From Acidobacterium sp. S8 (GTDB taxonomy: Bacteria > Acidobacteriota > Terriglobia > Terriglobales > Acidobacteriaceae), in contig NZ_LMUM01000028.1 of the NCBI RefSeq assembly GCF_009765985.1, positions 225,467-289,466 of the forward strand: a stretch of DNA of 64,000 bases. The letters are read 5' to 3'. Below are positions 1-64,000 of the stretch, one piece after another; the stretch's first letter is position 1; each line of letters begins with the position of its first letter. A program made the translations under genes and the position numbers. The notes under the pieces were generated by a model. That model was given only the letters and a program-made list of their open reading frames with translations, had not been told where the DNA came from and did no database searches.

Positions 1-398
1 TCCGCTTCGCTTTGCCGAAGCGCTTCGTTCGCCTGTACGGTTTCCGTCAGATCGGTAACGGTAACAATGCGGGCGGGACGTGAAGCGAACTCTGTCGGAT
101 AGGAAGTGACACGCACGAAGTGTTCGGATCCGTCCTTGTAAATATGCGGCCAAGGCCCGGAGGAGAGCTGAACGCCGCCTCGTTTCGCATTCGTGCGCAC
201 AGACTCTATGTCCTCTTCAGGACGGATGTCGAGAACGGTCATGCTGAGGAATTCTTCGCGGGTCCAACCGTAAACCTGAATAGCTGCTGCATTGACTTCG
301 AGAAAATGGAAATTCTCCAGGTCGTAAATCCACATCGGGTTGGGGTGGTCGTAGAAAAAATCCAAAAAGCGCCTCGCGCTCAGTAATTCCAGGATGGC
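1..398 (-). CDS. PAS-domain protein, partial (probable sensor kinase or diguanylate cyclase N-terminus)
   Basis: The minus strand is open from position 398 to the window edge and reads as a PAS sensor domain. It contains the stretches FFYDHPNPMWIYDLENFHFL, EVNAAAIQVYGWTREEF and then a PAC-like end, HFVRVTSYPTEF followed by ARIVTVTDLTE. PAS domains sense small ligands, redox state or partner proteins and usually precede an output domain, which here lies outside the window. The start is unclear. A stop at 399-401 closes the frame and no ATG precedes the domain; the first in-frame ATG (333-335) is already inside it. Either a CTG or TTG start (about 390 or 365) is used or the gene has lost its 5' end. 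The PAS call is firm; the type of output is unknown. Confidence 0.6.
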
Positions 399-517
399 TT
401 AACGCATGAGATCAACATTGCTTATGTGGTGATCAAAACATGAATGTACCACGGGGTATCTGTGATTGGAAATGAGCGAGAGAGAGCTGCATCGACTGAT
501 TTACGAGGGGTGGGATT

Positions 518-559
518 CCGGTGTCCCGTCCCTTCGTGAAAAGTAAGATGGGACACCGG
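518..559. terminator. Palindrome between the PAS gene and the MFS transporter gene
   Basis: A 10-bp perfect inverted repeat (CCGGTGTCCC at 518-527 and GGGACACCGG at 550-559) surrounds a 22-nt loop. It lies about 20 bases beyond the stop of the minus-strand transporter gene, so it may end that transcript. No T-tract follows. It resembles a degenerate member of the GGGTGCCCCATCC repeat family found elsewhere in the window. Confidence 0.4.
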
Positions 560-580
560 AGATAGCTGGTGAAGCGGATG

Positions 581-1909
581 TTATTCGATGCCGAGTTTGT
601 GCTGCATCTGTTCGAGCGTGTAGCCCTTGGTCTCGGGATAAACGAAGAGCACGACGAAGAATTGCACGACCATCATGGCGGCAAAAAAGACGAACGGCGC
701 GCCTGCGGAATATCTTGCGAGGAGCGGGAAGGTGCCGGAGATGATGGCATTCATGACCCAGTGCGCCGAGCTGCCAAGGCTTTGCCCTTTCGAGCGTACG
801 CGCGTGGGAAAGACTTCGCTGATGTATACCCAGATCACCGAGCCCTGTGAGATGGCGAAGAAGAAGATGTAGCCGACGAGCAGCCAGACGAGAGAAGACT
901 GGTGCTGCTTCATGTAAAAGATGGAGGCCACCCCCAAGAGGCAGATAGCGGTGCCGACCGAGCCGACAAGCAGCAGGGTCTTGCGTCCCAGCTTGTCGAT
1001 AACGGTCATGGCCAGCAGTGTGGCGACGAGGTTCATGGCTCCGACCAGGACTGCCTGCAGGTCGCCGGACATGGCGCTGAAGCCACCGGCGCGGAAGATG
1101 TCATTCAGGTAATAAAGAATGGCATTGATTCCGGCGAGCTGGTTGAACATTCCGATGGAAACGGCAAGGAAAATGGGCAGTCGATACTTGTATTGGAAGA
1201 GCGGCTCGGATTTTGCGCTGCGTTCGAAGTGGATGGAATCGACAATTTCTTTCAGCTCTGCTTCTGAATCAGGCGTTCCCATCAACTGCAGTACGGATCG
1301 CGCCTCATCGATGCGGTTCTGCGTGACCAGCCAGCGGGAGCTGCGCGGAATGCCGTAGAGCATGATGAGGAAGAGCACGGCGGGAAAGGCTGCGACGCCA
1401 AGCTGCCAGCGCCACTGCAGCGCTCCGAGGCCGAGGCGCTCAATGAAGTAGTTCGAGGCGTAGGCGAGCAGGATGCCGAGAACGATGTTGATCTGGAAGA
1501 GGCCCACGAGGCGACCACGCCACTTTGCCGGAGCCAGCTCGGCGATATACACCGGGCCGAGCACGGAGGAGCCTCCGATGCCGAGGCCGCCGATAAAGCG
1601 GAAAAAGATCAGTGAGGACCAGCTCCAGGAAAACGCGCAGCCTACCGAGGAAATAATGTAAAGAAGCGCCATGAGGCGCAGCGTTTCACGGCCGCCAAAT
1701 TTCTGCCCGATGGCGCCCGCGGACATGGCTCCGATTACGGTTCCCCAGAGGGCGATGGAGACGGTAAAGCCCAATTGGCCGGCGGTGAGGTGAAAGATGT
1801 CAGTGAGCTGGTGGGTGGTTCCCGCAATGACAGCAGTGTCAAAGCCGAAGAGAAGACCACCGAGAGCGCCGACTATCGTGCTCTTAAAAAGATAAAAATT
1901 CAATCGCAT
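581..1909 (-). CDS. MFS sugar:proton symporter
   Basis: A 442-residue inner-membrane transporter of the major facilitator sugar-porter family (XylE/GLUT type), expected to import a hexose or pentose with protons. The N-terminus has the family signature GGLLFGFDTAVIAG. Loop motifs such as KFGGRETLR, the PESPRWL-like IPRSSRWL and DKLGRKTLL follow, then PETKGYTLEQ near the C-terminus. The ATG at 1909 is preferred because the protein aligns from MRLNFYLFK; the frame is open further upstream but would run into the neighbouring kinase gene. It lies 85 bases after the ROK glucokinase and the LacI regulator, all on one strand, so it probably supplies the free sugar that the kinase phosphorylates. The substrate is inferred. 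Confidence 0.9.
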   Translation of the reverse strand: MRLNFYLFKSTIVGALGGLLFGFDTAVIAGTTHQLTDIFHLTAGQLGFTVSIALWGTVIGAMSAGAIGQKFGGRETLRLMALLYIISSVGCAFSWSWSSLIFFRFIGGLGIGGSSVLGPVYIAELAPAKWRGRLVGLFQINIVLGILLAYASNYFIERLGLGALQWRWQLGVAAFPAVLFLIMLYGIPRSSRWLVTQNRIDEARSVLQLMGTPDSEAELKEIVDSIHFERSAKSEPLFQYKYRLPIFLAVSIGMFNQLAGINAILYYLNDIFRAGGFSAMSGDLQAVLVGAMNLVATLLAMTVIDKLGRKTLLLVGSVGTAICLLGVASIFYMKQHQSSLVWLLVGYIFFFAISQGSVIWVYISEVFPTRVRSKGQSLGSSAHWVMNAIISGTFPLLARYSAGAPFVFFAAMMVVQFFVVLFVYPETKGYTLEQMQHKLGIE

Positions 1910-1994
1910 TCTGGATTCTCTGGTGCGGTATGTTGCTGATGCATCGCATTCGTGTGTTGCTGGCGCAATCCTGTCGAGAGGAAATCTGCTTTCG

Positions 1995-3026
1995 TCAGGA
2001 AGACAGCGGGATATTTTCGGTGGCTGCTGCCATGGTGTAGGGAAGAATACAGGCACCAAGCAGACCAGAGTCCGCGCCGAGTTCCGCGGCAATAATACGT
2101 GTGCCGGCATTGCTGTGGCCATCAAGAATTGCGCTGCCCGGCTCGGTGAGGCGATAGACGTAGCTGCGGCGGCGAGCTTCGGCTATCAAAGTGGGTGAGA
2201 ATAAGCTCCAGGCATTTGCCAGGCCACCGCCGACGACATAGAGCGGCAGGTTGAGCGTATTCACAAGATCGCCGATGCCGATTCCCAAGGCCCATCCGAC
2301 GTCCTCAAAAATTTTCTTCGCGTCCGGCGAACCCTTTTCGGCGAGATCGGAAAGATCCCGCGTGCTGAAATCCGGATTGGCTTTAGCGAGAGCTGCGATG
2401 GCCGGAGCATCGCCGGATGCTGCGGCTTCGAGCGCGATGCGGCGTACTGCGGTGGCTGAGGCGTACATCTCAAGACAGCCCTGGCTGCCGCATCCGCAGG
2501 CAGGCCCGTTGGGCCAGATGTTGATGTGTCCGGCTTCTCCGGCCATGCCATGCGCGCCGTGCCAGACTTTACCGTTGAGGATGATGCCGTTGCCGATTCC
2601 GGTGCCGAGGGTAAGCATGCAGAGGGAATCGATACCGAGCGTGCGTCCGCTGCCGAGGACACATTCAGCGAGAGCGGCTACGTTGGCGTCGCTTTCCACG
2701 GCGACCGGCATGTCGAGACAATTTTCCACTTCCACGCGAAGCTCGAAGCCGTCCCAACCCGGCAGGTTGGGAGGATTGTGCAGGCGCCCGGCGGGCAATT
2801 CCAGCGGCCCCGGAGTGCCGATGCCGACACCGATCAACTCGCGCTGCATGGCATAGGTTGAACGAAGTTTCCGGATGGCCTGACACATGTCTTCAACGAC
2901 TGCGTGCCGGCCGGCAGCGAGCCGCGTGGGCAGAAGAATTGTTTCGAGCAAGCCTGACGAGTACGTGTATGCTGCGACACGCAGATTCGTTCCGCCTAAA
3001 TCTACCCCAATCGAAAAAGAACTCAT
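1995..3026 (-). CDS. ROK-family glucokinase
   Basis: A 343-residue cytoplasmic sugar kinase of the ROK family, expected to phosphorylate glucose with ATP. The phosphate-binding motif DLGGTNLR is at residues 9-16. The ROK zinc site is complete: GHINIWPNG is followed by CGCGSQGCLE, whose cysteines bind zinc together with the histidine of GHI. A second glycine-rich block, LTLGTGIGNG, belongs to the ATPase core. The N-terminus has no helix-turn-helix, so this is a kinase and not a ROK repressor (NagC/Mlc type). It is transcribed ahead of the MFS sugar symporter, downstream of a LacI-type regulator and behind a promoter with two LacI-like operators. A fructokinase or N-acetylglucosamine kinase cannot be excluded. 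Confidence 0.88.
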   Translation of the reverse strand: MSSFSIGVDLGGTNLRVAAYTYSSGLLETILLPTRLAAGRHAVVEDMCQAIRKLRSTYAMQRELIGVGIGTPGPLELPAGRLHNPPNLPGWDGFELRVEVENCLDMPVAVESDANVAALAECVLGSGRTLGIDSLCMLTLGTGIGNGIILNGKVWHGAHGMAGEAGHINIWPNGPACGCGSQGCLEMYASATAVRRIALEAAASGDAPAIAALAKANPDFSTRDLSDLAEKGSPDAKKIFEDVGWALGIGIGDLVNTLNLPLYVVGGGLANAWSLFSPTLIAEARRRSYVYRLTEPGSAILDGHSNAGTRIIAAELGADSGLLGACILPYTMAAATENIPLSS

Positions 3027-3159
3027 ACGCAGCCAAGTCTCGAAGAAAGGACGCCCCTTGGGGCTGTCCCGGTTGCAATTCGAACAAAAAAATAACGAAT
3101 CAGTGACCTATGTTTGATTGGAGTCGAATGATGCCCGCGGTCCAATCACAATCCTCTGC

Positions 3160-3189
3160 AATATACACGAAAAAAATGGGAGGTGGAAA
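3160..3189 (-). promoter_or_regulatory. Probable sigma-70 promoter of the glucokinase-symporter operon
   Basis: On the minus strand a TATATT -10 box (3160-3165) follows a TTTCCA -35 box (3184-3189) with an 18-bp spacer. The -35 box lies inside the first LacI-type operator, so a bound repressor would block RNA polymerase. The predicted leader to the glucokinase start is about 125 nt. Confidence 0.5.
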
Positions 3190-3218
3190 CGATTCCATAA
3201 TTAGTGGTAGCGTTTCCC
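3184..3218. promoter_or_regulatory. Two LacI-family operators, 21 bp apart
   Basis: TGGAAACGATTCCA (3184-3197) is a 14-bp near-palindrome with a central CG and 12 of 14 symmetric positions, the form typical of LacI/GalR operators. A weaker second site, TGGTAGCGTTTCCC (3205-3218), has its CG centre exactly 21 bp away, two helical turns. Both lie between the regulator gene and the glucokinase gene. The regulator of 3258-4304 is the obvious candidate to bind them. Confidence 0.6.
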
Positions 3219-3257
3219 TCTTTGGGCGTGGCAGAGGTATGATTTTTAGTTTTAACC

Positions 3258-4304
3258 CTAGCTGGCTGGGGTATTACATCCGCAGGAATTTCTAAGAACC
3301 AATCTCGTTTCGAGCTTGATCATATCCTGCCGTTTTTTTGAGATATGGTGTTTTTTCTTCTTGGTGGGAAGCAGCTGTTCGAAGAGTATTTCTGCGGCGA
3401 TCCGGCCTAAGTCCTCAATCGGCTGCTGCACAACGCTGATCGATGGGCGCAGCGTCGATGCCAGCTCGAAATCGTCAAAACCCAGCAGCGCAATCGATTT
3501 CGGAATGGAGATTTTCAGCTTCTGCAGCGTTTCAAATGCATAAATGGTGGTGCTGTTCTTTACGGTGAAGATGGCGTCGGGGGGTTGCGATGCGGCAAGA
3601 TGGCTTTCAATGGCGTACTCAGCCGATTTGTAATCCTTCACCGACATATCGACGATCGATACCAGTCCCGCCTCCTCGACCGCATGACGGTAGCCGCGCA
3701 GTCGCTCGCGGATAGTGTAGAGCGTGGTCTCACCGCCAAGACAGAGAATGCGCTTATACCCGTGGCTAATGAGGTGCTCGATGGCGCTGCGGGCACCGTT
3801 GTAATTGTCGGCGACGACGCTGGGGATGCCAGTGCCCGGAATCGGACGGTCAAAGGAGACGATAGGAGTGGAAATTCTGCGGAGGAAATCAGCAAGCGAA
3901 TCGCTCTGGTAGTTGGCAGGCGCGAGCAGTAAGCCATCGGTGCGGTGACGCATGAGCACGTTGAGATTTTCCATCTCGATGTGCGGATCGTTATTTGTAA
4001 CAGTGACGATGAGTAACGAGTCGTTGGCCCGGGCGATCTCCTGCGCAGCTTCGGCGCAGCTGGAGAAAAAGGAGTCGGCGATGCTGGGAATGACGAGGCC
4101 GATAGTTTTTGTACGCTCGCCTTTGAGAATGCGCGCTGCCTGGTTTGGCATGTAGCCAAGCTGCTCGATAACGGCGCGTACACGGTTCAGAGTGCGTGGG
4201 CTGACGCGGTGGCCGCCATTGATAACGCGGGAGACGGTCGTCGTGCCGACTCCGGCTTTACGGGCGACATCGGCGAGTGTGGCATGCGATCCTGATTTGC
4301 TCAT
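3258..4304 (-). CDS. LacI/GalR-family transcriptional regulator
   Basis: A 348-residue DNA-binding regulator. Residues 9-55 form the LacI helix-turn-helix (TLADVARKAGVGTTTVSRVI) with the hinge-helix region NQAARILKG. Residues from about 65 to 335 form a periplasmic-binding-protein-like sugar sensor with KTIGLVIPSIADSFF, the DGLLLAP segment and IALLGFDDFELASTL. It precedes the glucokinase and sugar symporter genes on the same strand, and two LacI-type operators lie just downstream of its stop. It therefore most likely represses those genes until a sugar is bound. The effector is not visible from sequence. The C-terminal NSCGCNTPAS tail carries two cysteines of unknown meaning. Confidence 0.92.
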   Translation of the reverse strand: MSKSGSHATLADVARKAGVGTTTVSRVINGGHRVSPRTLNRVRAVIEQLGYMPNQAARILKGERTKTIGLVIPSIADSFFSSCAEAAQEIARANDSLLIVTVTNNDPHIEMENLNVLMRHRTDGLLLAPANYQSDSLADFLRRISTPIVSFDRPIPGTGIPSVVADNYNGARSAIEHLISHGYKRILCLGGETTLYTIRERLRGYRHAVEEAGLVSIVDMSVKDYKSAEYAIESHLAASQPPDAIFTVKNSTTIYAFETLQKLKISIPKSIALLGFDDFELASTLRPSISVVQQPIEDLGRIAAEILFEQLLPTKKKKHHISKKRQDMIKLETRLVLRNSCGCNTPAS

Positions 4305-4353
4305 CGTGAACTTGAGTGCAAGTGTACGGTTTCTTTTCGCTTTGCACCAGTCT

Positions 4354-5295
4354 TCAGGCAGTCTCAGGGGCTGTCAACGTCTTCTCATCTCGGATCGGAG
4401 CTTTTGGCTGCCGGAAAATTTTCGTCTCGCCTTCATGCAGAGCGAGAACATGATCTGCGATGCCTTCGTTTTCTGCGGCTGAGAGAAGGCGGGGCAGCGG
4501 TTCGTCCATGGGTTCGGCGGAAAGACAGAAGGTGCCGTAGTGCATGGGAATCATGGTCTGCGCGCCGAGATCGCTGAAGATCATGAGTGCGTCTTCCGGG
4601 CTGGTGTGCACGGAGCGGAAGCTGTCGGGCGAATAGGCGCCGATGGGAAGCAGCGCGACCTGCGGTTTGAGACGCTGGCCGATTTCGCGGAAGCCGTCAA
4701 AGTAACCCGTGTCGCCGGAGTGATAGAGCGAATGTGGTCCGCTGCGCAGCACGTAGCCGCCAAAGCCACGGTGCGTGTCCGTCATTTTACGAGCGCCCCA
4801 GTGCCGGGCCGGAGTAAGCGTGATATCGATGCTGCTGAGCTGAACGGATTCCCACCATGCGAGCTGCGTCACGCTGGAAAAGCCGAGGTCTTTCACCAGG
4901 TCGGCAACGTTCGAGGGTACGATGGCCGCCGGGGCTTTGCCGGTGAGGTTGCGCGTGTGACGAATGATGCGGCGAAGCGAAGGCAGGTTGAGGTGGTCCA
5001 TGTGGGCGTGCGTCAAGAGGACAGCGTCGATTGCCGGGAGATCCTTTATGGCGACGCCGGGCTTGCGCAGGCGATGCAGAACGACAAGCCAGTTGGCGAA
5101 TACCGGGTCTACGATCAGGTTTTTGCCGCCCAGCTGGACCAGGAAAGTCGAGTGACCGATGAAGGTCACTCCAAGCTCGCCACTGCCAGTCAGGACCGGC
5201 TTCTGCTGTTCGCCCTCCATGGGATGAAAGGCGGAGCGCGCGATGAGATTGAAGATAAAGCTGAATTTGGGCCGGGATTGCCTGGGTTGTGCCAC
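4354..5295 (-). CDS. Metallo-beta-lactamase-fold hydrolase (UlaG/NAPE-PLD-like)
   Basis: A 313-residue metal-dependent hydrolase. The zinc-binding motif HAHMDH is at residues 96-101, and the later ligands appear in ARHWGAR, YHSGDTGYFDGF and PMHYGTF, so the dinuclear metal site looks complete. The opening GVTFIGHSTFLVQLGGKNLI followed by VDPVF is typical of the branch that holds UlaG and N-acylphosphatidylethanolamine phospholipase D. Members act on lactones, phosphodiesters or lipids; the substrate here cannot be told. It lies 50 bases upstream of the LacI gene on the same strand but has no clear link to sugar use. There is no signal peptide, so it is probably cytoplasmic or peripherally attached. 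Confidence 0.85.
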   Translation of the reverse strand: MAQPRQSRPKFSFIFNLIARSAFHPMEGEQQKPVLTGSGELGVTFIGHSTFLVQLGGKNLIVDPVFANWLVVLHRLRKPGVAIKDLPAIDAVLLTHAHMDHLNLPSLRRIIRHTRNLTGKAPAAIVPSNVADLVKDLGFSSVTQLAWWESVQLSSIDITLTPARHWGARKMTDTHRGFGGYVLRSGPHSLYHSGDTGYFDGFREIGQRLKPQVALLPIGAYSPDSFRSVHTSPEDALMIFSDLGAQTMIPMHYGTFCLSAEPMDEPLPRLLSAAENEGIADHVLALHEGETKIFRQPKAPIRDEKTLTAPETA

Positions 5296-5462
5296 GGAAT
5301 CTCCTGTATCAGAGATGCCTGCGACGAGTGGTTCGATGCGGGAAGAATGGGGTCAAGGGGGTGTTCAGAGAGGGAATTTTCGCTTTATGCTGATTCTCTG
5401 CACGGTTCGTCTAACCGATGTGGAACTGGCGGGTTGCCGGATGCGTATCCTTGGAAAAGGGC

Positions 5463-6719
5463 ATGCATACTATCGCCGACATCTTCGGGCAGGTTTTCCG
5501 CGCCATCTGGGCGAATAAACTGCGTTCATTTCTGACCATGTTCGGCATTGCGTGGGGCGTCGGCTCCATGCTGCTGCTGGTGAGCGTGGGAGAGGGATTT
5601 CGCTCGGGCCAACGGCGGTCGCTGGCGACGCTTGGCAATGACCTCATCATGATGTGGGGCGGGACGATTCCGGCGATTGCCAACCAGCATACGGGCATGC
5701 GGCCATACAACCTGACGCTCTCTGATGCGCAGGCGCTTCGCGCCCAGGCCACCGAGGTGCGATCGGTGACGGCCTTCATCAATCGTGACGATATCAAGCA
5801 GCAGAGCCTTTATGAAAGCGCGGGCGGACATGGGATCGGCGCGGAGCCGAACTACAGCGGCGTACGTTTTCTGCCTATCAAAGACGGGCGTTTCATCAGC
5901 GATGCGGATATGCGCGACCGGCGGCGGGTGATTGTGCTGGGGGAAAAGAGCGCGAAGCTGTTGTTCCCGGGGCGTCCGGCGATGGGCGAAACGGTGCTGC
6001 TGAACGGATCGCGTTTCCAGGTGATCGGCCTTGCGGCAAAATCGGGACGCGGCAACAACGACAACGAGAACCAGAAAATTTATATTCCGCTTTCGACGAT
6101 GCTGGAGATGTTTCCGCTGAAGGGCGAGAACATTCCCGCCGATTCCGTCACGTCGATCCAGTATCAGCCGCGGGTTCGCGGCGACAATGTTGAGGCAACG
6201 CGGCAGGTGCGCAGAATTATCGCGCAAAGACATGGCTTCGATCCCAACTCGCAGGACGCATTCAATGAGTGGGACACCATCAAGAGCGAGCAGATGGTGG
6301 GCAAAATCTGGACAGCGATGGATGTTTTTCTGGGCGGCGTGGGGATTGTAACGCTCGCGCTGGGCGCGGTGGGAATTATCAATATCATGCTGGTTTCGGT
6401 GACAGAACGGACCCGCGAAATCGGATTGCGCAAGGCGCTTGGGGCAACGTCGCGCAGCATCCTGATGCAGTTCTTCCTTGAAGGCCTGCTGCTGACTGGC
6501 GTGAGCGGGTTGGTAGGAATTGGTGGCGCAGCTCTGCTGATGTTTATCTTGCAGAGCGCGATCGGAGACACGGATATAGGCTTCGATCCGCCGAGGCTGG
6601 TGCCGTGGTCGGCGGCGCTGGCCATTATTTCGCTTAGCGCGAGCGGCATTGTCGCCGGGCTTTACCCAGCCAGCAAAGCCGCTGCGCTGGAACCGGTGGA
6701 AGCGCTGCGTCGTGAATAG
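5463..6719 (+). CDS. MacB/FtsX-type ABC transporter permease
   Basis: A 418-residue inner-membrane permease of the MacB branch of type VII ABC transporters. An N-terminal membrane helix (SFLTMFGIAWGVGSMLLLV) is followed by a periplasmic MacB core domain (about residues 50-270). The FtsX domain then carries three helices near 300-410, ending in the family motif YPASKAAALEPVEALR. The start at 5463 is chosen because GGAAAAGG precedes it at good spacing; the frame is open for 15 more codons upstream. Eight bases separate it from a second permease of the same kind, so the pair probably forms a heterodimer. No ATPase gene lies nearby, so an ATPase must come from elsewhere or the proteins work without one. 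Confidence 0.9.
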   Translation: MHTIADIFGQVFRAIWANKLRSFLTMFGIAWGVGSMLLLVSVGEGFRSGQRRSLATLGNDLIMMWGGTIPAIANQHTGMRPYNLTLSDAQALRAQATEVRSVTAFINRDDIKQQSLYESAGGHGIGAEPNYSGVRFLPIKDGRFISDADMRDRRRVIVLGEKSAKLLFPGRPAMGETVLLNGSRFQVIGLAAKSGRGNNDNENQKIYIPLSTMLEMFPLKGENIPADSVTSIQYQPRVRGDNVEATRQVRRIIAQRHGFDPNSQDAFNEWDTIKSEQMVGKIWTAMDVFLGGVGIVTLALGAVGIINIMLVSVTERTREIGLRKALGATSRSILMQFFLEGLLLTGVSGLVGIGGAALLMFILQSAIGDTDIGFDPPRLVPWSAALAIISLSASGIVAGLYPASKAAALEPVEALRRE

Positions 6720-6727
6720 GAGTTTTT

Positions 6728-7966
6728 ATGCTGCGTGACTTATGGGGCCAGGCGTATGAGGCGATGCTGCATAATCGTCGTCGCACGACGATCACGATTG
6801 TGGGCATGGCTTGGGGAATTGCAACGGTCGTGTTGCTGCTGGCATATGGCGCTGGTTTTGGCCGCGCCATTGAAGCCATTTTCGCGCAGTGGGGAACGCA
6901 GTTGATCGGCGTCTTTCCAGGAACGACGAGCGAGCAGGCTGGCGGCACCAAGGCAGGCGTGCCGGTGCGTTTTACGCAGGATGATGTGGATCGGCTATGG
7001 AACACGGTGCCGAATCTTGAGCACATCTCTCCGATGATGAACAAGAATATTTCGGTAGCGAATGACCTGCATACGTATACGTGGCCGGTGAATGGCTATC
7101 GCGCGGAGATTTTGGATATTCTGAGGCTCGACATCGATTCAGGCCGCTTTTTCACCGACCTTGATGATCAGCAGCGGAGCCACGTGGCCGTGATCGGCTC
7201 GGAAGCGAAGACCAAGCTTTTCTCCGGCCAATATGCGATTGGGCAGCGCATCCGGCTGAATGGCATCAGTTTTACCGTGATCGGTGTACTGAAACCGAAG
7301 ATGCAGGAAGGCGATGATGACGTCAACCGGCAGGTCTATGTGCCGTTTAATACTTTTGGCGACATTAAGGATTTAAAGTATCTGGACGGCATCTGGCTGA
7401 ATTATCGCGGCGATCACATGTTGGTTGAGCAGGCGATTCGCAATACGATGGCCGCCTCGCATAATTTCCGGCCTTCGGATCACAATGCAATTTTTGTCGC
7501 CAATCTGATGGAGCAGCTGAAGCAGTTTCGCATGATTACGATTGCGTTGCAGGTGCTGCTGCTGTTTATTGGCGCCCTGACGCTGGGCATTGCAGGCATA
7601 GGGCTGATGAACATTATGCTGGTGGCAGTGCAGCAGCGCACACGAGAAATCGGCATTGAGAAAGCTCTGGGCGCACGCAAGCGGCACATTCTCGTTCAAT
7701 TTCTTGCTGAGGCGCTGGTGATTACCGGTGTAGGTGGTGCCATTGGCATTGCGCTGGCGTATGCCGTTTCTATCGGCGTAGGCCGCATCACCTTTTACAG
7801 TGCGCTCGCCTCGAATGCTGAGGCTGCGGATATTCAGCTGCTGATCTCACCGATGATCGTGGTTGTGGCCACTACCATTCTGATCGTCGTAGGGATGGTG
7901 AGCGGCATGATTCCTGCAATTAAAGCGGCGAACCTGAATCCGATTGAGGCGCTGCGCTACGAATAG
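6728..7966 (+). CDS. MacB/FtsX-type ABC transporter permease (second of a pair)
   Basis: A 412-residue paralogue of the preceding gene with the same plan: an N-terminal helix (TTITIVGMAWGIATVVLLL), a periplasmic MacB core domain and an FtsX domain with three C-terminal helices, ending in MIPAIKAANLNPIEALRYE. Its start follows an AGGAG ribosome site 6 bases upstream and lies 8 bases after the stop of its partner, so the two are co-translated. MacB-type systems move peptides, antibiotics or lipoproteins across the inner membrane or do mechanical work on envelope partners; the cargo here is unknown. A palindrome just after the stop probably ends the transcript. Confidence 0.9.
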   Translation: MLRDLWGQAYEAMLHNRRRTTITIVGMAWGIATVVLLLAYGAGFGRAIEAIFAQWGTQLIGVFPGTTSEQAGGTKAGVPVRFTQDDVDRLWNTVPNLEHISPMMNKNISVANDLHTYTWPVNGYRAEILDILRLDIDSGRFFTDLDDQQRSHVAVIGSEAKTKLFSGQYAIGQRIRLNGISFTVIGVLKPKMQEGDDDVNRQVYVPFNTFGDIKDLKYLDGIWLNYRGDHMLVEQAIRNTMAASHNFRPSDHNAIFVANLMEQLKQFRMITIALQVLLLFIGALTLGIAGIGLMNIMLVAVQQRTREIGIEKALGARKRHILVQFLAEALVITGVGGAIGIALAYAVSIGVGRITFYSALASNAEAADIQLLISPMIVVVATTILIVVGMVSGMIPAIKAANLNPIEALRYE

Positions 7967-7969
7967 CAG

Positions 7970-7996
7970 CGCGGATGAGCAGGCTGCCCATCCGCG
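7970..7996. terminator. Hairpin between convergent genes
   Basis: An 8-bp perfect inverted repeat (CGCGGATG at 7970-7977, CATCCGCG at 7989-7996) with an 11-nt loop lies in the 38-base gap between the permease pair and the convergent membrane-protein gene. There is no U-tract, so function as an intrinsic terminator is plausible but not certain. Confidence 0.45.
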
Positions 7997-8004
7997 GATG
8001 AGAT

Positions 8005-8415
8005 TTACGCTGACCGCTTTGGCGACGTCAGGTAGTTATGGATCAATAAAGCGACGCCTATCAGAAAAGGGATAAGGCCGACCAATCCAACTTCTGGTCT
8101 ATGCGAGATCGCCATGAGAAAAACCAGGAGGGCTATGCCGATGGCGATATTGATAAGGCCTCCGAGCGAGTAGCCTTCGCGTTTTTTTGCCTCACGGTTG
8201 GCTGCCGAGACTTTTTCTTTTTCCTGAAGATAAGCGATGGTGGCGACAGCGCTGTTGGTGTCTGACTCGGCGATCTTTTTCAGCATGTCGTTACGGTAGT
8301 AGCTTTCGCGCTCCTGTTGCCGTGAGCCGGCCCATGCCGCCACTGCGAGAAAACCGAAGAGAGCAGCAGCGCCTACACTTAAAAAGGCAAACAACCAGAA
8401 CGGACCTTGAAACAT
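8005..8415 (-). CDS. Small membrane protein of unknown function
   Basis: A 136-residue protein with a membrane helix at residues 5-25 (FWLFAFLSVGAAALFGFLAV), a charged cytoplasmic or periplasmic segment rich in Lys, Arg and Glu (about 28-80, perhaps a short coiled coil), and two further hydrophobic helices near 83-125 (GGLINIAIGIALLVFLMAI and VGLIPFLIGVALLIHNYL). The start at 8415 is set by a strong AGGAGG site; the longer open frame has no such site. It faces away from the ECF sigma gene, so the divergent region 8416-8540 should hold both promoters. I do not recognise the family. Confidence 0.7.
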   Translation of the reverse strand: MFQGPFWLFAFLSVGAAALFGFLAVAAWAGSRQQERESYYRNDMLKKIAESDTNSAVATIAYLQEKEKVSAANREAKKREGYSLGGLINIAIGIALLVFLMAISHRPEVGLVGLIPFLIGVALLIHNYLTSPKRSA

Positions 8416-8539
8416 ATACAACCTCCTTGACTCCCAGTAAGACCGGAGACTGAGCAAGCTGGTTGCGTTTTTATTTTCGAAATAAAAATGCAACCATCAT
8501 CGGTACAGGATGGTCGTACCCTGCGAGGAAACAGGAAGC

Positions 8540-9103
8540 GTGAGCGCGACAGAAGATCTTGCGGACGTGGAGCGGGTGCTGGCGGGAGATGTGGCATCTT
8601 TCGAGGGCATTGTGCGCCGCTGGCAGGGACCGCTGGTCAATATGGCTTACCGCTTCTGCAACGATCGAGGGCGCGCGGAGGAGATGGCTCAGGAAGCCTT
8701 TCTGCGAGTGTACCGCTCGCTTGCCAGCTGGCGTCGAGATGCTGCATTTTCGACGTGGCTTTTTGCGGTGGCGGCGAACTTTTACCGATCTGAGCTGAAG
8801 CGGATTCCGGCGCACAACGTTGCATTGGATGATGTTCCAGAGCTGATGGATAAGAGGTCGCACTCCGCTGATTTTGAAGAGCGTCAGCGCGACGGTGTGG
8901 TGCGACGCGCGGTGCTGGCGCTCCCGGAAAAGTATCGCGATGCCATGATTCTGTACTATTTTCATGACATGGATGTGCCTGCGGCATCGAAGAGTTTAGG
9001 GCTGCCGGAAGGTACAGTAAAGGCGAGGCTGTTTCGCGGGCGGGAGATTCTGCGTGGCAAATTGCCGCAGCTGCTCGAAACGCCGAGACTGAAGGAGGCA
9101 TGA
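8540..9103 (+). CDS. ECF-type RNA polymerase sigma factor
   Basis: A sigma-70 family extracytoplasmic-function sigma factor of about 187 residues. Region 2 contains RFCNDRGRAEEMAQEAFLRV and the DNA-melting segment WRRDAAFSTWLFAVAAN. Region 4 has LPEKYRDAMILYYFHDMDVP followed by a helix-turn-helix, SLGLPEGTVKARLFRGRE. A GTG at 8540, behind AGGAAACAGGA, fits the family's usual N-terminus; an ATG at 8510 in the same frame would add ten residues. Its stop overlaps the start of the next gene (ATGA), which encodes a small membrane protein, the arrangement usual for a sigma factor and its anti-sigma. Target promoters are unknown. Confidence 0.93.
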   Translation: MSATEDLADVERVLAGDVASFEGIVRRWQGPLVNMAYRFCNDRGRAEEMAQEAFLRVYRSLASWRRDAAFSTWLFAVAANFYRSELKRIPAHNVALDDVPELMDKRSHSADFEERQRDGVVRRAVLALPEKYRDAMILYYFHDMDVPAASKSLGLPEGTVKARLFRGREILRGKLPQLLETPRLKEA

Positions 9104-9459
9104 TGGAAGACGAATTGGATCGTATGCTTTCCCCGCACGATGAGATCGTGCCTTCCTCCGGCTTTGCGGCTTCTGTCATGGAGGCTGTGCAGCAGGAAGC
9201 TCAGGCTTCCCAGCCGATTCCGTTCCCGTGGGTTCGGGCGTTGCCGGTCTTTGTTGCCATGGCAGCGGTGGTGGCAATGCTCATTTTTGGCTTTGTGGAA
9301 GTGGCGCGCATGCCGGCGAGTACTGTGACGGAATGGACGCTGCCGCCGGTGGTGAAGCATGCGCTGATGCAGGCCAATGCAGGCTGGATTGCTTTCGCAC
9401 TTGTGCTTACTCTGCTTTCCAGTCTGGTTTCGATTCGGCTTGCAACAGGGAAGCGGTAA
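9100..9459 (+). CDS. Membrane protein coupled to the ECF sigma factor (possible anti-sigma)
   Basis: A 119-residue protein whose start overlaps the sigma gene's stop by 4 bases, giving translational coupling. An N-terminal cytoplasmic part of about 45 residues (MMEDELDRMLSPHDE, then FAASVMEAVQQEAQ) is followed by two membrane helices (about 49-66 and 90-113). The position and topology suggest an anti-sigma factor that holds the sigma factor at the membrane. However, the usual zinc-binding HxxxCxxC anti-sigma motif is absent, so the role is inferred from context only. Confidence 0.75.
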   Translation: MMEDELDRMLSPHDEIVPSSGFAASVMEAVQQEAQASQPIPFPWVRALPVFVAMAAVVAMLIFGFVEVARMPASTVTEWTLPPVVKHALMQANAGWIAFALVLTLLSSLVSIRLATGKR

Positions 9460-9496
9460 GAGCTTTAGGACAATCGTTAGCGTGAGAGTGATAGCT

Positions 9497-9578
9497 CCCA
9501 CCCTTTCGCAAAGTGCGCGAAAGAATGGGGCACCCATTTTGTGCGAACCGCAGGTTCCTCGGCTTCGCTCGGGATGAC
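9497..9578. repeat. Palindromic intergenic repeat, family 1, followed by part of family 2
   Basis: Positions 9497-9536 hold a family 1 copy: a CCCACCCTTTCGC arm, a short GCGCGAAAG inner palindrome and an AATGGGGCACCC arm. Positions 9554-9578 carry the half element TTCCTCGGCTTCGCTCGGGA followed by TGACA, which resembles one arm of family 2 (see 23851-23936). Both lie between the sigma operon and the GH78 gene. Confidence 0.7.
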
Positions 9579-9649
9579 AATTCATTCGAGTCTTTTCTTT
9601 CTCGTAGCCCGAGGCAGACGATTGTAGAAATTCTGTTACTCTGGCCTGC

Positions 9650-12058
9650 ATGTTCCGCGTTCTTCTGATTGCTGCATTCTTTTTTGGGGCGGGTTTGAAC
9701 TGGGCGCAGGATGTGAAGCCGCTCAACCCTGCGTTGGTTGACAGTAAATGGCAGGCCCGATGGATTGCCTGCCCGAATGCTCCACAAAAAGATCTCGGCA
9801 TCTTTTATTTCCGCAAAGAATTTACGTTGAATTCTGTGCCCGAGCATTTCTGGGTGCATGTGAGCGCGGACAATCGCTTTCTGCTCCATGTGAATGGACA
9901 ATACGTGGGTGAAGGTCCGTCGCGTGGCGATCTGTTTCACTGGCGATTCGAGACGATCGATCTTGCGCCGTTCCTGCATACAGGCAAAAATTTGCTGGCG
10001 GCGACGGTCTGGAATTATGGCTCGCGCTCCCCGGTGGCGCAGATGAGCAACCGTTCCGGCTTTATGATGCAGGGCGATACGGAAGCCGAGAAGGATGTCG
10101 ATACCGATACGTCATGGTTGGTGAAACAGGAAAAAGGGCGCGGACTCGCGGCTACGAATGGAGTAGCCGGCTACTATGCGGCCGGGCCAGGTGAGAGTGT
10201 CGATGGCAGGTTGATTACCTGGGATTGGGATGCGGCTGCGGTGGCCGATGCGGGCTCATGGCATGCTCCTGAGACGATAGGCGGGGCTGCGATGCGTGAG
10301 GCACAGGACTCGGACAACAACTGGGAGCTGGTGCAGGATAAGTTGCCGGCGATGGAGCATCGGCTGGTAACTCCGGGAAAGCCTGTGCGATTTGAAGGGC
10401 TGGCTGCCAAGCCAAAGTTTCCGGGGTCTTCGTTGGAGATTCCAGCAAATACCCATGCGACGCTGCTACTCGACAATCAAGTGCTGCAAACGGCGTATCC
10501 AGAATTAGTGACGAGCGGCGGACGCGATGCGGAAATCAAGTTGACGTATGCCGAGGCTCTCTACGATGCGAAGGGCGAGAAGGGCAATCGCAACGAGATT
10601 GCGGGACGGCAGATTCAGGGCCTGACAGATGAGTTTATGCCGGATGGCGGCGAACGGCGGTCGTTTCAGCCGCTGTGGTGGCGGACGTGGCGTTATCTGC
10701 AGGTGGATGTAACGACGAAGTCTTCTCCATTGCGCCTCGAAAAACTGGATGCCTGGTTCAATGCATATCCGTTTGTAGAGAAGGCAACGATTGCGGGAGA
10801 TATTCCGGATTTGCAGAAGCTATGGGATACGGGCTGGCGCACGGCGCGTCTCTGCGCACATGAGACATACATGGACGCTCCTTATTGGGAGCAGCTGCAG
10901 TATGTTGGCGACACGCGGATACAGGCGCTCATTTCCTATGCGATGACGGGAGACAGCAGGCTGGCACGGCAGGCGATTACGAATATAGAGTCGTCGATTG
11001 TTCCTGAGGGGTTGACGCAGAGTCGCTATCCTTCGCGGCTGCCGCAGTTTATTCCGCCGTTTTCGCTGCTGTGGGTGGATATGTTGCACGACTACTGGAT
11101 GTATGTGAACGATGAGCCTCTGGTGCGTGAGACGCTGCCGCGCACGCGCGGCGTGATCGACTGGTATGCTTCGCACCTTCGTCCGGATGGGCTGATGGGA
11201 CGAGTGAAGTGGTGGGAGTTTGGCGACTGGACGAGCGGGTATGAGGGTGGTGATCCGCCACAGGAAGTGGATGGCGGATCGACATTCCTGACATTGCAGT
11301 TTATTGAGGCGTTACGTGATGCGGCAGAGTTGGAGAAGCAATTTGGTTCACCGGAGCGGACGGCTGCTTATCAAGGCATGATTCAAAAGGCTACAGATAC
11401 GCTGAACCGGCTGAACTGGGATGCGCGCTATGGCGTGTACGCTGATACTCCGGCAAAGAAGAGCTACAGCCAGCAAGCCAACGTGTTGGCGGTGTGGCAG
11501 GATGTGGCTCCGCGCGGCGAACAGCAGGCTGTTTTGCGCCGGGTATTGGGATCGCGCGAGGGGGCTGAGGCGACGGTGGACGGGAAGACGGTTCCGCCGA
11601 TGTCGGCGATGAGCTACTACTTCCGTTTCTATCTGAGCCGGGCTCTCGAACATGCCGGGCTTGCAGATTTATACGTGGGCCAGCTGACTCCCTGGTACGA
11701 CATGCTGAAGCTCGGGCTGTCGACCTGGGCGGAGAAGCCGGAGCCGACACGCTCGGATAGCCATGCGTGGAGCGCGCATCCTAACTACGATTTGTTGACG
11801 GTGGTGGCGGGGATTCATCCTGCTGCTCCCGGATTTTCAAAGGTCAGGATTGAGCCGCACTTGGGGAGTTTGCATGAGCTGCGGGCTTCGATGCCGCATG
11901 CTGGCGGGGCGATTACGGTCGATTACAGGCTGGATGGCGGGCGGTGGTCGACTTCGATTACTTTGCCTGAGGGGTTAAATGGGGAGTTGGTGTGGCTGGG
12001 GAAAGAGTATCCGCTGCACTCGGGGGCGCAGACGGTTCGGTTGGATGGTGGTCGGTAA
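9650..12058 (+). CDS. Secreted GH78-family glycosidase (alpha-L-rhamnosidase-like)
   Basis: An 802-residue exported protein. A signal peptide (residues 1-19, cleavage after NWA) is followed by an N-terminal beta-sandwich of the kind seen in family 78 (KWQARWIACPN, then FYFRKEFTL and FLLHVNGQYVGEGPSRGD). A second sandwich follows at about 240-360. The alpha/alpha-6 barrel begins near 390 with the typical DAPYWEQLQYVGDTRIQALI and contains the acidic segment WWEFGDWT. A C-terminal beta domain (PGFSKVRIEP, HAGGAITVDY) closes the protein. GH78 enzymes release rhamnose from plant polysaccharides or glycosides. Intergenic repeats flank it on both sides and it stands alone on its strand. Substrate specificity is not certain. 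Confidence 0.85.
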   Translation: MFRVLLIAAFFFGAGLNWAQDVKPLNPALVDSKWQARWIACPNAPQKDLGIFYFRKEFTLNSVPEHFWVHVSADNRFLLHVNGQYVGEGPSRGDLFHWRFETIDLAPFLHTGKNLLAATVWNYGSRSPVAQMSNRSGFMMQGDTEAEKDVDTDTSWLVKQEKGRGLAATNGVAGYYAAGPGESVDGRLITWDWDAAAVADAGSWHAPETIGGAAMREAQDSDNNWELVQDKLPAMEHRLVTPGKPVRFEGLAAKPKFPGSSLEIPANTHATLLLDNQVLQTAYPELVTSGGRDAEIKLTYAEALYDAKGEKGNRNEIAGRQIQGLTDEFMPDGGERRSFQPLWWRTWRYLQVDVTTKSSPLRLEKLDAWFNAYPFVEKATIAGDIPDLQKLWDTGWRTARLCAHETYMDAPYWEQLQYVGDTRIQALISYAMTGDSRLARQAITNIESSIVPEGLTQSRYPSRLPQFIPPFSLLWVDMLHDYWMYVNDEPLVRETLPRTRGVIDWYASHLRPDGLMGRVKWWEFGDWTSGYEGGDPPQEVDGGSTFLTLQFIEALRDAAELEKQFGSPERTAAYQGMIQKATDTLNRLNWDARYGVYADTPAKKSYSQQANVLAVWQDVAPRGEQQAVLRRVLGSREGAEATVDGKTVPPMSAMSYYFRFYLSRALEHAGLADLYVGQLTPWYDMLKLGLSTWAEKPEPTRSDSHAWSAHPNYDLLTVVAGIHPAAPGFSKVRIEPHLGSLHELRASMPHAGGAITVDYRLDGGRWSTSITLPEGLNGELVWLGKEYPLHSGAQTVRLDGGR

Positions 12059-12087
12059 GGGTGTGTTGTGCCTGGATTTGTTGGATT

Positions 12088-12126
12088 CCCACCCTTTCGC
12101 AAAGTGCGCGAAAGGATGGGGCACCC
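12088..12126. repeat. Palindromic intergenic repeat, family 1
   Basis: This 39-base copy differs from the one at 9497-9536 at a single base (GAAAGG in place of GAAAGA). It has the same inner palindrome TTTCGC...GCGAAA and the same end GGATGGGGCACCC. It lies in the gap between the convergent GH78 and M1-like genes. Confidence 0.75.
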
Positions 12127-12167
12127 GGCTACGTTCCTATTGGGCGGGTTCTTTTAAGCAGAAAATA

Positions 12168-12192
12168 CCCGGGTTAGCTTCGCGAACCCGGG
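12168..12192. terminator. Strong hairpin in the convergent gap
   Basis: CCCGGGTT (12168-12175) pairs perfectly with AACCCGGG (12185-12192) across a 9-nt loop, followed by GCACCC as in the repeat family. It stands between two convergent genes and could act as a bidirectional transcription stop, though no T-tract follows. It may also be a diverged member of repeat family 1. Confidence 0.45.
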
Positions 12193-12261
12193 GCACCCGC
12201 ATTGTGCGCCCGGATTGTGGTAGCCCGAAGAATCCTCGCGAAGATAGGCATAAGTTTTCAG

Positions 12262-14337
12262 CTATTCGTTGTCGTCGCGTTTGTAGGGTGTCTGCAGATA
12301 TTTGCGGGCTTCGTTGAGCGCGCCTTGCGTATTGTCGTTGGTTTGCAGGGCCTGCCGGTATTCGGGAACGGCGCGTTCGCGCTGGCCGGTGATATCGAAA
12401 ATTTTTCCGATCTGGATGTGGCTCCAGACTTCAGTCCACTTCGGCTCGTCATCGCCGCGCAGGGCATCGCGATAGGCGTTGATGGATGCCTGATAGTTGC
12501 GCATGGTAAAGAGCACTTCGCCGATGCGATAGCTGGCGAGTGAGCTGTTAGGGTTGGCCTTCAGCGCGTTCTGATATTCATCAAGGCCGCCGGTGTTGTC
12601 GCCCTGGGCTACGAGTTGCTGGCCGCGCAGAATATGAACGCGTACCTGCATGTCGGGTGAATTGGTCAGAATCCAGTTGTCCGGGTCGATGGTGATGTGG
12701 CGGGGACGGCCGAAGGTATCAACGACGAACTGCGAATCCGAGCCGACGACGTCGATGCGGCGGATTTCAGTTTTGCCGTCGGTTTCGATACGCAACTCGA
12801 CAGGCATGTTGAAGAGATCAAGGTCCTGCTGGATTTCACCGATGGTACGGAAGCCCTTGTTGTTACCGAGGCGGTAGACTGCGTATTTATTGTTGAATAA
12901 CGGAGCGCCGGTGCCGTCGAGCCATTGCGCGAAGAAGGGCGTGAGTTGCTGCTGCGATTGCGCTTCGGCTACCTTTTCAAAGTCGCTGGTCTTGATGGAT
13001 TTGTCGGTGAACTGCGAGAGCGTGGCGCGCAGAATCTTCAGGAAGCTGTCGTTTCCGACTTCCCAGCGCAGCATGTGGAAGACGAGAGAGCCTTTTTCCA
13101 ATGTCATGGATTGGAACTGCGGCGAGAATGGATCGAGCCGTCCGACGCTGGTCAGGGGAATAGTGTCATAGGCGAGCGCACCCGCGGAAACATCCTGAAT
13201 CGCCGCGTTCAACGCGCTGCGGCCGGCGCTGTCTTCCAGGTACATGAGCTCGCCATAGCGGGACATGCCGTTGGTGATCCAGGCGTCGTTGAGCGAGGCC
13301 GGACTGATCTCGCTGCCCCACCATTGATGGGAGATAGTATTGGCGAGCAGTCGCGTATCGTTGACCCTGGTGCCGATGTGCGTTCCGCCAATGGCAGCTA
13401 TCTCAGGCGCCCACGCTACAGGCATAGTGTCGGTTGGAAGCTCCACGACATTGAGTTGGGTAGACTCGGGAACTCCGAAATTGCTGGTGAAAAAGGCAAA
13501 TTCGTTGAGCGCGGTATGACCGTAATCCTGCGCGGATTGCTTGTGAGCTTCAGTGGTGTAGACGTGGATGTTCGGTGCGGGGGATAAGACTGAGAATTTC
13601 CCAGCGATGATAGTTCCGGGGAAGCCGGATTTTGCCCAGTGGAAATTGTGCTGCTCGCCTGCGGTCCCGTGAGAGATGTTGGTGGGGCCGCTGCCGATCA
13701 CCTGGTATCCGGAAGGGAGCGTGATATGGATGTCGGCGGCAAAGCGATCCGTCATATAGCCGACCATGGGAAACCAGCGTCCGGCATAGAGCAGGTAGCT
13801 GATGGGGTCGCCGACCTGTGCGAGCTTCAGCCCTTCGACCGGGCTGCCGGCATCGCCGTTGAGCATGCCGTCATAGGTAAAGACATACGTGTACTGATGG
13901 CCTTTGACGAGCGGAGCCGGAGGGGTGACGATGACGGTCGCGTTGGGACCGCGCTCGCCGGTCAGAGGTTTGCCGGATGTGTCGGCTACTTTTTCGACCT
14001 TGAGCGCGCCGTGCAATTCAAAAATCGCCGTATCGGTGTCATTGAGCGCCGTGAAGGTGACCTGCGCTGTCGCGGAAAGCTTGTGATCGGCGGGGCTGAG
14101 CTGCGCATTGATGGTGTAACCGGTGATGTCGAGGGTTGGCTTCAGCTGCTGCTGGGCTGGAAGAGTCAATGCAAATCCAAGCAGGATGGCCAAAGCAAAA
14201 GCCTGACCCCACCCCTTCGACAGGCTCAGGGCAGGCTCTTTCGCAAAAGCGCGAAAGGATGGGGCACTCAGGTTTTGAGCGCCAAGGTTGGGACACAGAA
14301 AGGACATGCCAAGGCAATTCATCATTCGCATCTTCAT
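12262..14337 (-). CDS. M1-peptidase-like protein with degenerate zinc site and C-terminal TPRs
   Basis: A 691-residue exported protein. Residues 64-260 match the beta-rich N-domain of M1 aminopeptidases and 270-530 the catalytic-domain fold. The zinc site is mostly lost. Where M1 enzymes have HExxH, this protein reads NTISHQWWGS (333-342), so the first His and the catalytic Glu are Asn and Thr; the third ligand Glu, 19 residues after His337, is Asn356 in DAWITNGMSRY. No GxMEN motif is evident. Tetratricopeptide repeats follow at about 575-690 (DEYQNALKANPNSSLASYRI). It probably binds peptides or acts as a scaffold and does not cleave. The start overlaps the lpxB stop (ATGA). The hydrophobic signal segment (45-60) is preceded by a long n-region coded by an intergenic repeat. 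Confidence 0.85.
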   Translation of the reverse strand: MKMRMMNCLGMSFLCPNLGAQNLSAPSFRAFAKEPALSLSKGWGQAFALAILLGFALTLPAQQQLKPTLDITGYTINAQLSPADHKLSATAQVTFTALNDTDTAIFELHGALKVEKVADTSGKPLTGERGPNATVIVTPPAPLVKGHQYTYVFTYDGMLNGDAGSPVEGLKLAQVGDPISYLLYAGRWFPMVGYMTDRFAADIHITLPSGYQVIGSGPTNISHGTAGEQHNFHWAKSGFPGTIIAGKFSVLSPAPNIHVYTTEAHKQSAQDYGHTALNEFAFFTSNFGVPESTQLNVVELPTDTMPVAWAPEIAAIGGTHIGTRVNDTRLLANTISHQWWGSEISPASLNDAWITNGMSRYGELMYLEDSAGRSALNAAIQDVSAGALAYDTIPLTSVGRLDPFSPQFQSMTLEKGSLVFHMLRWEVGNDSFLKILRATLSQFTDKSIKTSDFEKVAEAQSQQQLTPFFAQWLDGTGAPLFNNKYAVYRLGNNKGFRTIGEIQQDLDLFNMPVELRIETDGKTEIRRIDVVGSDSQFVVDTFGRPRHITIDPDNWILTNSPDMQVRVHILRGQQLVAQGDNTGGLDEYQNALKANPNSSLASYRIGEVLFTMRNYQASINAYRDALRGDDEPKWTEVWSHIQIGKIFDITGQRERAVPEYRQALQTNDNTQGALNEARKYLQTPYKRDDNE
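14206..14268. repeat. Repeat family 1 copy inside a coding sequence
   Basis: The ends CCCCACCCCTTCG and AAAGGATGGGGCAC and the inner TTCGCAAAAGCGCGAAAG match the intergenic family 1 repeats. A CAGGCTCAGGGCAGGCTC segment is inserted in the middle. The copy is read in frame as about residues 24-44 of the M1-like protein, just before its signal-peptide core. Confidence 0.75.
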
Positions 14338-15479
14338 CGTGCCGGACCCATTAACTCTAATGTGATGCTGGCTACCTGTTCTATTGGACTGGCTGCCGCA
14401 CGCAGCGAAGCGCCTAGCGCGGCCAGATCGGCCTGCATTTTGCTGCGGACCTTTTCATCATGCAGAAGGTTCTTAAGGTGTGAGAACACATTTGCGGCGG
14501 TAAAGTCGCTCTGAATCAGTTCGGGAACGATCTCTCGTCCGGCAATGAGATTGACCATGGCAACATGCGGGACCTTCACTACCCGCTTTGCAACAGAATA
14601 CGTCAAGCCGGAAACCCGGTAGACCACCATGAAGGGATTGCCGATCAGGGCGGCTTCGACGGTGGCGGTTCCGCTGGCTACCACGCTGGCACGGGCATGA
14701 TGCAGGGTGGCGCGGGCATCTTTAACAAGGGTAATACGCGGGTCCACTGCCGGGAGCATGGATTGGACGTGAGCGACTTGCTCGGATGTGAGGGTAGGCG
14801 CGAACGGCAAAACAAATTCGCAGGGCTCATGCAGTTGGCGGGCGGCTTCAATCATTTCCGGAAGGTTGAGGCGAATCTCCTTGAAGCGGCTGCCGGGGAG
14901 CAGACCCACCCATGGTATGGACGGGTCGAGACGGTATTGGTCTGCAAAGTCTTTTCGTGAGATGGAAGGCAGTGGAAGCTCAGCCAAAGGGTGGCCGACA
15001 AAGTTGGCCTCCACCTGGTGCTCCCGGTAGAACGCCTCTTCAAAGGGAAAGATGACAAGCATGCGATCCACATAGCGCTGTACGCGGCGGATGCGGTACT
15101 TCTTCCACGCCCAGAGCTGCGGGCTGACGAAGTAGATGACCGGGATGCCGAGCTTGTGCAGGGTGCGAGCGAGCGAGAGGTTGACGTCGGGGAAGTCGAT
15201 GAGGATGGCGGCATCGGGTTTTTCTCTGGCGATGCTGGCTTTGAGCTTGCGGTATTCGCCGTAGATGCGGGGAATGTGGCGAATGATTTCCGTGATGCCC
15301 ATAACGGCTACGTCTTCGGCGCGCACGATGCGGCGGAAGCCGAGGGCTTCCATGCGCTGGCCTCCCAGCCCGAAGAATTCAGCGTTGGGAGAGAGTTTGC
15401 GGATGGCAGGGATGAGCTGGGCTGCGTAGTGTTCTCCGCTGGCCTCGCCAGCGGAGATGAAGATTTTAGGATGAGCCAT
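14334..15479 (-). CDS. lpxB: Lipid-A-disaccharide synthase LpxB
   Basis: A 381-residue GT-B fold glycosyltransferase (GT19) that joins UDP-diacylglucosamine to lipid X to form the lipid A disaccharide at the inner face of the inner membrane. Diagnostic segments are ISAGEASGEHYAAQLI at the N-terminus, FFGLGGQRMEALGF, the IDFPDVNLSLA block, FVSPQLWAWKKYRI and the C-domain GLLPGSRFKEI. The GTATVEAAL segment and PFMVVYRVSGLTY also match the family. Length is normal. It sits 6 bases after an ABC exporter gene and overlaps the following M1-like gene by 4 bases, so all are probably one transcript. It shows that the organism makes lipopolysaccharide. Confidence 0.97.
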   Translation of the reverse strand: MAHPKIFISAGEASGEHYAAQLIPAIRKLSPNAEFFGLGGQRMEALGFRRIVRAEDVAVMGITEIIRHIPRIYGEYRKLKASIAREKPDAAILIDFPDVNLSLARTLHKLGIPVIYFVSPQLWAWKKYRIRRVQRYVDRMLVIFPFEEAFYREHQVEANFVGHPLAELPLPSISRKDFADQYRLDPSIPWVGLLPGSRFKEIRLNLPEMIEAARQLHEPCEFVLPFAPTLTSEQVAHVQSMLPAVDPRITLVKDARATLHHARASVVASGTATVEAALIGNPFMVVYRVSGLTYSVAKRVVKVPHVAMVNLIAGREIVPELIQSDFTAANVFSHLKNLLHDEKVRSKMQADLAALGASLRAAASPIEQVASITLELMGPAR

Positions 15480-15485
15480 GCTCGG

Positions 15486-17438
15486 TTAGTCGGTCCCCAT
15501 GGCGAGGCTAGGGTTGAGGGACGGTAGCGTTTCTGAGAACTCCTGATCTTTGTACTGGAGCTGATAGAGCTTCCAGTAGAGTCCGCGCTGGGCGAGCAGT
15601 TCCTGGTGCGTGCCCATTTCTCGAAGCTGGCCTTTGTGCATAACGAGGATGGTGTCGGCGCGCTGGACGGTAGAGAGGCGGTGCGCGATGACGACCGAGG
15701 TGCGGCCTTCGATCATGCGTTCGAGCGCGAGACGGACGCGCATCTCCGTTTCGGTATCAACGCTGGAAGTGGCTTCATCGAGGATAAGGATTCTAGGGTC
15801 GTGCGCGAGGGCGCGGGCGAAGTTGATGAGCTGCTTCTGGCCGGTGGAAAGTCCGCTGCCGCGCTCCCGTACCGGCTCGGCGAAACCTTCGGGTAGCGAC
15901 TGGATGAAATCGCGGACTTTGACTTCATCGGCTGCTTCTTCGAGTCGCGCGTCGGAGATCCAGTCAGAGCCGAGGCGGATGTTGTCGGCGATCGTCCCGC
16001 TAAAGAGGAACGGGTCCTGCAGAACGACTCCGAAGCGTCGGCGGAGCTGATTGAGATCGTGTTCGCGCACGTCGACGCCGTCGATGAGGATGCTGCCGTG
16101 CTGAATATCGTAAAAGCGCATCATCAGGCTGATGATGGTGGTCTTGCCTGCGCCCGTGTGGCCAACGATGGCGGCAGTCTGGTCGGGTTCGACGGTGAAG
16201 GAGACGCCGCGGAGGATCCATTCAATGTCTGGCATCGCTGCCAGCTCGGCTGCGCTAGCTCTTGCGATCTGCGTGAGCTGTGCTTCGTCCAGGCGCTGGT
16301 ACGTGAACCAGACGTTTTGGAATTCGATGCGCCCTGAGTGATCGCTCTCTTTGGGCTGTGCGGGGGAGACGATCTCCGGCGCTGTGTCGAGAAGCTTGAA
16401 AATGCGCTCGCTGGCGGCCATGGCGGCCTGCAGAATGTTGTATTTCTCGCTCAGGTCCTGAATCGGGCGGAAGAAGCGCTGCGCATATTGCATGAAGGCG
16501 ACGAGCACGCCGATGGTGACGGTGGTGTGCAGCACGCCGTATCCGCCGCGCCAGATGACCAGCGCAATGGCGATGGAGCTGAGGATTTCGACAGCCGGGT
16601 AATAGAGCGCATAAGCAAGGATCGCGTCTTTGAATGCGTCCATGTGCTGTTGGTTGACGGCCTTGAATTCCTTGTAGGAGCGGTCCTGTCGGTTGAAGAG
16701 CTGTACCACGGTCATGCCGCTGATGTGTTCCTGTGTATAGGAATTAATGCGGGCGATGGCGGAGCGAATGCGGCGGTAGGAATCGCGGACATGCTTGCGG
16801 AAGACGCGGGTCACGATCAGAATGAGCGGCAGAACGGCAAACGAGAGCAGCGCCAGCCACCAGTTCATGCGCAGCATAACGAGGACGATACCGGCGAGCA
16901 CGAAAACGTCTTCAAAGATGGCAAAGACGCCGGAGGTGAACATTTCGTTCAGCGCGTCTACGTCGCTGGTAAGGCGCGTGACCAGGCGTCCGACCGGATT
17001 GCGGTCGAAGTAGCCAATATGCATGTGCTGCAGATGACGGAAGATCTCGCTCCGCATGTCGAACATGACCTTCTGGCCAGTCCACTGCATGAGGTAAGTC
17101 TGCACGAATTCAAGGAGATAGCTCAGAAGCAGGGAAGCGAGATAGAGCCCGGCGAGCTGGGTAATCCCGGTAAAAGCGTTTGAGCTGAGGTGCCCAGCCA
17201 GCCATGACGATTTGGCCGTGTTCTTCGTCATGTAGCGATCGACGGCGACCTTGGTGAGATAAGGACCGAGGACGTCAGCGCTGGCTTTAATCAGAATAGC
17301 GACGAGCGAAATAAAAGCGGGCAGCTTGTAGGGATAAAGGTAACGGATGAGGCGGCGCATCAGACGGCCGTCATAAGCCTTGCCGACGACGTCATCCTCA
17401 TGCTGCTGCGTTTGCTTCGGCTTTTCCTTGTCGGCCAT
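15486..17438 (-). CDS. ABC exporter with fused membrane and ATPase domains (MsbA-like)
   Basis: A 650-residue half-transporter. The N-terminal six-helix exporter domain spans about residues 35-350 and the nucleotide-binding domain about 370-610. Visible motifs are Walker A GHTGAGKTT (426-434), the Q-loop VVLQDPFLF, a degenerate signature LSTGQKQ in place of LSGGQ, Walker B ILILDEATSS and the H-loop IAHRLSTV. A 25-residue charged insertion (RLDEAQLTQIARASAAELAA) sits between the first two strands of the ATPase domain, before the Walker A motif. Six bases separate it from lpxB, so a role as a lipid A or lipid flippase is a reasonable inference; multidrug export is the alternative. It should work as a dimer. 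Confidence 0.9.
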   Translation of the reverse strand: MADKEKPKQTQQHEDDVVGKAYDGRLMRRLIRYLYPYKLPAFISLVAILIKASADVLGPYLTKVAVDRYMTKNTAKSSWLAGHLSSNAFTGITQLAGLYLASLLLSYLLEFVQTYLMQWTGQKVMFDMRSEIFRHLQHMHIGYFDRNPVGRLVTRLTSDVDALNEMFTSGVFAIFEDVFVLAGIVLVMLRMNWWLALLSFAVLPLILIVTRVFRKHVRDSYRRIRSAIARINSYTQEHISGMTVVQLFNRQDRSYKEFKAVNQQHMDAFKDAILAYALYYPAVEILSSIAIALVIWRGGYGVLHTTVTIGVLVAFMQYAQRFFRPIQDLSEKYNILQAAMAASERIFKLLDTAPEIVSPAQPKESDHSGRIEFQNVWFTYQRLDEAQLTQIARASAAELAAMPDIEWILRGVSFTVEPDQTAAIVGHTGAGKTTIISLMMRFYDIQHGSILIDGVDVREHDLNQLRRRFGVVLQDPFLFSGTIADNIRLGSDWISDARLEEAADEVKVRDFIQSLPEGFAEPVRERGSGLSTGQKQLINFARALAHDPRILILDEATSSVDTETEMRVRLALERMIEGRTSVVIAHRLSTVQRADTILVMHKGQLREMGTHQELLAQRGLYWKLYQLQYKDQEFSETLPSLNPSLAMGTD

Positions 17439-17450
17439 GCGCTCCAGTCT

Positions 17451-18023
17451 CTATTTTACGGGTTGGCCGAACTCCTGGGCGCGCAGCCGGTAGAGTACAT
17501 GCCGTCTTAATAGATGACCGAGGGGGAAATTCGGATGATCAAAGCTGTCGTCGGGATTGAAGGTCATGCCGAGTTTTTCCATGACGCGACGGGAACGAAG
17601 GTTCTGTTCGGCGGTGAAGGAGACGATTTGGTCTAGTTTTAATGTTTCAAAGGCATGAGCTGCGATAGCTTTTGCGCCTTCGCTGGCGTATCCGTTGCCC
17701 CACGCGCGGGCAGCGAGGCGCCAGCCGATTTCGATGCAGGGGGTAAAGTGGGCGGTGAAATTGGGTACGGAAAGGCCGATGAAGCCGATAAAGGAATGGT
17801 CCGCCTGCAATTCGACGGCACAGAGGCCGAAGCCGCGTTGCTCGAATCCTGCTTCGATTCTGTCGATGGCCTGATGGCTTTCCTCAACGGTAAAGGGTCG
17901 CGGGAAATACTCCATGACCCGCGGATCGGCATTCATGGCGGCGAACGGATTGCGGTCTGAAGGCTGCCAGCGGCGGAGAACGAGTCGTGGGGTGGAGACG
18001 ATGATGCCGGGAGAAACGTCCAC
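17451..18023 (-). CDS. GNAT-family N-acetyltransferase (RimJ/RimL type)
   Basis: An acetyltransferase of about 190 residues. It opens with the RimJ-like STPRLVLRRWQPSD and carries the acetyl-CoA binding segment WRLAARAWGNGYASEGAKAI, followed by IVSFTAEQNLRSRRVMEKLG, all typical of enzymes that acetylate N-terminal amines or small molecules. The GTG at 18023 is chosen because the only in-frame ATG (18080) would overlap the divergent hemW gene by about 30 bases; neither start has a clear ribosome site. It lies 12 bases ahead of the ABC exporter gene and may be the first gene of the lpxB operon. The substrate is unknown. Confidence 0.85.
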   Translation of the reverse strand: MDVSPGIIVSTPRLVLRRWQPSDRNPFAAMNADPRVMEYFPRPFTVEESHQAIDRIEAGFEQRGFGLCAVELQADHSFIGFIGLSVPNFTAHFTPCIEIGWRLAARAWGNGYASEGAKAIAAHAFETLKLDQIVSFTAEQNLRSRRVMEKLGMTFNPDDSFDHPNFPLGHLLRRHVLYRLRAQEFGQPVK

Positions 18024-18051
18024 AATGAGAAAATAGAGGATGGAAGCGTCT

Positions 18052-19239
18052 ATGAACAGTCTCGGAAATGCCCTCGGCATATATATTTCGGTGCCATTCT
18101 GTCGCTCGAAGTGTACCTACTGTAATTTCGCTTCCGGGGTTTTTCCTTCCAGCTACATGGGGCAATATGTCGACCGGGTGATTGAGGATCTGCGTGCGGC
18201 TGCTGCGTGGGATCTGACGATGCCGAGGCTGGTGGATTCGATTTATCTTGGCGGCGGAACACCGAGTCTTCTGCCGCCGGAGCTGCTGAAGGCACTTTTC
18301 TCCTCCATTCGAGAGCAGTTTCAGGTTTCGGATGCGGCTGAGATTACAGTCGAATGCGCTCCGGGCCAGCTGGCCGACGACGCGCTGGCCGCGATGCTCG
18401 ATTGCGGCGTGAACCGGATTAGTTTCGGCGTGCAGTCTTTTATCGATCAGGAAGCCAAGGCTTCAGGACGGCTGCACACGCGGGCGATTGCTCTTGAAGA
18501 TATACGGCGGGTGCAGCAGGTGGGGGTTCAGCGAATCAATGCCGATCTGATCGCCGGGTTGCCACATCAGACGGCGGCTTCGTGGAGCGAATCGTTGGCG
18601 GTGCTGGTGAATTCTGGTGTCGATCACGCCAGCGTGTACATGCTTGAGGTGGACGACGATTCCCGGCTGGGCCGTGAAGTTTTGAATGGCGGCGCGCGGT
18701 ACTTTGCGCCGGCGATTCCATCCGATGATGCGATTGCGGATATGTATGTCGAAGCAGTGGACGTGCTTGCGCAGCATGGTCTGGAGCAATATGAGATTTC
18801 CAACTTCGCTCGCGGCGGAGCGGCATCCCTGCATAACAAAAGGTACTGGCTGCGGAAGCCTTATCTCGGCCTTGGCGTCGACGCGCATTCGATGCTGCAT
18901 AGTGCGACGGGTGAGCCGGTTCGCTTTGCTGCAACCGATGATCTCGAGAGCTATCTGGCCGCTCCGGGATGGGATGAGCGGCGTATTTTGTCGCTGCAGG
19001 AAGAACTCGAAGAGGCCTGGTTTCTTGGTTTGCGACTGTGTGATGGCGTGAGTCTGCGCGAGCTGGAATGCGAATTTGGCATGGATGTAGCTGAGGGCAG
19101 TCGTTTGATTGTTAAAGAGTTGATCGGGGACGGATTGTTGGAGATGCGTGGCGATCGGATTTTGCTTACTTCGCGTGGGAGAATGTTGTCCAACAATGTT
19201 TTTGAGCGGTTCTTAAGCCTGGGTGAGGTTGTTGTTTAG
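18052..19239 (+). CDS. hemW: Radical SAM heme chaperone HemW
   Basis: A 395-residue radical SAM protein of the HemN/HemW group. The cluster motif CRSKCTYCNF (Cys17, Cys21, Cys24) binds the 4Fe-4S centre. The next residue in HemN would be Cys, but here it is Phe, as in HemW. IYLGGGTPSLLPPELL, a SAM-binding glycine segment, follows, then VNRISFGVQSF and the DLIAGLPHQT segment. The C-terminal HemN domain includes QYEISNFARGG and the family's GLGVDAHSML. HemW proteins carry heme to targets and lack coproporphyrinogen oxidase activity. The second ATG (18052) has GGAAG at good spacing; the ATG at 18040 is an alternative. It is divergent from the GNAT gene with under 30 bases between. Confidence 0.92.
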   Translation: MNSLGNALGIYISVPFCRSKCTYCNFASGVFPSSYMGQYVDRVIEDLRAAAAWDLTMPRLVDSIYLGGGTPSLLPPELLKALFSSIREQFQVSDAAEITVECAPGQLADDALAAMLDCGVNRISFGVQSFIDQEAKASGRLHTRAIALEDIRRVQQVGVQRINADLIAGLPHQTAASWSESLAVLVNSGVDHASVYMLEVDDDSRLGREVLNGGARYFAPAIPSDDAIADMYVEAVDVLAQHGLEQYEISNFARGGAASLHNKRYWLRKPYLGLGVDAHSMLHSATGEPVRFAATDDLESYLAAPGWDERRILSLQEELEEAWFLGLRLCDGVSLRELECEFGMDVAEGSRLIVKELIGDGLLEMRGDRILLTSRGRMLSNNVFERFLSLGEVVV

Positions 19240-19247
19240 TTAGTGAT

Positions 19248-19347
19248 CCCACCCTTTCGCCTGCGGCATAAGGCAACAGAGCCGAGCACTACAGCTATTG
19301 AGAGTAGTAGTTCCCACCCTTCGCCTGCGGCTCAGGATGGGGCACCC
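19248..19347. repeat. One half and one full copy of repeat family 1
   Basis: A left arm, CCCACCCTTTCGCCTGCGG, at 19248-19266 is followed at 19313-19347 by a complete short copy (CCCACCCTTCGCCTGCGG, then CTCAGGATGGGGCACCC). This subfamily has a CGCCTGCGGC centre instead of the GCGCGAAAG inner palindrome. It lies between hemW and the threonine aldolase gene. Confidence 0.65.
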
Positions 19348-19403
19348 GCGGTTTGCGTCTGGATGTGACAAATCTGTTTATCCGGTCTGAGACAATACTT
19401 TTT

Positions 19404-20486
19404 ATGTCTACTGAAACTGAGCGGCGTGATGAAGTTTTTTCTCGGGATCCAACCGGCTTGATTGATCTGCGCAGCGATACTGTGACGCGCCCGACAAAGG
19501 CGATGCGTGCCGCGATGGCCGCGGCTGAGGTCGGCGACGATGTATACGGCGAAGACCCAACGGTAAATTTGCTCGAAGCGAGCGCGGCGAAGATATTTGG
19601 CCGCGAGGCGGCGCTTTTTGTTCCAACGGGGACGATGGGTAATCAGATTGCGATTCGTCTACACACGCAGCCAGGGCAGGAGATCATCTGCGAATCGCGC
19701 GCGCACATTGTGGACTGGGAGATGGCGATGGCCGCAGCTTTTTCAGGCTGCCAGTTTCGCACCGTGGCGGCAGAGCGCGGCATCGTGACCTGGAAGCATA
19801 TTGAATCTGTGGTGAAACGGCCCAGCATGAACAATGCTGCTACGGGCCTTATCTCTCTCGAAAACTCCCACAACATGGCTGGCGGAACGGTGACGCCGCT
19901 TCCGGTCTTCGGGGAAATCTGGAATGGAGCGCGCGAGCTTGGAATTCCACTGCATTTAGACGGCGCGCGAGTCTTCAATGCTTCGGTAGCTTTGAAAGTT
20001 CCTGTCGCGGTGCTTACCAGTGGCTTCAACACGGTGATGTTCTGCCTGTCAAAGGGACTCTGCGCGCCGGTTGGCTCTATGGTGGTGGGGAATCGCAAAT
20101 TGATTGAGCGCGCCCGCATGGTGCGCAAGGCTCTCGGCGGTGGCATGCGTCAGGCAGGCGTGCTGGCAGCTGCCGGGTTGATTGCGCTGGAAGAGATGCC
20201 GAAGCGCCTTGTCGAAGACCACGCCAACGCACGTTTTCTCGCCGAGCAGCTGGTCGCATTGCCGCAGGTCACGCTCGATCTTCAGACCGTGCAGACGAAC
20301 ATCGTGATCTTTGGCCTGAAGGATGAGAGCAAAGCAAACGAGCTGGTGGCACGATTGAAGCAGCGCGGTGTTTTATGTGGGACGGTGGGCCGGAATTCGG
20401 TGCGCTTTGTGACGCATCACGATGTGGATCGTGCTGCCTGCGAAGTGGCCGCGCGTGTGGCCGCCGAAGAGATTGCAAAGCTCTAG
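19404..20486 (+). CDS. ltaE: Low-specificity threonine aldolase
   Basis: A 360-residue PLP-dependent enzyme of fold type I that splits L-threonine or L-allo-threonine to glycine and acetaldehyde. The N-terminal [12 protein letters not shown] and [12 protein letters not shown] blocks are hallmarks. [13 protein letters not shown] binds the phosphate of [14 protein letters not shown] carries the Asp that holds the ring nitrogen, and the lysine in [11 protein letters not shown] forms the Schiff base. The ATG at 19404 starts [10 protein letters not shown]; an earlier in-frame ATG at 19353 would run through the intergenic stretch just after a repeat. It stands as a single gene. A beta-eliminating lyase of the same family is less likely. 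Confidence 0.93.
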
Positions 20487-20601
20487 ATTTCGCTGGTTTG
20501 GAACTTTGTTTCGCTCGGGTTGAGTCCTTGCGCTCTGCTGCTAATTGCCGAAGCGCGTTTGAGAAACCTGTGAGTAGCATTCGAAGTATCTGCATTCTCT
20601 G

Positions 20602-20632
20602 CATTCTTCGCGCGGATGCGCTCAGAATGACC
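20602..20632. repeat. Partial family 2 repeat
   Basis: CATTCTTCGCGCGGATGCGC followed by TCAGAATGACC resembles one arm of the family 2 palindromic element (CTTCACTGCGTTCAGGATGA at 23915-23934). It lies in the convergent gap between threonine aldolase and the ADOP permease and may be a worn copy. Confidence 0.4.
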
Positions 20633-20668
20633 GTTCTTCCATAGTTTCTCGAAACTATCATTTGTGAG

Positions 20669-23128
20669 CTATTCCACGCGCAATGACTCCATTGGGTCGA
20701 GCTTCGACGCACGTGTAGCGGGCATCCAGACCGCGAAGAGCGCCACGAGGCTTAATATCACCGGAACAGTTACAAATACGATGGGGTCATACGGCTTGAC
20801 TCCGAAGAGGAAGCTGGCGATCAGTCGTGTAAGCGCAAACGCCGCGCCGATGCCGACGACGACGCCGATAATGGTGAGCTGCATTCCTTGCCACACAACT
20901 AGGTTGCGGATGCGCGAGCGGTCGGCTCCGAGGGCCATGCGGATGCCCATTTCCTGCGTACGCTGCTGCACGGAATAAGCCATGAGGCCGTAGATGCCGA
21001 TGGCGGCGAGAACAAGCGCTGAGGCTCCAAAGATGGTGAGCAGCAGCATGTTGAAGTCTTCACGCGCGGTGGAATGAACGACGACTTCATCCATGGAGCG
21101 CACGCGGGCGACGGGGAATCCGCCGCTGGCCTGCCGAAGCTGCTCGGTGACGGATGAGATGAACTGGTGCGGATCGGTATGGGTGCGCACGAGCCATACG
21201 ACGGGACCGATGCTGGCGTTGAGCGCCGTCATACCGTCAGGCACCTGCGCCTGCGGAATGATCATGAGCGGGCGTGGGTCACGGTTGAGGCCGCCGTCGC
21301 GAATGTCGCCGACAATGCCGATGATCTGGCGGGCGGGTTCTTCAAACTGAGGGCCGACGCCTTTGCCGATGATGATCTGCTGGCCCACTGGGTCTTCTTT
21401 TGGCCAGAATTTTTTCGCCATGGTCTCGTTGATGAGGACGACGCCGGGTGCTCCGGTCGCGTCGCTGTCTTTGAAATCGCGTCCGCGCAGGATGGGAATT
21501 TTGAAGACAGCGAAATATCCGGGCGAGGTATTCATCCAGCCTGCTCCGCCGGTGTAAGGATCTTTGCCGAGCGGGCGTCCTACGACGTTGAAGGGCAGGC
21601 CGAAGCCACCTTCGAGGGGCAGACAGCAAGTGGATGCCGAGGCTTCGACTCCGGGGATTGCGTTGAGGCGCTCGCGTCCTGCCTGAGCCAGCTGCGCCAC
21701 TCCGGCGGTCTTCGAGAAGCGGTCGCCCGTAAGCGACATCTGCAATGTGAGCACATTCTGCGAGCTGAAGCCGGGATTCACGCCACGCAGTGCGACAAAT
21801 GTTCGAATGAGCAATGCCGCGCCGATGAGCAGTACCAGCGCCAGTGAAACTTCGCTGATGACAAGCAATGAGCGTGTCTTGCTCTGGCGGAATCCTGTGC
21901 CAGAGCGGTTGCTGCTTTCCTTGAGCGTGGAGTTGAGATCGGGGCGCGATGCTCCGATGGCGGGGAAGAGACCGAAGAGAATTCCGGTAAGCAGTGAGAT
22001 GCAGAGGGTAAAGAGCAGGACGCGCCAATCAAGACCGACGGAGGCGCCGTCTTCGCCGATGCGGGGAATGTTGCCGGGGCTGAGGAGAAGAAGACCGCGC
22101 ACGCCGAGGTAGCCGAGGACGAGTCCGAGGACGCCGCCAGTAACGGCAAGCAGAACGCTTTCGGTTAATAACTGGCGCATGATGCGGCCACGGGTTGCGC
22201 CCATGGCTGCACGGATAGCAAATTCACGCTTGCGGCCAGTGGCGCGGACGAGCAGCAGGTTAGCGACGTTCGCGCAGGCGATGAGAAGCACAAGGCTGAC
22301 AGCTCCGAGAAGCACGAAGAGCGAAGAGCGGACGCCACTGACGATCGAGTCACGCAAGGGCTGGACGCCAAAGCCTTCCTTCGGGTCCATGACCCCGTTC
22401 GGATAACGACGCCGGAACTGGTCGGCAGCAATTTTAAGCTGAGCGTTGGCTTGAGCCAGCGTTACGCCTGGCTTGAGTCTTCCTGCGGCAAGAAAAAAGT
22501 GGCCCTGGTTGGTGCTGTTGGGATCAATCTGGAAAGGCACCCAGATGTCGGATTCGGGGTCGGTGGCGAAAGATTTTCCCAGCACGCCAACAATGGTGTA
22601 AGGCTCGTTGCCGAGCGAGATTGCGGTGCCGACGACGTTCGGATTGCCTCCGAAGCGGCGCTGCCAGAGGCCATAACTGAGCACCACCACTTTGCCGCCG
22701 TTGGGCGAGTCTTCCTGCGGCGTGAACGTGCGGCCCAGCATAACCGGCGCGCCGAAAAGGCGGAAATAAGCCTCGCTGACGTGGATGCCGTGGACCTGCT
22801 CAGGATGATCGCCGGTAAGATTGAAGCCCGGTCCGCCGAAGTCATAGGCGGTGACGTCCTGAAAGACGCTGGTCTGCTGACGCCAGGTGTTGAATTTAGT
22901 GGGCGAAGCTGCAGCGCCCTGACCTTCAGGCGATGTCAGCATGAACTGAACGATGCGGTCGGCATCTGGATAGGTGAGGGGCTTGAGCAGGACCGTGTTA
23001 ACGACGGTAAAGATGGCAGTGTTGGTGCCAATGCCAAGGGCCAGCGCTGCGACGGCTGCGACGGTGAAGCCGGGATTCTTGCTGAGCATGCGCAGCGAGT
23101 GCTTAATATCATTCCACAAAGTGCCCAC
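20669..23128 (-). CDS. ADOP-type (acidobacterial duplicated orphan permease) MacB/FtsX permease
   Basis: An 819-residue membrane protein in which the MacB permease unit is present twice. Each half has a membrane helix, a periplasmic MacB core domain and a three-helix FtsX domain. The first helix is in NPGFTVAAVAALALGIGTNT; the first FtsX domain has FVLLGAVSLVLLIACANVAN near residue 270; the second ends with the final helices and ATRASKLDPMESLRVE. Fused double permeases without a cognate ATPase are abundant in Acidobacteria, and no ATPase gene is adjacent here. In other genomes the genes are often controlled by PadR regulators, but none adjoins this one. The function is unknown; export or envelope mechanics is assumed from the fold. 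Confidence 0.9.
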   Translation of the reverse strand: MGTLWNDIKHSLRMLSKNPGFTVAAVAALALGIGTNTAIFTVVNTVLLKPLTYPDADRIVQFMLTSPEGQGAAASPTKFNTWRQQTSVFQDVTAYDFGGPGFNLTGDHPEQVHGIHVSEAYFRLFGAPVMLGRTFTPQEDSPNGGKVVVLSYGLWQRRFGGNPNVVGTAISLGNEPYTIVGVLGKSFATDPESDIWVPFQIDPNSTNQGHFFLAAGRLKPGVTLAQANAQLKIAADQFRRRYPNGVMDPKEGFGVQPLRDSIVSGVRSSLFVLLGAVSLVLLIACANVANLLLVRATGRKREFAIRAAMGATRGRIMRQLLTESVLLAVTGGVLGLVLGYLGVRGLLLLSPGNIPRIGEDGASVGLDWRVLLFTLCISLLTGILFGLFPAIGASRPDLNSTLKESSNRSGTGFRQSKTRSLLVISEVSLALVLLIGAALLIRTFVALRGVNPGFSSQNVLTLQMSLTGDRFSKTAGVAQLAQAGRERLNAIPGVEASASTCCLPLEGGFGLPFNVVGRPLGKDPYTGGAGWMNTSPGYFAVFKIPILRGRDFKDSDATGAPGVVLINETMAKKFWPKEDPVGQQIIIGKGVGPQFEEPARQIIGIVGDIRDGGLNRDPRPLMIIPQAQVPDGMTALNASIGPVVWLVRTHTDPHQFISSVTEQLRQASGGFPVARVRSMDEVVVHSTAREDFNMLLLTIFGASALVLAAIGIYGLMAYSVQQRTQEMGIRMALGADRSRIRNLVVWQGMQLTIIGVVVGIGAAFALTRLIASFLFGVKPYDPIVFVTVPVILSLVALFAVWMPATRASKLDPMESLRVE

Positions 23129-23266
23129 AGGTCTGCTTCCTTTTTGCCCGAGTTTAATTGCTTAGACGGATCAGCGCGCAGCTTTGCTTATGCCGGCTGG
23201 AAAATTGTACGTCGGTGGCTTAAGGTTGGTTCCGGTTTTCTTCGCTGGGGCGTGAGATTGCAGAAT

Positions 23267-23306
23267 CCCACCCTTTCGCACAAAACGCGAAAGGATGGGG
23301 CACCCA
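23267..23306. repeat. Palindromic intergenic repeat, family 1
   Basis: This copy reads CCCACCCTTTCGCACAAAAC followed by GCGAAAGGATGGGGCACCCA. It is close to the copies at 9497 and 12088, with a different loop. It lies between the ADOP gene and lspA, about 15 bases from the lspA stop. Confidence 0.75.
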
Positions 23307-23319
23307 TATCTGCGGCTGA

Positions 23320-23826
23320 TCAAGAAGATTGCTTTTGCGGAAGCAGGGCGTCTAGCAGGATGAGGATGCCGCCGCAGACGATGGCGGAATCAGCGACGTT
23401 GAAGTCTGGCCAGTGGTAGCTCCAGTGGCCGAAGCGAATGAAGACTTCGAGGAAATCGGTCACGACGCCGAAGCGGATGCGATCCCATACATTGCCGAGT
23501 GCGCCGCCGAGAATGAGGGCGAGGGCGATGGTTGTGACGGTGAAGCGCTTGCCGATTTTGAGAATCATGCCGAGGACGATGATTACGGCCATGATGGAGA
23601 AAGCTGTCAGTATCCAGCGCGTGCGGCCAGGTGTGGCCGATTCGGAGAAAAGGCTGAAGGCCGCTCCGGGATTGAGCACGTGCGAGATGTAGAAATAGTG
23701 CGGGATGACGGGGATGGAATCGCCGTCGGCGATGTGGCGCTCGACGAGGATTTTGGTCCAGCGGTCGAAGGCGATGATGAGCGCGGAGATGATGAGGAGC
23801 CAGCCGCGGCGGTCGTGTTGCTTCAA
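23320..23826 (-). CDS. lspA: Lipoprotein signal peptidase II
   Basis: A 168-residue inner-membrane aspartic protease that removes signal peptides from prolipoproteins after diacylglyceryl transfer. Four membrane helices are visible. The catalytic aspartates appear in the two diagnostic blocks: GNVWDRIRFGVVTDFLEV (the NxxDR...VxDF motif) and FNVADSAIVCGG (the FNxAD motif). The DRWTKILVERHI segment of helix 1 and LNPGAAFSLF also fit. It follows ileS on the same strand, the common ileS-lspA order, although 244 bases full of repeats now separate them. Several lipoproteins in the window (for example the RND adaptor and the thioredoxin-like protein) would be substrates. Confidence 0.96.
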   Translation of the reverse strand: MKQHDRRGWLLIISALIIAFDRWTKILVERHIADGDSIPVIPHYFYISHVLNPGAAFSLFSESATPGRTRWILTAFSIMAVIIVLGMILKIGKRFTVTTIALALILGGALGNVWDRIRFGVVTDFLEVFIRFGHWSYHWPDFNVADSAIVCGGILILLDALLPQKQSS

Positions 23827-23850
23827 TCTAACCTCTTATTCTTCTAATGT

Positions 23851-23936
23851 TGTCATCCTGAGGAACGTAGCGACGAAGGATCTGTTTCGCTCCGACGAGT
23901 GAGAAAAGCAGATCCTTCACTGCGTTCAGGATGACA
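23851..23936. repeat. Long palindromic repeat, family 2
   Basis: An 86-base element with ends TGTCATCCTGA and TCAGGATGACA and internal arms GAAGGATCTG and CAGATCCTTC, so the whole unit can fold into one long hairpin. It lies in the ileS-lspA gap. Half copies occur near 9554 and 20602. Confidence 0.75.
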
Positions 23937-23965
23937 GCGGGTTTCTATCCTCCAACCGTTTGCCA

Positions 23966-23999
23966 GGTGCCCCATTCTGAGCCGAAGGCGAAGGGTGGG
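23966..23999. repeat. Palindromic intergenic repeat, family 1 (inverted copy)
   Basis: GGTGCCCCATTCTGAGCCGA followed by AGGCGAAGGGTGGG is the reverse complement of the short CGCCTGCGG-type copy at 19313-19347, with changes. It lies between the family 2 element and the next family 1 copy in the ileS-lspA gap. Confidence 0.65.
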
Positions 24000-24029
24000 A
24001 AAGCGAGAATTCTGCACATCGAAATATAT

Positions 24030-24087
24030 CCCATCCTTCCCCTTCCTCTTCGTTGCACTCAGAGTCGGGGTCAGGATGGGGCACCCA
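24030..24087. repeat. Repeat family 1 copy overlapping the 3' end of ileS
   Basis: Left arm CCCATCCTTCCCC and right arm GTCAGGATGGGGCACCCA bracket a longer centre. On the minus strand the right arm is read as GTG GGT GCC CCA TCC TGA, which forms the last residues (VGAPS) and stop codon of isoleucyl-tRNA synthetase. Confidence 0.65.
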
Positions 24088-26968
24088 CGGTTTGCTGGTA
24101 GCCCATATGCTCGAGAGCGCCAGCACAGCGGCCACAGACTTTTGGCCATGGGCCGTAGGGCTGCACGCGTTGCGGGCCGTTGTCGGCATAGTAGTTCCAG
24201 CAGCGCTCACACTTGGTGCCTTCGGCGGGCTCGGGTCTTACTTCGATCTCGCCCTGCTTCTCCGCAACCGACACCTGTGAGACGTTGAAGAGCTCTTTGA
24301 GACTGCCTTCCAGACTCTTCAGCAGATCATGGTCAGATGCGGCGGTGAATACTATAATCTTCGCTTCCAAAGCTTTACCGATCTTCCCCGCCTTGCGCTC
24401 AGCTTCGAGCGCTTTCAGCACTTCGTCGCGAATCGTAAGCAGCCTGCTCCAGTTCGCAAGCAGGGCTGCATCGCGGTGTGCAACTGCATCAGCATCCGGG
24501 AAAGAGGCTGTGTGTACACTTGGCTCACGCTTTTCGTCGGCAGGTAAGTATTGCCAGACCTCATCCGCAGTGAAGCTGAGGATGGGAGCAACGAGGCGCA
24601 CCAGTGCGTCGGCGATTTTATAGATGACCGTCTGCGCGGAGCGGCGTTCCTTGCTCGTCGGCGCGAAGGTATACATGCGGTCTTTGAGCACGTCGAGGTA
24701 GAGCGCGCTCAGGTCAACGATGCAGAACTCGTTGACGGCATGGTAGACGCGGTGGAACTCGAAGGCTTCGTACCAGGCGCTGACTTTCTCAACCAGCTCG
24801 CGTGTGCGGGCGAGCATGTATTTGTCGAGCGGCAGCAGTTCTTCGTAGGGCACTTCGTGCTGTGCTGGCTCAAAACCATTCAGGTTGCCGAGCAGGAAGC
24901 GGAAGGTGTTGCGCAGTTTGCGATAGTTGTCGGCGACGCGCTGCATCAGGTTTTCGCTGGCGGCTACGTCTTCGCGAAAATCGACGGAGGCAACCCATAG
25001 GCGCACGATCTCGGCGCCGAGGCGGTTGGCGATATCGACAGGATCGACGCCGTTGCCGAGCGACTTCGACATGGCGCGGCCCTGTTCGTCGAGGGTCCAT
25101 CCAGCGGTGCCGACCATGGTGTAAGGAGCCTTGTGATCTGTGCCGACGCCAACAGATGTGAGCAGGGAAGTGTGGAACCAGCCGCGGTATTGGTCTCCGC
25201 CCTCGAAATAGAGATTGGCGGGCGGAGCGATCTCCGTTTCGACTTCCATAACGGCGTGCCAGCTTGCGCCGGAGTCGAACCAGACATCAAGGATGTCCAT
25301 TTCCTTGCGGAAGTCTGTGCCGCTGCAGTTTGCACACTTCGTTCCGGCGGGTAGAAGCTGCTCGGGCTCTTGTGTATGCCAGACGGCGATGCCGTCTTTT
25401 TCAAAACGTTCGACGAGGCTCTTGTTGATCGCTGCGTCGTTGAGCGGGGTATGGCACTGGTTGCAGAGGAAGACCGCAATCGGCACGCCCCAGATGCGCT
25501 GGCGCGAGATACACCAGTCGGGGCGGCTTTCGATCATGTTGGCGATGCGGTCTTCGCCCCATGCCGGGTCCCACTTGATGTCGTTGCGGATTGCATCGAG
25601 CGCAAGCTGGCGGAAAGTCGTATCGCCCATCCGCTTGTCGATCTCGATGAACCATTGCTCGGTGGCGCGGAAGATCACCGGATTGTGGCAGCGCCAGCAA
25701 TGCGGATAGGAGTGATAAATGTCGCTGCGGCCCATGAGGACGCCGCGCTTCTCTAATAATTCGATAATTGGGGCGTTGGCTTTGAAGACGGTCAGGCCGT
25801 CGTATTCGGGCAGCCCATTGCGCAGGCGTCCCGCGTTGTCGACATTGCAGGTCTGGTCGAGGCCGTACTTTGCGCCGGTGTAGAAGTCGTCGGCTCCATG
25901 CGCAGGTGCGGTATGGACAGCGCCGGTACCTTGCTCAGTAGTGACGTAGTCGGCGAGTACGCCGAGGATGCTGCGGTCGAGAAATGGATGCTGGAAGGTG
26001 GCGCGTTCGAGCTTCGCTCCCTTGAAGCGGGCGACTTCGACGGCGTCCTGCAGCTTGCAGGCTTCGCGCACGGAGGCTGCGAGTGCGTCGGCGACAATAT
26101 ACGTCTGGCCGTCCTGTTCAAGCGCGACGTATTCTAGTTCCGGATGAAAAGCGACAGCCAGCGATGCGGGCAGCGTCCAGGGAGTCGTCGTCCAGATGAT
26201 GGTCGATACATTTTTTTCGGCGAGCGCGGCATCGATGGCGGCGGCGTCGCTGGTCTTCGAATCCCCGGCGAGGGCGTACTTCACGTAGATGCTGGGGCTG
26301 GTGTGCATCTCGTACTCGATCTCAGCATCGGCGAGAGCGGTGCGGTCATGGATGCACCAGTAGACCGGCTTCAATCCCTTGTAAACAAACTCCTGCTCGA
26401 AGAAGCGGTAGAAGATTTCGAGGGTTTTGGCCTCGTACTCCTTCGACATGGTGACGTAGGGCTGTTCCCAGCGACCGAAGACGCCGAGGCGAACAAACTG
26501 GCTGGTCTGCAGGTCAATATATTTTTGCGCGTAGGCGCGGCAGGCGGCCAGGAATTCAACAGACGACATCTCCAGCTTCCTGCGGCCGAACTGCTCGTCT
26601 ACCTTGATCTCGATGGGAAGACCGTGGCAGTCGAAGCCGGGGACGTAAGGGGCGTCAAATCCCGCCATCGTCTTCGATTTGACGATGAAATCCTTAAGAC
26701 ACTTATTGAGCGCGTGGCCCAGATGGATCGGCCCGTTCGCATAAGGAGGACCATCGTGCAGCAGGTATCGAGGCGAACCTTTGCGGACGTCGCGAATCTG
26801 CTCATAAAGCTTCGTTTCTGCCCACTTTTTGAGCCGTAAAGGCTCGTTTTGCGGCAAATTTGCCTTCATTGGGAAGTCGGTCTGGGGCAGGGTAAGGGTC
26901 GCCTTCAGCGGCGTCGTCCCCGGCTCGCCTGCGATGGGCGTGCTGGGGGGTAATTCCGGCGTGGACAT
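24071..26968 (-). CDS. ileS: Isoleucyl-tRNA synthetase
   Basis: A class I aminoacyl-tRNA synthetase of about 965 residues that charges tRNA-Ile. The HIGH motif is PIHLGHALNK in the N-terminal Rossmann domain. The editing domain contains TTPWTLPASLAVAF, and the KMSKS loop reads AMSKSLGNGVDP. The anticodon-binding helical domain follows, then a C-terminal zinc finger (CERCWNYYADNG, CGRCAG). The ATG at 26968 is preferred since GGGAG precedes it at proper spacing; an upstream ATG at 26980 has no site. The extreme C-terminus and stop codon come from an intergenic repeat. lspA follows downstream. It is a housekeeping gene and anchors this part of the window to the core chromosome. Confidence 0.97.
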   Translation of the reverse strand: MSTPELPPSTPIAGEPGTTPLKATLTLPQTDFPMKANLPQNEPLRLKKWAETKLYEQIRDVRKGSPRYLLHDGPPYANGPIHLGHALNKCLKDFIVKSKTMAGFDAPYVPGFDCHGLPIEIKVDEQFGRRKLEMSSVEFLAACRAYAQKYIDLQTSQFVRLGVFGRWEQPYVTMSKEYEAKTLEIFYRFFEQEFVYKGLKPVYWCIHDRTALADAEIEYEMHTSPSIYVKYALAGDSKTSDAAAIDAALAEKNVSTIIWTTTPWTLPASLAVAFHPELEYVALEQDGQTYIVADALAASVREACKLQDAVEVARFKGAKLERATFQHPFLDRSILGVLADYVTTEQGTGAVHTAPAHGADDFYTGAKYGLDQTCNVDNAGRLRNGLPEYDGLTVFKANAPIIELLEKRGVLMGRSDIYHSYPHCWRCHNPVIFRATEQWFIEIDKRMGDTTFRQLALDAIRNDIKWDPAWGEDRIANMIESRPDWCISRQRIWGVPIAVFLCNQCHTPLNDAAINKSLVERFEKDGIAVWHTQEPEQLLPAGTKCANCSGTDFRKEMDILDVWFDSGASWHAVMEVETEIAPPANLYFEGGDQYRGWFHTSLLTSVGVGTDHKAPYTMVGTAGWTLDEQGRAMSKSLGNGVDPVDIANRLGAEIVRLWVASVDFREDVAASENLMQRVADNYRKLRNTFRFLLGNLNGFEPAQHEVPYEELLPLDKYMLARTRELVEKVSAWYEAFEFHRVYHAVNEFCIVDLSALYLDVLKDRMYTFAPTSKERRSAQTVIYKIADALVRLVAPILSFTADEVWQYLPADEKREPSVHTASFPDADAVAHRDAALLANWSRLLTIRDEVLKALEAERKAGKIGKALEAKIIVFTAASDHDLLKSLEGSLKELFNVSQVSVAEKQGEIEVRPEPAEGTKCERCWNYYADNGPQRVQPYGPWPKVCGRCAGALEHMGYQQTVGAPS

Positions 26969-27269
26969 CGGTTCTCCCATAAAAAAGATTCGAGAATGGG
27001 TAAAACTTTATTGTATCTGGTTTCATCGCAGTAACTTTGTGGTGAGGCTCACGTCTATAGAGGGAGATATTGGGCTCTGTTCCTGATCATGCGGGGGTTA
27101 TACTGCGATCCTGGCATGACATCTCATCAGACCTATTGGGCTCAGGCTGAAAACTGTTGGCAGGGTATGAACATTTTCCCGACGCATATTCAAGACAAGC
27201 AGGGCATGCGTCGTCCATAATGGAGAGATACACGGGTGGATCGCAATTCATCTGCCCGGTTGAAGTGAT

Positions 27270-28391
27270 ATGGGCAATCAGCTTTTGACACCTCCGGATC
27301 TGGAACCAGGAAAAAATCGGTCGCAAGAGGATATGCCCGACCTCCTCGTCGAAACCGACGGTTCCATTTGGTCATCGCTCATCTCCAATTTGCGCGATGC
27401 CTTCTCTTCTTCGAAGCAGCCCCCGCTTCAGTTGACCTCTCAGCCAGACCTAGACAGTGACCTTGTAGAAACGCTGGTAGAAGAATCGATTTGGAAATCG
27501 CTCTGGGCGAATGTTCAGGACGCGTTTTTCCCAAAAAAGCTTCCGCCTCTCGAACTGACGTCGAAGCCGATCGAGACCGACGTTCTGCTGAAGTCGGATC
27601 GCAGCGCCAAATCGAGTGCGTATTCGATCGGGGCGCACGTTGTCGTCATCGGTCTGATTATCCTGGCCATCATCGAAGCTCGCATTCATACACGGCCCGT
27701 TGACAAGAAGGCGCAGGTGACGCCAGTCGATGTTTCACCATTTGTGCCGATGTCTCCAAAACAGGCGAGTGTTATGGGCGGCGGCGGCGGCGGCGGCAAC
27801 CATGAACTGGTTGAGGCTTCCAAGGGCAAACTGCCTAAGTTTGACAAGCAGCAGATCACTCCCCCACAGAAGCTATTGATCGATAATCCGAAATTGCCGG
27901 TTCCGGCGACGGTGGTTATGCCAAACGTCAAAATGCCAGATGCGAATATGCCGAATCTCGGTATTCCGCAGTCTTCACAAGTGGCCTTGGCCTCGCAAGG
28001 GTCCGGTTCAGGATCGGGCTTCGGTACCGGTTCTGGCGGAGGGCTTGGCTCTGGCACTGGCGGTGGTATCGGTCCCGGTTCGGGCGGCGGCACTGGCGGC
28101 GGCATCTATCATCCGGGCGGCGGCGTTTCTGCTCCGCAGGTGATATTTGCGCCTGATCCGGAGTTCTCCGACGAGGCACGACGTGCCAAGTACCAGGGAA
28201 TTTGCGTCGTGTCAGTGATCGTGGATGCGCAGGGTAATCCGCAGCATGTGCACGTGATTCGTCCGCTGGGTATGGGACTGGATGAAAAGGCCGTGGAAGC
28301 TGTCCGGCAGTATAAATTCCGTCCAGCCATGTATCAGGGACATCCGGTACCAGTGGAAGTGAATATCGAGGTCAACTTCCGCATCTACTAA
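27270..28391 (+). CDS. TonB-family energy transducer with duplicated N-terminal motif
   Basis: A 373-residue protein. The C-terminal 85 residues form a TonB domain (DPEFSDEARRAKYQGICVVS, then DEKAVEAVRQYKFRPAM). One membrane helix at about 118-136 anchors it in the inner membrane, and a periplasmic linker rich in Pro and then Gly/Ser (about 145-285, with runs such as GSGSGSGFGTGSGGG) spans the envelope. The cytoplasmic N-terminus carries two copies of one motif: SIWSSLISNLRDAF...PPLQLTS (32-57) and SIWKSLWANVQDAF...PPLELTS (73-98). Such proteins pass proton-motive energy to outer-membrane TonB-dependent receptors. No exbBD genes are adjacent. A perfect 14-bp terminator stem follows 16 bases after the stop. 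Confidence 0.9.
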   Translation: MGNQLLTPPDLEPGKNRSQEDMPDLLVETDGSIWSSLISNLRDAFSSSKQPPLQLTSQPDLDSDLVETLVEESIWKSLWANVQDAFFPKKLPPLELTSKPIETDVLLKSDRSAKSSAYSIGAHVVVIGLIILAIIEARIHTRPVDKKAQVTPVDVSPFVPMSPKQASVMGGGGGGGNHELVEASKGKLPKFDKQQITPPQKLLIDNPKLPVPATVVMPNVKMPDANMPNLGIPQSSQVALASQGSGSGSGFGTGSGGGLGSGTGGGIGPGSGGGTGGGIYHPGGGVSAPQVIFAPDPEFSDEARRAKYQGICVVSVIVDAQGNPQHVHVIRPLGMGLDEKAVEAVRQYKFRPAMYQGHPVPVEVNIEVNFRIY

Positions 28392-28407
28392 TTTCGTGAG
28401 CCAAGAT

Positions 28408-28438
28408 GAAAAGGCAACCGCTTTGCGGTTGCCTTTTC
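28408..28438. terminator. Rho-independent terminator after tonB
   Basis: GAAAAGGCAACCGC (28408-28421) pairs perfectly with GCGGTTGCCTTTTC (28425-28438) across a TTT loop. The stem ends in a T-rich arm on both strands, so it can stop the tonB transcript and the convergent minus-strand transcript of the next gene. Confidence 0.9.
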
Positions 28439-28467
28439 TCTGTGCCCAAGTTCAGGGCGGCGATACG

Positions 28468-28743
28468 TTACGCGGCGGCTGAGGCCCTTCCTTTGCGCTC
28501 CCAAGTTTCATATTCGGCGCTAGGCTCGCCCAGCAGGTACATCGTGTTCAGAGTCTCGACCAGACGTTGAGTGAGGTCGACGCTCACGATGACGGACGTG
28601 TAGACAAGCTTCGTATTAGGGAGATGCGCGTGTCCTACGACATAACCGGTGAGGCGGTTGCCCTGATGCAACTGCTGAAAGCTGCAGGAGCTGACATCCT
28701 CCACGACACTCCAGTTCTCGATTGTCACTACTGGTTTCGGCAT
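28468..28743 (-). CDS. Small protein of unknown function
   Basis: A 91-residue soluble protein beginning MPKPVVTIENWSVVED and ending in a tyrosine- and charge-rich tail. Segments such as RLTGYVVGHAHLPNTKLVYT and LVETLNTMYLLGEPS look like a compact conserved fold, but I cannot name the family. The ATG at 28743 lies 8 bases after AGGAG; another ATG at 28749 is too close to that site. The frame remains open far upstream but would overlap the next gene. Together with the 124-residue gene 79 bases upstream it may form a small accessory operon placed between tonB and the padR cluster. Confidence 0.6.
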   Translation of the reverse strand: MPKPVVTIENWSVVEDVSSCSFQQLHQGNRLTGYVVGHAHLPNTKLVYTSVIVSVDLTQRLVETLNTMYLLGEPSAEYETWERKGRASAAA

Positions 28744-28822
28744 ATCCATCGCTCCTGCCTGTGGATAATGCAGCGGAAATGCCAAAGTTGCGGGTTGAAA
28801 ACAAAGGACTTCGTCGGGCGCT

Positions 28823-29197
28823 CTATGAGCGAAAGAGAACTTTTTGCAAGTCGGTAAGAAAATCTGACGCATCAGGCGCGGACGAAGAGACAGACGTTGC
28901 TTCGACATAAATGTGGCCAAGAAACAAATTTCCATTTTCTAAAGCATATTTAGGCATTTGCTTTCTCTTCGCTATCCTGTCCAATTGCTCGATCCACACC
29001 GCAACATACCGCGAATCAATCGAGGGCTGGTATATCTTGATGCCTGCCTTATCGGTGGTATCGTGTTGGCGCGCGACAAGCAAGTGGAATCCCTGTGATT
29101 TCCGACGTGTGAGGCGATAGAGGGAGAGATGGTCTACGAGATGTACACACGGGTGTTCAGCAGAAGTGCTCGGGCAGTTGAGAAAAGCTAGAGCCAT
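28823..29197 (-). CDS. Hypothetical protein
   Basis: A 124-residue reading frame upstream of, and on the same strand as, the preceding small gene. It has no signal peptide or membrane helix. Segments such as KIYQPSIDSRYVAVWIEQLD and ENGNLFLGHIYVEATS read like a folded protein, but no family is recognised. The start has no good ribosome site, and its upstream end overlaps the open frame of the truncated plus-strand gene at 29182 by a few bases, which fits a patchwork of acquired fragments. It could be a real small gene or a 5'-altered remnant. Confidence 0.45.
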   Translation of the reverse strand: MALAFLNCPSTSAEHPCVHLVDHLSLYRLTRRKSQGFHLLVARQHDTTDKAGIKIYQPSIDSRYVAVWIEQLDRIAKRKQMPKYALENGNLFLGHIYVEATSVSSSAPDASDFLTDLQKVLFRS

Positions 29198-29475
29198 CGT
29201 GGCTAATTGAGCTTAGCAAGACTATCGCCAGTTCATCTTCAGCGTTGCTTGTCGCATTAGTAGCTGGCGCATTCTCCTTGTTGGGATTAGTTCTATCGAA
29301 AGAAAGCAAAGTATCTGATTTCAGGCATGCGTGGATCGAGGCTCTTCGCGAGAACATCGCGGAGCTTATCGCACAGGCAGTGATGCTTAGATCGGAAATC
29401 CTCGAATACGCTCGGGGAATTCATGAGGATGCCCGGGATCCTATTAAGGATTTTTCTTTGCGCGGAAAGTTTTAG
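29182..29475 (+). pseudogene. Truncated membrane-anchored hypothetical gene
   Basis: An open frame reading WLIELSKTIASSSSALLVAL and continuing with a hydrophobic helix (FSLLGLVLS), then KESKVSDFRHAWIEALRENI and an amphipathic helix. A single N-terminal membrane anchor followed by an FRxAWIxALR helix recalls a family of accessory-region proteins that are usually roughly twice as long. Here the frame stops at 29475, right at the end of the convergent esterase-like gene. Only a TTG (29245) could start it and no ribosome site is evident, so it is most likely a remnant. Confidence 0.4.
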
Positions 29476-30533
29476 AAGTCGAGATGGTTGCGGAAGAAGG
29501 GAAGGACTTCGTTATAAACGCGGTTGTCTGAACCATCCCAGTAGGGATCGCCACCCCATGTGCCGTTAAATTCTTCGGCTTCATGGACGATGCCGAACTC
29601 ATTGAGCTTATAGGTGAGCGCCTCGTTGGCATAGACGTGGTCCCAGATGCCGTCGCTGCGGGGCCAGTCGATTTTGAGAGCGCGGAGGGACTTGAGATTG
29701 TCGGCGTATTTGGGGATGAGCGATTCGATGAAGAGATTGTCGCGCAGACGTGCCATCTGTGCGGAGTCGATGACGGGCTTGCCGTTGATGAGATGCGCGG
29801 GCGGATCGAAATAGAGCGGCGCATTGGCGGGGTCGGGCAGGTGCGCCTGAAACATGCTGGCGAAGATGGGAGTGAAGCCGTCGCTGTTCAGGTCGTTGAG
29901 CGATTTTGCATTAGCGATGGTGGACCAGTTGGGGCGTGAAACGAGCATTTGCACGCCGGAACCGGTGCCGACGGGATGCATGGCGTAGACGACGCTGAAT
30001 ATGTTGGGATACGCCATGCCGAAGCGAAGTGCGCCGTAGCCGCCGATATAATCGCCGAGGAGGCCGCGCGAGTTGCGTGTAGCGAGAGTGCGGAAGTTGG
30101 CATCGATGTAGGGGACGAGGTCGCGGATGTAAAAGTCCTGCCAATTGCCGGTGACGGGCGAGTTGACGTACCAGGTGCTACCGAAGCGTGTCCGCATGTC
30201 TACGGAAACGAGAATGAATTTGCCGATCTGATTGGCGGCGATGGCGCGGTCGAAGAACTCGGCGGCGTGGTGCTGATCGAAGATATTGCGATGACCGCCG
30301 AATGGGTTCGGCAAAAAGTAGATGACCGGGTAACGCTGCGCGGAAGTGTTGTAACCGGGCGGCAGATAGATGGTGAGCTTGCGCGTGGGATCGACGCCGA
30401 TGAGATTGTGGGCGAGATTGTCGGAGTGAATTTCCCGGTCGACGAGAGTGCCGGAGTCTGCGGCGAAGGACGAAGCGGAGACGAGAAAGTGGAAAGCGAA
30501 AGCGAGGGCAAATAAACGAGGGGCGCGAATCAT
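29472..30533 (-). CDS. Esterase-D-like alpha/beta hydrolase lacking the usual catalytic residues
   Basis: A 353-residue exported protein with a signal peptide (about residues 1-25) and the fold of PF00756-type esterases: LTIYLPPGYNTSAQRYPVIY, VDMRTRFGSTWYVNSP and YIRDLVPYIDANFRT. The nucleophile elbow that should read GxSxGG is GDYIGGYGALRFG (residues 160-172), so Tyr162 replaces the catalytic Ser. The region that normally holds the catalytic His (NGTHG) reads NGTWGGD, with Trp326. By eye it is therefore not a normal serine esterase. The ATG at 30533 overlaps the stop of the membrane-protein gene before it (ATGA) and gives a clean signal peptide. It belongs to the padR operon. Confidence 0.8.
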   Translation of the reverse strand: MIRAPRLFALAFAFHFLVSASSFAADSGTLVDREIHSDNLAHNLIGVDPTRKLTIYLPPGYNTSAQRYPVIYFLPNPFGGHRNIFDQHHAAEFFDRAIAANQIGKFILVSVDMRTRFGSTWYVNSPVTGNWQDFYIRDLVPYIDANFRTLATRNSRGLLGDYIGGYGALRFGMAYPNIFSVVYAMHPVGTGSGVQMLVSRPNWSTIANAKSLNDLNSDGFTPIFASMFQAHLPDPANAPLYFDPPAHLINGKPVIDSAQMARLRDNLFIESLIPKYADNLKSLRALKIDWPRSDGIWDHVYANEALTYKLNEFGIVHEAEEFNGTWGGDPYWDGSDNRVYNEVLPFFRNHLDF

Positions 30534-31261
30534 AGCGAGCAGGCTTTCTTGGTACGGTGGGTCGAGGGAAGTGTAAGCCATACGAGATACCAGCATGGCC
30601 AGAGCAGGATGAGGGTCCACAAGACAAAATTTGGCCCGTTCTGGATTTTCATCATAGAAATCAATTGCACGCAGTAGGGAATGATCAACAGAAGCGTCAG
30701 CCAAGGACGTGGGCGCAGGTTATGCAGTCCCGCGCATATGCCGAAAATCATCATCGGCAGATAAAGAAACAGGGCGAATGGCGAAAGCTGAATGATGTGA
30801 TGATCGAAGTGAGTCTCTACGTGGAACAATTTGAAGCAGTGAATGGAGGGGCCAAGAAGTAACAGCATGCTGCCCCAGAGCGTTCTGCGTGAAATTCGAG
30901 CGGCAGCAAACCCAGCAGACCATGCAGCCGCAAAGAGCCGCAGAAGAGACAGCGTGAAATCGGTCAGGCGATAGGGTGCATAATGCCAGGAAGCTGGTCC
31001 CCAATACCATTTCAGCGCGTTTGTGTTGACTTCTACAGAATTGCCCATGAGCAACCACGTTGTGGTGTATGCGAGAGCAATAGCCGCAAACCATGGCCGC
31101 CACGAGAGCCAGCAGAGGAATTGACGCCGGAGGACGAAGCCGAGGATTGCGAAAAGCGAAGATGCGAGGGATGCGCCAGATTCAGCAAGGTCGCCGATGA
31201 CGGCTTCGCGGTCGGGGGGTGGGAGCAGAAGCGCGATGAAGTCGACAATGACACGATTCAT
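30530..31261 (-). CDS. PadR-linked multi-pass membrane protein
   Basis: A 243-residue protein. The cytoplasmic N-terminus has LLPPPDREAVIGDLAE, a short motif also seen at the start of other PadR-linked membrane proteins of Acidobacteria. Six or so hydrophobic helices follow (for example SWRPWFAAIALAYTTTWLLM and LYLPMMIFGICAGLHNL). The transport or signalling role is unknown. Its start overlaps the padR stop by 4 bases, and its own stop overlaps the start of the esterase-like gene in the same way, so the three genes form a tightly coupled operon. Confidence 0.75.
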   Translation of the reverse strand: MNRVIVDFIALLLPPPDREAVIGDLAESGASLASSLFAILGFVLRRQFLCWLSWRPWFAAIALAYTTTWLLMGNSVEVNTNALKWYWGPASWHYAPYRLTDFTLSLLRLFAAAWSAGFAAARISRRTLWGSMLLLLGPSIHCFKLFHVETHFDHHIIQLSPFALFLYLPMMIFGICAGLHNLRPRPWLTLLLIIPYCVQLISMMKIQNGPNFVLWTLILLWPCWYLVWLTLPSTHRTKKACSL

Positions 31262-31586
31262 GCTTTAGCTCCGGGGCGATGCGAGGCCCAGGAGGCCCCG
31301 ACGCTGATCTTTGTAATGGCTTCGTAGAATTCTTTTGCGGCGTGGGCGCCTTTGGGGGTGAGGCGCACCATACGTTTGGCGCGGCCTCCGCGTTGCGGTG
31401 TGGCATCGCCCATCCATGTTTCGAGCAGGCCCTTGGCTTCCAGCCGTTCAATGGTGGTGTAAAGTGCTCCGATGGAGCATCGACATCCGGTCTTCTGCTC
31501 GATCTGCCCGCGGATGGCAGCGCCGTAGGCGCCTTCATCGAGCGTGGCGGCGACGGTAAGAATGAGTATTCGAATTCTCCAAGCAT
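31258..31586 (-). pseudogene. PadR-family regulator gene with a single-base frameshift
   Basis: Most of the gene reads as a PadR winged helix: ILILTVAATLDEGAYGAAIR, then IEQKTGCRCSIGALYTTIER, LEAKGLLETWMGD and a GGRAKRMVRLTPKG wing. The expected N-terminus MLGEFEY is present at 31586 but in another frame. The frames join near 31566, where TACTC would need to be TACCTC, that is, one base is missing. The restored product would be about 109 residues. No ATG, GTG or TTG serves the long frame. PadR proteins repress neighbouring membrane-protein genes, here the two genes that follow with ATGA overlaps. Confidence 0.75.
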
Positions 31587-31593
31587 AATAAGA

Positions 31594-31606
31594 ACTACAT
31601 TGTGAT
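31594..31606. promoter_or_regulatory. Candidate PadR operator
   Basis: ACTACATTGTGAT is a near-palindrome (ACTACA-T-TGTgaT) 8 bases upstream of the padR start. PadR proteins often control their own operon through such sites. The match is short and one arm is imperfect. Confidence 0.3.
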
Positions 31607-31748
31607 ATTAATCAGCTGCACATGTCTATCCATCGCTTTCATCCATGAATACCTGGCTGTTTCTAACCCAGAGTTCAAAGGCGATGTCTAAGGTCGTGTC
31701 TTGGGCGTCAAAGAGAGCCAAATACTTGCGAAGAGGAGTTTAGGAAGT

Positions 31749-33368
31749 ATGAAGATCCTGATTGCCGCGATGCTGTGCTCCTGGACAGCGGCATTGCCAC
31801 CGCTTACCTCTCAAACTCATGACCATGCTTCTATGGAGACTCTTGGCAGCGTCACTTTCCGTACATCCTGCAGTCCGTCGGTGCAATCGCAATTCAATCG
31901 AGCGGTGGCTCTGATGCACTCCTTCCAATTTGGGGACGCCATCCAGGGATTCCACTCTGTTCTAGCAGCCGATCCACAGTGTGCGATTGCCGATTGGGGC
32001 ATTGCACTCAGTAGCTGGGGAAACCCTTTTGCAGGCTTCAAATCTCCAGCCCAGCTAGGCCAAGGACTGCAGGCTGTTGAACAGGGGCGCGCTATCGCCG
32101 CACATACTCAGCGGGAGCGGGCCTATCTCGACGCAGTTGCACACCTATACGTCGACAGCAATCATATCGACCAGCCCAGCCGTCTTCTCGCGTATGAACA
32201 TGCAATGGCCACGGTAAGTGCTGCTTATCCGGATGACATCGAAGCAACCATCTTCTATGCGCTGGCGCTTGCATCCTCCGCAGACCCTTCCGACAAAACT
32301 TACGCGAAGCAACTCAAGGCTGGAGGGCTTCTCGAGAACCTTTTTGTCAAGTATCCCAATCATCCGGGACTAGCCCATTACATCATCCATGCCTACGACG
32401 AACCGGCATTAGCGCCGCGAGCGGCAGAGGCTGCGCGGCGCTATGGAGAGATTGCGCCTTCGACGCCACATGCCTTGCACATGCCATCTCATACCTTCAC
32501 TCGCATTGGCGACTGGCAATCTTCGATCGACACCAATATTTCCTCTACGGCGGCTGCACGAGCCGCAGACCAGCCTGCGGACGTACTGCACGCGAGCGAC
32601 TACATGGTCTATGCCTATCTGCAAACCGCGCAGGACGAGGCTGCAAAACGGTTGGTGGAGTTATCGGCTCAGACGTTCATCACGTTCGATCCCTCTCATG
32701 TAACCGGAGCAGCTCCTGCCTCTGCTGCCTACTTCGCGCATGCAGCTATTCCGGCGCGTTATTGCCTGGAGCGCCAAGCCTGGGCCGATGCGGTTAAGCT
32801 TGAGCCGCTCCCCAGTCCGTTTCCATATGCTGACGCAATTACCTATTTCACCCGAGGTCTGGGAGCCGCTCACTTGAAGGACGGTCCTGGTGTGCAGCAG
32901 GCAATTTATTTCCTTGAGCAGATACGGGATAAGCTTGCCCAAATGAAAGAAGACTACTGGGCCAATCAGATCGATATACAACGCCAGGAGCTTGCATCCA
33001 TGCTCCTTTTCGCGGAAGGACACCAGGCCGACGCGCTCGCTGGAATGCGCTTAGCCGTAGAATTGGAAGACAAGACCGAAACAGCCTCGGTAACTCCCGG
33101 ACCACTGAAGCCGGCGCGAGAGATGCTCGGAGAGATTCTGCTGCAACTCAAACAGCCTTCCGATGCATTGAGAGAGTTCCAAGCCTCGTTGAGGAAAGAG
33201 CCCAATCGCTATTGGTCCCTGTATGGGGCGGCTGAAGCAGCAAAGCAGGCTGGTGATCGCGAGAAGGCCAGTCTCTATTTTCAAGAATTGCTTACCGTCG
33301 CAAAGCGCGCGGACCAGCCGGGACGACCCGAACTGGCCGAGGCATCTGCCGAAATCCGGCGCGAATAG
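31749..33368 (+). CDS. Secreted tetratricopeptide-repeat protein
   Basis: A 539-residue exported protein with a signal peptide (residues 1-22). Short histidine-containing text (QTHDHASMETLG) precedes helical repeats of the TPR type across the whole length: FNRAVALMHSFQFGDAIQGF at the start and EILLQLKQPSDALREFQASL, then YGAAEAAKQAGDREKASLYF at the end. Histidines and aspartates cluster in the middle (HYIIHAYDEP, HALHMPSHTFTRIGDW), a pattern that could bind metal. The start at 31749 has AGGAAG just upstream. Proteins of this plan are common in soil bacteria and their function is not known. It stands alone between the padR operon and a gene-poor stretch. Confidence 0.85.
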   Translation: MKILIAAMLCSWTAALPPLTSQTHDHASMETLGSVTFRTSCSPSVQSQFNRAVALMHSFQFGDAIQGFHSVLAADPQCAIADWGIALSSWGNPFAGFKSPAQLGQGLQAVEQGRAIAAHTQRERAYLDAVAHLYVDSNHIDQPSRLLAYEHAMATVSAAYPDDIEATIFYALALASSADPSDKTYAKQLKAGGLLENLFVKYPNHPGLAHYIIHAYDEPALAPRAAEAARRYGEIAPSTPHALHMPSHTFTRIGDWQSSIDTNISSTAAARAADQPADVLHASDYMVYAYLQTAQDEAAKRLVELSAQTFITFDPSHVTGAAPASAAYFAHAAIPARYCLERQAWADAVKLEPLPSPFPYADAITYFTRGLGAAHLKDGPGVQQAIYFLEQIRDKLAQMKEDYWANQIDIQRQELASMLLFAEGHQADALAGMRLAVELEDKTETASVTPGPLKPAREMLGEILLQLKQPSDALREFQASLRKEPNRYWSLYGAAEAAKQAGDREKASLYFQELLTVAKRADQPGRPELAEASAEIRRE

Positions 33369-34196
33369 ATCTCGCTGGAAGTTCAAATCATTGCAAATCG
33401 ACAAGTGCCTCATTAAGGCCGATTTGGTAACTGCAAGTCGGCTTCTCATCGTCAATCCATTAGTCAACGCAATCGCGTTTCCCATGACCGATCCTGCTTC
33501 CTGGGCCGGACACACGCCCCATTCCAGAGTATCGGCATGCTGGCAATTTCCCATCCCAGTTCAATGTGGCCCACGGTTCGCAGCGCCCATTTACCGATGA
33601 GTTATTGACGGGTAGCCCGCAACACTCCCAAGACAGAACATCTCTGGCATCATCATCGGCATCCAGTGGAGACGCACATGAGATCAACTCTTCAACCGCG
33701 TTCGAGCCTCTTCGTTCTGATTCTGACTCTAGCTGCTCTGCCAGCGGCAAATGCACAAGACAAGGCGCGGGTTTGGCAAGACGGAGTGTTGGCTTGCTTG
33801 GACGATTACCTGCAACAAAATGTGCGAACGTGCGGCCCCTTAGCCGTGATAGTATCTCGTCCGCAAGACTAAGTACTTTGAAATCGGTCCGAGAAAGCGT
33901 GCAGCGTTGGAGCAGCGGTTCGAGAGTTCCGATCCTAATGACGTGTGCGATGCCCTTTACACCGTAGCGCGACACAACTCTCACTGGTGCTGCTCTCAAG
34001 ATCGTAGTTCTCCTACGGATCCCACGATACGCGGCGACACGCCATCCAGCCCGACGTTCCTTCGCTATCCCTGCCCAAGCGGAGCCTGGACGGGCTGCCA
34101 CGCGCCCGGTTATGCACTTTTGCAGCACGATCCAGGTTTCGAACCTTGGCTCCGCCACGTGCAAGCCAACGCATTTCTCCCCGGATGGTGACCCAC
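33369..34196. other. Gene-poor stretch with a degenerate remnant
   Basis: These 828 bases hold no convincing intact gene. Long frames exist on both strands but they are low-complexity Arg/Ser-rich translations. The only plausible coding trace is the signal-peptide start at 33678. No palindromic repeat of families 1 or 2 is seen here. Confidence 0.5.
33678..33872 (+). pseudogene. Remnant of a small secreted protein gene
   Basis: The frame opens with a clear signal peptide (SLFVLILTLAALPAANAQDK) and the short text ARVWQDGV, then quickly loses protein-like character and stops after 64 residues. It looks like the 5' end of a secreted-protein gene whose remainder has decayed. A genuine short secreted peptide cannot be ruled out. 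Confidence 0.35.
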
Positions 34197-35219
34197 ATGA
34201 ACTCTCGCAGGACTCCTCTTCTTATCTATATGTTGCTCACTTGTCTGATGGCATTGTCTCGGGTAGCGTCCGGACAGATAACCGGCGTTTGGTTGCAGAG
34301 CCCAAATCCAGGTCAGAACCCAAACCAGGTCCAGGTGACTGCAATCGCGTACGGCCCCGTTACCGGGTGGATCATCTACCTCGATGATCGCATCGTTTAT
34401 CAGACGAATATCGTTTCGAATACAGTCTCTCAGAAAATCAACCTGACGAATGGGCGGCACCTTCTTTACGCGCGCGCGTGGGACGGCCAGGGCGACTACA
34501 ACACGTCCGGTACGTTGCTGCTCCAGGTCGGGCCGCCGCCTCCGAGCAGTACCGTCCTGCCCACTCCCCCTGAAACCGCTGAGGTGTTGCAGGAGATGCA
34601 GAACAACACCGTCGACTGGAAGGCCTGCAGCGTCTGCGCGCATGGCACGACCAACAGCGCCAACTACTGGATGGCCCCGTTTCAAAACCAGCCTTCGAAG
34701 AGCGGAAGCAGCCTTGAGATGTACGTCGACGGGTTGCCCTGGACCAACGTGCTGTTTATCGATACGATGCTCGGTACCAGTTCCAATTCCCACTTTTTGT
34801 GGGACTTCTGGGTATACCACGACTCCACCTCCGCATCCTTCTGGTCCTCGGAATTCGATCTCTGGCAGGTGCTTGGCGGGAAAGAGTTCATGATCGGCAG
34901 CCAGTGCGACTTTGGCGACGGCTACTGGTCTACCTGGGATAGCGCGGGCAATCGTTGGATCCTTAATGGAATCTCTTGTCCGCGCTGGGCGCCGAATACC
35001 TGGCACCACATCCAGTGGTACGTTGAGCGCGTGAGCCCCACGCAGTATCGCTACGACACGCTGGTCGTCGATGGTCAACCCTACGGATTCAACCAGACCT
35101 GGACGATCAACTATACCTCCTGGCCGGATATGGTTGGCATCCAGTACCAACTGGACCAGGATTCCACCGGCGCTCCAATTCATGAATGGGTCGATAACGT
35201 GAAGCTGACAATGTGGTAG
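34197..35219 (+). CDS. Secreted protein with an Ig-like segment and a lectin-like C-terminal domain
   Basis: A 340-residue exported protein. A signal peptide (about 1-27, ending VASGQ) is followed by a beta-rich, Ig-like segment (residues 30-110: QITGVWLQSPNPGQ, WIIYLDDRIVYQT, GRHLLYARAWDGQGDYN). A proline linker (PPPPSSTVLPTPP) leads to a C-terminal region rich in Trp and Tyr (135-340: FLWDFWVYHDS, WSSEFDLWQVLGG, NTWHHIQWYVERV). The C-terminal part resembles concanavalin-A-like jelly-roll domains, so carbohydrate or surface binding is likely. No catalytic pair of a known glycosidase is evident. Cysteines (CSVCAHG, SQCDFGD, SCPRW) may form disulfides. Confidence 0.75.
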   Translation: MNSRRTPLLIYMLLTCLMALSRVASGQITGVWLQSPNPGQNPNQVQVTAIAYGPVTGWIIYLDDRIVYQTNIVSNTVSQKINLTNGRHLLYARAWDGQGDYNTSGTLLLQVGPPPPSSTVLPTPPETAEVLQEMQNNTVDWKACSVCAHGTTNSANYWMAPFQNQPSKSGSSLEMYVDGLPWTNVLFIDTMLGTSSNSHFLWDFWVYHDSTSASFWSSEFDLWQVLGGKEFMIGSQCDFGDGYWSTWDSAGNRWILNGISCPRWAPNTWHHIQWYVERVSPTQYRYDTLVVDGQPYGFNQTWTINYTSWPDMVGIQYQLDQDSTGAPIHEWVDNVKLTMW

Positions 35220-36187
35220 AGGGGAGGAATGTCCGGCACTCGAGAGTTGAGAGCGGGCAACCGGCTTTCCCCGGTCGACTTCAGGGGCTTCTGTCAAAAG
35301 AAGTAAAGTGCGCAAGTCGTTGCGCGTCCCGCTAAGAAATGATGAGCGGGCTATTCAGAAGCAGGATCACTGGCGCGTTTCTCAGTACCTATCCTGTTGT
35401 GCAGCTGAAGATCTCTGTCATGCAGTTTACGTTTTTGAAGTCTTTCTATGACTTACTACTCGCTCCAGAACACTTAAAATACCGAAGCCCGATAGTCCTT
35501 TGTGGATCGCTTTATGGATTAGGTTCTCGACCATGTCTGCGATCACAATTCGGTGAGGTGCTCTGGCTATTCTGATACCTGCACAATACGATTGCGAAAA
35601 CACTAGCTGCCCCCGCATGCCCGTAATCCCGGAATGATTGCTATACTCGGGCTTCTCGTAGCATTAAAAAGAAGTGAGCGGCGGCTGAGAGTACGCATAA
35701 GTGGCGCGTCAACCAGGGCACCCGACCTTTGTCGACACGCGTCTTCCGATCTGGCAGGTATTCCGCGGCGTTGACACTGTAGTTGGTTGCCAGAACAACC
35801 AGATCACCAGCGGAGAGCGTCCCAAGGTAGCTCTTCAGTCCCGTTCCGCCGAGGACGCACCGTGGCGAAGATTCCGGCGCCGATGTTTTTTCTTCCAGTG
35901 TCTGCCGGTCAAAGACCATTACGAGGATTGCGCAGCTTCCCCCGGAGCGATCAGTGCGTCCTGAACGATGTCTTCGCCGTCGACGGCAGAGTCGGTCATG
36001 CGCGCGCAGTATCGTCGTAGCGTTGCTCGCACATTCGGAGCGGATTGTCGCCAACTGTGACCTTTAACGAATTTTTGCCAAAAGGGGCCTCGTTCGTTGC
36101 TGTCCGCATCGTTCGACGTGCTCTATATAATTCTGCAAGGCAAGTGACCCGATCGAAGGATTGCATCGAATATAGGAGACGAAGGAT
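35220..36187. other. Gene-poor stretch with gene debris
   Basis: These 968 bases carry no intact gene. The minus strand contains a short sigma-factor trace (35919-35999). Other frames are short and unconvincing. Together with the 33369-34196 gap it suggests local decay of former genes around the secreted lectin-like gene. Confidence 0.45.
35919..35999 (-). pseudogene. Fragment of an RNA polymerase sigma factor gene
   Basis: On the minus strand 26 codons read MTDSAVDGEDIVQDALIA and then leave homology before a stop. This matches region 2 of ECF/sigma-70 factors, where (S)xxDGEDxVQDALxxA is typical. No region 4 is found nearby. It is short, so the identification is tentative. Confidence 0.35.
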
Positions 36188-37213
36188 ATGGGGAGCGAAG
36201 GCTCGTTTTGGAATCGGCGCGATTTCTTGAAGGTAGGCGGCACATCCGCGGCGGCGCTGGGCATCGCGGGAGCAAAGACTGCGACGGCACAGACGGCGCA
36301 GGAGCATGCAGGGCAGACGGCCGTGCCAGCGGATACGCCCTATCCCAAGCTCTCCATCATCACCCCGTATTCGCCGGACAAGCTCGCCTTTGCAGCGCAA
36401 GCCGGTTACGAAGGCGTGGTGGTGACGCTGGGTCCGGACTTCAACCCGGATCTAAGCGACAGCGCCATCGATCACATTCTGACCGTGGCGCGCAATGCAG
36501 GCATTCGCATTGTCAGCATTGAATATTTCGGTCCCAACCACACGGACCCCGATGCAGGCAAGCGCGCGACTGCGAATGCCGAGTTTGTTCGCGCCTTGGA
36601 ATTCTGCCATCGCCTGGGCTGCAAGTTTGTTGGAACCTTCAGCGGCGGGATGCCAGGCGCCAGCATGGAGGATCAGGCCAAAGCCTTCGCCGATGTCTTC
36701 AACGAAAAATACCTGCCCGTTTGCGAAAAACTTGACGTGGCGATGGGATGGGAGAACTACCCAAACGGGGCCAATTTCGCCAGCACTCCGGCGGCGATGC
36801 TGGCCGTCTTCAACCTCGTGCCGAGCAAGCGGCTGGGGCTGGAATTCGATCCTTCGCATTTCGTGCGGCAGTACATTGATCCGATCAGCGGGGCGTGGCA
36901 GTTCAAAGATCGCATTCTCGCCGTGCATGCCAAGGATACCGAGATCATACAGCCGGTGCTACAGCAGGTGGGCATTTCCGGGCATGGATGGTGGCGTTAC
37001 CGCATCCCCGGACAGGGAATTGTGAACTGGCCGGAGTTCCTCACGGTGCTGCTGCAAATCCAGTTCAACGGCGGCATCGCGGTGGAGCACGAGGATCAGT
37101 TCTGGGATGTGCCGCAAAGCGGCAACCTTCCCGACTTCCCGCAGCAACGCAAGGACGGATTCATCCTGGCGCGGCGTTTTCTGGGACAGTATCTGCCGGG
37201 ACGGCTGGTGTAA
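36188..37213 (+). CDS. Exported sugar phosphate isomerase/epimerase-like TIM-barrel protein
   Basis: A 341-residue protein of the xylose-isomerase-like TIM-barrel superfamily. The N-terminus is a Tat-type signal, NRRDFLKVGGTSAAALGIAG, predicting folded export to the periplasm. The barrel shows KLSIITPYSPDKLAFAAQAG, ARNAGIRIVSIEYFG, GWENYPNG, GLEFDPSHFVRQYID and VHAKDTEI, where the Glu, Asp and His positions could bind a divalent metal. Ribosome site AGGAG lies 12 bases upstream. Family members interconvert keto and aldo sugars or open inositol rings; the substrate is unknown. Nearby genes encode GH32 and GH29 enzymes, so a role in sugar use is plausible. Confidence 0.85.
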   Translation: MGSEGSFWNRRDFLKVGGTSAAALGIAGAKTATAQTAQEHAGQTAVPADTPYPKLSIITPYSPDKLAFAAQAGYEGVVVTLGPDFNPDLSDSAIDHILTVARNAGIRIVSIEYFGPNHTDPDAGKRATANAEFVRALEFCHRLGCKFVGTFSGGMPGASMEDQAKAFADVFNEKYLPVCEKLDVAMGWENYPNGANFASTPAAMLAVFNLVPSKRLGLEFDPSHFVRQYIDPISGAWQFKDRILAVHAKDTEIIQPVLQQVGISGHGWWRYRIPGQGIVNWPEFLTVLLQIQFNGGIAVEHEDQFWDVPQSGNLPDFPQQRKDGFILARRFLGQYLPGRLV

Positions 37214-37387
37214 CTACAGTGCGCCCGACAGGGGACTTGTTCTGTTTGGTGAGTCGTTACTGAGGCTTCGGCGGTTATTTGCCCACCTCGATCTTAAAGT
37301 ATTTCCTTTAGATTATCCTCTGAGCCATCTTCGGTAAGTGTATTGCCTTCATGATGTCGCCATTGAGGTTGAATCAAATCGAAACTT

Positions 37388-39112
37388 TCATTGCCGACTC
37401 GAAGAATGAGTAGCCCACATCGATTTCATTTTGCAGATCTCGAGGCTATCGATCATACTCGCATCGTCCCTTAGGCCCAGCTCCAGGCCGTGGCCGCTGC
37501 TATGTGCGGGTATTTCCGCTGTGATGTAGCGCGCTCCGTCATCAACGAAGATTTCAGCGATGCCTTTATCGATCAAGATCTCAATCGAACCTCCGCGATT
37601 TTCAAAATCTGCGGAATGGATTGAAGCAATTGTCTTTCCGTCATCCAGAATGGACAGGATGTCGTCCTTTTCGAGAGTCACGTGAAGCTTCACATCGAGA
37701 GGCTCTGATCCGGCCTTGCTCAGCTCCTTATCTGCTCCGACAGCATTCAAGGAAGACCACTTCTGCGGGTTTTGACGGAGCTTTTCAATTTCCGCAACCG
37801 GCGTGGCGCGCATGCGGAGACCCTCCCGAGTGGTCACCAGCTTGAATTCCGTGGGAAACAGTATCATCTGGCTGAACGGCATACCGTCCGGTTTGATTCT
37901 TCCCCACGCCATTTGCACTCTCCTGTCATCGGGCATCTCGACGAAGGATTGCGCCGCATAGAGAACATCGTCCCCGTGCGCGTTTACTCCCTCTGCATAA
38001 CGAAGCTCCGGAGATTCGGGCTTGAATGATTCGCCATCGAAGCTGCCGATGAAATACCTCGACGAGCCGCCATGGAGAATCCATTTGGTGTGATGGATAT
38101 CTCCATCGACAGGCAGCTGGAAAAAATCGGGACATTCATACAGTCCCTTGAAATGGCTCTTTCGACTCCACGCCTTAAGGTCTGTCGAGGTGTAGAAGGA
38201 CAGCCCATCTTTCTCAAACAGGACCATTACCCAATGCCTGCCTGGCTCGTACCAAAAGACCTTGGGATCCCTCGTATCATTCGAGCCTACCTCAGCATTG
38301 CTGTCCAGAACCGGATTGCCGGCATAGCGAGTGAAGGTGACTCCATTGTCTGTACTGTAAGCAATACACTGCACCTGTTTCTTAGAACTGCGATCGAAGG
38401 CCGTGTAGACCAACACCAGCGCATCTTTTCCCCATCCACCATCGTTGTTGCGATCGACAAAACTGGAACCCGACCACGGTGAACCGAGCCGGTCAAGCAT
38501 GAGCGCGGGAGCTAATTCCTGCCAGTGGACCAGGTCTTTGCTGACAGCATGTCCCCAATACATGAAGCCGGTGTTCCAAGTAACGCCGAACGGAAATGCC
38601 TGCCAGAACAGATGGTATCGGCCCTTGTAGAAAATCGGGCCGTTTACGTCGTTGCTCCAACCCCGCTTGACCGTGAAGTGGAATTGAGGACGATTGCGTT
38701 CTTTGTAGAGAGAATCGGCACCCTGGATCTTGTCAGACTGATAGATACGGTCGAGGGCGGCCTGTGAAGACTCACCTGACAGCGTGATGGTCTGTCCTTT
38801 GAATTCACTGACGTCAATAAATATCCAGTAGTCCGGTGAAAGTTCCGCCAATTGTGCGGGAAACTCTCGCTTTTGAAGTCCGTTGACTCGGATCTGAAAC
38901 ACGTGCATCTCACTTGAGGCCGCCACGGGGATATTCAGATAGCGTTTCGATATGGGAATAATTCTGCTTTGAGAGTACAGAAACGAGGAGGCTAACAAAA
39001 AAAGAGTTGCGAGAAATCCGCAGCGGAGATGGATTGGAAGTCGAAGTGACCCACCAACGAAATACCTCAGATCCTGCTCATTCAAATTGAAAATGATGCG
39101 GCTCAAAAACAC
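37388..39112 (-). CDS. GH32 family fructan hydrolase
   Basis: A 574-residue secreted glycosidase, likely a levanase, inulinase or invertase. A long n-region precedes the signal helix (about 30-47). The catalytic five-bladed propeller starts with GWSNDVNGPIFYKGRYHLF (canonical WMNDPNG; the nucleophile Asp155 is kept, but Met and Pro are Ser and Val). The RDP motif is at 281-283 (NDTRDPKVFW) and the acid/base Glu326 is in YECPDFFQLP. A C-terminal beta-sandwich (about 450-565) follows with a typical GGSIEILIDKGIAEIFVDDG. All three catalytic carboxylates are present, so it should be active. It releases fructose from plant or bacterial fructans or sucrose. Confidence 0.92.
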   Translation of the reverse strand: MFLSRIIFNLNEQDLRYFVGGSLRLPIHLRCGFLATLFLLASSFLYSQSRIIPISKRYLNIPVAASSEMHVFQIRVNGLQKREFPAQLAELSPDYWIFIDVSEFKGQTITLSGESSQAALDRIYQSDKIQGADSLYKERNRPQFHFTVKRGWSNDVNGPIFYKGRYHLFWQAFPFGVTWNTGFMYWGHAVSKDLVHWQELAPALMLDRLGSPWSGSSFVDRNNDGGWGKDALVLVYTAFDRSSKKQVQCIAYSTDNGVTFTRYAGNPVLDSNAEVGSNDTRDPKVFWYEPGRHWVMVLFEKDGLSFYTSTDLKAWSRKSHFKGLYECPDFFQLPVDGDIHHTKWILHGGSSRYFIGSFDGESFKPESPELRYAEGVNAHGDDVLYAAQSFVEMPDDRRVQMAWGRIKPDGMPFSQMILFPTEFKLVTTREGLRMRATPVAEIEKLRQNPQKWSSLNAVGADKELSKAGSEPLDVKLHVTLEKDDILSILDDGKTIASIHSADFENRGGSIEILIDKGIAEIFVDDGARYITAEIPAHSSGHGLELGLRDDASMIDSLEICKMKSMWATHSSSRQ

Positions 39113-39280
39113 GGAACGCCCTCCAGCCTAGATTCTTCCAGATACCCCGACATCCACAATGACCTATGAAGAAACATTAGTCCATCTCGTAGATCCCACC
39201 TGGCGGAAGTGGCCCTCCGACCGGACGGAATCGAAATCTAAATAGCGCTCAAGCAAGCCTGACGAAGGTGGAAATATCGG

Positions 39281-40447
39281 CTAGACGGGCGGAACTGCCT
39301 CTGCTCTACCGAAGCTGCGGAATAGAGCCACAACGCGCTCGCAGGCATCCGGCGCATAGAACATCTCCGTGTTCACCATTGTGTCCGCCGTCATGGATCG
39401 CATGCGGGAGAACATCTCCGTCTCGTACGCGGCGATTGCATCACCAAGCGTGTCTTCGCTGAGGAGAAACCTTGACAGGACCAGTGCGTCGAGCATCGCC
39501 ATGTTCACGCCTTCGCCTGCGTAGGGCGGCATTACGTGCGCTGCATCCCCAATCAGCGTAACGTTTGGCTTCGGCTCCCAATGCTGATCCGTGGGGCAAA
39601 CAAGGAGCGGACGCCAGACCATCGAGACCGCCTCCCTGAAGAGCGGTTCCCATAGGTCACTCCACCCTTTGAAGTTGGCGCGGAACCATCTCACTCGCTG
39701 CTCCGGACCGATTGCCTCTTCAAGGCTCTGCCTAACCGCGGGATCATCGGTCTTCAATCCCGCGTACAGCAGCACACTCCCGTCTGGCTTAGTTCCCATG
39801 CCGATCGTCCGTTCGCCTCCCAAAGCGATCAACGCCGAGCCTCGGAGAAGGCTCCACAACTCAGGTATTGCGTGCTTTGCCGCAGGAACGAGGCCCTCTA
39901 CGAGCGAAACTCCGACATACTCCGGCCGAACAGGAGTGACCAGCTCACGCATGCGAGAGGTTGCGCCGTCGCCGCCAACTGCAATATCAGCCACTGAGGT
40001 CTGTCCGTTCGCAAAACGTAACAAGACCTGCTCGCCCTGAAACTCTGAATACTCCAGTTTGCAATCCCACTGCACGGTGCCGGGCTGAAGCGAGTCGAGC
40101 AGAAGGTCGCGCAACGGACCACGTTCGATCTCAGGACGCTTCCCCGGCCCGGACATTCGGCGGACATGATCGTGTAGGACCGTCCCATTGGCATCGGTAA
40201 GACGAAGGCTATCGAGATCCGGTCGATGGTTGGCCCAGAACGCTTCCATCAGGCCAGCGGCTTCCAGCGCCGCCAGTCCGGAGTCTTCGTGGAGATCCAA
40301 TGCGCTGCCCTGGACCCGCGCACTGCGGCTCTGGTCACGCTCGTACACTGACACCTGCGCACCGCTTTGCTGCAGTAGTCGTGCCAGTGTGAGCCCGCCT
40401 GGTCCCCCGCCGACGATGGCGATCTTCTTTCCGTTAGTGGCGCTCAT
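39281..40447 (-). CDS. FAD-dependent monooxygenase (TetX/PHBH-like)
   Basis: A 388-residue flavoprotein of the group A aromatic hydroxylases. FAD-binding motifs are IAIVGGGPGGLTLARLL at the N-terminus, the DG motif in VGGDGATSRMR, and GDAAHVMPPYAGEGVNMAML, which contacts the FAD ribityl. The overall pattern is closest to TetX-like and related oxidoreductases, which hydroxylate aromatic or polycyclic compounds with NAD(P)H and oxygen. The start at 40447 has AGGAAG upstream at good spacing; an in-frame ATG 51 bases earlier lacks one. It stands between two glycosidase genes without an obvious partner. A resistance role cannot be claimed from sequence alone. Confidence 0.85.
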   Translation of the reverse strand: MSATNGKKIAIVGGGPGGLTLARLLQQSGAQVSVYERDQSRSARVQGSALDLHEDSGLAALEAAGLMEAFWANHRPDLDSLRLTDANGTVLHDHVRRMSGPGKRPEIERGPLRDLLLDSLQPGTVQWDCKLEYSEFQGEQVLLRFANGQTSVADIAVGGDGATSRMRELVTPVRPEYVGVSLVEGLVPAAKHAIPELWSLLRGSALIALGGERTIGMGTKPDGSVLLYAGLKTDDPAVRQSLEEAIGPEQRVRWFRANFKGWSDLWEPLFREAVSMVWRPLLVCPTDQHWEPKPNVTLIGDAAHVMPPYAGEGVNMAMLDALVLSRFLLSEDTLGDAIAAYETEMFSRMRSMTADTMVNTEMFYAPDACERVVALFRSFGRAEAVPPV

Positions 40448-40746
40448 ACTTACTTCCTGATCCTTCAATCCGATTGAGAGCCGCAGCAACCGCCACAATC
40501 CCTAAGATGCATTTCGGCTCAACCGATATGATGACCTGCGTCAGCACTAGACTCGGAATTCAATTACTAAGTTGTATCCGACGGGAAGCTGATCATGAGA
40601 TCGGCCTTCTATCGCCCCGCCGTAAAGCGCATTGGGCGATTTGGCGGCCATTGATAACTACTACGCCTCCAAAATTGGTTGGTGGACGCGAACTCAACCA
40701 TAGAGATCTGGAGGCTTGGGAAGGAGATTTGTCTATTTCAGCTTCG

Positions 40747-42201
40747 TTATGCCTGACTGTGTCCTTTCCGGCGATATGACGGAATACGCAGGCTGACTGC
40801 GTAATTGTTCGCAGCCTGGTTGCGCACTGATTCTGGAAGAGCGACCCGCACACCCGCACCATCACGCTGCCATTTGAGATCGATGTCGCTTCCAAGCAGA
40901 CGTATTGTCGTCCCTGCCGCCGGCAAAATATCTTTCAATCCGATCATTTCGGGAACTGCCTCGCCTTCGTCGAGGAGATAAATTGCATAGATGGCGCCGT
41001 CCTTGGCACGGGTGAAACACAGCTTGCCGTCGCGATATGGCGCGACTGGACGCGTCGCATAGATGGCCTCATCGTTGATCTTCATCCACGCGCCGATTTC
41101 GGCGAGTCGCGCAACCGCCGCAGTCGGCAATTCACCGTTCGGATCAGGGCCAACGTTGAGCAAATAGTTGCCGCCTTTGGCAACGACGTCTACGAGCATG
41201 TGCACAATCTGGCGCGCAGACTTGTAGTGATCATTGGGCGCGTACGACCACGAATTACCGAGAGTCATGCAGGTTTCCCAGGGATACGGCAGCGGTGTAT
41301 CCGGTATCTGCTGCTCAGGCGTACGGTAATTTTCGTAGGGGCCCCCGACTGCGCGGTCGACGACGACTAGACCGGGTTGATTCCTGCGCGCGAGCGCAGC
41401 CAGCTCCGGCATGTCAATGTCCTGCGGCCATGGCACTTCGCCACCGCCGACGATCGCATCCGGATGCGTCTTCGCATTCACCCAACCGCCGTCCAGCCAG
41501 AGAATATCAAGCGGTCCGTACTCGGAGGTCAGTTCCCCGACCTGTCGATGCACGAACTCGACAAACTTCCGCCAGCGCTCAGGGTACTTGCGCGTGTCGT
41601 AGTTGACATTCCGGTCAGGGGTGGCCCATTCGGGCGCCCAATAATCCGGATTACGCCAGTCAGGTTTGGAGAAATATGCGCCGATTCCGAAGGATTGCTT
41701 GCGGAAAGCGGCAAAGACTTCATTGGCGATGTTTGCGCGCGGATTTGTGTGAAATGGAACGTCAGCCGCGGTGATGCGGTAGTCGGTTTGCCTGGTATCG
41801 AACATCGAAAAGCCGTCGTGGTGCTTGGTCGTGAATACAACGTATTTCATGCCAGCATCTTTGGCGACGCCGGCCCAGATGTCGGGATCAAACCCGATCG
41901 GGTTGAAGGTCGTCGGCAATGCCTGGTATTTTTCTTTGTATTCCACGTAGCTGAGACCTGCCGGCCGTTTGATCCAATCTTCAGAACAGATGGACCACGA
42001 TTCGACCACGCCCCACTGACTATATGGCCCCCAGTGCATCATGAAACCGAACTTCCAATCCTGCCACTGATCAAGCTTGCGCAGGACAAGTGAATCAGTC
42101 ACGGGCACATATGAGTCGCTCTTCTCCGTTGCCCCCGCCGCACCGACCGCAGTCACAGCTGCCGATAGTCCTATTAGCTTGCAGAATTCTCTCCGCTGCA
42201 T
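40747..42201 (-). CDS. GH29 alpha-L-fucosidase
   Basis: A 484-residue exported glycosidase. The N-terminus (QRREFCKLIGLSAAVTAVGA) is a Tat-like signal. The GH29 barrel shows KFGFMMHWGPYSQWGV, GMKYVVFTTKHHDGFSMF and the nucleophile region GPLDILWLDGGW with Asp237. The segment GGNYLLNVGPDPNGELP, near residue 370, is highly typical of the family. A C-terminal beta-domain follows (about 400-484). The acid/base residue varies in GH29 and I do not assign it. The enzyme should remove alpha-L-fucose from plant or animal glycans. It lies upstream, on the same strand, of the flavoprotein and GH32 genes but with gaps of more than 160 bases. Confidence 0.92.
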   Translation of the reverse strand: MQRREFCKLIGLSAAVTAVGAAGATEKSDSYVPVTDSLVLRKLDQWQDWKFGFMMHWGPYSQWGVVESWSICSEDWIKRPAGLSYVEYKEKYQALPTTFNPIGFDPDIWAGVAKDAGMKYVVFTTKHHDGFSMFDTRQTDYRITAADVPFHTNPRANIANEVFAAFRKQSFGIGAYFSKPDWRNPDYWAPEWATPDRNVNYDTRKYPERWRKFVEFVHRQVGELTSEYGPLDILWLDGGWVNAKTHPDAIVGGGEVPWPQDIDMPELAALARRNQPGLVVVDRAVGGPYENYRTPEQQIPDTPLPYPWETCMTLGNSWSYAPNDHYKSARQIVHMLVDVVAKGGNYLLNVGPDPNGELPTAAVARLAEIGAWMKINDEAIYATRPVAPYRDGKLCFTRAKDGAIYAIYLLDEGEAVPEMIGLKDILPAAGTTIRLLGSDIDLKWQRDGAGVRVALPESVRNQAANNYAVSLRIPSYRRKGHSQA

Positions 42202-42753
42202 TGTGATTCCTTCTCTTGACTACTTTGACCTGTCCTCAGGTTCCGTATAAGAAATCTTACTAAGCGAGCTCAGTTGGAGCCGCGATGGATTGAATGGTCC
42301 TTCCTCTATAGCCGTATCAGAAGTCGACGTGCGTGCCGAGGCCGAGCGATAAATAGTAGCATCGACTCTCCTCTGAAACACGAACCGGCACCGAGCTCAT
42401 ATGACGATCAGCTCATCAGAGTCCGAATACAAACCCGGGCGGAGAGCAGCAGCAAATGCGAACACAATGGCAAAAAGACTCTGATGAGGAAAGGCCATTG
42501 ACATCGATGACCTGCTCATACAAACACGCTTCTCTCCAACAATCCGCGTTGGTAAAGATAAGCCGGCTTATCGGGAGTGATCGAGGCCCCAAAGCGCTTG
42601 AAAGTCAGCCAGGATCTGGAATAGCATTTGAGCAGCGTGAAGGACGCATCCGGTTCGCGGACAGGGTAGAAGCCCACCTTTGCTGTTCACAATTTGGCGA
42701 AACTTCTTTCTGCCTGCGAAGCGGACACCGGGCGCTTACCGAAAGGAGTTCGC
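42202..42753. other. Non-coding gap between divergent genes
   Basis: These 552 bases separate the GH29 gene (minus) from the ankyrin gene (plus) and must hold both promoters. Short frames here are unconvincing. No repeat of families 1 or 2 and no RNA gene is recognised. The ankyrin gene has an AGGAG ribosome site at its end of the gap. Confidence 0.5.
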
Positions 42754-43975
42754 ATGTCCGAACAACGTCCCTCCGCGTCTCATCTTCCATCGAAGCCAAA
42801 CCTTCGTCATCTTAAGGACCAGGCAAAAGATCGCTTGGCAAACGGTGATGCACCGTCTCTAGCGATGGCGCTCTTTCAGGTCGCCCGACACTATGGGTTC
42901 CCAAGCTGGCCAAAGCTGAGAGATCACGTGCTCTGCCTACCATTCGCGGAAAACCTGAAACAGGCAATCAATTTAGATAACCTGGCTGAGGTTTGGCAAC
43001 TCCTTGCGGAAACACCCCGAATTGAAACATGCACCAATCGGCTATTGCGGAGATGGACCGCTGACCTGGGCGGCTGAATGTCGCGGAACAAGCGAGCCTT
43101 CCAAAGCTCGGCTGGATATAGCAGAGTGGCTTATCAACAACGGCTCCGACATTCACGAAGGAGGCGATGCGCCTCTCATGCGGGCAAGCCTCAATGGTGC
43201 GCGAACGTCCATGATGGAATTGCTTGTCAGACACGGGGCCGATGTGAACGCCGCTTGGCATGGGGTCTACCCTGTGGTCTTCGCGCCCTGCGAGACGCTG
43301 GATCCAATCGCTCTCGACTGGCTGTTGCAGCATGGTGCAGATCCCGATTGTGGCGAAGTTTCGGAGTGGCAGTCAAAGGGAAGGTCTCATCCTGGGACTG
43401 CACTTGATTTTGTGCTGGGAACATATGTCCGCGACAAAGACGCGTTGGTCCAATCAATCAATCTGATACGAAATGCTGGTGGCTCATCGCAATATGATGA
43501 GCCGGGTGTCATTGCCACGATTAGCGGTGACTCCACAGAGATCGACATGCTCATGGGCAAAGATCTTTCCGTTATCGAGAGACGTTATCCATCGCTGAAC
43601 ATCGGCACCACCGCCGGTCGAATGCTTACGCTCAAAGGCGCGACGCTGTTGCACGTAGCTGCGGAGTTCGGCCAAGTTGGAATCGCGAAGCAATTACTCG
43701 AAGCGGGAGCAGATATCAATGCACATGCTGCCACCGACCTCCATGGATTTGGAGGCCAGACCCCGATCTTTCACGCCGCGACACAGGGTCACGATTTCGG
43801 AATTGATGTAGTACGTCTCCTGCTCTCACGAGGAGCGGACCTGACAGTCCGCTGCCAACTACCGGGACACTACGAGCATCCGGAAGAGGTGTTTCAGGGA
43901 ACGGTCCTTGATTACGCTCGAAGGTTTCCCGGTTCGGCAAACCGAACCACTGACCTCTTGAATCGTTCAACATGA
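42754..43975 (+). pseudogene. Ankyrin-repeat protein gene broken by one extra base
   Basis: The first frame (from ATG 42754, behind AGGAG) reads an N-terminal helical segment, LRHLKDQAKDRLANGDAPSL and HYGFPSWPKLRDHV, then LKQAINLDNLAEVWQLLAET. The continuation, KHPELKHAPIGYCGDGPLTW, lies in the next frame. Removing one G at about 43006-43009 (GCGGAAA to GCGAAA) joins them smoothly as LLAKHPELKHAP. The rest has at least four ankyrin repeats (SKARLDIAEWLINNGSDIHE, MELLVRHGADVNAAW, TLLHVAAEFGQVGIAKQLLE, GIDVVRLLLSRGADLTVR). The restored protein would be about 406 residues, cytoplasmic, with a protein-binding role. Confidence 0.75.
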
Positions 43976-43990
43976 GCGCTGTTCATAGGT

Positions 43991-44048
43991 AACGAGAAAC
44001 GGGCACGTAGCTAGCTATCGTTTGCTCAATACATGCCCGTTTCTCGTT
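43991..44048. terminator. Long-stem bidirectional terminator
   Basis: AACGAGAAACGGGCA (43991-44005) pairs perfectly with TGCCCGTTTCTCGTT (44034-44048) across a 28-nt loop. It lies between the convergent ankyrin gene and the gene at 44088 and is followed on the plus strand by ATTTG. It may end both transcripts. Confidence 0.7.
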
Positions 44049-44087
44049 ATTTGACCGTGCAATGAGCAACTCTAAGTGAATTGCGGG

Positions 44088-44654
44088 TCAGTGCGACATG
44101 GGCGGTCCCGGCGTTCCGTCAGACCATTCGCTGGTCAAAACGAAGAAAGTCGTCACCCGTTGTTCAGGATCATATGCCGCCATAACCGGCGAGCCAGGCA
44201 GATTAGCTCCCCAGCTTTTCTCAGCATCACCCGAAGCATAAAACATTACATGTGGATGCCAACTCTTGCCGTCATCGTTTAGATACTGCTGCTTCGACAT
44301 CATATAGACCATCGTCTCAGGCGCAAGCGGCGGCAGATCCTTCTTATCCAGCGCCGACGCGATGGCCGCTGCGATCTCCGCCTTCGATTTTCCTGCCAGC
44401 ACAAGTTTGCTCTTCATCAGAAAGAAGGGCAGAAAAGTCCTTGCAGCGGGTGGATTGAAGCAATGAGGAGCGCGTACTTTGGGATTCCAGAACTGTGGAT
44501 CATCGGTCGTGTTAGCCCATGATCGCTCGACAATGCAGACAAAGCCATTGGAGCCTTTCACGGCAATCGTATAGAGTTTGGCCCGGGCTACTTGGCTTAA
44601 AGAGTAGCTTCCAGATTCCCATGAATTTCCCTTTCGGTCGTTGCTCCATAGCAA
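44088..44654 (-). CDS. Hypothetical protein, apparently missing its signal peptide
   Basis: A 188-residue frame. From about residue 30 it reads like a conserved secreted protein (VKGSNGFVCIVERSWA, FWNPKVRAPHCFNPPAARTF, VYMMSKQQYLNDDGKSWHPH, SWGANLPGSPVMAAYDPEQR). Relatives that I recall from Acidobacteria start with a signal peptide and a longer N-terminal part. Here the first 25 residues (MLWSNDRKGNSWESG) look foreign and no signal is present, so the 5' end may have been replaced or lost, close to the integrase remnant at 44.7 kb. The function is unknown. The core is probably intact, but export and expression are doubtful. Confidence 0.6.
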   Translation of the reverse strand: MLWSNDRKGNSWESGSYSLSQVARAKLYTIAVKGSNGFVCIVERSWANTTDDPQFWNPKVRAPHCFNPPAARTFLPFFLMKSKLVLAGKSKAEIAAAIASALDKKDLPPLAPETMVYMMSKQQYLNDDGKSWHPHVMFYASGDAEKSWGANLPGSPVMAAYDPEQRVTTFFVLTSEWSDGTPGPPMSH

Positions 44655-44690
44655 GTATTTAGCAGTTAAATTATTTCGCCTTTTGTTCGC

Positions 44691-44696
44691 TATAAT
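44691..44696 (+). promoter_or_regulatory. Probable -10 box of the excisionase-integrase unit
   Basis: A perfect TATAAT lies 64 bases before the TTG start at 44760. A transcript from it would begin near 44703, so the ATG at 44706 would be almost leaderless. This supports the TTG at 44760, which has GGGAGG 5 bases upstream. No strong -35 box is seen. Confidence 0.5.
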
Positions 44697-44759
44697 GATC
44701 TCGCCATGTCAGGGCTGGCTTCGGCTGGCGCTTTTTCATTTCATTTGAGGGAGGCAACA

Positions 44760-45035
44760 TTGGAAGAAATCGAAATATATGCCACGCCCATTTCGGGTGT
44801 GATTGAATCCATTTGCGCAGCGGCTGAACCCCTGCTCAACGACCAACAGGCCGCCGAACAGCTTGGCGTCAGCCCGGCGACCCTTCGTAGTTGGCGCTGT
44901 CGTGGCATCGGACCAGACTTCGTTAAAATGGGTGCTGGCAAAAAGTCTCCGGTACGACATTCTGCCTTTGACATAGAGCAGTTCATCGCTCAATGTCGCC
45001 AAGTTCCCTCTGTGCGTGCCGCATTCGAGGGATAA
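44760..45035 (+). CDS. Excisionase-like helix-turn-helix protein
   Basis: A 91-residue DNA-binding protein. Its core, LLNDQQAAEQLGVSPATLRS followed by WRCRGIGPDFVKMG, is a MerR/Xis-type winged helix of the helix-turn-helix-17 group, as in excisionases and AlpA regulators. The C-terminal FDIEQFIAQCRQ is also typical. TTG at 44760 is chosen because GGGAGG sits 5 bases upstream; an upstream ATG (44706) in frame has no ribosome site. It lies directly before a tyrosine-recombinase gene (ATG at 45039, three bases after this stop), so the two form the recombination module of a small integrated element next to tRNA-Arg. Confidence 0.75.
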   Translation: MEEIEIYATPISGVIESICAAAEPLLNDQQAAEQLGVSPATLRSWRCRGIGPDFVKMGAGKKSPVRHSAFDIEQFIAQCRQVPSVRAAFEG

Positions 45036-45038
45036 AGC

Positions 45039-46071
45039 ATGGACTTGTACAAGCGCGAAGATAGCAAATACCTGGACTGCTGATTTCACCGTAAATGGCA
45101 AGCGGTTCAGGAAGTCAACTAAACAAACCACCAAGGCAAAGGCTGGGGAAGTGGCAGCGGAATTTCTGAGGCAGGCACAACGCAACGAATCACCTGTTCG
45201 TAAGGGACAGATGACGGGACTGCGTCAGTTTGCCGAAGATCGCTTTTTGCCCTTTGTAGGGGCGAGCTCCTTGGCTCAACAATCAAAGCTCTATTACCAA
45301 GCTGGATGGAGGATGCTGAAGTCAATGCCCGTCGCAGACCTGCGATTGGACAGTATTACGACTTCGGTAGCGGATACCTTGGAATTGAAGGGGACAGGTT
45401 CTAACCAGAACTGCGCCCTCCGTACCCTGCGCCGTATGCTCTCTTTGGCACACGAGTACGGCATTCTTCAGGCCGCACCCCGTATCAAACTGCGTAAGGA
45501 AAACCAACGCACAGCGGTATGGGACGCCAAGTCTGAAGAAACACTGCTTAAACTGGCTCCGCAGCCCCTTAAAGACGTTTTCTTGGTCTGCCACGACTCA
45601 GGGATGCGTCCAGATGAGGTCATTAGCCTTCGCTGGGATGACATTCTTTGGAACAAGTCACTGATTTTCGTGCGGGAAGGGAAGACGAGGAAGTCTACCC
45701 GCCATGTACCTCTGAGCGACCGCGTACGCAATGCTCTGCGTGTGCGTGCTCAGCATGCAAAGTCGGAATGGGTTTTTCCGTCCAGAAACAAGAAATGCAA
45801 GACTGGGCACATTACCCACACCGCCATTGAAAAGCCCTTCAGGAAGGCTAGGAAGGACGCAGGGCTTCCCAAAGAGCTAGTTCTATACTCCGCACGGCAC
45901 AGCTTCGCTACAGACCTCCTAGACCGAACGGGGAACCTCAAATTGGTAATGGATGTATTGGGACATGAAAGCGTCACAACGACGCAGAAGTACCTGCATC
46001 CAGCACTGAAGAACGTCGCTGATGTGGTCAATCAAAGGAATGAGGGAAGGGCAGCAGAGGTAGTGAATTGA
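45039..46071 (+). pseudogene. Tyrosine recombinase (integrase) gene with a frameshift near the start
   Basis: From ATG 45039 (GAGGG upstream) the frame reads MDLYKREDSKY, then hits a stop. One extra C at 45071-45072 shifts the frame; removing it gives YWTADFTVNGKRFRKSTKQT and a full integrase of about 343 residues. The SAM-like core-binding domain spans about 55-150. Catalytic residues are visible: Arg in GMRPDEVISLRWDD, the box II segment LYSARHSFATDLLD (Arg, His), LGHESVTTTQKYLHP with His and the nucleophile Tyr. A GTG at 45016 could bypass the shift but would overlap the preceding gene. The catalytic domain is intact and the gene ends 72 bases from the 3' end of tRNA-Arg. Confidence 0.75.
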
Positions 46072-46143
46072 ATCTACGTCACGTTTTGCGTCATAGTGTG
46101 ACTTTGACTCGATTCTTAACTGTCCGTAAATTGTTGATTATTA

Positions 46144-46220
46144 TGGTGCGCCCAGAAGGATTCGAACCTCCGACCTATTGATTCGTAGTCAATCGCTCTA
46201 TCCAACTGAGCTATGGGCGC
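46144..46220 (-). tRNA. tRNA-Arg (anticodon ACG)
   Basis: The minus strand folds into a complete cloverleaf. The acceptor GCGCCCA pairs with TGGGCGC, the D-stem is GCTC/GAGC, the anticodon stem ATTGA/TCAAT encloses CTACGAA (anticodon ACG), and the T-loop is TTCGAAT. The body is 74 bases (46147-46220) and CCA is encoded (46144-46146). A tyrosine recombinase gene lies 72 bases beyond its 3' end, so it is a probable integration site. Confidence 0.97.
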
Positions 46221-46338
46221 ACAACGCAAGGACTGCGAACTCATTTAAAGATATCAACTTCTGCGAAGTTTCGCAACGATAGAGCTTGATACCGTCGATT
46301 CTTTTCTGCTGCGTTTCCCTTGAAGAAAATGCTGAAAT

Positions 46339-47775
46339 TCAGCTCTCAAATTGCACCACGGCGGCGCTGCCGGCTGGAACCGGCACGGACCATCCCTGAT
46401 GATCAAATTTTGCGATTTCTTCGGATGCGGAGCGCCAGGTTCCGTCGGGAGAGACGCTGGCATTTCCCAATTGAATGCTGTCTTTGCTTTCGAGCGACGG
46501 TGCGGTGAGCCGCAGCACTCGGGCTCTGCGAAATGGCGTTGAAGTGGTGAGGAGAATATGGGTGTCTTGCGAGTGATCTTTGTTGATGATCGTGACCGTG
46601 CTGCGTCCGGATGAGGCAACAGTTGCATACGCCCGGAAATTGACGCCGGACGTCTCATATTTAAGCGCTGCGAGTTGTCCTTTAGCAGCTTGCGCGAATG
46701 CCAGCATGCCGTAATAGGGTGGGCTGGCTGTATAGATGCCATGCCCGTTATCGCCAATCGGGGAGTATGAGCTGATGAAATTCAGCTGGTTGATTCCGGT
46801 TTCCAGGTTGACGCCGGCGGCTCCGGCTGAAGCGAGAGTGAACATGTAATCCAACACCCAGAGAGCTGCGCCGAAGGTATCGCTGACACCGGGGCGGCCT
46901 CCACCGGAAAACGAATTTGTTTCGCAGATTCGATAAGGGAGATGAGAGGCGAGGGAAGCCTGTTTCAGCTTTTCGAGGAGCGTTTCGAGATGTAGATCTG
47001 GATTGAGAAGTTTGTCAAGCGTGCTGAAAGGGTTCTGCCCCTCGCGGTAATAGTGGTGCGTCAACAACTTTAGATCGCTGCCTTCGTCCTGTGCGAAACG
47101 AGTGACCCAATCCGTGTGGCCTGCGGCGTCGGGGCCAGCGAAGGACGCGTGGGGCAGGCTGGCACGGACAGCCTGTTTATAGCGGCGGAAGTCGGCAAGA
47201 TAGTTTTCATAGCTGTAGCCCTGCGGGCGATGACCCTCATGCGAAAAGAGATCAGGCTCATTGCCGATTTCAAACGCAAGAAGGCTGTCCCCGGCGGTGG
47301 CCGATACAGTTTTCGCTTCATCTACAGCCTCCTGCTCGCTTCCTTTGCCGAGATTCAGGCCCCAGATCAGCTGCCAGCCGGTTACTTTCAGAAATGTGCC
47401 CAGTTCCTCGAGATTCGCTTCGGTGACAACGGACGCTTTGGGGGATGAGATGGGCTGGCCGTGCGGATCGAAAGAGGAATAGTCAGAGGTATTTCCGCCG
47501 ATGCGGATAACTCCATTCGCTCCAAGCGTGCGTACGAACTGGACATAGCTACGATTTGCAGCACTCAGAAGTCCGGGCGCGGATACTGAGGAGATTTCGT
47601 AGCCGAGGCCGACGAAGTTTGCGGAAACGCTACCGAGTGTCTTTGCGGGATCGAAGTGAATGGGGATTGTATTGTTCCCGCTCAAGGTTGCTGGCGAGAG
47701 TGTGCCGAATGCTTTTTGTGAGACTGTGCAGGCGGTTGCGGATGCCAGCCCGGTGAGAAATGTTCTGCGGTGCAT
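46339..47775 (-). CDS. GH79-like glycosidase (beta-glucuronidase/heparanase type)
   Basis: A 478-residue exported protein starting at ATG 47775 (MHRRTFLTGLASATACTVSQ, a Tat-like signal). The fold is a clan A TIM barrel with the proton donor in LAFEIGNEPDLFSH (Glu about 173) and the nucleophile in YRICETNSFSGGG (Glu about 285). LGYEISSVSAPGLL and GVIRIGGNTSDYSSF resemble GH79 beta-glucuronidases. A C-terminal beta domain (about 380-478) includes GRSTVTIINKD. The longer open frame (to 47874) would overlap the neighbouring small gene and is rejected. Substrates of the family are glucuronides, including those in arabinogalactan or glycosaminoglycans. Confidence 0.82.
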   Translation of the reverse strand: MHRRTFLTGLASATACTVSQKAFGTLSPATLSGNNTIPIHFDPAKTLGSVSANFVGLGYEISSVSAPGLLSAANRSYVQFVRTLGANGVIRIGGNTSDYSSFDPHGQPISSPKASVVTEANLEELGTFLKVTGWQLIWGLNLGKGSEQEAVDEAKTVSATAGDSLLAFEIGNEPDLFSHEGHRPQGYSYENYLADFRRYKQAVRASLPHASFAGPDAAGHTDWVTRFAQDEGSDLKLLTHHYYREGQNPFSTLDKLLNPDLHLETLLEKLKQASLASHLPYRICETNSFSGGGRPGVSDTFGAALWVLDYMFTLASAGAAGVNLETGINQLNFISSYSPIGDNGHGIYTASPPYYGMLAFAQAAKGQLAALKYETSGVNFRAYATVASSGRSTVTIINKDHSQDTHILLTTSTPFRRARVLRLTAPSLESKDSIQLGNASVSPDGTWRSASEEIAKFDHQGWSVPVPAGSAAVVQFES

Positions 47776-47836
47776 ATAGGAAAGATTCCGGAGCGGAGCC
47801 AGTCTTACATATCCCTGCCACTGCCCGTATACCTGA

Positions 47837-48112
47837 TTACTTGGCTGGTGCTGGTACGGCTTCTGTTCCTGCAACGGGCTGCGGTGGAATGAGCGGAAGC
47901 TCTTCCGTGATATTGATGCCTGCGCGGCGCAACAATTGGCCTACGATTGCCTTGTTGAGGCGCGTTGCGTCGTATTCAATGCGAATCGTCTGCCACTCTT
48001 CCTTGAGCTGAATGCTGCGGATGCCGTACACCTCGCTCATATTTCCGAGGGCGAACATAGCGGTTTCAGTCGGGTGCTGCTCGTAGCGGAAGAGAACTTC
48101 TACGGTGGTCAT
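47837..48112 (-). CDS. Small conserved-looking hypothetical protein
   Basis: A 91-residue soluble protein beginning MTTVEVLFRYEQHPTETAMF. The alternating beta-alpha pattern (VEVLFRYE, ALGNMSEVYGIRSIQLKEEW, TIRIEYDATRLNKAIVGQLL, RRAGINI) suggests a ferredoxin-like alpha/beta fold similar in shape to heavy-metal-associated domains, but the CxxC metal motif is missing. The last 20 residues are rich in proline. It lies 61 bases before the GH79-like gene and after the thioredoxin-like gene on the same strand, so the three may share a transcript. The function is unknown. Confidence 0.65.
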   Translation of the reverse strand: MTTVEVLFRYEQHPTETAMFALGNMSEVYGIRSIQLKEEWQTIRIEYDATRLNKAIVGQLLRRAGINITEELPLIPPQPVAGTEAVPAPAK

Positions 48113-48216
48113 ATGGCTAATGATAGCAAGTCGTCTGTCGGCTAGCGAGTCTGTTGCGGGAGAGAAGACGAGAGACTTCGATTCGCCCGGGTTGACAAAC
48201 CTGAAAGTGGAACCAC

Positions 48217-48756
48217 TCAGATGTTTTTGAGATAGTTCGTGATCTCGGGGCTGGTCCAGTCCTGGGGCCCGATGAACTTTCGGCGAATCTTGCCTTCGCC
48301 GTCGATGATGTAGGTTTCAGGTGGACGAGTGGTGCCGAAGGCCAGGTTGCTTCTCTGTGATTCGTCGTGAATGGTCAGCAGGTCGACGTGATTATCGATG
48401 AGGAATTGATGATAGGCAGAGACATCGTCGTCGAAATCAACGGCGAGCACGACAAGTTGAGGCATCTGCTTTTGAAGCGCAATCAGCGAGGGAAGTTCTT
48501 CGAGGCAAGGCGCACACCAGGAGGCCCAAAAATTGAGCACTACGATCTTGCCGCGATAGTCGCTGAGGCGGACGGTCTTTGAGCCGTCGACGATGGTGAA
48601 AGCGGGTGCCTGCTTTGCGACCTGTGCGGGCAGCGATCCGCGATCGCAACCGGCGGTCATCAGGAGGGAAGAAATGGCTGCGGCTTCCGCGATCGTACGC
48701 AAAATCCGTGTGAAAGCACCAGTTGCCAGGGTTGAAATCGTTCGCAAGCCACGCAC
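48217..48756 (-). CDS. Thioredoxin-fold lipoprotein (TlpA/ResA-like)
   Basis: An exported thiol-disulfide protein of about 179 residues. A positively charged start and hydrophobic stretch end in the lipobox SSLLMTAGC, so the mature protein is probably lipid-anchored, matured by the window's LspA. The redox motif is FWASWCAPCLEELPSL (CAPC). A later FGTTRPPETYIIDGEGKI carries the cis-proline. GTG 48756 is the best start that keeps the signal; no clear ribosome site is seen and the frame stays open much further upstream with non-protein-like sequence. TlpA-like proteins reduce disulfides in cytochrome maturation or other periplasmic clients; the client here is unknown. Confidence 0.82.
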   Translation of the reverse strand: MRGLRTISTLATGAFTRILRTIAEAAAISSLLMTAGCDRGSLPAQVAKQAPAFTIVDGSKTVRLSDYRGKIVVLNFWASWCAPCLEELPSLIALQKQMPQLVVLAVDFDDDVSAYHQFLIDNHVDLLTIHDESQRSNLAFGTTRPPETYIIDGEGKIRRKFIGPQDWTSPEITNYLKNI

Positions 48757-48772
48757 ATTTCTATAATACGGT

Positions 48773-49822
48773 GTGGGAGTGGACTTGAACCTGACTGTCG
48801 TTGTACCTGCGAGGAATGAAGAGGACTGCCTGGGAGCCTGCCTGCAATCTCTGGTCTCGCAATCGGAAGAAGGGTGGGAGCTTGGGCTCGATTGGGAACT
48901 GCTGGTATCAGACGATGGCTCAACCGACCGGACGCGGGAGATCGCACGAAGCTTCGACGCGGTCACGGTGATCGATCCTGGAGCGCCGCCAAAAGGCTGG
49001 ACGGGTAAAGCAAATGCGGCGTGGGCTGCGGCAAAACAGTCTCGCGGGGAATGGCTGCTTTTCTCCGATGCGGACACGGTGCATGAACCGGGTGATTTGC
49101 GCCGCGCGATCCATGAGGCGGAGAAGCACAAGGTCGCCATGCTCTCTTATTCACCGCGACAGATTGTGACTGGATTCTGGCAGCGCGCGCTCATGCCCCT
49201 GGTCTTCAGTGAACTGGCGCTGGCCTATCCTCCGGCAAAGGTGTCTGATCCCGAATCGCGGCTGGCCGCTGCGAACGGGCAATTCCTGCTGGTGCGGCGT
49301 GATGCTTATCTGCAGATTGGCGGTCACGAGGCCGTTGCGCAATCGATGCTTGAGGATGTGGATTTGGCCTACCTTATCAAGCGGCGCAAGCTGGGACTGC
49401 GCTTCCGGTACGCGCCGGATGCGCTGAGTGTGCGCATGTATCGCAGCTTCGGACAAATGTGCGAGGGATGGACGAAGAATCTTGCGCTGCTCTTCGGCAA
49501 TACGCTGATTACTGCCGCATGGAAGATGCTGGATATTGCGCTGCTCGTTGGACTGCCTGTTCTGGCGTGGTATTTTGCGGGTCCACTCAGCTTAAGCACG
49601 CCGTGGATTACGGCGCGGCTGGTGATTCTGCTGATCTGGGCACGAACGCTGTGGCGTTTCTATCGCAGGGTGGTGCAATCCAATTTTTCTGTGGCGGATT
49701 GTTTACTGAGTATCTTTGGCCTTCCTTTGTTCGTGTGGTTGCTGTGGAAGAGCTGGTTCGACCACACGGTGACGAAGCGCGTAGTCTGGAAGGGACGTGA
49801 ATACGCAGGCGGAGGCCGCTGA
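48773..49822 (+). CDS. Membrane-bound family 2 glycosyltransferase
   Basis: A 349-residue GT-A glycosyltransferase. NLTVVVPARNEEDCLGACLQ opens the nucleotide-binding fold, LLVSDDGSTDRTREIA follows, and the metal-binding DxD is in WLLFSDADTVHEPGD. The acceptor-side motif MLEDVDLAYLIKRRK holds the catalytic ED. Three C-terminal membrane helices (about 250-335) anchor it. The plan resembles enzymes of carotenoid or hopanoid glycosylation, though the acceptor cannot be told. The gene starts with GTG at 48773 within a few bases of a TATAAT box (48762-48767), so the message may be leaderless. Its end overlaps the open frame of the PTPS-like gene that follows. Confidence 0.85.
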   Translation: MGVDLNLTVVVPARNEEDCLGACLQSLVSQSEEGWELGLDWELLVSDDGSTDRTREIARSFDAVTVIDPGAPPKGWTGKANAAWAAAKQSRGEWLLFSDADTVHEPGDLRRAIHEAEKHKVAMLSYSPRQIVTGFWQRALMPLVFSELALAYPPAKVSDPESRLAAANGQFLLVRRDAYLQIGGHEAVAQSMLEDVDLAYLIKRRKLGLRFRYAPDALSVRMYRSFGQMCEGWTKNLALLFGNTLITAAWKMLDIALLVGLPVLAWYFAGPLSLSTPWITARLVILLIWARTLWRFYRRVVQSNFSVADCLLSIFGLPLFVWLLWKSWFDHTVTKRVVWKGREYAGGGR

Positions 49823-49856
49823 GAGGCGGCAGGATGCGTCTGCGACACTGGAAACA

Positions 49857-50267
49857 ATGATCTTATTGACGAGAAAAGCTGAGTTTTCCGCTTCGCATTA
49901 TTACTGGAACGAAGCGTGGTCTGCGGAAGAGAATGTGCGTGTTTTTGGCAAGTGTGCGAACAAGAATGGCCACGGGCACAATTACACGCTCGAAGTAACG
50001 GTCGCCGGCGAGGTGAACGGGACATCTGGCTTTGTCGTGGACCTGAAGGAGCTTAAGGACGTCATGGAGCGGGAAGTGGTGGGCGTGTATGACCATCGCC
50101 ATCTCAACCTGGAAGTGCCTGAGTTCGCCAAGATGATTCCGACTACCGAAAACATCGCGATCGCCATATGGAAGCGGCTCGAAGGAAAAATTCCCGGAGC
50201 GAAGCTGCACCGCGTACGCGTATACGAGATGCCGGATCTTTTCGCGGACTATTATGGTGAGCCATGA
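49857..50267 (+). CDS. 6-pyruvoyl-tetrahydropterin/6-carboxytetrahydropterin synthase, first paralogue
   Basis: A 136-residue T-fold enzyme that acts on dihydroneopterin triphosphate, the product of FolE. Zinc ligands are His in FSASHYYW and the two in NGHGHNY; the catalytic Cys is in FGKCANKNGHGHNYTLEVTV. The DHRHLNL and TTENIAIAIWKRLE segments are family hallmarks. The start is placed at ATG 49857 (MILLTRKAEFSASHYY); an upstream in-frame GTG (49797) would extend it by 20 residues into the glycosyltransferase gene. Its stop overlaps the next gene by 4 bases (ATGA). QueD of queuosine synthesis and true PTPS cannot be separated by eye. Confidence 0.88.
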   Translation: MILLTRKAEFSASHYYWNEAWSAEENVRVFGKCANKNGHGHNYTLEVTVAGEVNGTSGFVVDLKELKDVMEREVVGVYDHRHLNLEVPEFAKMIPTTENIAIAIWKRLEGKIPGAKLHRVRVYEMPDLFADYYGEP

Positions 50268-50674
50268 GGGCGTACTTTTCGCGCAGATACCGCCTGAGCG
50301 CTTCGCATCGGCTGCATACCGATACATTCAGCGAAGAACAGAACCGCGATATATATGGCAAGTGCAACAACCCGTATGGGCACGGGCATAACTACACCAT
50401 TGAAGTGACCGTGGGCGGCCAGGTAGGTGCGGAAACCGGAATGGTGTGCGATCTGGTGGAACTGGATACGTGTGTGCAGAAAAACGTGATCGAACGATTT
50501 GACCACATGAACCTGAACCTCGATCCACTCTTTCAGCATCAAGTGCCGACCACGGAGAATCTATGTATGGAGATATACGAACTTCTTGCGGACTTTAATA
50601 AGGCAGAGCTGGTGAGGGTACGCATAGAGGAAACGAGCAATAACTCATTCGAGTACCCGGTGAGTAAGCGCTGA
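50264..50674 (+). CDS. 6-pyruvoyl-tetrahydropterin/6-carboxytetrahydropterin synthase, second paralogue
   Basis: A 136-residue protein of the same family in tandem with the first. It keeps every key residue: zinc His in [16 protein letters not shown] and YGHGHNY, Cys in [20 protein letters not shown], the [10 protein letters not shown] His, and Glu in [12 protein letters not shown]. Segments such as [13 protein letters not shown] and [12 protein letters not shown] are closer to the animal-type PTPS of tetrahydrobiopterin synthesis than to QueD. The two copies differ clearly in sequence, so they are an old pair that may have split functions. Its stop lies two bases from the start of folE, so all three are co-translated. 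Confidence 0.88.
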
Positions 50675-50676
50675 CG

Positions 50677-51318
50677 ATGAACGGAATAGAAAAGAGAACG
50701 AAGATGGCGAGACCGGCGATTGTACGCAAGGCTTTGACGACAGGGCTGGAAAATATTTCCACGCAGGACATTTACCGCGAGATTATTCGCCGCTTTGACG
50801 AAGACCCGACACGGGACGGCCTGGAGCGGACTCCGGAGCGTGTCGAAAAGTCGCTGACTTTTTTGACCAAAGGCTACCACGAAAATCCGACAGAGATTCT
50901 GCAGGGCGCGCTCTTCGATGTGGATTACGACGAGATGGTGATCGTCAAGGATATCGAGATGTTTTCGCTTTGCGAGCACCACATGCTGCCGTTTTTCGGC
51001 AAGGTGCATGTCGCGTATATTCCGAATGGCAAGGTTATAGGCTTGAGCAAGATTCCACGGCTGGTGGAGGTGTTCGCCCGCAGGCTGCAAGTGCAGGAGC
51101 GTTTGACGCGCCAGATCGCCGATGCGATTCAGGATGCGATCCAGCCGCAGGGCGTCGGCGTGGTGGTTGAGGCAAGGCATCTGTGCATGATGATGCGCGG
51201 TGTGGAGAAGCAGAATTCGTCGACCGTAACGTCGGCGATGGTTGGAGTTTTTCAGAAGCAGAATACACGGGCGGAATTTCTTTCATTAGTGCGCGAGCGC
51301 GCTCAAACGGGATTCTGA
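50677..51318 (+). CDS. folE: GTP cyclohydrolase I
   Basis: A 213-residue enzyme that converts GTP to 7,8-dihydroneopterin triphosphate, the first step of folate, queuosine and biopterin-type pathways. Diagnostic features are [17 protein letters not shown], the zinc and active-site segment [20 protein letters not shown] with Cys and His, [20 protein letters not shown], and the second zinc Cys in [17 protein letters not shown]. It belongs to the type IA, zinc-dependent group. It follows two tandem PTPS-like genes with almost no spacing, so substrate maker and users are produced together. An internal ATG at 50704 is an alternative start. Length is normal. Confidence 0.96.
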
Positions 51319-51336
51319 GCAACTATAGTATTCAGA

Positions 51337-52209
51337 GTGAATGGGCTTCTGATTGTTGATAAACCAGGCGGCATGACATCGCATGACGTCGTTTCACGGG
51401 TGAGACGGGCGATGGGGGAGTCTTCCATCGGGCACCTGGGCACTCTTGATCCGATGGCAACCGGCGTACTGCCGCTGTTGCTCGGAAAATACACGCGACT
51501 GGCGCAGTACTTCGGCTCGCTTGAGAAGACTTATACCGGCACCATCCGTTTTGGATTCGCCACAGACACCTATGACGCAGAGGGCAAGCCGACGGGCGAG
51601 GTGGTGCAGATTCCTCTCATGCTGGAACAGGTGCGTGCCGCTGCGGCAAAGTTCTATGGAGAAATCGAGCAGATGCCGCCTGCATTTTCCGCCAAGAAAA
51701 CCGGCGGTAAAAGGGCGTATCAACTGGCGCGTGCAGGCGAAACTCCACTGCTGAAGCCGGCGCGAATCCATATCAGAAAATTTGAGATTACATCGCTTGC
51801 TGACAATACCGCTTCATTCCTGATGACGGTTTCCGCTGGCGGCTATGTTCGAAGTGTGGCTCATGAACTCGGTATTGAACTCGGATGCGGCGCACATCTG
51901 GCAAGCTTGCGGCGTGTGGCCGCGGGACCGTTTGCGCTGGAGAATGCGATTCCTTTAGCGGAGATTGAGGCGAATACAGCCGAAATGTTGAGCCAAAAAA
52001 TGCCGCATCCACGCACATTGCTGGCCGAGTTGCCGTGCGTGACAGCGGACAAGTTTTCCATGGGCCGCTTACGAAATGGGGCGGCGGTGAACCTGCCGGA
52101 GTTTGGTTCCGCGCCGCTGGTTAAAGTCTTCGAGGACCAGCAAACCCTGGTCGCAATCGCCAAGCGCATTGCCGGGACTCTCTTCCAGCCGGTTGTGGTG
52201 ATGGCATAG
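51337..52209 (+). CDS. truB: tRNA pseudouridine-55 synthase
   Basis: A 290-residue enzyme that isomerises U55 in the T-loop of tRNAs. MNGLLIVDKPGGMTSHDVVS starts the fold and the catalytic Asp is in GHLGTLDPMATGVLPLLLGK. Further hallmarks are KTYTGTIRFGFATDTYDAEG, QMPPAFSAKKTGGKRAYQLA and VSAGGYVRSVAHELG; the C-terminal domain is present. A GTG at 51337 is the start; the ribosome site is weak. It lies 18 bases after folE on the same strand and ends with its stop codon directly abutting the stop of the convergent esterase gene. Confidence 0.95.
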   Translation: MNGLLIVDKPGGMTSHDVVSRVRRAMGESSIGHLGTLDPMATGVLPLLLGKYTRLAQYFGSLEKTYTGTIRFGFATDTYDAEGKPTGEVVQIPLMLEQVRAAAAKFYGEIEQMPPAFSAKKTGGKRAYQLARAGETPLLKPARIHIRKFEITSLADNTASFLMTVSAGGYVRSVAHELGIELGCGAHLASLRRVAAGPFALENAIPLAEIEANTAEMLSQKMPHPRTLLAELPCVTADKFSMGRLRNGAAVNLPEFGSAPLVKVFEDQQTLVAIAKRIAGTLFQPVVVMA

Positions 52210-52842
52210 TTATTTTTTGAGGAGAGGGCGAATCAGCTCGAAGACATTTGCGGCTACCTGCTGATTGCCTTTGACCGTCGCATGAATGCCGTCTTCCTGC
52301 ATGGAGCCGGGCGTGCCGTAGACGTTTTTGAGGAGGAAGGGAAGAAGCGGCAGGTGATATTTTCTGGCGAGGTCGCTGTATATGCCGTTGAACTGTTGGA
52401 TGTAGTCGGGGCCATAATTCGGGGGCAGCGTAATTCCGGCGAGGGCGACCGCGATTCTGGCTTTCAGCAGGGTGGAAATAATCTGATCCATATTCTGCTG
52501 CGTAGACGTGAGCGGCAATCCTCTTAATCCGTCATTTCCTCCAAATTCCACGATCACAATCTGGGGATGTAGCGCGAGCACGTCTTTTAGGCGGTCGGTG
52601 CCGTCTTTGGATGTATTGCCGTCGATTCCTGCATTGACAACGTGATAGGAATAGCCGTGATGGGTGAGTAGCTGCTGCAGATAGCTTGGATAGGCGGCGG
52701 CAGCTTCAACACCGTGGCCAGCCGTCAGCGAATCGCCAAAGCAGACAATGACCGGGGGATTTGCGGAAGCGTACCCCGCGAGTGGGAACGTGGTTGCAAG
52801 AAGAAACGTAAATAGAAGCAGCAGGCCGTGTCGACGCGTCAC
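52210..52842 (-). CDS. SGNH-type arylesterase/lysophospholipase (TesA-like)
   Basis: A 210-residue exported GDSL hydrolase. A signal peptide (about 1-27) is followed by block I, VIVCFGDSLTAGHG, with the nucleophile Ser, block III GGNDGLRGLP and block V DGIHAT with the catalytic Asp and His, so the catalytic set is complete. Such periplasmic enzymes cleave acyl esters of lysophospholipids or aryl esters. It is transcribed away from an ABC ATPase and its long permease, as are E. coli tesA and ybbA-ybbP. Its stop codon touches the truB stop with no gap, so no room remains for a separate terminator. Confidence 0.9.
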   Translation of the reverse strand: MTRRHGLLLLFTFLLATTFPLAGYASANPPVIVCFGDSLTAGHGVEAAAAYPSYLQQLLTHHGYSYHVVNAGIDGNTSKDGTDRLKDVLALHPQIVIVEFGGNDGLRGLPLTSTQQNMDQIISTLLKARIAVALAGITLPPNYGPDYIQQFNGIYSDLARKYHLPLLPFLLKNVYGTPGSMQEDGIHATVKGNQQVAANVFELIRPLLKK

Positions 52843-52875
52843 ATAGACATTGTAGCCAGAGGATGGGAGCCGGGA

Positions 52876-53568
52876 ATGATTGAAGTGCGAGGACTGAAGA
52901 AGTCGATTCGCAATGGAAGCCGAACAGTGGAGATATTGAAAGGCATCGATCTAAGCGTGCCGCGGGGACAATTTCTCGCGATCATGGGCTCCTCCGGCAG
53001 CGGCAAAAGCACGTTGCTGGGATTACTCGCCGGGCTCGACGCACCGACGGAAGGCGAAGTGCTGGTGGAAGGAACCGACATCAGCCGATTGCCCGAGGAC
53101 AAGCTGGCGCAAGTGCGCGGCAAGAAGATTGGTTTTGTTTTTCAGTCCTATCAGCTCATTCCAACACTTACCGCACTCGAAAACGTTCTTCTTCCATATG
53201 AATTGAATGCGAAGGGCGATGGGAAAAAGCGCGCAGTTGCGCTATTGGAATCTGTAGGGCTGGCAGATCGGCTACACCACTATCCGGTGCAACTCTCCGG
53301 CGGAGAGCAGCAGCGGGTAGCGTTGGCTCGCGCCTTTGTTCTGGATCCTCCAATCGTAATGGCTGATGAGCCCACAGGAAATCTCGACTCGCCGAATGGT
53401 CAACATGTGCTCGATCTGCTTACGGAGCGACAGCGGGAAGCAGGCACCACGCTGGTACTGGTGACTCACGACAAGCAAATCGCCGATCGCGCGGATCGCC
53501 GCATTGTTCTGCGTGACGGACGCGTTGTCTCCGACGAAGACGGAAAGAAGAATGGCTATGGGGCCTGA
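52876..53568 (+). CDS. ABC transporter ATP-binding protein (YbbA/LolD-like)
   Basis: A 230-residue ATPase of the MacB/LolD group. Walker [12 protein letters not shown], the Q-loop [18 protein letters not shown], signature [15 protein letters not shown], Walker [14 protein letters not shown] and the H-loop [14 protein letters not shown] are all intact. The start at 52876 ([11 protein letters not shown]) follows GGGAGCCGGG; an upstream in-frame ATG would overlap the divergent esterase promoter. Its 3' end overlaps the permease gene by 17 bases. It energises that permease, and the pair resembles YbbA-YbbP, whose cargo or function is not established. Confidence 0.93.
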
Positions 53569-56134
53569 ACAAAAGCCTGCTCTTGGATGGACTACGGCCG
53601 CGAAGATCGCATGGCGGGAATTGCGAGCCTCGCGGGCGAAGTTCCTATTTGTAATTCTTTCAGTTGCAATTGGAGTGGCCGCGTTGACCGGCGTGCGCGG
53701 CTTTAGCGAGTCATTTCAAAAAGCATTGCTCAACCAGGCGCGCAGTATCATGTCCGCCGACCTTTCGGCGCGCATGTTTCGGCAAACAACACCGCAGGAG
53801 AACGCAAAGCTGGACGCGCTGGCGACTTCCAGAAATGTGGAGCGCACCTCGGTGACAGAAATGGTGTCGATGGCTTCGCTGCGAGGTGACCCAGTTCCAT
53901 TGCTGGTGTCATTGAAGGTCGTCGATCCTGGAAGGTATCCGTTCTACGGAACGGTTCTGTTGAATCCGGCCGGAGATATCAGCTCGGTCTTAACTGACAG
54001 CTCTGTCGTTGTCGATGACAATCTGCTTGTGCGGTTGCATGCAAAGACCGGAGATTCGCTGAAGATCGGCGGCCAACTATTCAGAATTGCAGCCGTGATT
54101 GAGAAAGAGCCGGATCGCCTGACTGCCGGGATTGGATTGGGCCCGCGGGTCATGATGACTCGCGAAGCAGTAAACAGAACCGGTCTGCTGCAGCAGGGAA
54201 GCCGAGCGACTGAGAGGTATCTGTTCAAGCTTGCACCGCAAAGTGGGAAGATTGCGAATGTTCGCAGCGATCTTGAAAAGATATTGCCAGACGCGCAAAT
54301 TACAGATTTTCGCGAGACGAGCCCCGCCCTTTCAGAAGGGCTGGATCATGCGACCGGCCTGCTGAGCCTGATCTGCTTGGTCGCGATGGTGCTCGGTGCG
54401 ATTGGTGTAGGAATGGCAATGCGGGCGCATTTGCAACAGCGAATCGAAGTGCTCGCAATTATGAAATCGATCGGGGCCCGGTCATCTGATATTTTACGAA
54501 TCTATTTGCTGCAGACGCTGCTGCTGGGATCGCTGGGAGGACTGATCGGCATCGTTCTTGGTTTCGGTGTAGAGTGGGCTCTCCCATTTTTCTTTGGCAA
54601 GTTGCTTCCCATCCAGCCTCCACTACGACTTCCGTTACGTTCGGTTTCAGCGGCATTTGGCACCGGCATTCTGACCACGATACTTTTTTGCTTACCGCCT
54701 CTGCTCGATGTTCGGCGGATTCGACCCAGCGTAGTGCTGCGCAAAGCCGTCGATAGTGAAGATGCGGGAAGCAGGCGCGGCTTTTGGAAGAAGCTTGTTG
54801 AGAACAAGGCGCAGTGGATTTCTTCGGTAGTCGTTGTCCTCGCCCTGGGTGGTATCGCCGCCGGCCTCGCGGATTCGTTACTGGTTGGAAAGTGGTTTGC
54901 TGCTGCGCTGTCAGGATTGCTGATCGTTATCCTGGTCATCACTGCAATTACATTGCGAGGCCTGCGCGCTCTTCTCGATAAGACCCGGCTGCATCTGAAT
55001 TCTGCGTTGCGGCATGGCCTGGCAAATCTCTACCGTCCAGGAAATCAAACCGCCGCGGTGCTGGCCGCGTTGGGCGCGGGTGTCATGCTGATTCTAAGTG
55101 TCTACATTATGCAGCATGCCATCGTGAGCCGTATGAATACCGATGCTGCTACCAGCGCTGCCAATATTTTTCTCGTCGATATCAGTCAGGATGAAATAGA
55201 CGGCGTGAAAGACCTGCTTCTACATCAACCGGGCGTAGATAATAAATTTGAATCGATCCCTATCGTTTCGGCCCGGATTACAGCGATCGACGGCGTACCG
55301 GTAGACCATCTCAATCTAACAAATTATCCAAAGCGATTGCTTTCCTCCGTGGCTGTTACCTGGGCGGACTCAGTTCCGGATGGCGTGAAAGTTACTCAGG
55401 GAAGATGGTGGCAGAAGAGTGATGCAGATGGTGTGGCTATTGTTGATCACGCTGCAAAACGGTTGAAGCTGCATCCCGGCTCTGCGGTAGATTTCGAATC
55501 GGGTGAGCGTACGATTCATACGCATGTAGCGGTGATTTACAAGGCTGAGGGCGAACATGTATTTGCGCGGAGCGAATTTATCTTGCCATCCATAGCTCTC
55601 AAAGGTTTGCCCAATGTCTGGTATGCAGCGGTGCGCGTGCAGCCGAAGCAGATTTCTGTTATGGAGAGGGAATTGTTTCAGGAGTATCCGACGGTAACAG
55701 TTATCAACATCGCAGATATTCTCGAAACAGTGCAGGGTGTGGTGCATCAAATCACGCTGGTGATTCGCTTTCTGGCAGCATTCTCCATGTTTTCAGGCGC
55801 AGTAATTCTTGCATCGAGCATAGCGAGCACGCGTTTCAGGCGTATCCGCGAGGTTGTAGTGTTGAAAACTCTTGGAGCCACTCGAAACCGCGTTGTGACC
55901 GTCTTCAGCATCGAGTTCACCGTGCTTGGCTTGATAGCAGGATGCGTAGGCGCGGTTTTCGCGAATCTGCTGAGCAGGATATTACTCCACAAGATGGATG
56001 TGCCATATCATCCGGAGATTTTTGCAAGCCTGATAGCGGTTCTCACTACTGCGCTGCTCGCGGTAGTAACTGGGTGGATTGCCAGCTTTCGAATTCTTGG
56101 GCAGAAGCCGCTCGAAGTGCTGCGGGAAGAGTAG
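53552..56134 (+). CDS. Large FtsX-type ABC permease (YbbP-like)
   Basis: An 860-residue membrane protein with two FtsX domains. A membrane helix near residue 30 (FLFVILSVAIGVAALTGVRG) precedes a periplasmic region. The first FtsX helix cluster is at about 265-410 (LLSLICLVAMVLGAIGVGMA, with EVLAIMKSIGARSSDILRIY). Four helices span the centre, a second periplasmic domain (about 550-730) follows, and the final cluster has VVVLKTLGATRNRVVTVF and ends LGQKPLEVLREE. The layout is that of YbbP. The start is placed at ATG 53552, behind GGAAAGAAG and within the end of the ATPase gene. Motions of the partner ATPase probably drive envelope or lipoprotein processes. Confidence 0.92.
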   Translation: MAMGPEQKPALGWTTAAKIAWRELRASRAKFLFVILSVAIGVAALTGVRGFSESFQKALLNQARSIMSADLSARMFRQTTPQENAKLDALATSRNVERTSVTEMVSMASLRGDPVPLLVSLKVVDPGRYPFYGTVLLNPAGDISSVLTDSSVVVDDNLLVRLHAKTGDSLKIGGQLFRIAAVIEKEPDRLTAGIGLGPRVMMTREAVNRTGLLQQGSRATERYLFKLAPQSGKIANVRSDLEKILPDAQITDFRETSPALSEGLDHATGLLSLICLVAMVLGAIGVGMAMRAHLQQRIEVLAIMKSIGARSSDILRIYLLQTLLLGSLGGLIGIVLGFGVEWALPFFFGKLLPIQPPLRLPLRSVSAAFGTGILTTILFCLPPLLDVRRIRPSVVLRKAVDSEDAGSRRGFWKKLVENKAQWISSVVVVLALGGIAAGLADSLLVGKWFAAALSGLLIVILVITAITLRGLRALLDKTRLHLNSALRHGLANLYRPGNQTAAVLAALGAGVMLILSVYIMQHAIVSRMNTDAATSAANIFLVDISQDEIDGVKDLLLHQPGVDNKFESIPIVSARITAIDGVPVDHLNLTNYPKRLLSSVAVTWADSVPDGVKVTQGRWWQKSDADGVAIVDHAAKRLKLHPGSAVDFESGERTIHTHVAVIYKAEGEHVFARSEFILPSIALKGLPNVWYAAVRVQPKQISVMERELFQEYPTVTVINIADILETVQGVVHQITLVIRFLAAFSMFSGAVILASSIASTRFRRIREVVVLKTLGATRNRVVTVFSIEFTVLGLIAGCVGAVFANLLSRILLHKMDVPYHPEIFASLIAVLTTALLAVVTGWIASFRILGQKPLEVLREE

Positions 56135-56136
56135 GC

Positions 56137-56168
56137 ACCCATACATTCCGTGGCAGGAACGTATGGGT
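56137..56168. terminator. Hairpin between convergent permease and RND genes
   Basis: ACCCATACATTCC (56137-56149) pairs with GGAACGTATGGGT (56156-56168) with a single mismatch over 13 positions and a 6-nt loop. It fills most of the 55-base convergent gap and probably ends one or both transcripts. A 12-bp tandem duplication (GTATCATGCGGC twice, 56167-56190) follows. Confidence 0.65.
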
Positions 56169-56189
56169 ATCATGCGGCGTATCATGCGG

Positions 56190-59100
56190 CTATTCCTCTG
56201 CGACGCCTTCAAAACTCTTGCGTGATGTAAAGCGCTTCACCAGCAGTGGCATGACAAATAGGATCGAGAAAACTGTTGTGAGCATTCCTCCAACCACCAC
56301 GCGTGCGAGAGGCTGCTGTGCCTGTGCACCAATCCCGTTGGAGATAGCTGCAGGAAGCAGGCCGAGGCCAGCCGCCATGCATGCCATGACTACGGGACGC
56401 ATCTCGTCAAGACAGCCTCTTTCAAGGCCATGATCAAAGCCGTCTTCTCGCTGGGCGCGACGTATGCCTGACAGGAAAACAACAGCGCCGAGCGTTGCGA
56501 CTCCTGTGAGCGAAGTGAAACCCACCGCGGCAGAGATGCTGAATGAAGTGCGTGTAATGAATAAGGCGAGAATGCCACCGATCGCAGCGAAGGGAAGCGT
56601 GCCGACCACAATGAAGGCGTCTGTCCAGGTGCGGAACTGTATATAGAGAAGCACCAGGATTACGGCAAGGCTGACCGGAATGATGTATGCAAGACGGCGC
56701 TGCTCTTTTTGCAGACTGTCGAATTCGCCAGCCCAGGTGTACTCATAGCCGGATGGTAATTTTACTTTCTGGGCGAGCTGCTGTTTTAGATCCTGGATCG
56801 CACTGGCGAGATCACGTCCACGCACACTGAATTTAATGGGGATATAGCGGCGAGCGCCTTCGTGATAAATCATAAAGGCGCCATTCTTGATGTTGACATC
56901 GGCGATTGCGCCCAAGGGCACCTCCGTGCCATCCGGAGTTGGCAGAAGTATTTTGCCTATCGCTTCCGGTGTGTCCCGGAATTGCGGGGCATAGCGCAAA
57001 GCAAAATCAAAACGGCGATCTCCGTCGATAATCTGCGTTACCGGAGCTCCTCCTACAGCTGCCTGCACCACGCTGTTTACATCTTGTGGCTGCAGGCCAT
57101 AACGCGCCGCTTTGCTGCGATCTATCGAAACCATCAAGCTTGGCTGGCCAGTCACGTTGAAGACGCCTATGTCGGCAATGCCTTGCACTTTGCCCATTAC
57201 ATTCTGTATTTGATCGGCGATGCGCGTCAGGTCGTCGAAGTCATTACCAAAAAGCTTGAGAGAATTTTCGCCTTTCACTCCCGACATGGATTCTTCCACA
57301 TTGTCCTGAATATTCTGCGAAAAGTTGAAATCGATGCCTGGATATTGTGCAAAATCCCTTTCAATGGCAGCGATTAACTTATCTTTGTCGCCGTGGAACC
57401 GCGGACGCCATTCATCCGCGGGCTTGAGGCTCGCAAAGAACTCGATATTGTTGAATGTGCTGACATCCGTGCCGTCATCTGGACGTCCCATCTGAGAGAT
57501 AACCTGTGTGATTTCCGGATAGGAGCGCAGGGTGGCGCGAATCTTGTCGGCCATATTTTCTGACTGCGGAAAAGCGATGTCCTGCTGCAGGGTGGCACGA
57601 ATCCACAGGTTGCCTTCTTCGAGTGCCGGCATGAATTCTCCGCCGACAAAGATGAAAAGAACAATAGCTGCGACAAGTGCGGCAAGAGCTCCGAGCCAGG
57701 CAATCTTGCTGAACTTGAGTACACGCTTCAGGCCGTTATCGTAGTGTCGGCGAAAGAAACCACTCAGCCAGGTGTCTTCGGCTTCATGCTTGATCTGTTT
57801 GGGAACTGCGAACGAGCCCAGAACAGGAGCAAAGACGAGAGCGAAAATGAGAGCACCCGTCAGCGCGAATCCATATGTGACTGACATAGGCGCGAAAATC
57901 TTGCCCGGGACGCCTTGCATGGTGAAGAGAGGAATGAAGGCAACCAGGATGATCAGCGTTGCGAATAGCACGGGCTTTGCCGCATCGCCCACGCCTTCCA
58001 TGATCAGCTCGGAGACTTCTTCGCCCTGCACGCGGCGGGAGATCTTACGGTAGACGCTTTCCAGCACCACAATTGAGGCGTCGACAAGGATGCCGAAGTC
58101 GATGGCTCCGATCGAAATCAGGTTCGCCGAATGGTCTGTGAGTACCATCATGGCGAATGAAAAAAGCACCGCAAAGGGAATGGTGATTGCAGCGATTGCG
58201 GTAATGCGAAGATCGCCAAGCATGCTGAGAAGAACCAGCGTGACGAGAATAAGTCCGGTGATGATCACGTGACGGACTGTCTTCGTCGTGGTGTTAATGA
58301 GATCGGTGCGATCGTAGAGCGTCTTAATCTTCATGCCCGGAGGCAATAGATTGCCTTCATTCAGCTCTTTGATCTTGGCGCGCAATCCGGCGAGGGCAGG
58401 CAGTGACTTCTCGTTTTTCTGCAGAAGCACGATGCCTTCCACGACGTCCGGTTGCTCGTCATATCCCACCTTGCCGAGCCGAGGCTGATGGCCTTCTTTC
58501 ACATCGGCAACATTTCTCAAAAGCACGGGGACGCCATTACGCTCTGCAATGACAATATTTTCCATATCGGCAATGGAGTGTAGAAGGCCAATGCCGCGAA
58601 CATTCACGCTCTGGCTTCCGAGTGTGAGATAGTTGCCGCCTGCGTTGGCGTTGCTGCTTTGGATAGCGTTCGCTACCTGCGTCATGGTGACGCCATAGGT
58701 AAGCAGTTTGTTTGGGTCAATCTCTGCCTGGTATTGGCGAGTCGTGCCTCCGAGGGTGGCCACGTCGATGATGCCTGGCACCTGTTTCATCTCGCGCACG
58801 AGGAGCCAGTCCTGTGTGGCCTTCAAGTCATTCAACGAATAGCCCGGGCCCGTGAGCTGGTAGCGATAGATTTCGCCGATAGGAGATTCAGGAGAGAGTT
58901 GTGGCTGCAGATTATTCGGCAAGTTGACCGATTGCAGACGGTTGAGGGCTTCCTGACGGTCGGTGAAGTAATCGCTGTCAAACGTGAAATAAAGTTTGAC
59001 GTCGCTAAGGCCAAAGATGCTGATCGACCGGATCTGGTCAAGATGAGGCGTACCATTCAGTCCGGCTTCGAGCGGAACTGTAACCTGCTGCTCCATTTCT

Positions 59101-59273
59101 TCCGCAGACCACGATGGATTCTGCGTGATGAACTCAACCATCGGTGGAGAGGGATCGGGATAGGCCTCAATATCAAGGCGCAGGAATGCGAGTATGCCAC
59201 CGGCGAGCGATGCGAGAAAAATAATCAGGATAATGTTTCGGTAGCGGAGGAGTGTGCGAATAAACGCCTGCAT
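56190..59273 (-). CDS. Heavy-metal efflux RND transporter (CzcA/CusA family)
   Basis: A 1027-residue inner-membrane proton antiporter, one of a trimer that pumps metal cations out through a tripartite complex. Twelve membrane helices and two large periplasmic loops are present. The helix-4 relay of metal pumps is conserved in GAIDFGILVDASIVVLESVY (two Asp and a Glu). Other markers are DPSPPMVEFITQNPSWSAEE, PGIIDVATLGGTTRQYQ and the C-terminal LARVVVGGMLTTVFSILFV. Adaptor and TolC-type genes lie directly upstream in the same operon. The metal (Cu, Ag, Zn, Co or Cd) cannot be read from sequence. The stop codon lies in a short tandem duplication. Confidence 0.93.
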   Translation of the reverse strand: MQAFIRTLLRYRNIILIIFLASLAGGILAFLRLDIEAYPDPSPPMVEFITQNPSWSAEEMEQQVTVPLEAGLNGTPHLDQIRSISIFGLSDVKLYFTFDSDYFTDRQEALNRLQSVNLPNNLQPQLSPESPIGEIYRYQLTGPGYSLNDLKATQDWLLVREMKQVPGIIDVATLGGTTRQYQAEIDPNKLLTYGVTMTQVANAIQSSNANAGGNYLTLGSQSVNVRGIGLLHSIADMENIVIAERNGVPVLLRNVADVKEGHQPRLGKVGYDEQPDVVEGIVLLQKNEKSLPALAGLRAKIKELNEGNLLPPGMKIKTLYDRTDLINTTTKTVRHVIITGLILVTLVLLSMLGDLRITAIAAITIPFAVLFSFAMMVLTDHSANLISIGAIDFGILVDASIVVLESVYRKISRRVQGEEVSELIMEGVGDAAKPVLFATLIILVAFIPLFTMQGVPGKIFAPMSVTYGFALTGALIFALVFAPVLGSFAVPKQIKHEAEDTWLSGFFRRHYDNGLKRVLKFSKIAWLGALAALVAAIVLFIFVGGEFMPALEEGNLWIRATLQQDIAFPQSENMADKIRATLRSYPEITQVISQMGRPDDGTDVSTFNNIEFFASLKPADEWRPRFHGDKDKLIAAIERDFAQYPGIDFNFSQNIQDNVEESMSGVKGENSLKLFGNDFDDLTRIADQIQNVMGKVQGIADIGVFNVTGQPSLMVSIDRSKAARYGLQPQDVNSVVQAAVGGAPVTQIIDGDRRFDFALRYAPQFRDTPEAIGKILLPTPDGTEVPLGAIADVNIKNGAFMIYHEGARRYIPIKFSVRGRDLASAIQDLKQQLAQKVKLPSGYEYTWAGEFDSLQKEQRRLAYIIPVSLAVILVLLYIQFRTWTDAFIVVGTLPFAAIGGILALFITRTSFSISAAVGFTSLTGVATLGAVVFLSGIRRAQREDGFDHGLERGCLDEMRPVVMACMAAGLGLLPAAISNGIGAQAQQPLARVVVGGMLTTVFSILFVMPLLVKRFTSRKSFEGVAEE

Positions 59274-59275
59274 TT

Positions 59276-60358
59276 TTACTGCGCTCCTGCCTGGCGCAGC
59301 AGTTCTGCGCCTGTCGCTACAACCTGTTCGCCATCTTCAAGCCCATGCGTAACTTCGACAGTCTTTTCGTGAGTCTCGCCCAATTCCACGTCGCGCCGCG
59401 CATATTTGTGATCAGGAGTGGAGACAAAGACATAATTCTTAGTGCCGTCGCGGATCACAGCCGTCGAGGGAACAACGATAGCCTGTCGCTTGAGATCAGC
59501 AACGGAGATGGTCGCATACATCTGTGGCTTGAACTTATGCCCGGGGTTGGGGATGACGACGCGCACCTTAAGAGTGAGCGTCGTAGGATCGACGGCATCG
59601 GAGATATTGTCAATCGTGCCAGTGCGGACCTCATTTGGATATCCGTTGACTCGGATTTCGACTGACTGTCCGCGGCGCACCGCGCCGACGTCATTTGGAT
59701 AGAGGTCACCGAGAGCCCAGATGGAATCGATATTCGCGATCGTCGCAATGGCGGTTGCATTGTCGAGCGAGCGCTGCATTTTTCCAGGAGCCGTGCCTAC
59801 GTCGAGAACGACGCCACTGATGGGAGAGCGAAGCGGCAGGTTTGCCGACGTATCATTTTCCGAAAACCCGAGATTGTTCAAAGTCTGCCGCGTCCGCTCG
59901 AGTTCAGCATGGTCCGCGTCGTCCAACGCCTTCAGATCGTCGTAATCCTTCTGCGCCATGACTTCGTGTTGTAGAAGTTCTTTACCGCGCTGCAATTGCA
60001 GATCTGCACGGGCCGCTTCTATCTTCGCTTTTTCAAAATCGGAACGCGCGGATGCCGCATCGCTGCTCTGCAATGTGCCGATCGGCTGACCTTTGCTGAC
60101 TTCCTGGCCGGGCAAAACCTTAAGCGCGATCACGCGGCCACTAAGCGGCGGATAGATATGTACGACATCCGTTGGATTTGCCAGCAATCGAGCTGGCAGA
60201 TTCAGAGTATCTGTTACCTCTGCGTTATGAACTGCGACAGTATCGACTACATCTTTGCCGGTGGCTGGCGTTGGCGCGGATTCCTCAGCCGGATGCTTGC
60301 AGGCTGTAACTACCAAGACACAGGGAAGAAGAAACGCAGCTAAGTAGTTCTTGCTCAT
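59276..60358 (-). CDS. RND efflux periplasmic adaptor (membrane fusion) lipoprotein
   Basis: A 360-residue adaptor. The signal ends in the lipobox LVVTACKHP, so the protein is lipid-anchored at Cys20. The barrel-sandwich hybrid domain shows IYPPLSGRVIALKVLPGQEV and IGTLQSSDAASARSDFEKAK, then a helical hairpin (about 95-160), and the second half-lipoyl LRSPISGVVLDVGTAPGK. A beta-barrel and membrane-proximal domain follow (QAIVVPSTAVIRDGTKNYVF). It bridges the RND pump and the TolC-like channel. Its start overlaps the TolC gene's stop by 4 bases, and its stop is 2 bases from the pump's start. Confidence 0.92.
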   Translation of the reverse strand: MSKNYLAAFLLPCVLVVTACKHPAEESAPTPATGKDVVDTVAVHNAEVTDTLNLPARLLANPTDVVHIYPPLSGRVIALKVLPGQEVSKGQPIGTLQSSDAASARSDFEKAKIEAARADLQLQRGKELLQHEVMAQKDYDDLKALDDADHAELERTRQTLNNLGFSENDTSANLPLRSPISGVVLDVGTAPGKMQRSLDNATAIATIANIDSIWALGDLYPNDVGAVRRGQSVEIRVNGYPNEVRTGTIDNISDAVDPTTLTLKVRVVIPNPGHKFKPQMYATISVADLKRQAIVVPSTAVIRDGTKNYVFVSTPDHKYARRDVELGETHEKTVEVTHGLEDGEQVVATGAELLRQAGAQ

Positions 60359-61611
60359 GGGACGATCTCCGTTGCAGCAGCGAAGCTGAGTTGATGAATA
60401 GCTAGCCAGACCTGGGTATTTGCGTTTAAGGCATCGAGGTTCGTCTGGCGGTAGTCGCGCAGGGCATCAAGGTAATCGAGCAGCGTTGTACCGCCGTGCC
60501 TGTAGCTGTACTCCATGTTGTCGCGCACATGTGCAGCTTCCTGGAGGTAATGGCCATGGTATCGATTGGCCATGTTAACAGCGGTTTGGTAGCCTGCCCA
60601 TGCTTGATCAACATCGTTGATGACCTGGTTATGCGCTGCTGTTTCAGCGAACCTGCTGGATTGTGATTCATAGCGGGTGCGTTGCTTTTCTCCCTGATTT
60701 CGATCAAAGATGCGCAAGGGAATGCTGACTTGAAAGCCCGCGCTGTTGTAGGTGCCGGTGCGTTCATATTCGCCGCCAACGGTGGGATCCGTGGTTCCGT
60801 CTGCATCTGCGAGTTTGATGTTGGAATCGGCCAGGCGCACAGATTGCTGTGCCGCGAGATAATCCGGACGGCCTCGAAGTGCTTCCTGTTCGATCTGTGC
60901 CAATGGTGCAGTCAGAGTCGGCGGGTCGAGAGTTCCGGTGATATCGAAGGCATCGGCGGGTTTCTCAATCCCCAGTAGCAGTTGTAACTGATCGCTTGCC
61001 TGCACGAGGTTGAGCTTTGCATTGTCAAAATCGGATTCGAATTCCGCCAATTGAAGATCGATTCGTTCAAAATCTGTCGCACTGACGTCCCCTGCATCGA
61101 GGCGCGCCTTGGTCAGATCAACTGTTCTGTGATAGCTGGTTAAATTGTCGTCCGCGATCTTTAGCCCTGCTTTCGCTGCCAGCATCTGTGTGAATGCCTG
61201 CTTTACAGCGAGTGCCGTCTGCCGCTCAGTATCTTTATATTGGCTCTGGGTTACATCGGTAGTGGCGTGGGCGATGTCGAGTCTCCAGCGGCGCTTCTCT
61301 CCGCGTTCGAAGAGACGATTGACATTCGCAGCGTAGGAATAGGGGTTGCTGGGATTGTCGGCCGGGAGGCTGACATCAGTACCAGAGATTTGAAAATTTG
61401 GATTCTGGCGCAGCCCGGCGGTGATCTCATTGGCCTTGGTAGCAATGACATGCTGTTGTCCGGAAAGAAGATTTGGATTTCTGGTGCGCGCTATGTCAAG
61501 GGCCTGCTGCAGGGTCAGCGGAGGCTGCGCCGTTTGCGCCTGCGAGGCCGCAAATGTGAGGCAGACGGCAAGCAAGGTAGTACTTCGAGCGAAAAGTCGT
61601 TTCATATACAC
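60355..61611 (-). CDS. TolC-family outer-membrane efflux protein (CzcC-like)
   Basis: A 418-residue outer-membrane channel subunit. The signal peptide (about 1-26) precedes LTLQQALDIARTRNPNLLSG, the classic first TolC repeat. Long coiled-coil helices alternate (QTALAVKQAFTQMLAAKAGL, YHRTVDLTKARLDAGDVSAT), and the duplicated second half contains GRPDYLAAQQSVRLADSNIK and FQVSIPLRIFDRNQGEKQRT. It would trimerise into a barrel and tunnel joined to the adaptor. It is followed, with a 4-base overlap, by the adaptor and then the RND pump, forming a complete tripartite set. Confidence 0.92.
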   Translation of the reverse strand: MYMKRLFARSTTLLAVCLTFAASQAQTAQPPLTLQQALDIARTRNPNLLSGQQHVIATKANEITAGLRQNPNFQISGTDVSLPADNPSNPYSYAANVNRLFERGEKRRWRLDIAHATTDVTQSQYKDTERQTALAVKQAFTQMLAAKAGLKIADDNLTSYHRTVDLTKARLDAGDVSATDFERIDLQLAEFESDFDNAKLNLVQASDQLQLLLGIEKPADAFDITGTLDPPTLTAPLAQIEQEALRGRPDYLAAQQSVRLADSNIKLADADGTTDPTVGGEYERTGTYNSAGFQVSIPLRIFDRNQGEKQRTRYESQSSRFAETAAHNQVINDVDQAWAGYQTAVNMANRYHGHYLQEAAHVRDNMEYSYRHGGTTLLDYLDALRDYRQTNLDALNANTQVWLAIHQLSFAAATEIVP

Positions 61612-61678
61612 CCATCCCGGGACGGCAACGTGAGTCCTGGCGATACAAATTAAAAACTGAAATCAGAAGGCAGAATGA

Positions 61679-62089
61679 TCAGGCAAACAAAGGCGGAGGC
61701 CGCTTTGCCGCCTGCCGGATCGATCCGATCAACGGCTTCGCAATCTGTACGGCGGGTTCAAGCCGCATAAAGGAATGTAAGCCGGTGAGGTGGAAGGATA
61801 AAAAAAGTCCGACATGCAGATGATCTGCGAGACTGGCTGGCTGCTCGGCCACGGGCGCCATATCGACTTTTCGGGTCACGTGCTCAATCTCCGCCGTGGA
61901 TATGGCTTGGATATCGTCTGTCATAGAGATGACGGGGAGCAAAATAACTACCAATAAGGCGAGAGCGATGAGTTGAATGCGTAGGTCCGGAAGCTTTGAC
62001 TGCGTACCAAAGCGGCGTACGCCCCTCTTCCAAAGGAAGACAAGCGACAGCGATAAGAGCAGCCAAACGATATTGAGGAGCAATTCCAC
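61679..62089 (-). CDS. Membrane protein leading the metal-efflux operon
   Basis: A 136-residue protein with two N-terminal helices (LLLNIVWLLLSLSLVFLW and LIALALLVVILLPVIS) followed by a periplasmic or cytoplasmic tail of about 75 residues. It starts MELLLNIVWL and lies 67 bases upstream of the TolC gene on the same strand, so it is probably the first gene of the efflux operon. Metal operons often begin with small membrane or sensory proteins, but no metal-binding His/Cys cluster is obvious: the tail has HLHVGLFLSFHLTGLH, with four histidines that might bind metal. The function is unknown. Confidence 0.7.
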   Translation of the reverse strand: MELLLNIVWLLLSLSLVFLWKRGVRRFGTQSKLPDLRIQLIALALLVVILLPVISMTDDIQAISTAEIEHVTRKVDMAPVAEQPASLADHLHVGLFLSFHLTGLHSFMRLEPAVQIAKPLIGSIRQAAKRPPPLFA

Positions 62090-62160
62090 GCTTACAGTGT
62101 GATTGTACTTGAACAGCAGAATCGATTATGTGAACCGATATGAGAATAGACGGACGAAGG

Positions 62161-62189
62161 TTGACCTAAGTTCCTGCAGCTTTTATTAT
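62161..62189 (+). promoter_or_regulatory. Promoter of tRNA-Gln
   Basis: A TTGACC -35 box (62161-62166) and a TATTAT -10 box (62184-62189) are separated by exactly 17 bases. Transcription would begin near 62196, about 26 bases before the tRNA. Confidence 0.75.
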
Positions 62190-62221
62190 GTGAGGAGTAG
62201 CGCAATCGCGCGGCATCTTAT

Positions 62222-62292
62222 TGCCCCCTCGTTCAATGGTAGGACGGCTGCCTCTGGAGCAGCATATCGGGGTTCGAATCCCTGGGGGGCAA
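62222..62292 (+). tRNA. tRNA-Gln (anticodon CTG)
   Basis: A 71-base cloverleaf. The acceptor TGCCCCC pairs with GGGGGCA, the D-stem GTTC with GGAC, the anticodon stem GCTGC/GCAGC encloses CTCTGGA (anticodon CTG), and the T-loop is TTCGAAT. CCA is encoded directly after (62293-62295). A P4-type integrase gene starts 211 bases beyond its discriminator base in the same direction, a classic island attachment arrangement. Confidence 0.95.
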
Positions 62293-62331
62293 CCAAAACA
62301 CCTAAAACCTGAACTTCCTTGCACCTCCCCG

Positions 62332-62355
62332 AACATCCTCGCACGCGAGGATGTT
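62332..62355 (+). terminator. Terminator after tRNA-Gln
   Basis: AACATCCTCGC (62332-62342) and GCGAGGATGTT (62345-62355) form an 11-bp perfect inverted repeat with only AC between, followed by the T-rich GTTGTTTTG. It probably ends the tRNA transcript. Confidence 0.7.
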
Positions 62356-62502
62356 GTTGTTTTGCAATAACATACAAGGTAATAGTGTGCGAGAGCGTTC
62401 TAGGGCGTGCTACTACAGCCAGACTTTTATGTGGGGATTATTGTGGGGTACGATGAGCAAAAGTGTGGGGATCGAAAAACCCCACACCTTCGAGGGCTCA
62501 TT

Positions 62503-63807
62503 ATGGGACTGACTATCAAGGAAATTGAAAACGCAAAGCCACGGGCCAAAAAATACAAACTGGCAGACGGTGGCGGGCTATGCCTTATCGTCAAACCGTC
62601 CGGCGCAAAGCTCTGGCTTTGGCGGTATCGGTTCGATGGTATCGAGAAGAATATGTCATTTGGGGAGTACCCGCATGTCGGCCCCAAGGATGCCCGCGAG
62701 CTTCACTTCGCTGCGAAGAAACTATTGGCTACCGGCGTCAATCCGATGGGCGAACGCAAAGCAGAGGCCGAAGCCAAGCGGGAGGAAACCAAGGCGCTCC
62801 AGCGTGAAGCTGATAGCAGTTTTGAGAAAATAGCCCGACAGTGGTGGGCATGGTGGTCGATCGGCAAGTCTCCAAGGCACGCAGAGACTTTGATGAATCG
62901 GCTTGAATCTGACGTCTTCCCCGTCGTCGGGCACTTGCCCATCGATGCCGTCCAAACGGCCCATATTCGGAACATCATGCTTACGATTGAGACGCGGGGC
63001 GCTAGCGATGTCGCCAAGAGAGCGCATCAGTCCATCGGGCAGATCTTCCGTTTCGCAATCGCGCGCGAACTTGCGAGCCGGAATCCCGCGGCTGACTTCA
63101 AGCCGCGAGACATATTGGCGGCAGCCGACTCAGAAAACTTCGCCCGTGTAGACGAGAAGGATTTGCCCGAACTGCTGGCGAAGATGGATGACTACAACGG
63201 AGACGCGCTCACACGCTTTGGACTCAAGCTTCTCGCCTACTGTTTTCCTCGCACAAGCGAGCTGATCGAAGCGCCGTGGACTGAATTCGATCTGGACAGA
63301 GCACGATGGGACATTCCTGCTGAGCGTATGAAGATGAAGACCCCTCACATCATTCCTCTTTCACGCCAGGCCGTCGAGGTACTTCGAGCGCTTAGGTTGC
63401 TAACCGGCAATGGCAAGCTGGTATTCCCAGGGGCCACGGACAAGAAGAAGCCCATGAGCAACAACACGCTCCTGTACGCGCTCTACCGGCTTGGATATCA
63501 GGGCCGCATGACGGGACACGGATTCCGTGGACTAGCTTCGACCATCCTCAATGAGAACGACTTTGACGATGAGCATGTAGATTTGCAACTGGCCCACATG
63601 AAGCGGAACAAGGTGTCCGCAGCCTACAACCACGCGAAGTATCTAAAACAGCGCACGGAGATGATGCAGTGGTGGGCCGACTATCTGGAAGCGCAGCTTG
63701 CTAAGGGTAGGAGAGCATTGGCCGCGCCTAGGCCCATTTCTTCGAGGAAGCCCACGCTTCGCGAAGAGCGGGCTGCGGCATCCGTTTCCTGCCTGGATTC
63801 AAAGTAG
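62503..63807 (+). CDS. P4-type tyrosine recombinase (island integrase)
   Basis: A 434-residue site-specific recombinase. The N-terminal DUF4102 arm-binding domain reads MGLTIKEIENAKPRAKKYKL and GLCLIVKPSGAKLWLWRYRF. The core-binding domain spans about 100-205. Catalytic residues are Arg in CFPRTSELIEAPWTEFD, His and Arg in MTGHGFRGLAST, the box II His/Lys in LAHMKRNK and the nucleophile Tyr, most likely in SAAYNHAKYL. The ATG at 62503 opens the conserved start; a longer open frame upstream covers the attachment region. It sits just downstream of tRNA-Gln, pointing away from it. Its last 80 bases overlap an oppositely directed AlpA-like gene. Members cut and join at tRNA 3' ends. Confidence 0.92.
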   Translation: MGLTIKEIENAKPRAKKYKLADGGGLCLIVKPSGAKLWLWRYRFDGIEKNMSFGEYPHVGPKDARELHFAAKKLLATGVNPMGERKAEAEAKREETKALQREADSSFEKIARQWWAWWSIGKSPRHAETLMNRLESDVFPVVGHLPIDAVQTAHIRNIMLTIETRGASDVAKRAHQSIGQIFRFAIARELASRNPAADFKPRDILAAADSENFARVDEKDLPELLAKMDDYNGDALTRFGLKLLAYCFPRTSELIEAPWTEFDLDRARWDIPAERMKMKTPHIIPLSRQAVEVLRALRLLTGNGKLVFPGATDKKKPMSNNTLLYALYRLGYQGRMTGHGFRGLASTILNENDFDDEHVDLQLAHMKRNKVSAAYNHAKYLKQRTEMMQWWADYLEAQLAKGRRALAAPRPISSRKPTLREERAAASVSCLDSK

Positions 63808-64000
63808 TGGATCTTGACGTAAGGACACGCTCAGCAGCCCACTGCTTAATTTCTGATCTTACCCATGCGACTGTGCGCGGTCCAAATCGGACGGGAGACG
63901 GAAAACTGTTCGCACGGATCAGTGCGTAGAGGCTAGACTTCGATAGCCCCGTGACCAATTTCACGTCTGGTAGACGCAGGAAACTGACCTCTTCCAGAGC
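63728..64000 (-). CDS. AlpA-family phage regulatory protein, partial at window end
   Basis: The minus strand encodes LEEVSFLRLPDVKLVTGLSK, then SSLYALIRANSFPSPVRFGP and WVRSEIKQWAAER. This is an AlpA/Xis-like helix-turn-helix protein that regulates excision or integrase genes of P4-like elements. The frame runs to the window edge, so the true start is outside or very close to 64000; the GTG at 63962-63964 lies within the conserved part and is not the start. Its 3' end is antisense to the last 80 bases of the integrase, and its C-terminal 30 residues look unconstrained. Confidence 0.8.
   Translation of the reverse strand, partial: ALEEVSFLRLPDVKLVTGLSKSSLYALIRANSFPSPVRFGPRTVAWVRSEIKQWAAERVLTSRSTTLNPGRKRMPQPALREAWASSKKWA

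What the first reader, a model, noticed from the sequence alone, without database searches (positions are those of the whole stretch)
12262..14337. M1 aminopeptidase fold with three of the four key zinc-site residues replaced
Where M1 enzymes have HExxH and a third ligand Glu 19 residues after the second His, this protein has NTISH (333-337) and Asn356. Only His337 remains, while the surrounding HQWWG and DxWxxxG scaffold is intact, so the alignment is unambiguous by eye. Loss of two ligands and the catalytic Glu implies a non-peptidase function, perhaps peptide or envelope-protein binding through the fused TPRs. It is translationally coupled to lpxB, which hints at an envelope role.
Basis: partly seen in the sequence, partly recalled or inferred. 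Interest (0 to 1): 0.65.

Follow-up and report, generated by a model that had tools for sequence, protein, structure and literature searches.

The report
Dead M1-peptidase/TPR partner of lpxB
Across much of the phylum Acidobacteriota, the gene next to the lipid A (endotoxin) synthesis gene lpxB encodes an exported, peptidase-shaped protein whose zinc active site is lost, so it probably acts as a binding scaffold in building the outer membrane rather than as an enzyme.

Summary
The 691-aa protein has an M1 fold (AlphaFold pLDDT 83; Z about 38 to tricorn F3/LTA4H), yet HExxH-X18-E reads N-T-I-S-H...N356, with no second HExxH. It is not an isolated oddity: 57 of 60 relatives, and genomes of other classes, carry the family, which forms one clade apart from active M1s. 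Only one of 61 tree members keeps all four zinc-site residues; the replacements differ between clades (NTH[N/D], DEQY, REYQ, RRYD). These columns vary freely while neighbouring scaffold residues are 92-100% conserved; the TPR domain is the most conserved part; dN/dS against a congener is 0.06. The gene lies directly downstream of lpxB in 78/78 usable named-genome loci, in 50/55 relatives' loci and in a further clade outside the class. Best reading: an exported M1 pseudopeptidase-TPR scaffold, probably a chaperone-like factor of LPS/outer-membrane assembly, working like (not a member of) M48-TPR BepA. Lack of M1 peptidase chemistry is well supported; client and exact role are inferred from linkage, export and architecture only.

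The parts
12262..14337 (-). exported M1 pseudopeptidase-TPR protein (691 aa)
   Evidence: AlphaFold model and fold search
14152..14337 (-). signal-peptide region (residues 1-62), lengthened by a REP-like repeat; Sec-type by inspection, homologues show AxA-like ends
   Evidence: N-termini compared, repeat copies
14214..14285 (.). REP-like dispersed repeat inside the 5' end of the ORF (approximate limits)
   Evidence: matches at 14215-14266; related copies at 9498, 12089, 23268
13648..14139 (-). M1 N-terminal beta domain (residues 67-230)
12898..13647 (-). M1 catalytic-like domain (residues 231-480)
13327..13341 (-). NTISH (333-337) in place of HExxH
13270..13272 (-). Asn356 in place of the third zinc ligand Glu
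13099..13101 (-). Leu413 in place of the catalytic Tyr
12658..12897 (-). beta-sandwich domain (residues 481-560)
12265..12657 (-). C-terminal TPR domain (residues 561-691), the most conserved part of the family
14334..15479 (-). lpxB, lipid-A-disaccharide synthase; stop overlaps the ATG of the pseudopeptidase (ATGA)
   Evidence: TIGR00215 277 bits, over its cut-off
15486..17438 (-). MsbA-like ABC transporter upstream of lpxB
   Evidence: best NCBIfam match TIGR02203 MsbA_lipidA, 441 bits, below its cut-off of 602; often near lpxB in the family

Best explanation
The gene encodes an exported (periplasmic by inference) pseudoenzyme: an M1-peptidase body that has lost zinc, general base, catalytic Tyr and GAMEN loop, joined to a TPR superhelix. 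It works as a non-catalytic scaffold. Shown: M1 fold, absent catalytic set, family-wide loss, purifying selection strongest in the beta-sandwich and TPR parts, fixed position behind lpxB. Inferred: the TPR surface and the dead cleft bind an extended protein segment, and the client belongs to LPS or outer-membrane biogenesis, made together with lipid A through the lpxB operon. A chaperone-like role in assembling an outer-membrane protein such as LptD, as M48-TPR BepA does, is the mechanism I find most likely; for that specific client I would give about 0.25.
For: M1 fold: Z 38.9 to tricorn F3, 38.8 to LTA4H, model pLDDT 82.6. Zinc-site residues HEHE in 1 of 61 tree members against all active relatives. 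Columns 333, 334, 337, 356, 413 vary while Q338, W339, D351, W353, G357, K415 are 92-100% kept. TPR mean pairwise identity 45%, beta-sandwich 40%, M1 parts 31%. dN/dS versus L007 0.061 overall, TPR 0.026, sandwich 0.015. lpxB directly upstream in 78/78 usable named loci, 50/55 relatives' loci, 19 loci outside the class. LptD present and no M48 with a detectable TPR among the three soluble or large M48s scanned. BepA precedent: M48-TPR periplasmic protein with chaperone-like role in LptD maturation (PMC8423444).
Against: No experiment, no interaction data. The REYQ clade (17 loci fetched) is not next to lpxB, so the link is not absolute. One member, L039, keeps HExxH-X18-E. Gene adjacency can reflect inheritance of order. 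BepA E137Q only partly restores LptD maturation (PMC8423444), so a dead protease need not be a full chaperone.
Confidence: 0.6

Rival explanations
1. The dead cleft has been reused for a different chemistry or another metal, using the new conserved residues (Asn333, His337, Asn/Asp356 in Acidobacteriaceae; Asp-Glu-Gln-Tyr in a second family).
For: Within Acidobacteriaceae Asn333, Thr334 and Asn356 are themselves at least 90% conserved.
Against: His337 is often Arg (17 or so of the family sequences), and each clade has a different replacement set, which does not suit one new active site.
Confidence: 0.12
2. The link to lipid A is only positional: a scaffold in general periplasmic protein quality control or signalling that happens to be co-transcribed with lpxB.
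For: The REYQ clade keeps the protein without lpxB linkage; other neighbours differ between classes. lpxB is present in 272 of 297 genomes, so co-occurrence says little.
Against: lpxB is the only neighbour kept across clades whose proteins share about 30% identity.
Confidence: 0.22
3. It is still a peptidase with an unusual metal site, or is activated by a partner that supplies residues.
For: L039 keeps HELAH-X18-E; the fold and the cleft scaffold are intact.
Against: In the query ligand, base, Tyr and GAMEN are all gone; Thr334 is invariant in 57 Acidobacteriaceae sequences, so no general base at that place.
Confidence: 0.05

Closest known systems
M1 aminopeptidases (PF01433; LTA4H, tricorn F3, PepN, ERAP1/IRAP)
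   Same: fold of the N-terminal, catalytic-like and beta domains; HQWWG and DxWxxxG scaffold
   Different: no zinc ligands/base/Tyr/GAMEN; TPR domain instead of the HEAT/ARM-like C-terminal domain; exported
BepA (E. coli, M48 protease + TPR, periplasmic)
   Same: metallopeptidase body plus C-terminal TPR, exported, presumed link to LPS biogenesis
   Different: another peptidase family (M48), catalytically competent, not in an lpxB operon; functional likeness here is inferred
Tma108 (yeast pseudo-M1, PMC11266112)
   Same: M1 homologue thought to act non-enzymatically by binding protein chains through its cleft
   Different: eukaryotic, cytosolic, ribosome-associated, keeps HExxH-X18-E; no TPR
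LapB/YciM and other TPR factors of LPS control (own knowledge)
   Same: TPR protein tied to LPS synthesis
   Different: no M1 domain; LapB is membrane-anchored facing the cytoplasm

Membership tests
M1 fold / PF01433 superfamily | M1 three-domain fold and profile match | tested here: met
   PF01433 50.5 bits over cut-off 27.7; Z about 37-39 to solved M1 structures
M1 active peptidase | HExxH-X18-E zinc ligands and general base | tested here: not met
   N333 T334 H337 N356; no other HExxH
M1 active peptidase | catalytic Tyr before the KG motif | tested here: not met
   L413; Tyr in 13/13 active relatives
M1 aminopeptidase | GAMEN exopeptidase loop | tested here: not met
   AWAPEIA in its place; loop alignment in this stretch is less certain than at the zinc site
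M1 active peptidase | zinc binding and peptide hydrolysis | not testable with these tools
   needs purified protein
BepA | M48 catalytic domain | tested here: not met
   the peptidase domain is M1, no M48 match
BepA | C-terminal TPR domain | tested here: met
   TPR_2 and others at 566-667
BepA | chaperone-like action on LptD | not testable with these tools
   LptD is encoded in the genome, interaction unknown
lpxB operon partner | conserved position directly downstream of lpxB | tested here: met
   78/78 usable named loci, 50/55 relatives' loci, 19 loci outside the class; not in the REYQ clade

The most novel reading that the evidence does not exclude
A phylum-wide bacterial M1 pseudopeptidase family in which the catalytic site decayed many times independently while the scaffold, the TPR domain and mostly the lpxB linkage were kept, i.e. 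an LPS/outer-membrane assembly chaperone of Acidobacteriota that evolved from an M1 peptidase, parallel to BepA from M48.
Probability: 0.3. Interest if true: 0.8.

Novelty: new variant of a known kind. Interest (0 to 1): 0.6.

Why it matters
I found no description of this family in the papers searched. Acidobacteriota are abundant soil bacteria whose outer-membrane assembly is little studied. A conserved partner gene of lpxB makes a concrete candidate for an LPS or outer-membrane assembly factor, and the family is a rare natural series of catalytic-site decay on a kept M1 scaffold, with one member (L039) that still has the full zinc site for comparison.

Tried and rejected
A second HExxH elsewhere in the chain: none. 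Pseudogene or sequencing artefact: rejected, intact ORFs in most genomes and dN/dS 0.06; the dN/dS script stopped after L007 and a partial L006, so only these two comparisons exist. Mapping of motif columns was off by one in the first tree (insert at residue 327); corrected. Co-occurrence of lpxB and the family was uninformative because nearly all genomes have lpxB. Literature searches for an acidobacterial lpxB-linked peptidase found nothing relevant. L252 also reads HEHE but is a doubtful member (weak score, no lpxB seen) and was left out of the counts. Members outside the phylum were not searched for.

Full report
Check of the observation. The ORF at 12262-14337 on the minus strand gives 691 aa. 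Pfam finds Peptidase_M1 at 330-472 (E 2.6e-13) and TPRs at 566-667. Residues 333-337 are NTISH and residue 356 is Asn, aligned with HExxH and the third-ligand Glu of active M1 enzymes; HQWWG and DxWxxxG are intact. There is no other HExxH. The active relatives' catalytic Tyr is Leu413 here and the GAMEN loop is gone. An AlphaFold model of residues 62-691 (pLDDT 82.6, pTM 0.79) matches solved M1 enzymes at Z about 37-39, so the fold is not in doubt. Own-genome comparison: one other M1 protein has the canonical HEMAH...E (L001), L003 has HEIGH...E, and L004 reads HSMAH.

Family and distribution. A search of 60 relatives finds strong orthologues in 57; of the three without, two are incomplete assemblies and one (G015) is 99% complete. 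A search of 297 genomes of the phylum finds about 97 full-length members, including many genomes outside the class, clearly separated in score from ordinary M1 proteins. In a tree without the motif columns, members form one side of a branch against active M1 enzymes (SH-aLRT 96; quick method, no bootstrap).

State of the zinc site. Of 61 members in the tree, only L039 has HEHE at the four positions; the rest show NTH[N/D], DEQY, REYQ, RRYD and other sets by clade. Plain parsimony needs two changes (one loss, one regain); if a full regain of three residues is held unlikely, the nested place of L039 implies some eight or more independent losses. That count is inference, and L039 itself lacks the Tyr and GAMEN. 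In 62 members the ligand, base and Tyr columns vary, while Q338, W339, D351, W353, G357 and K415 are 92-100% kept. Within 57 Acidobacteriaceae sequences Thr334 is invariant and Asn333 and Asn356 are at least 90% conserved.

Selection and domains. Mean pairwise identity is 31% for both M1 parts, 40% for the beta-sandwich and 45% for the TPR domain. dN/dS against L007 is 0.061 overall, 0.026 in the TPRs and 0.015 in the sandwich (dS near 1, so values are rough). The gene is kept by selection, most strongly outside the old active site.

Gene neighbourhood. lpxB (TIGR00215 over cut-off) lies directly upstream on the same strand in 78 of 78 named-genome loci that are not cut by a contig end, and in 50 of 55 loci of the relatives set counted once per locus (the two sets overlap in part and the named ones are all close relatives). 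It also lies there in 19 of 40 loci fetched from outside the class, all in the RRYD-type clade, where the other neighbours are different (mnmA upstream in L218). In the REYQ clade it does not. The ATGA overlap seen in the window is shared by close relatives but only 22 of 132 loci allow it.

Export. Homologues have signal-peptide-like N-termini with AxA-type ends (by inspection; no predictor was available). In the window this region carries a REP-like repeat also found at 9498, 12089 and 23268, absent from the congeners L006 and L007.

How it most likely works. Shown: an M1 body without M1 catalytic residues, a highly conserved TPR domain, export-type N-terminus, persistent lpxB partnership. 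Inferred: it binds extended protein segments through TPR and cleft and helps build the LPS-bearing outer membrane. BepA, a periplasmic M48-TPR protein that promotes LptD maturation and whose TPR domain contacts LptD (PMC8423444), is the nearest working model. The genome has LptD, and the M48 proteins scanned (L275, L276, L277) show no TPR match, which leaves room for such a factor without proving it. Tma108, the M1 pseudopeptidase listed in a 2024 review (PMC11266112), shows that an M1 body can act by binding protein chains.

Membership. It is a member of the M1 fold superfamily, fails every tested feature of an active M1 peptidase, and is not a BepA. I rate it a new variant of a known kind, pseudopeptidases, with an unusually wide and operon-linked distribution.

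Noticed in passing
14214-14285, with copies near 9498, 12089 and 23268: A REP-like dispersed repeat is inserted in frame in the signal-peptide region, giving the PALSLSKG stretch; congeners L006 and L007 lack it.
   Followed up: partly
L004 (G000:C27:427951-428367): Another M1-like protein in the same genome reads HSMAH, with the general-base Glu replaced; a similar protein is in L270.
   Followed up: no
L024/L082 (G032:C35): G032 has a second copy of the pseudopeptidase that is not next to lpxB.
   Followed up: no
L039 (G059): Only clear member with a complete HELAH-X18-E, still downstream of lpxB, but without the catalytic Tyr and GAMEN.
   Followed up: partly
L275 (G000:C23:223198-223743): An M48 peptidase about 1.7 kb before the window start, signal-peptide-like N-terminus, no TPR match.
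   Followed up: partly
9650-12058: 802-aa protein without an NCBIfam match at 1e-8; its sequence looks like an alpha-L-rhamnosidase-type glycoside hydrolase (by eye only).
   Followed up: no
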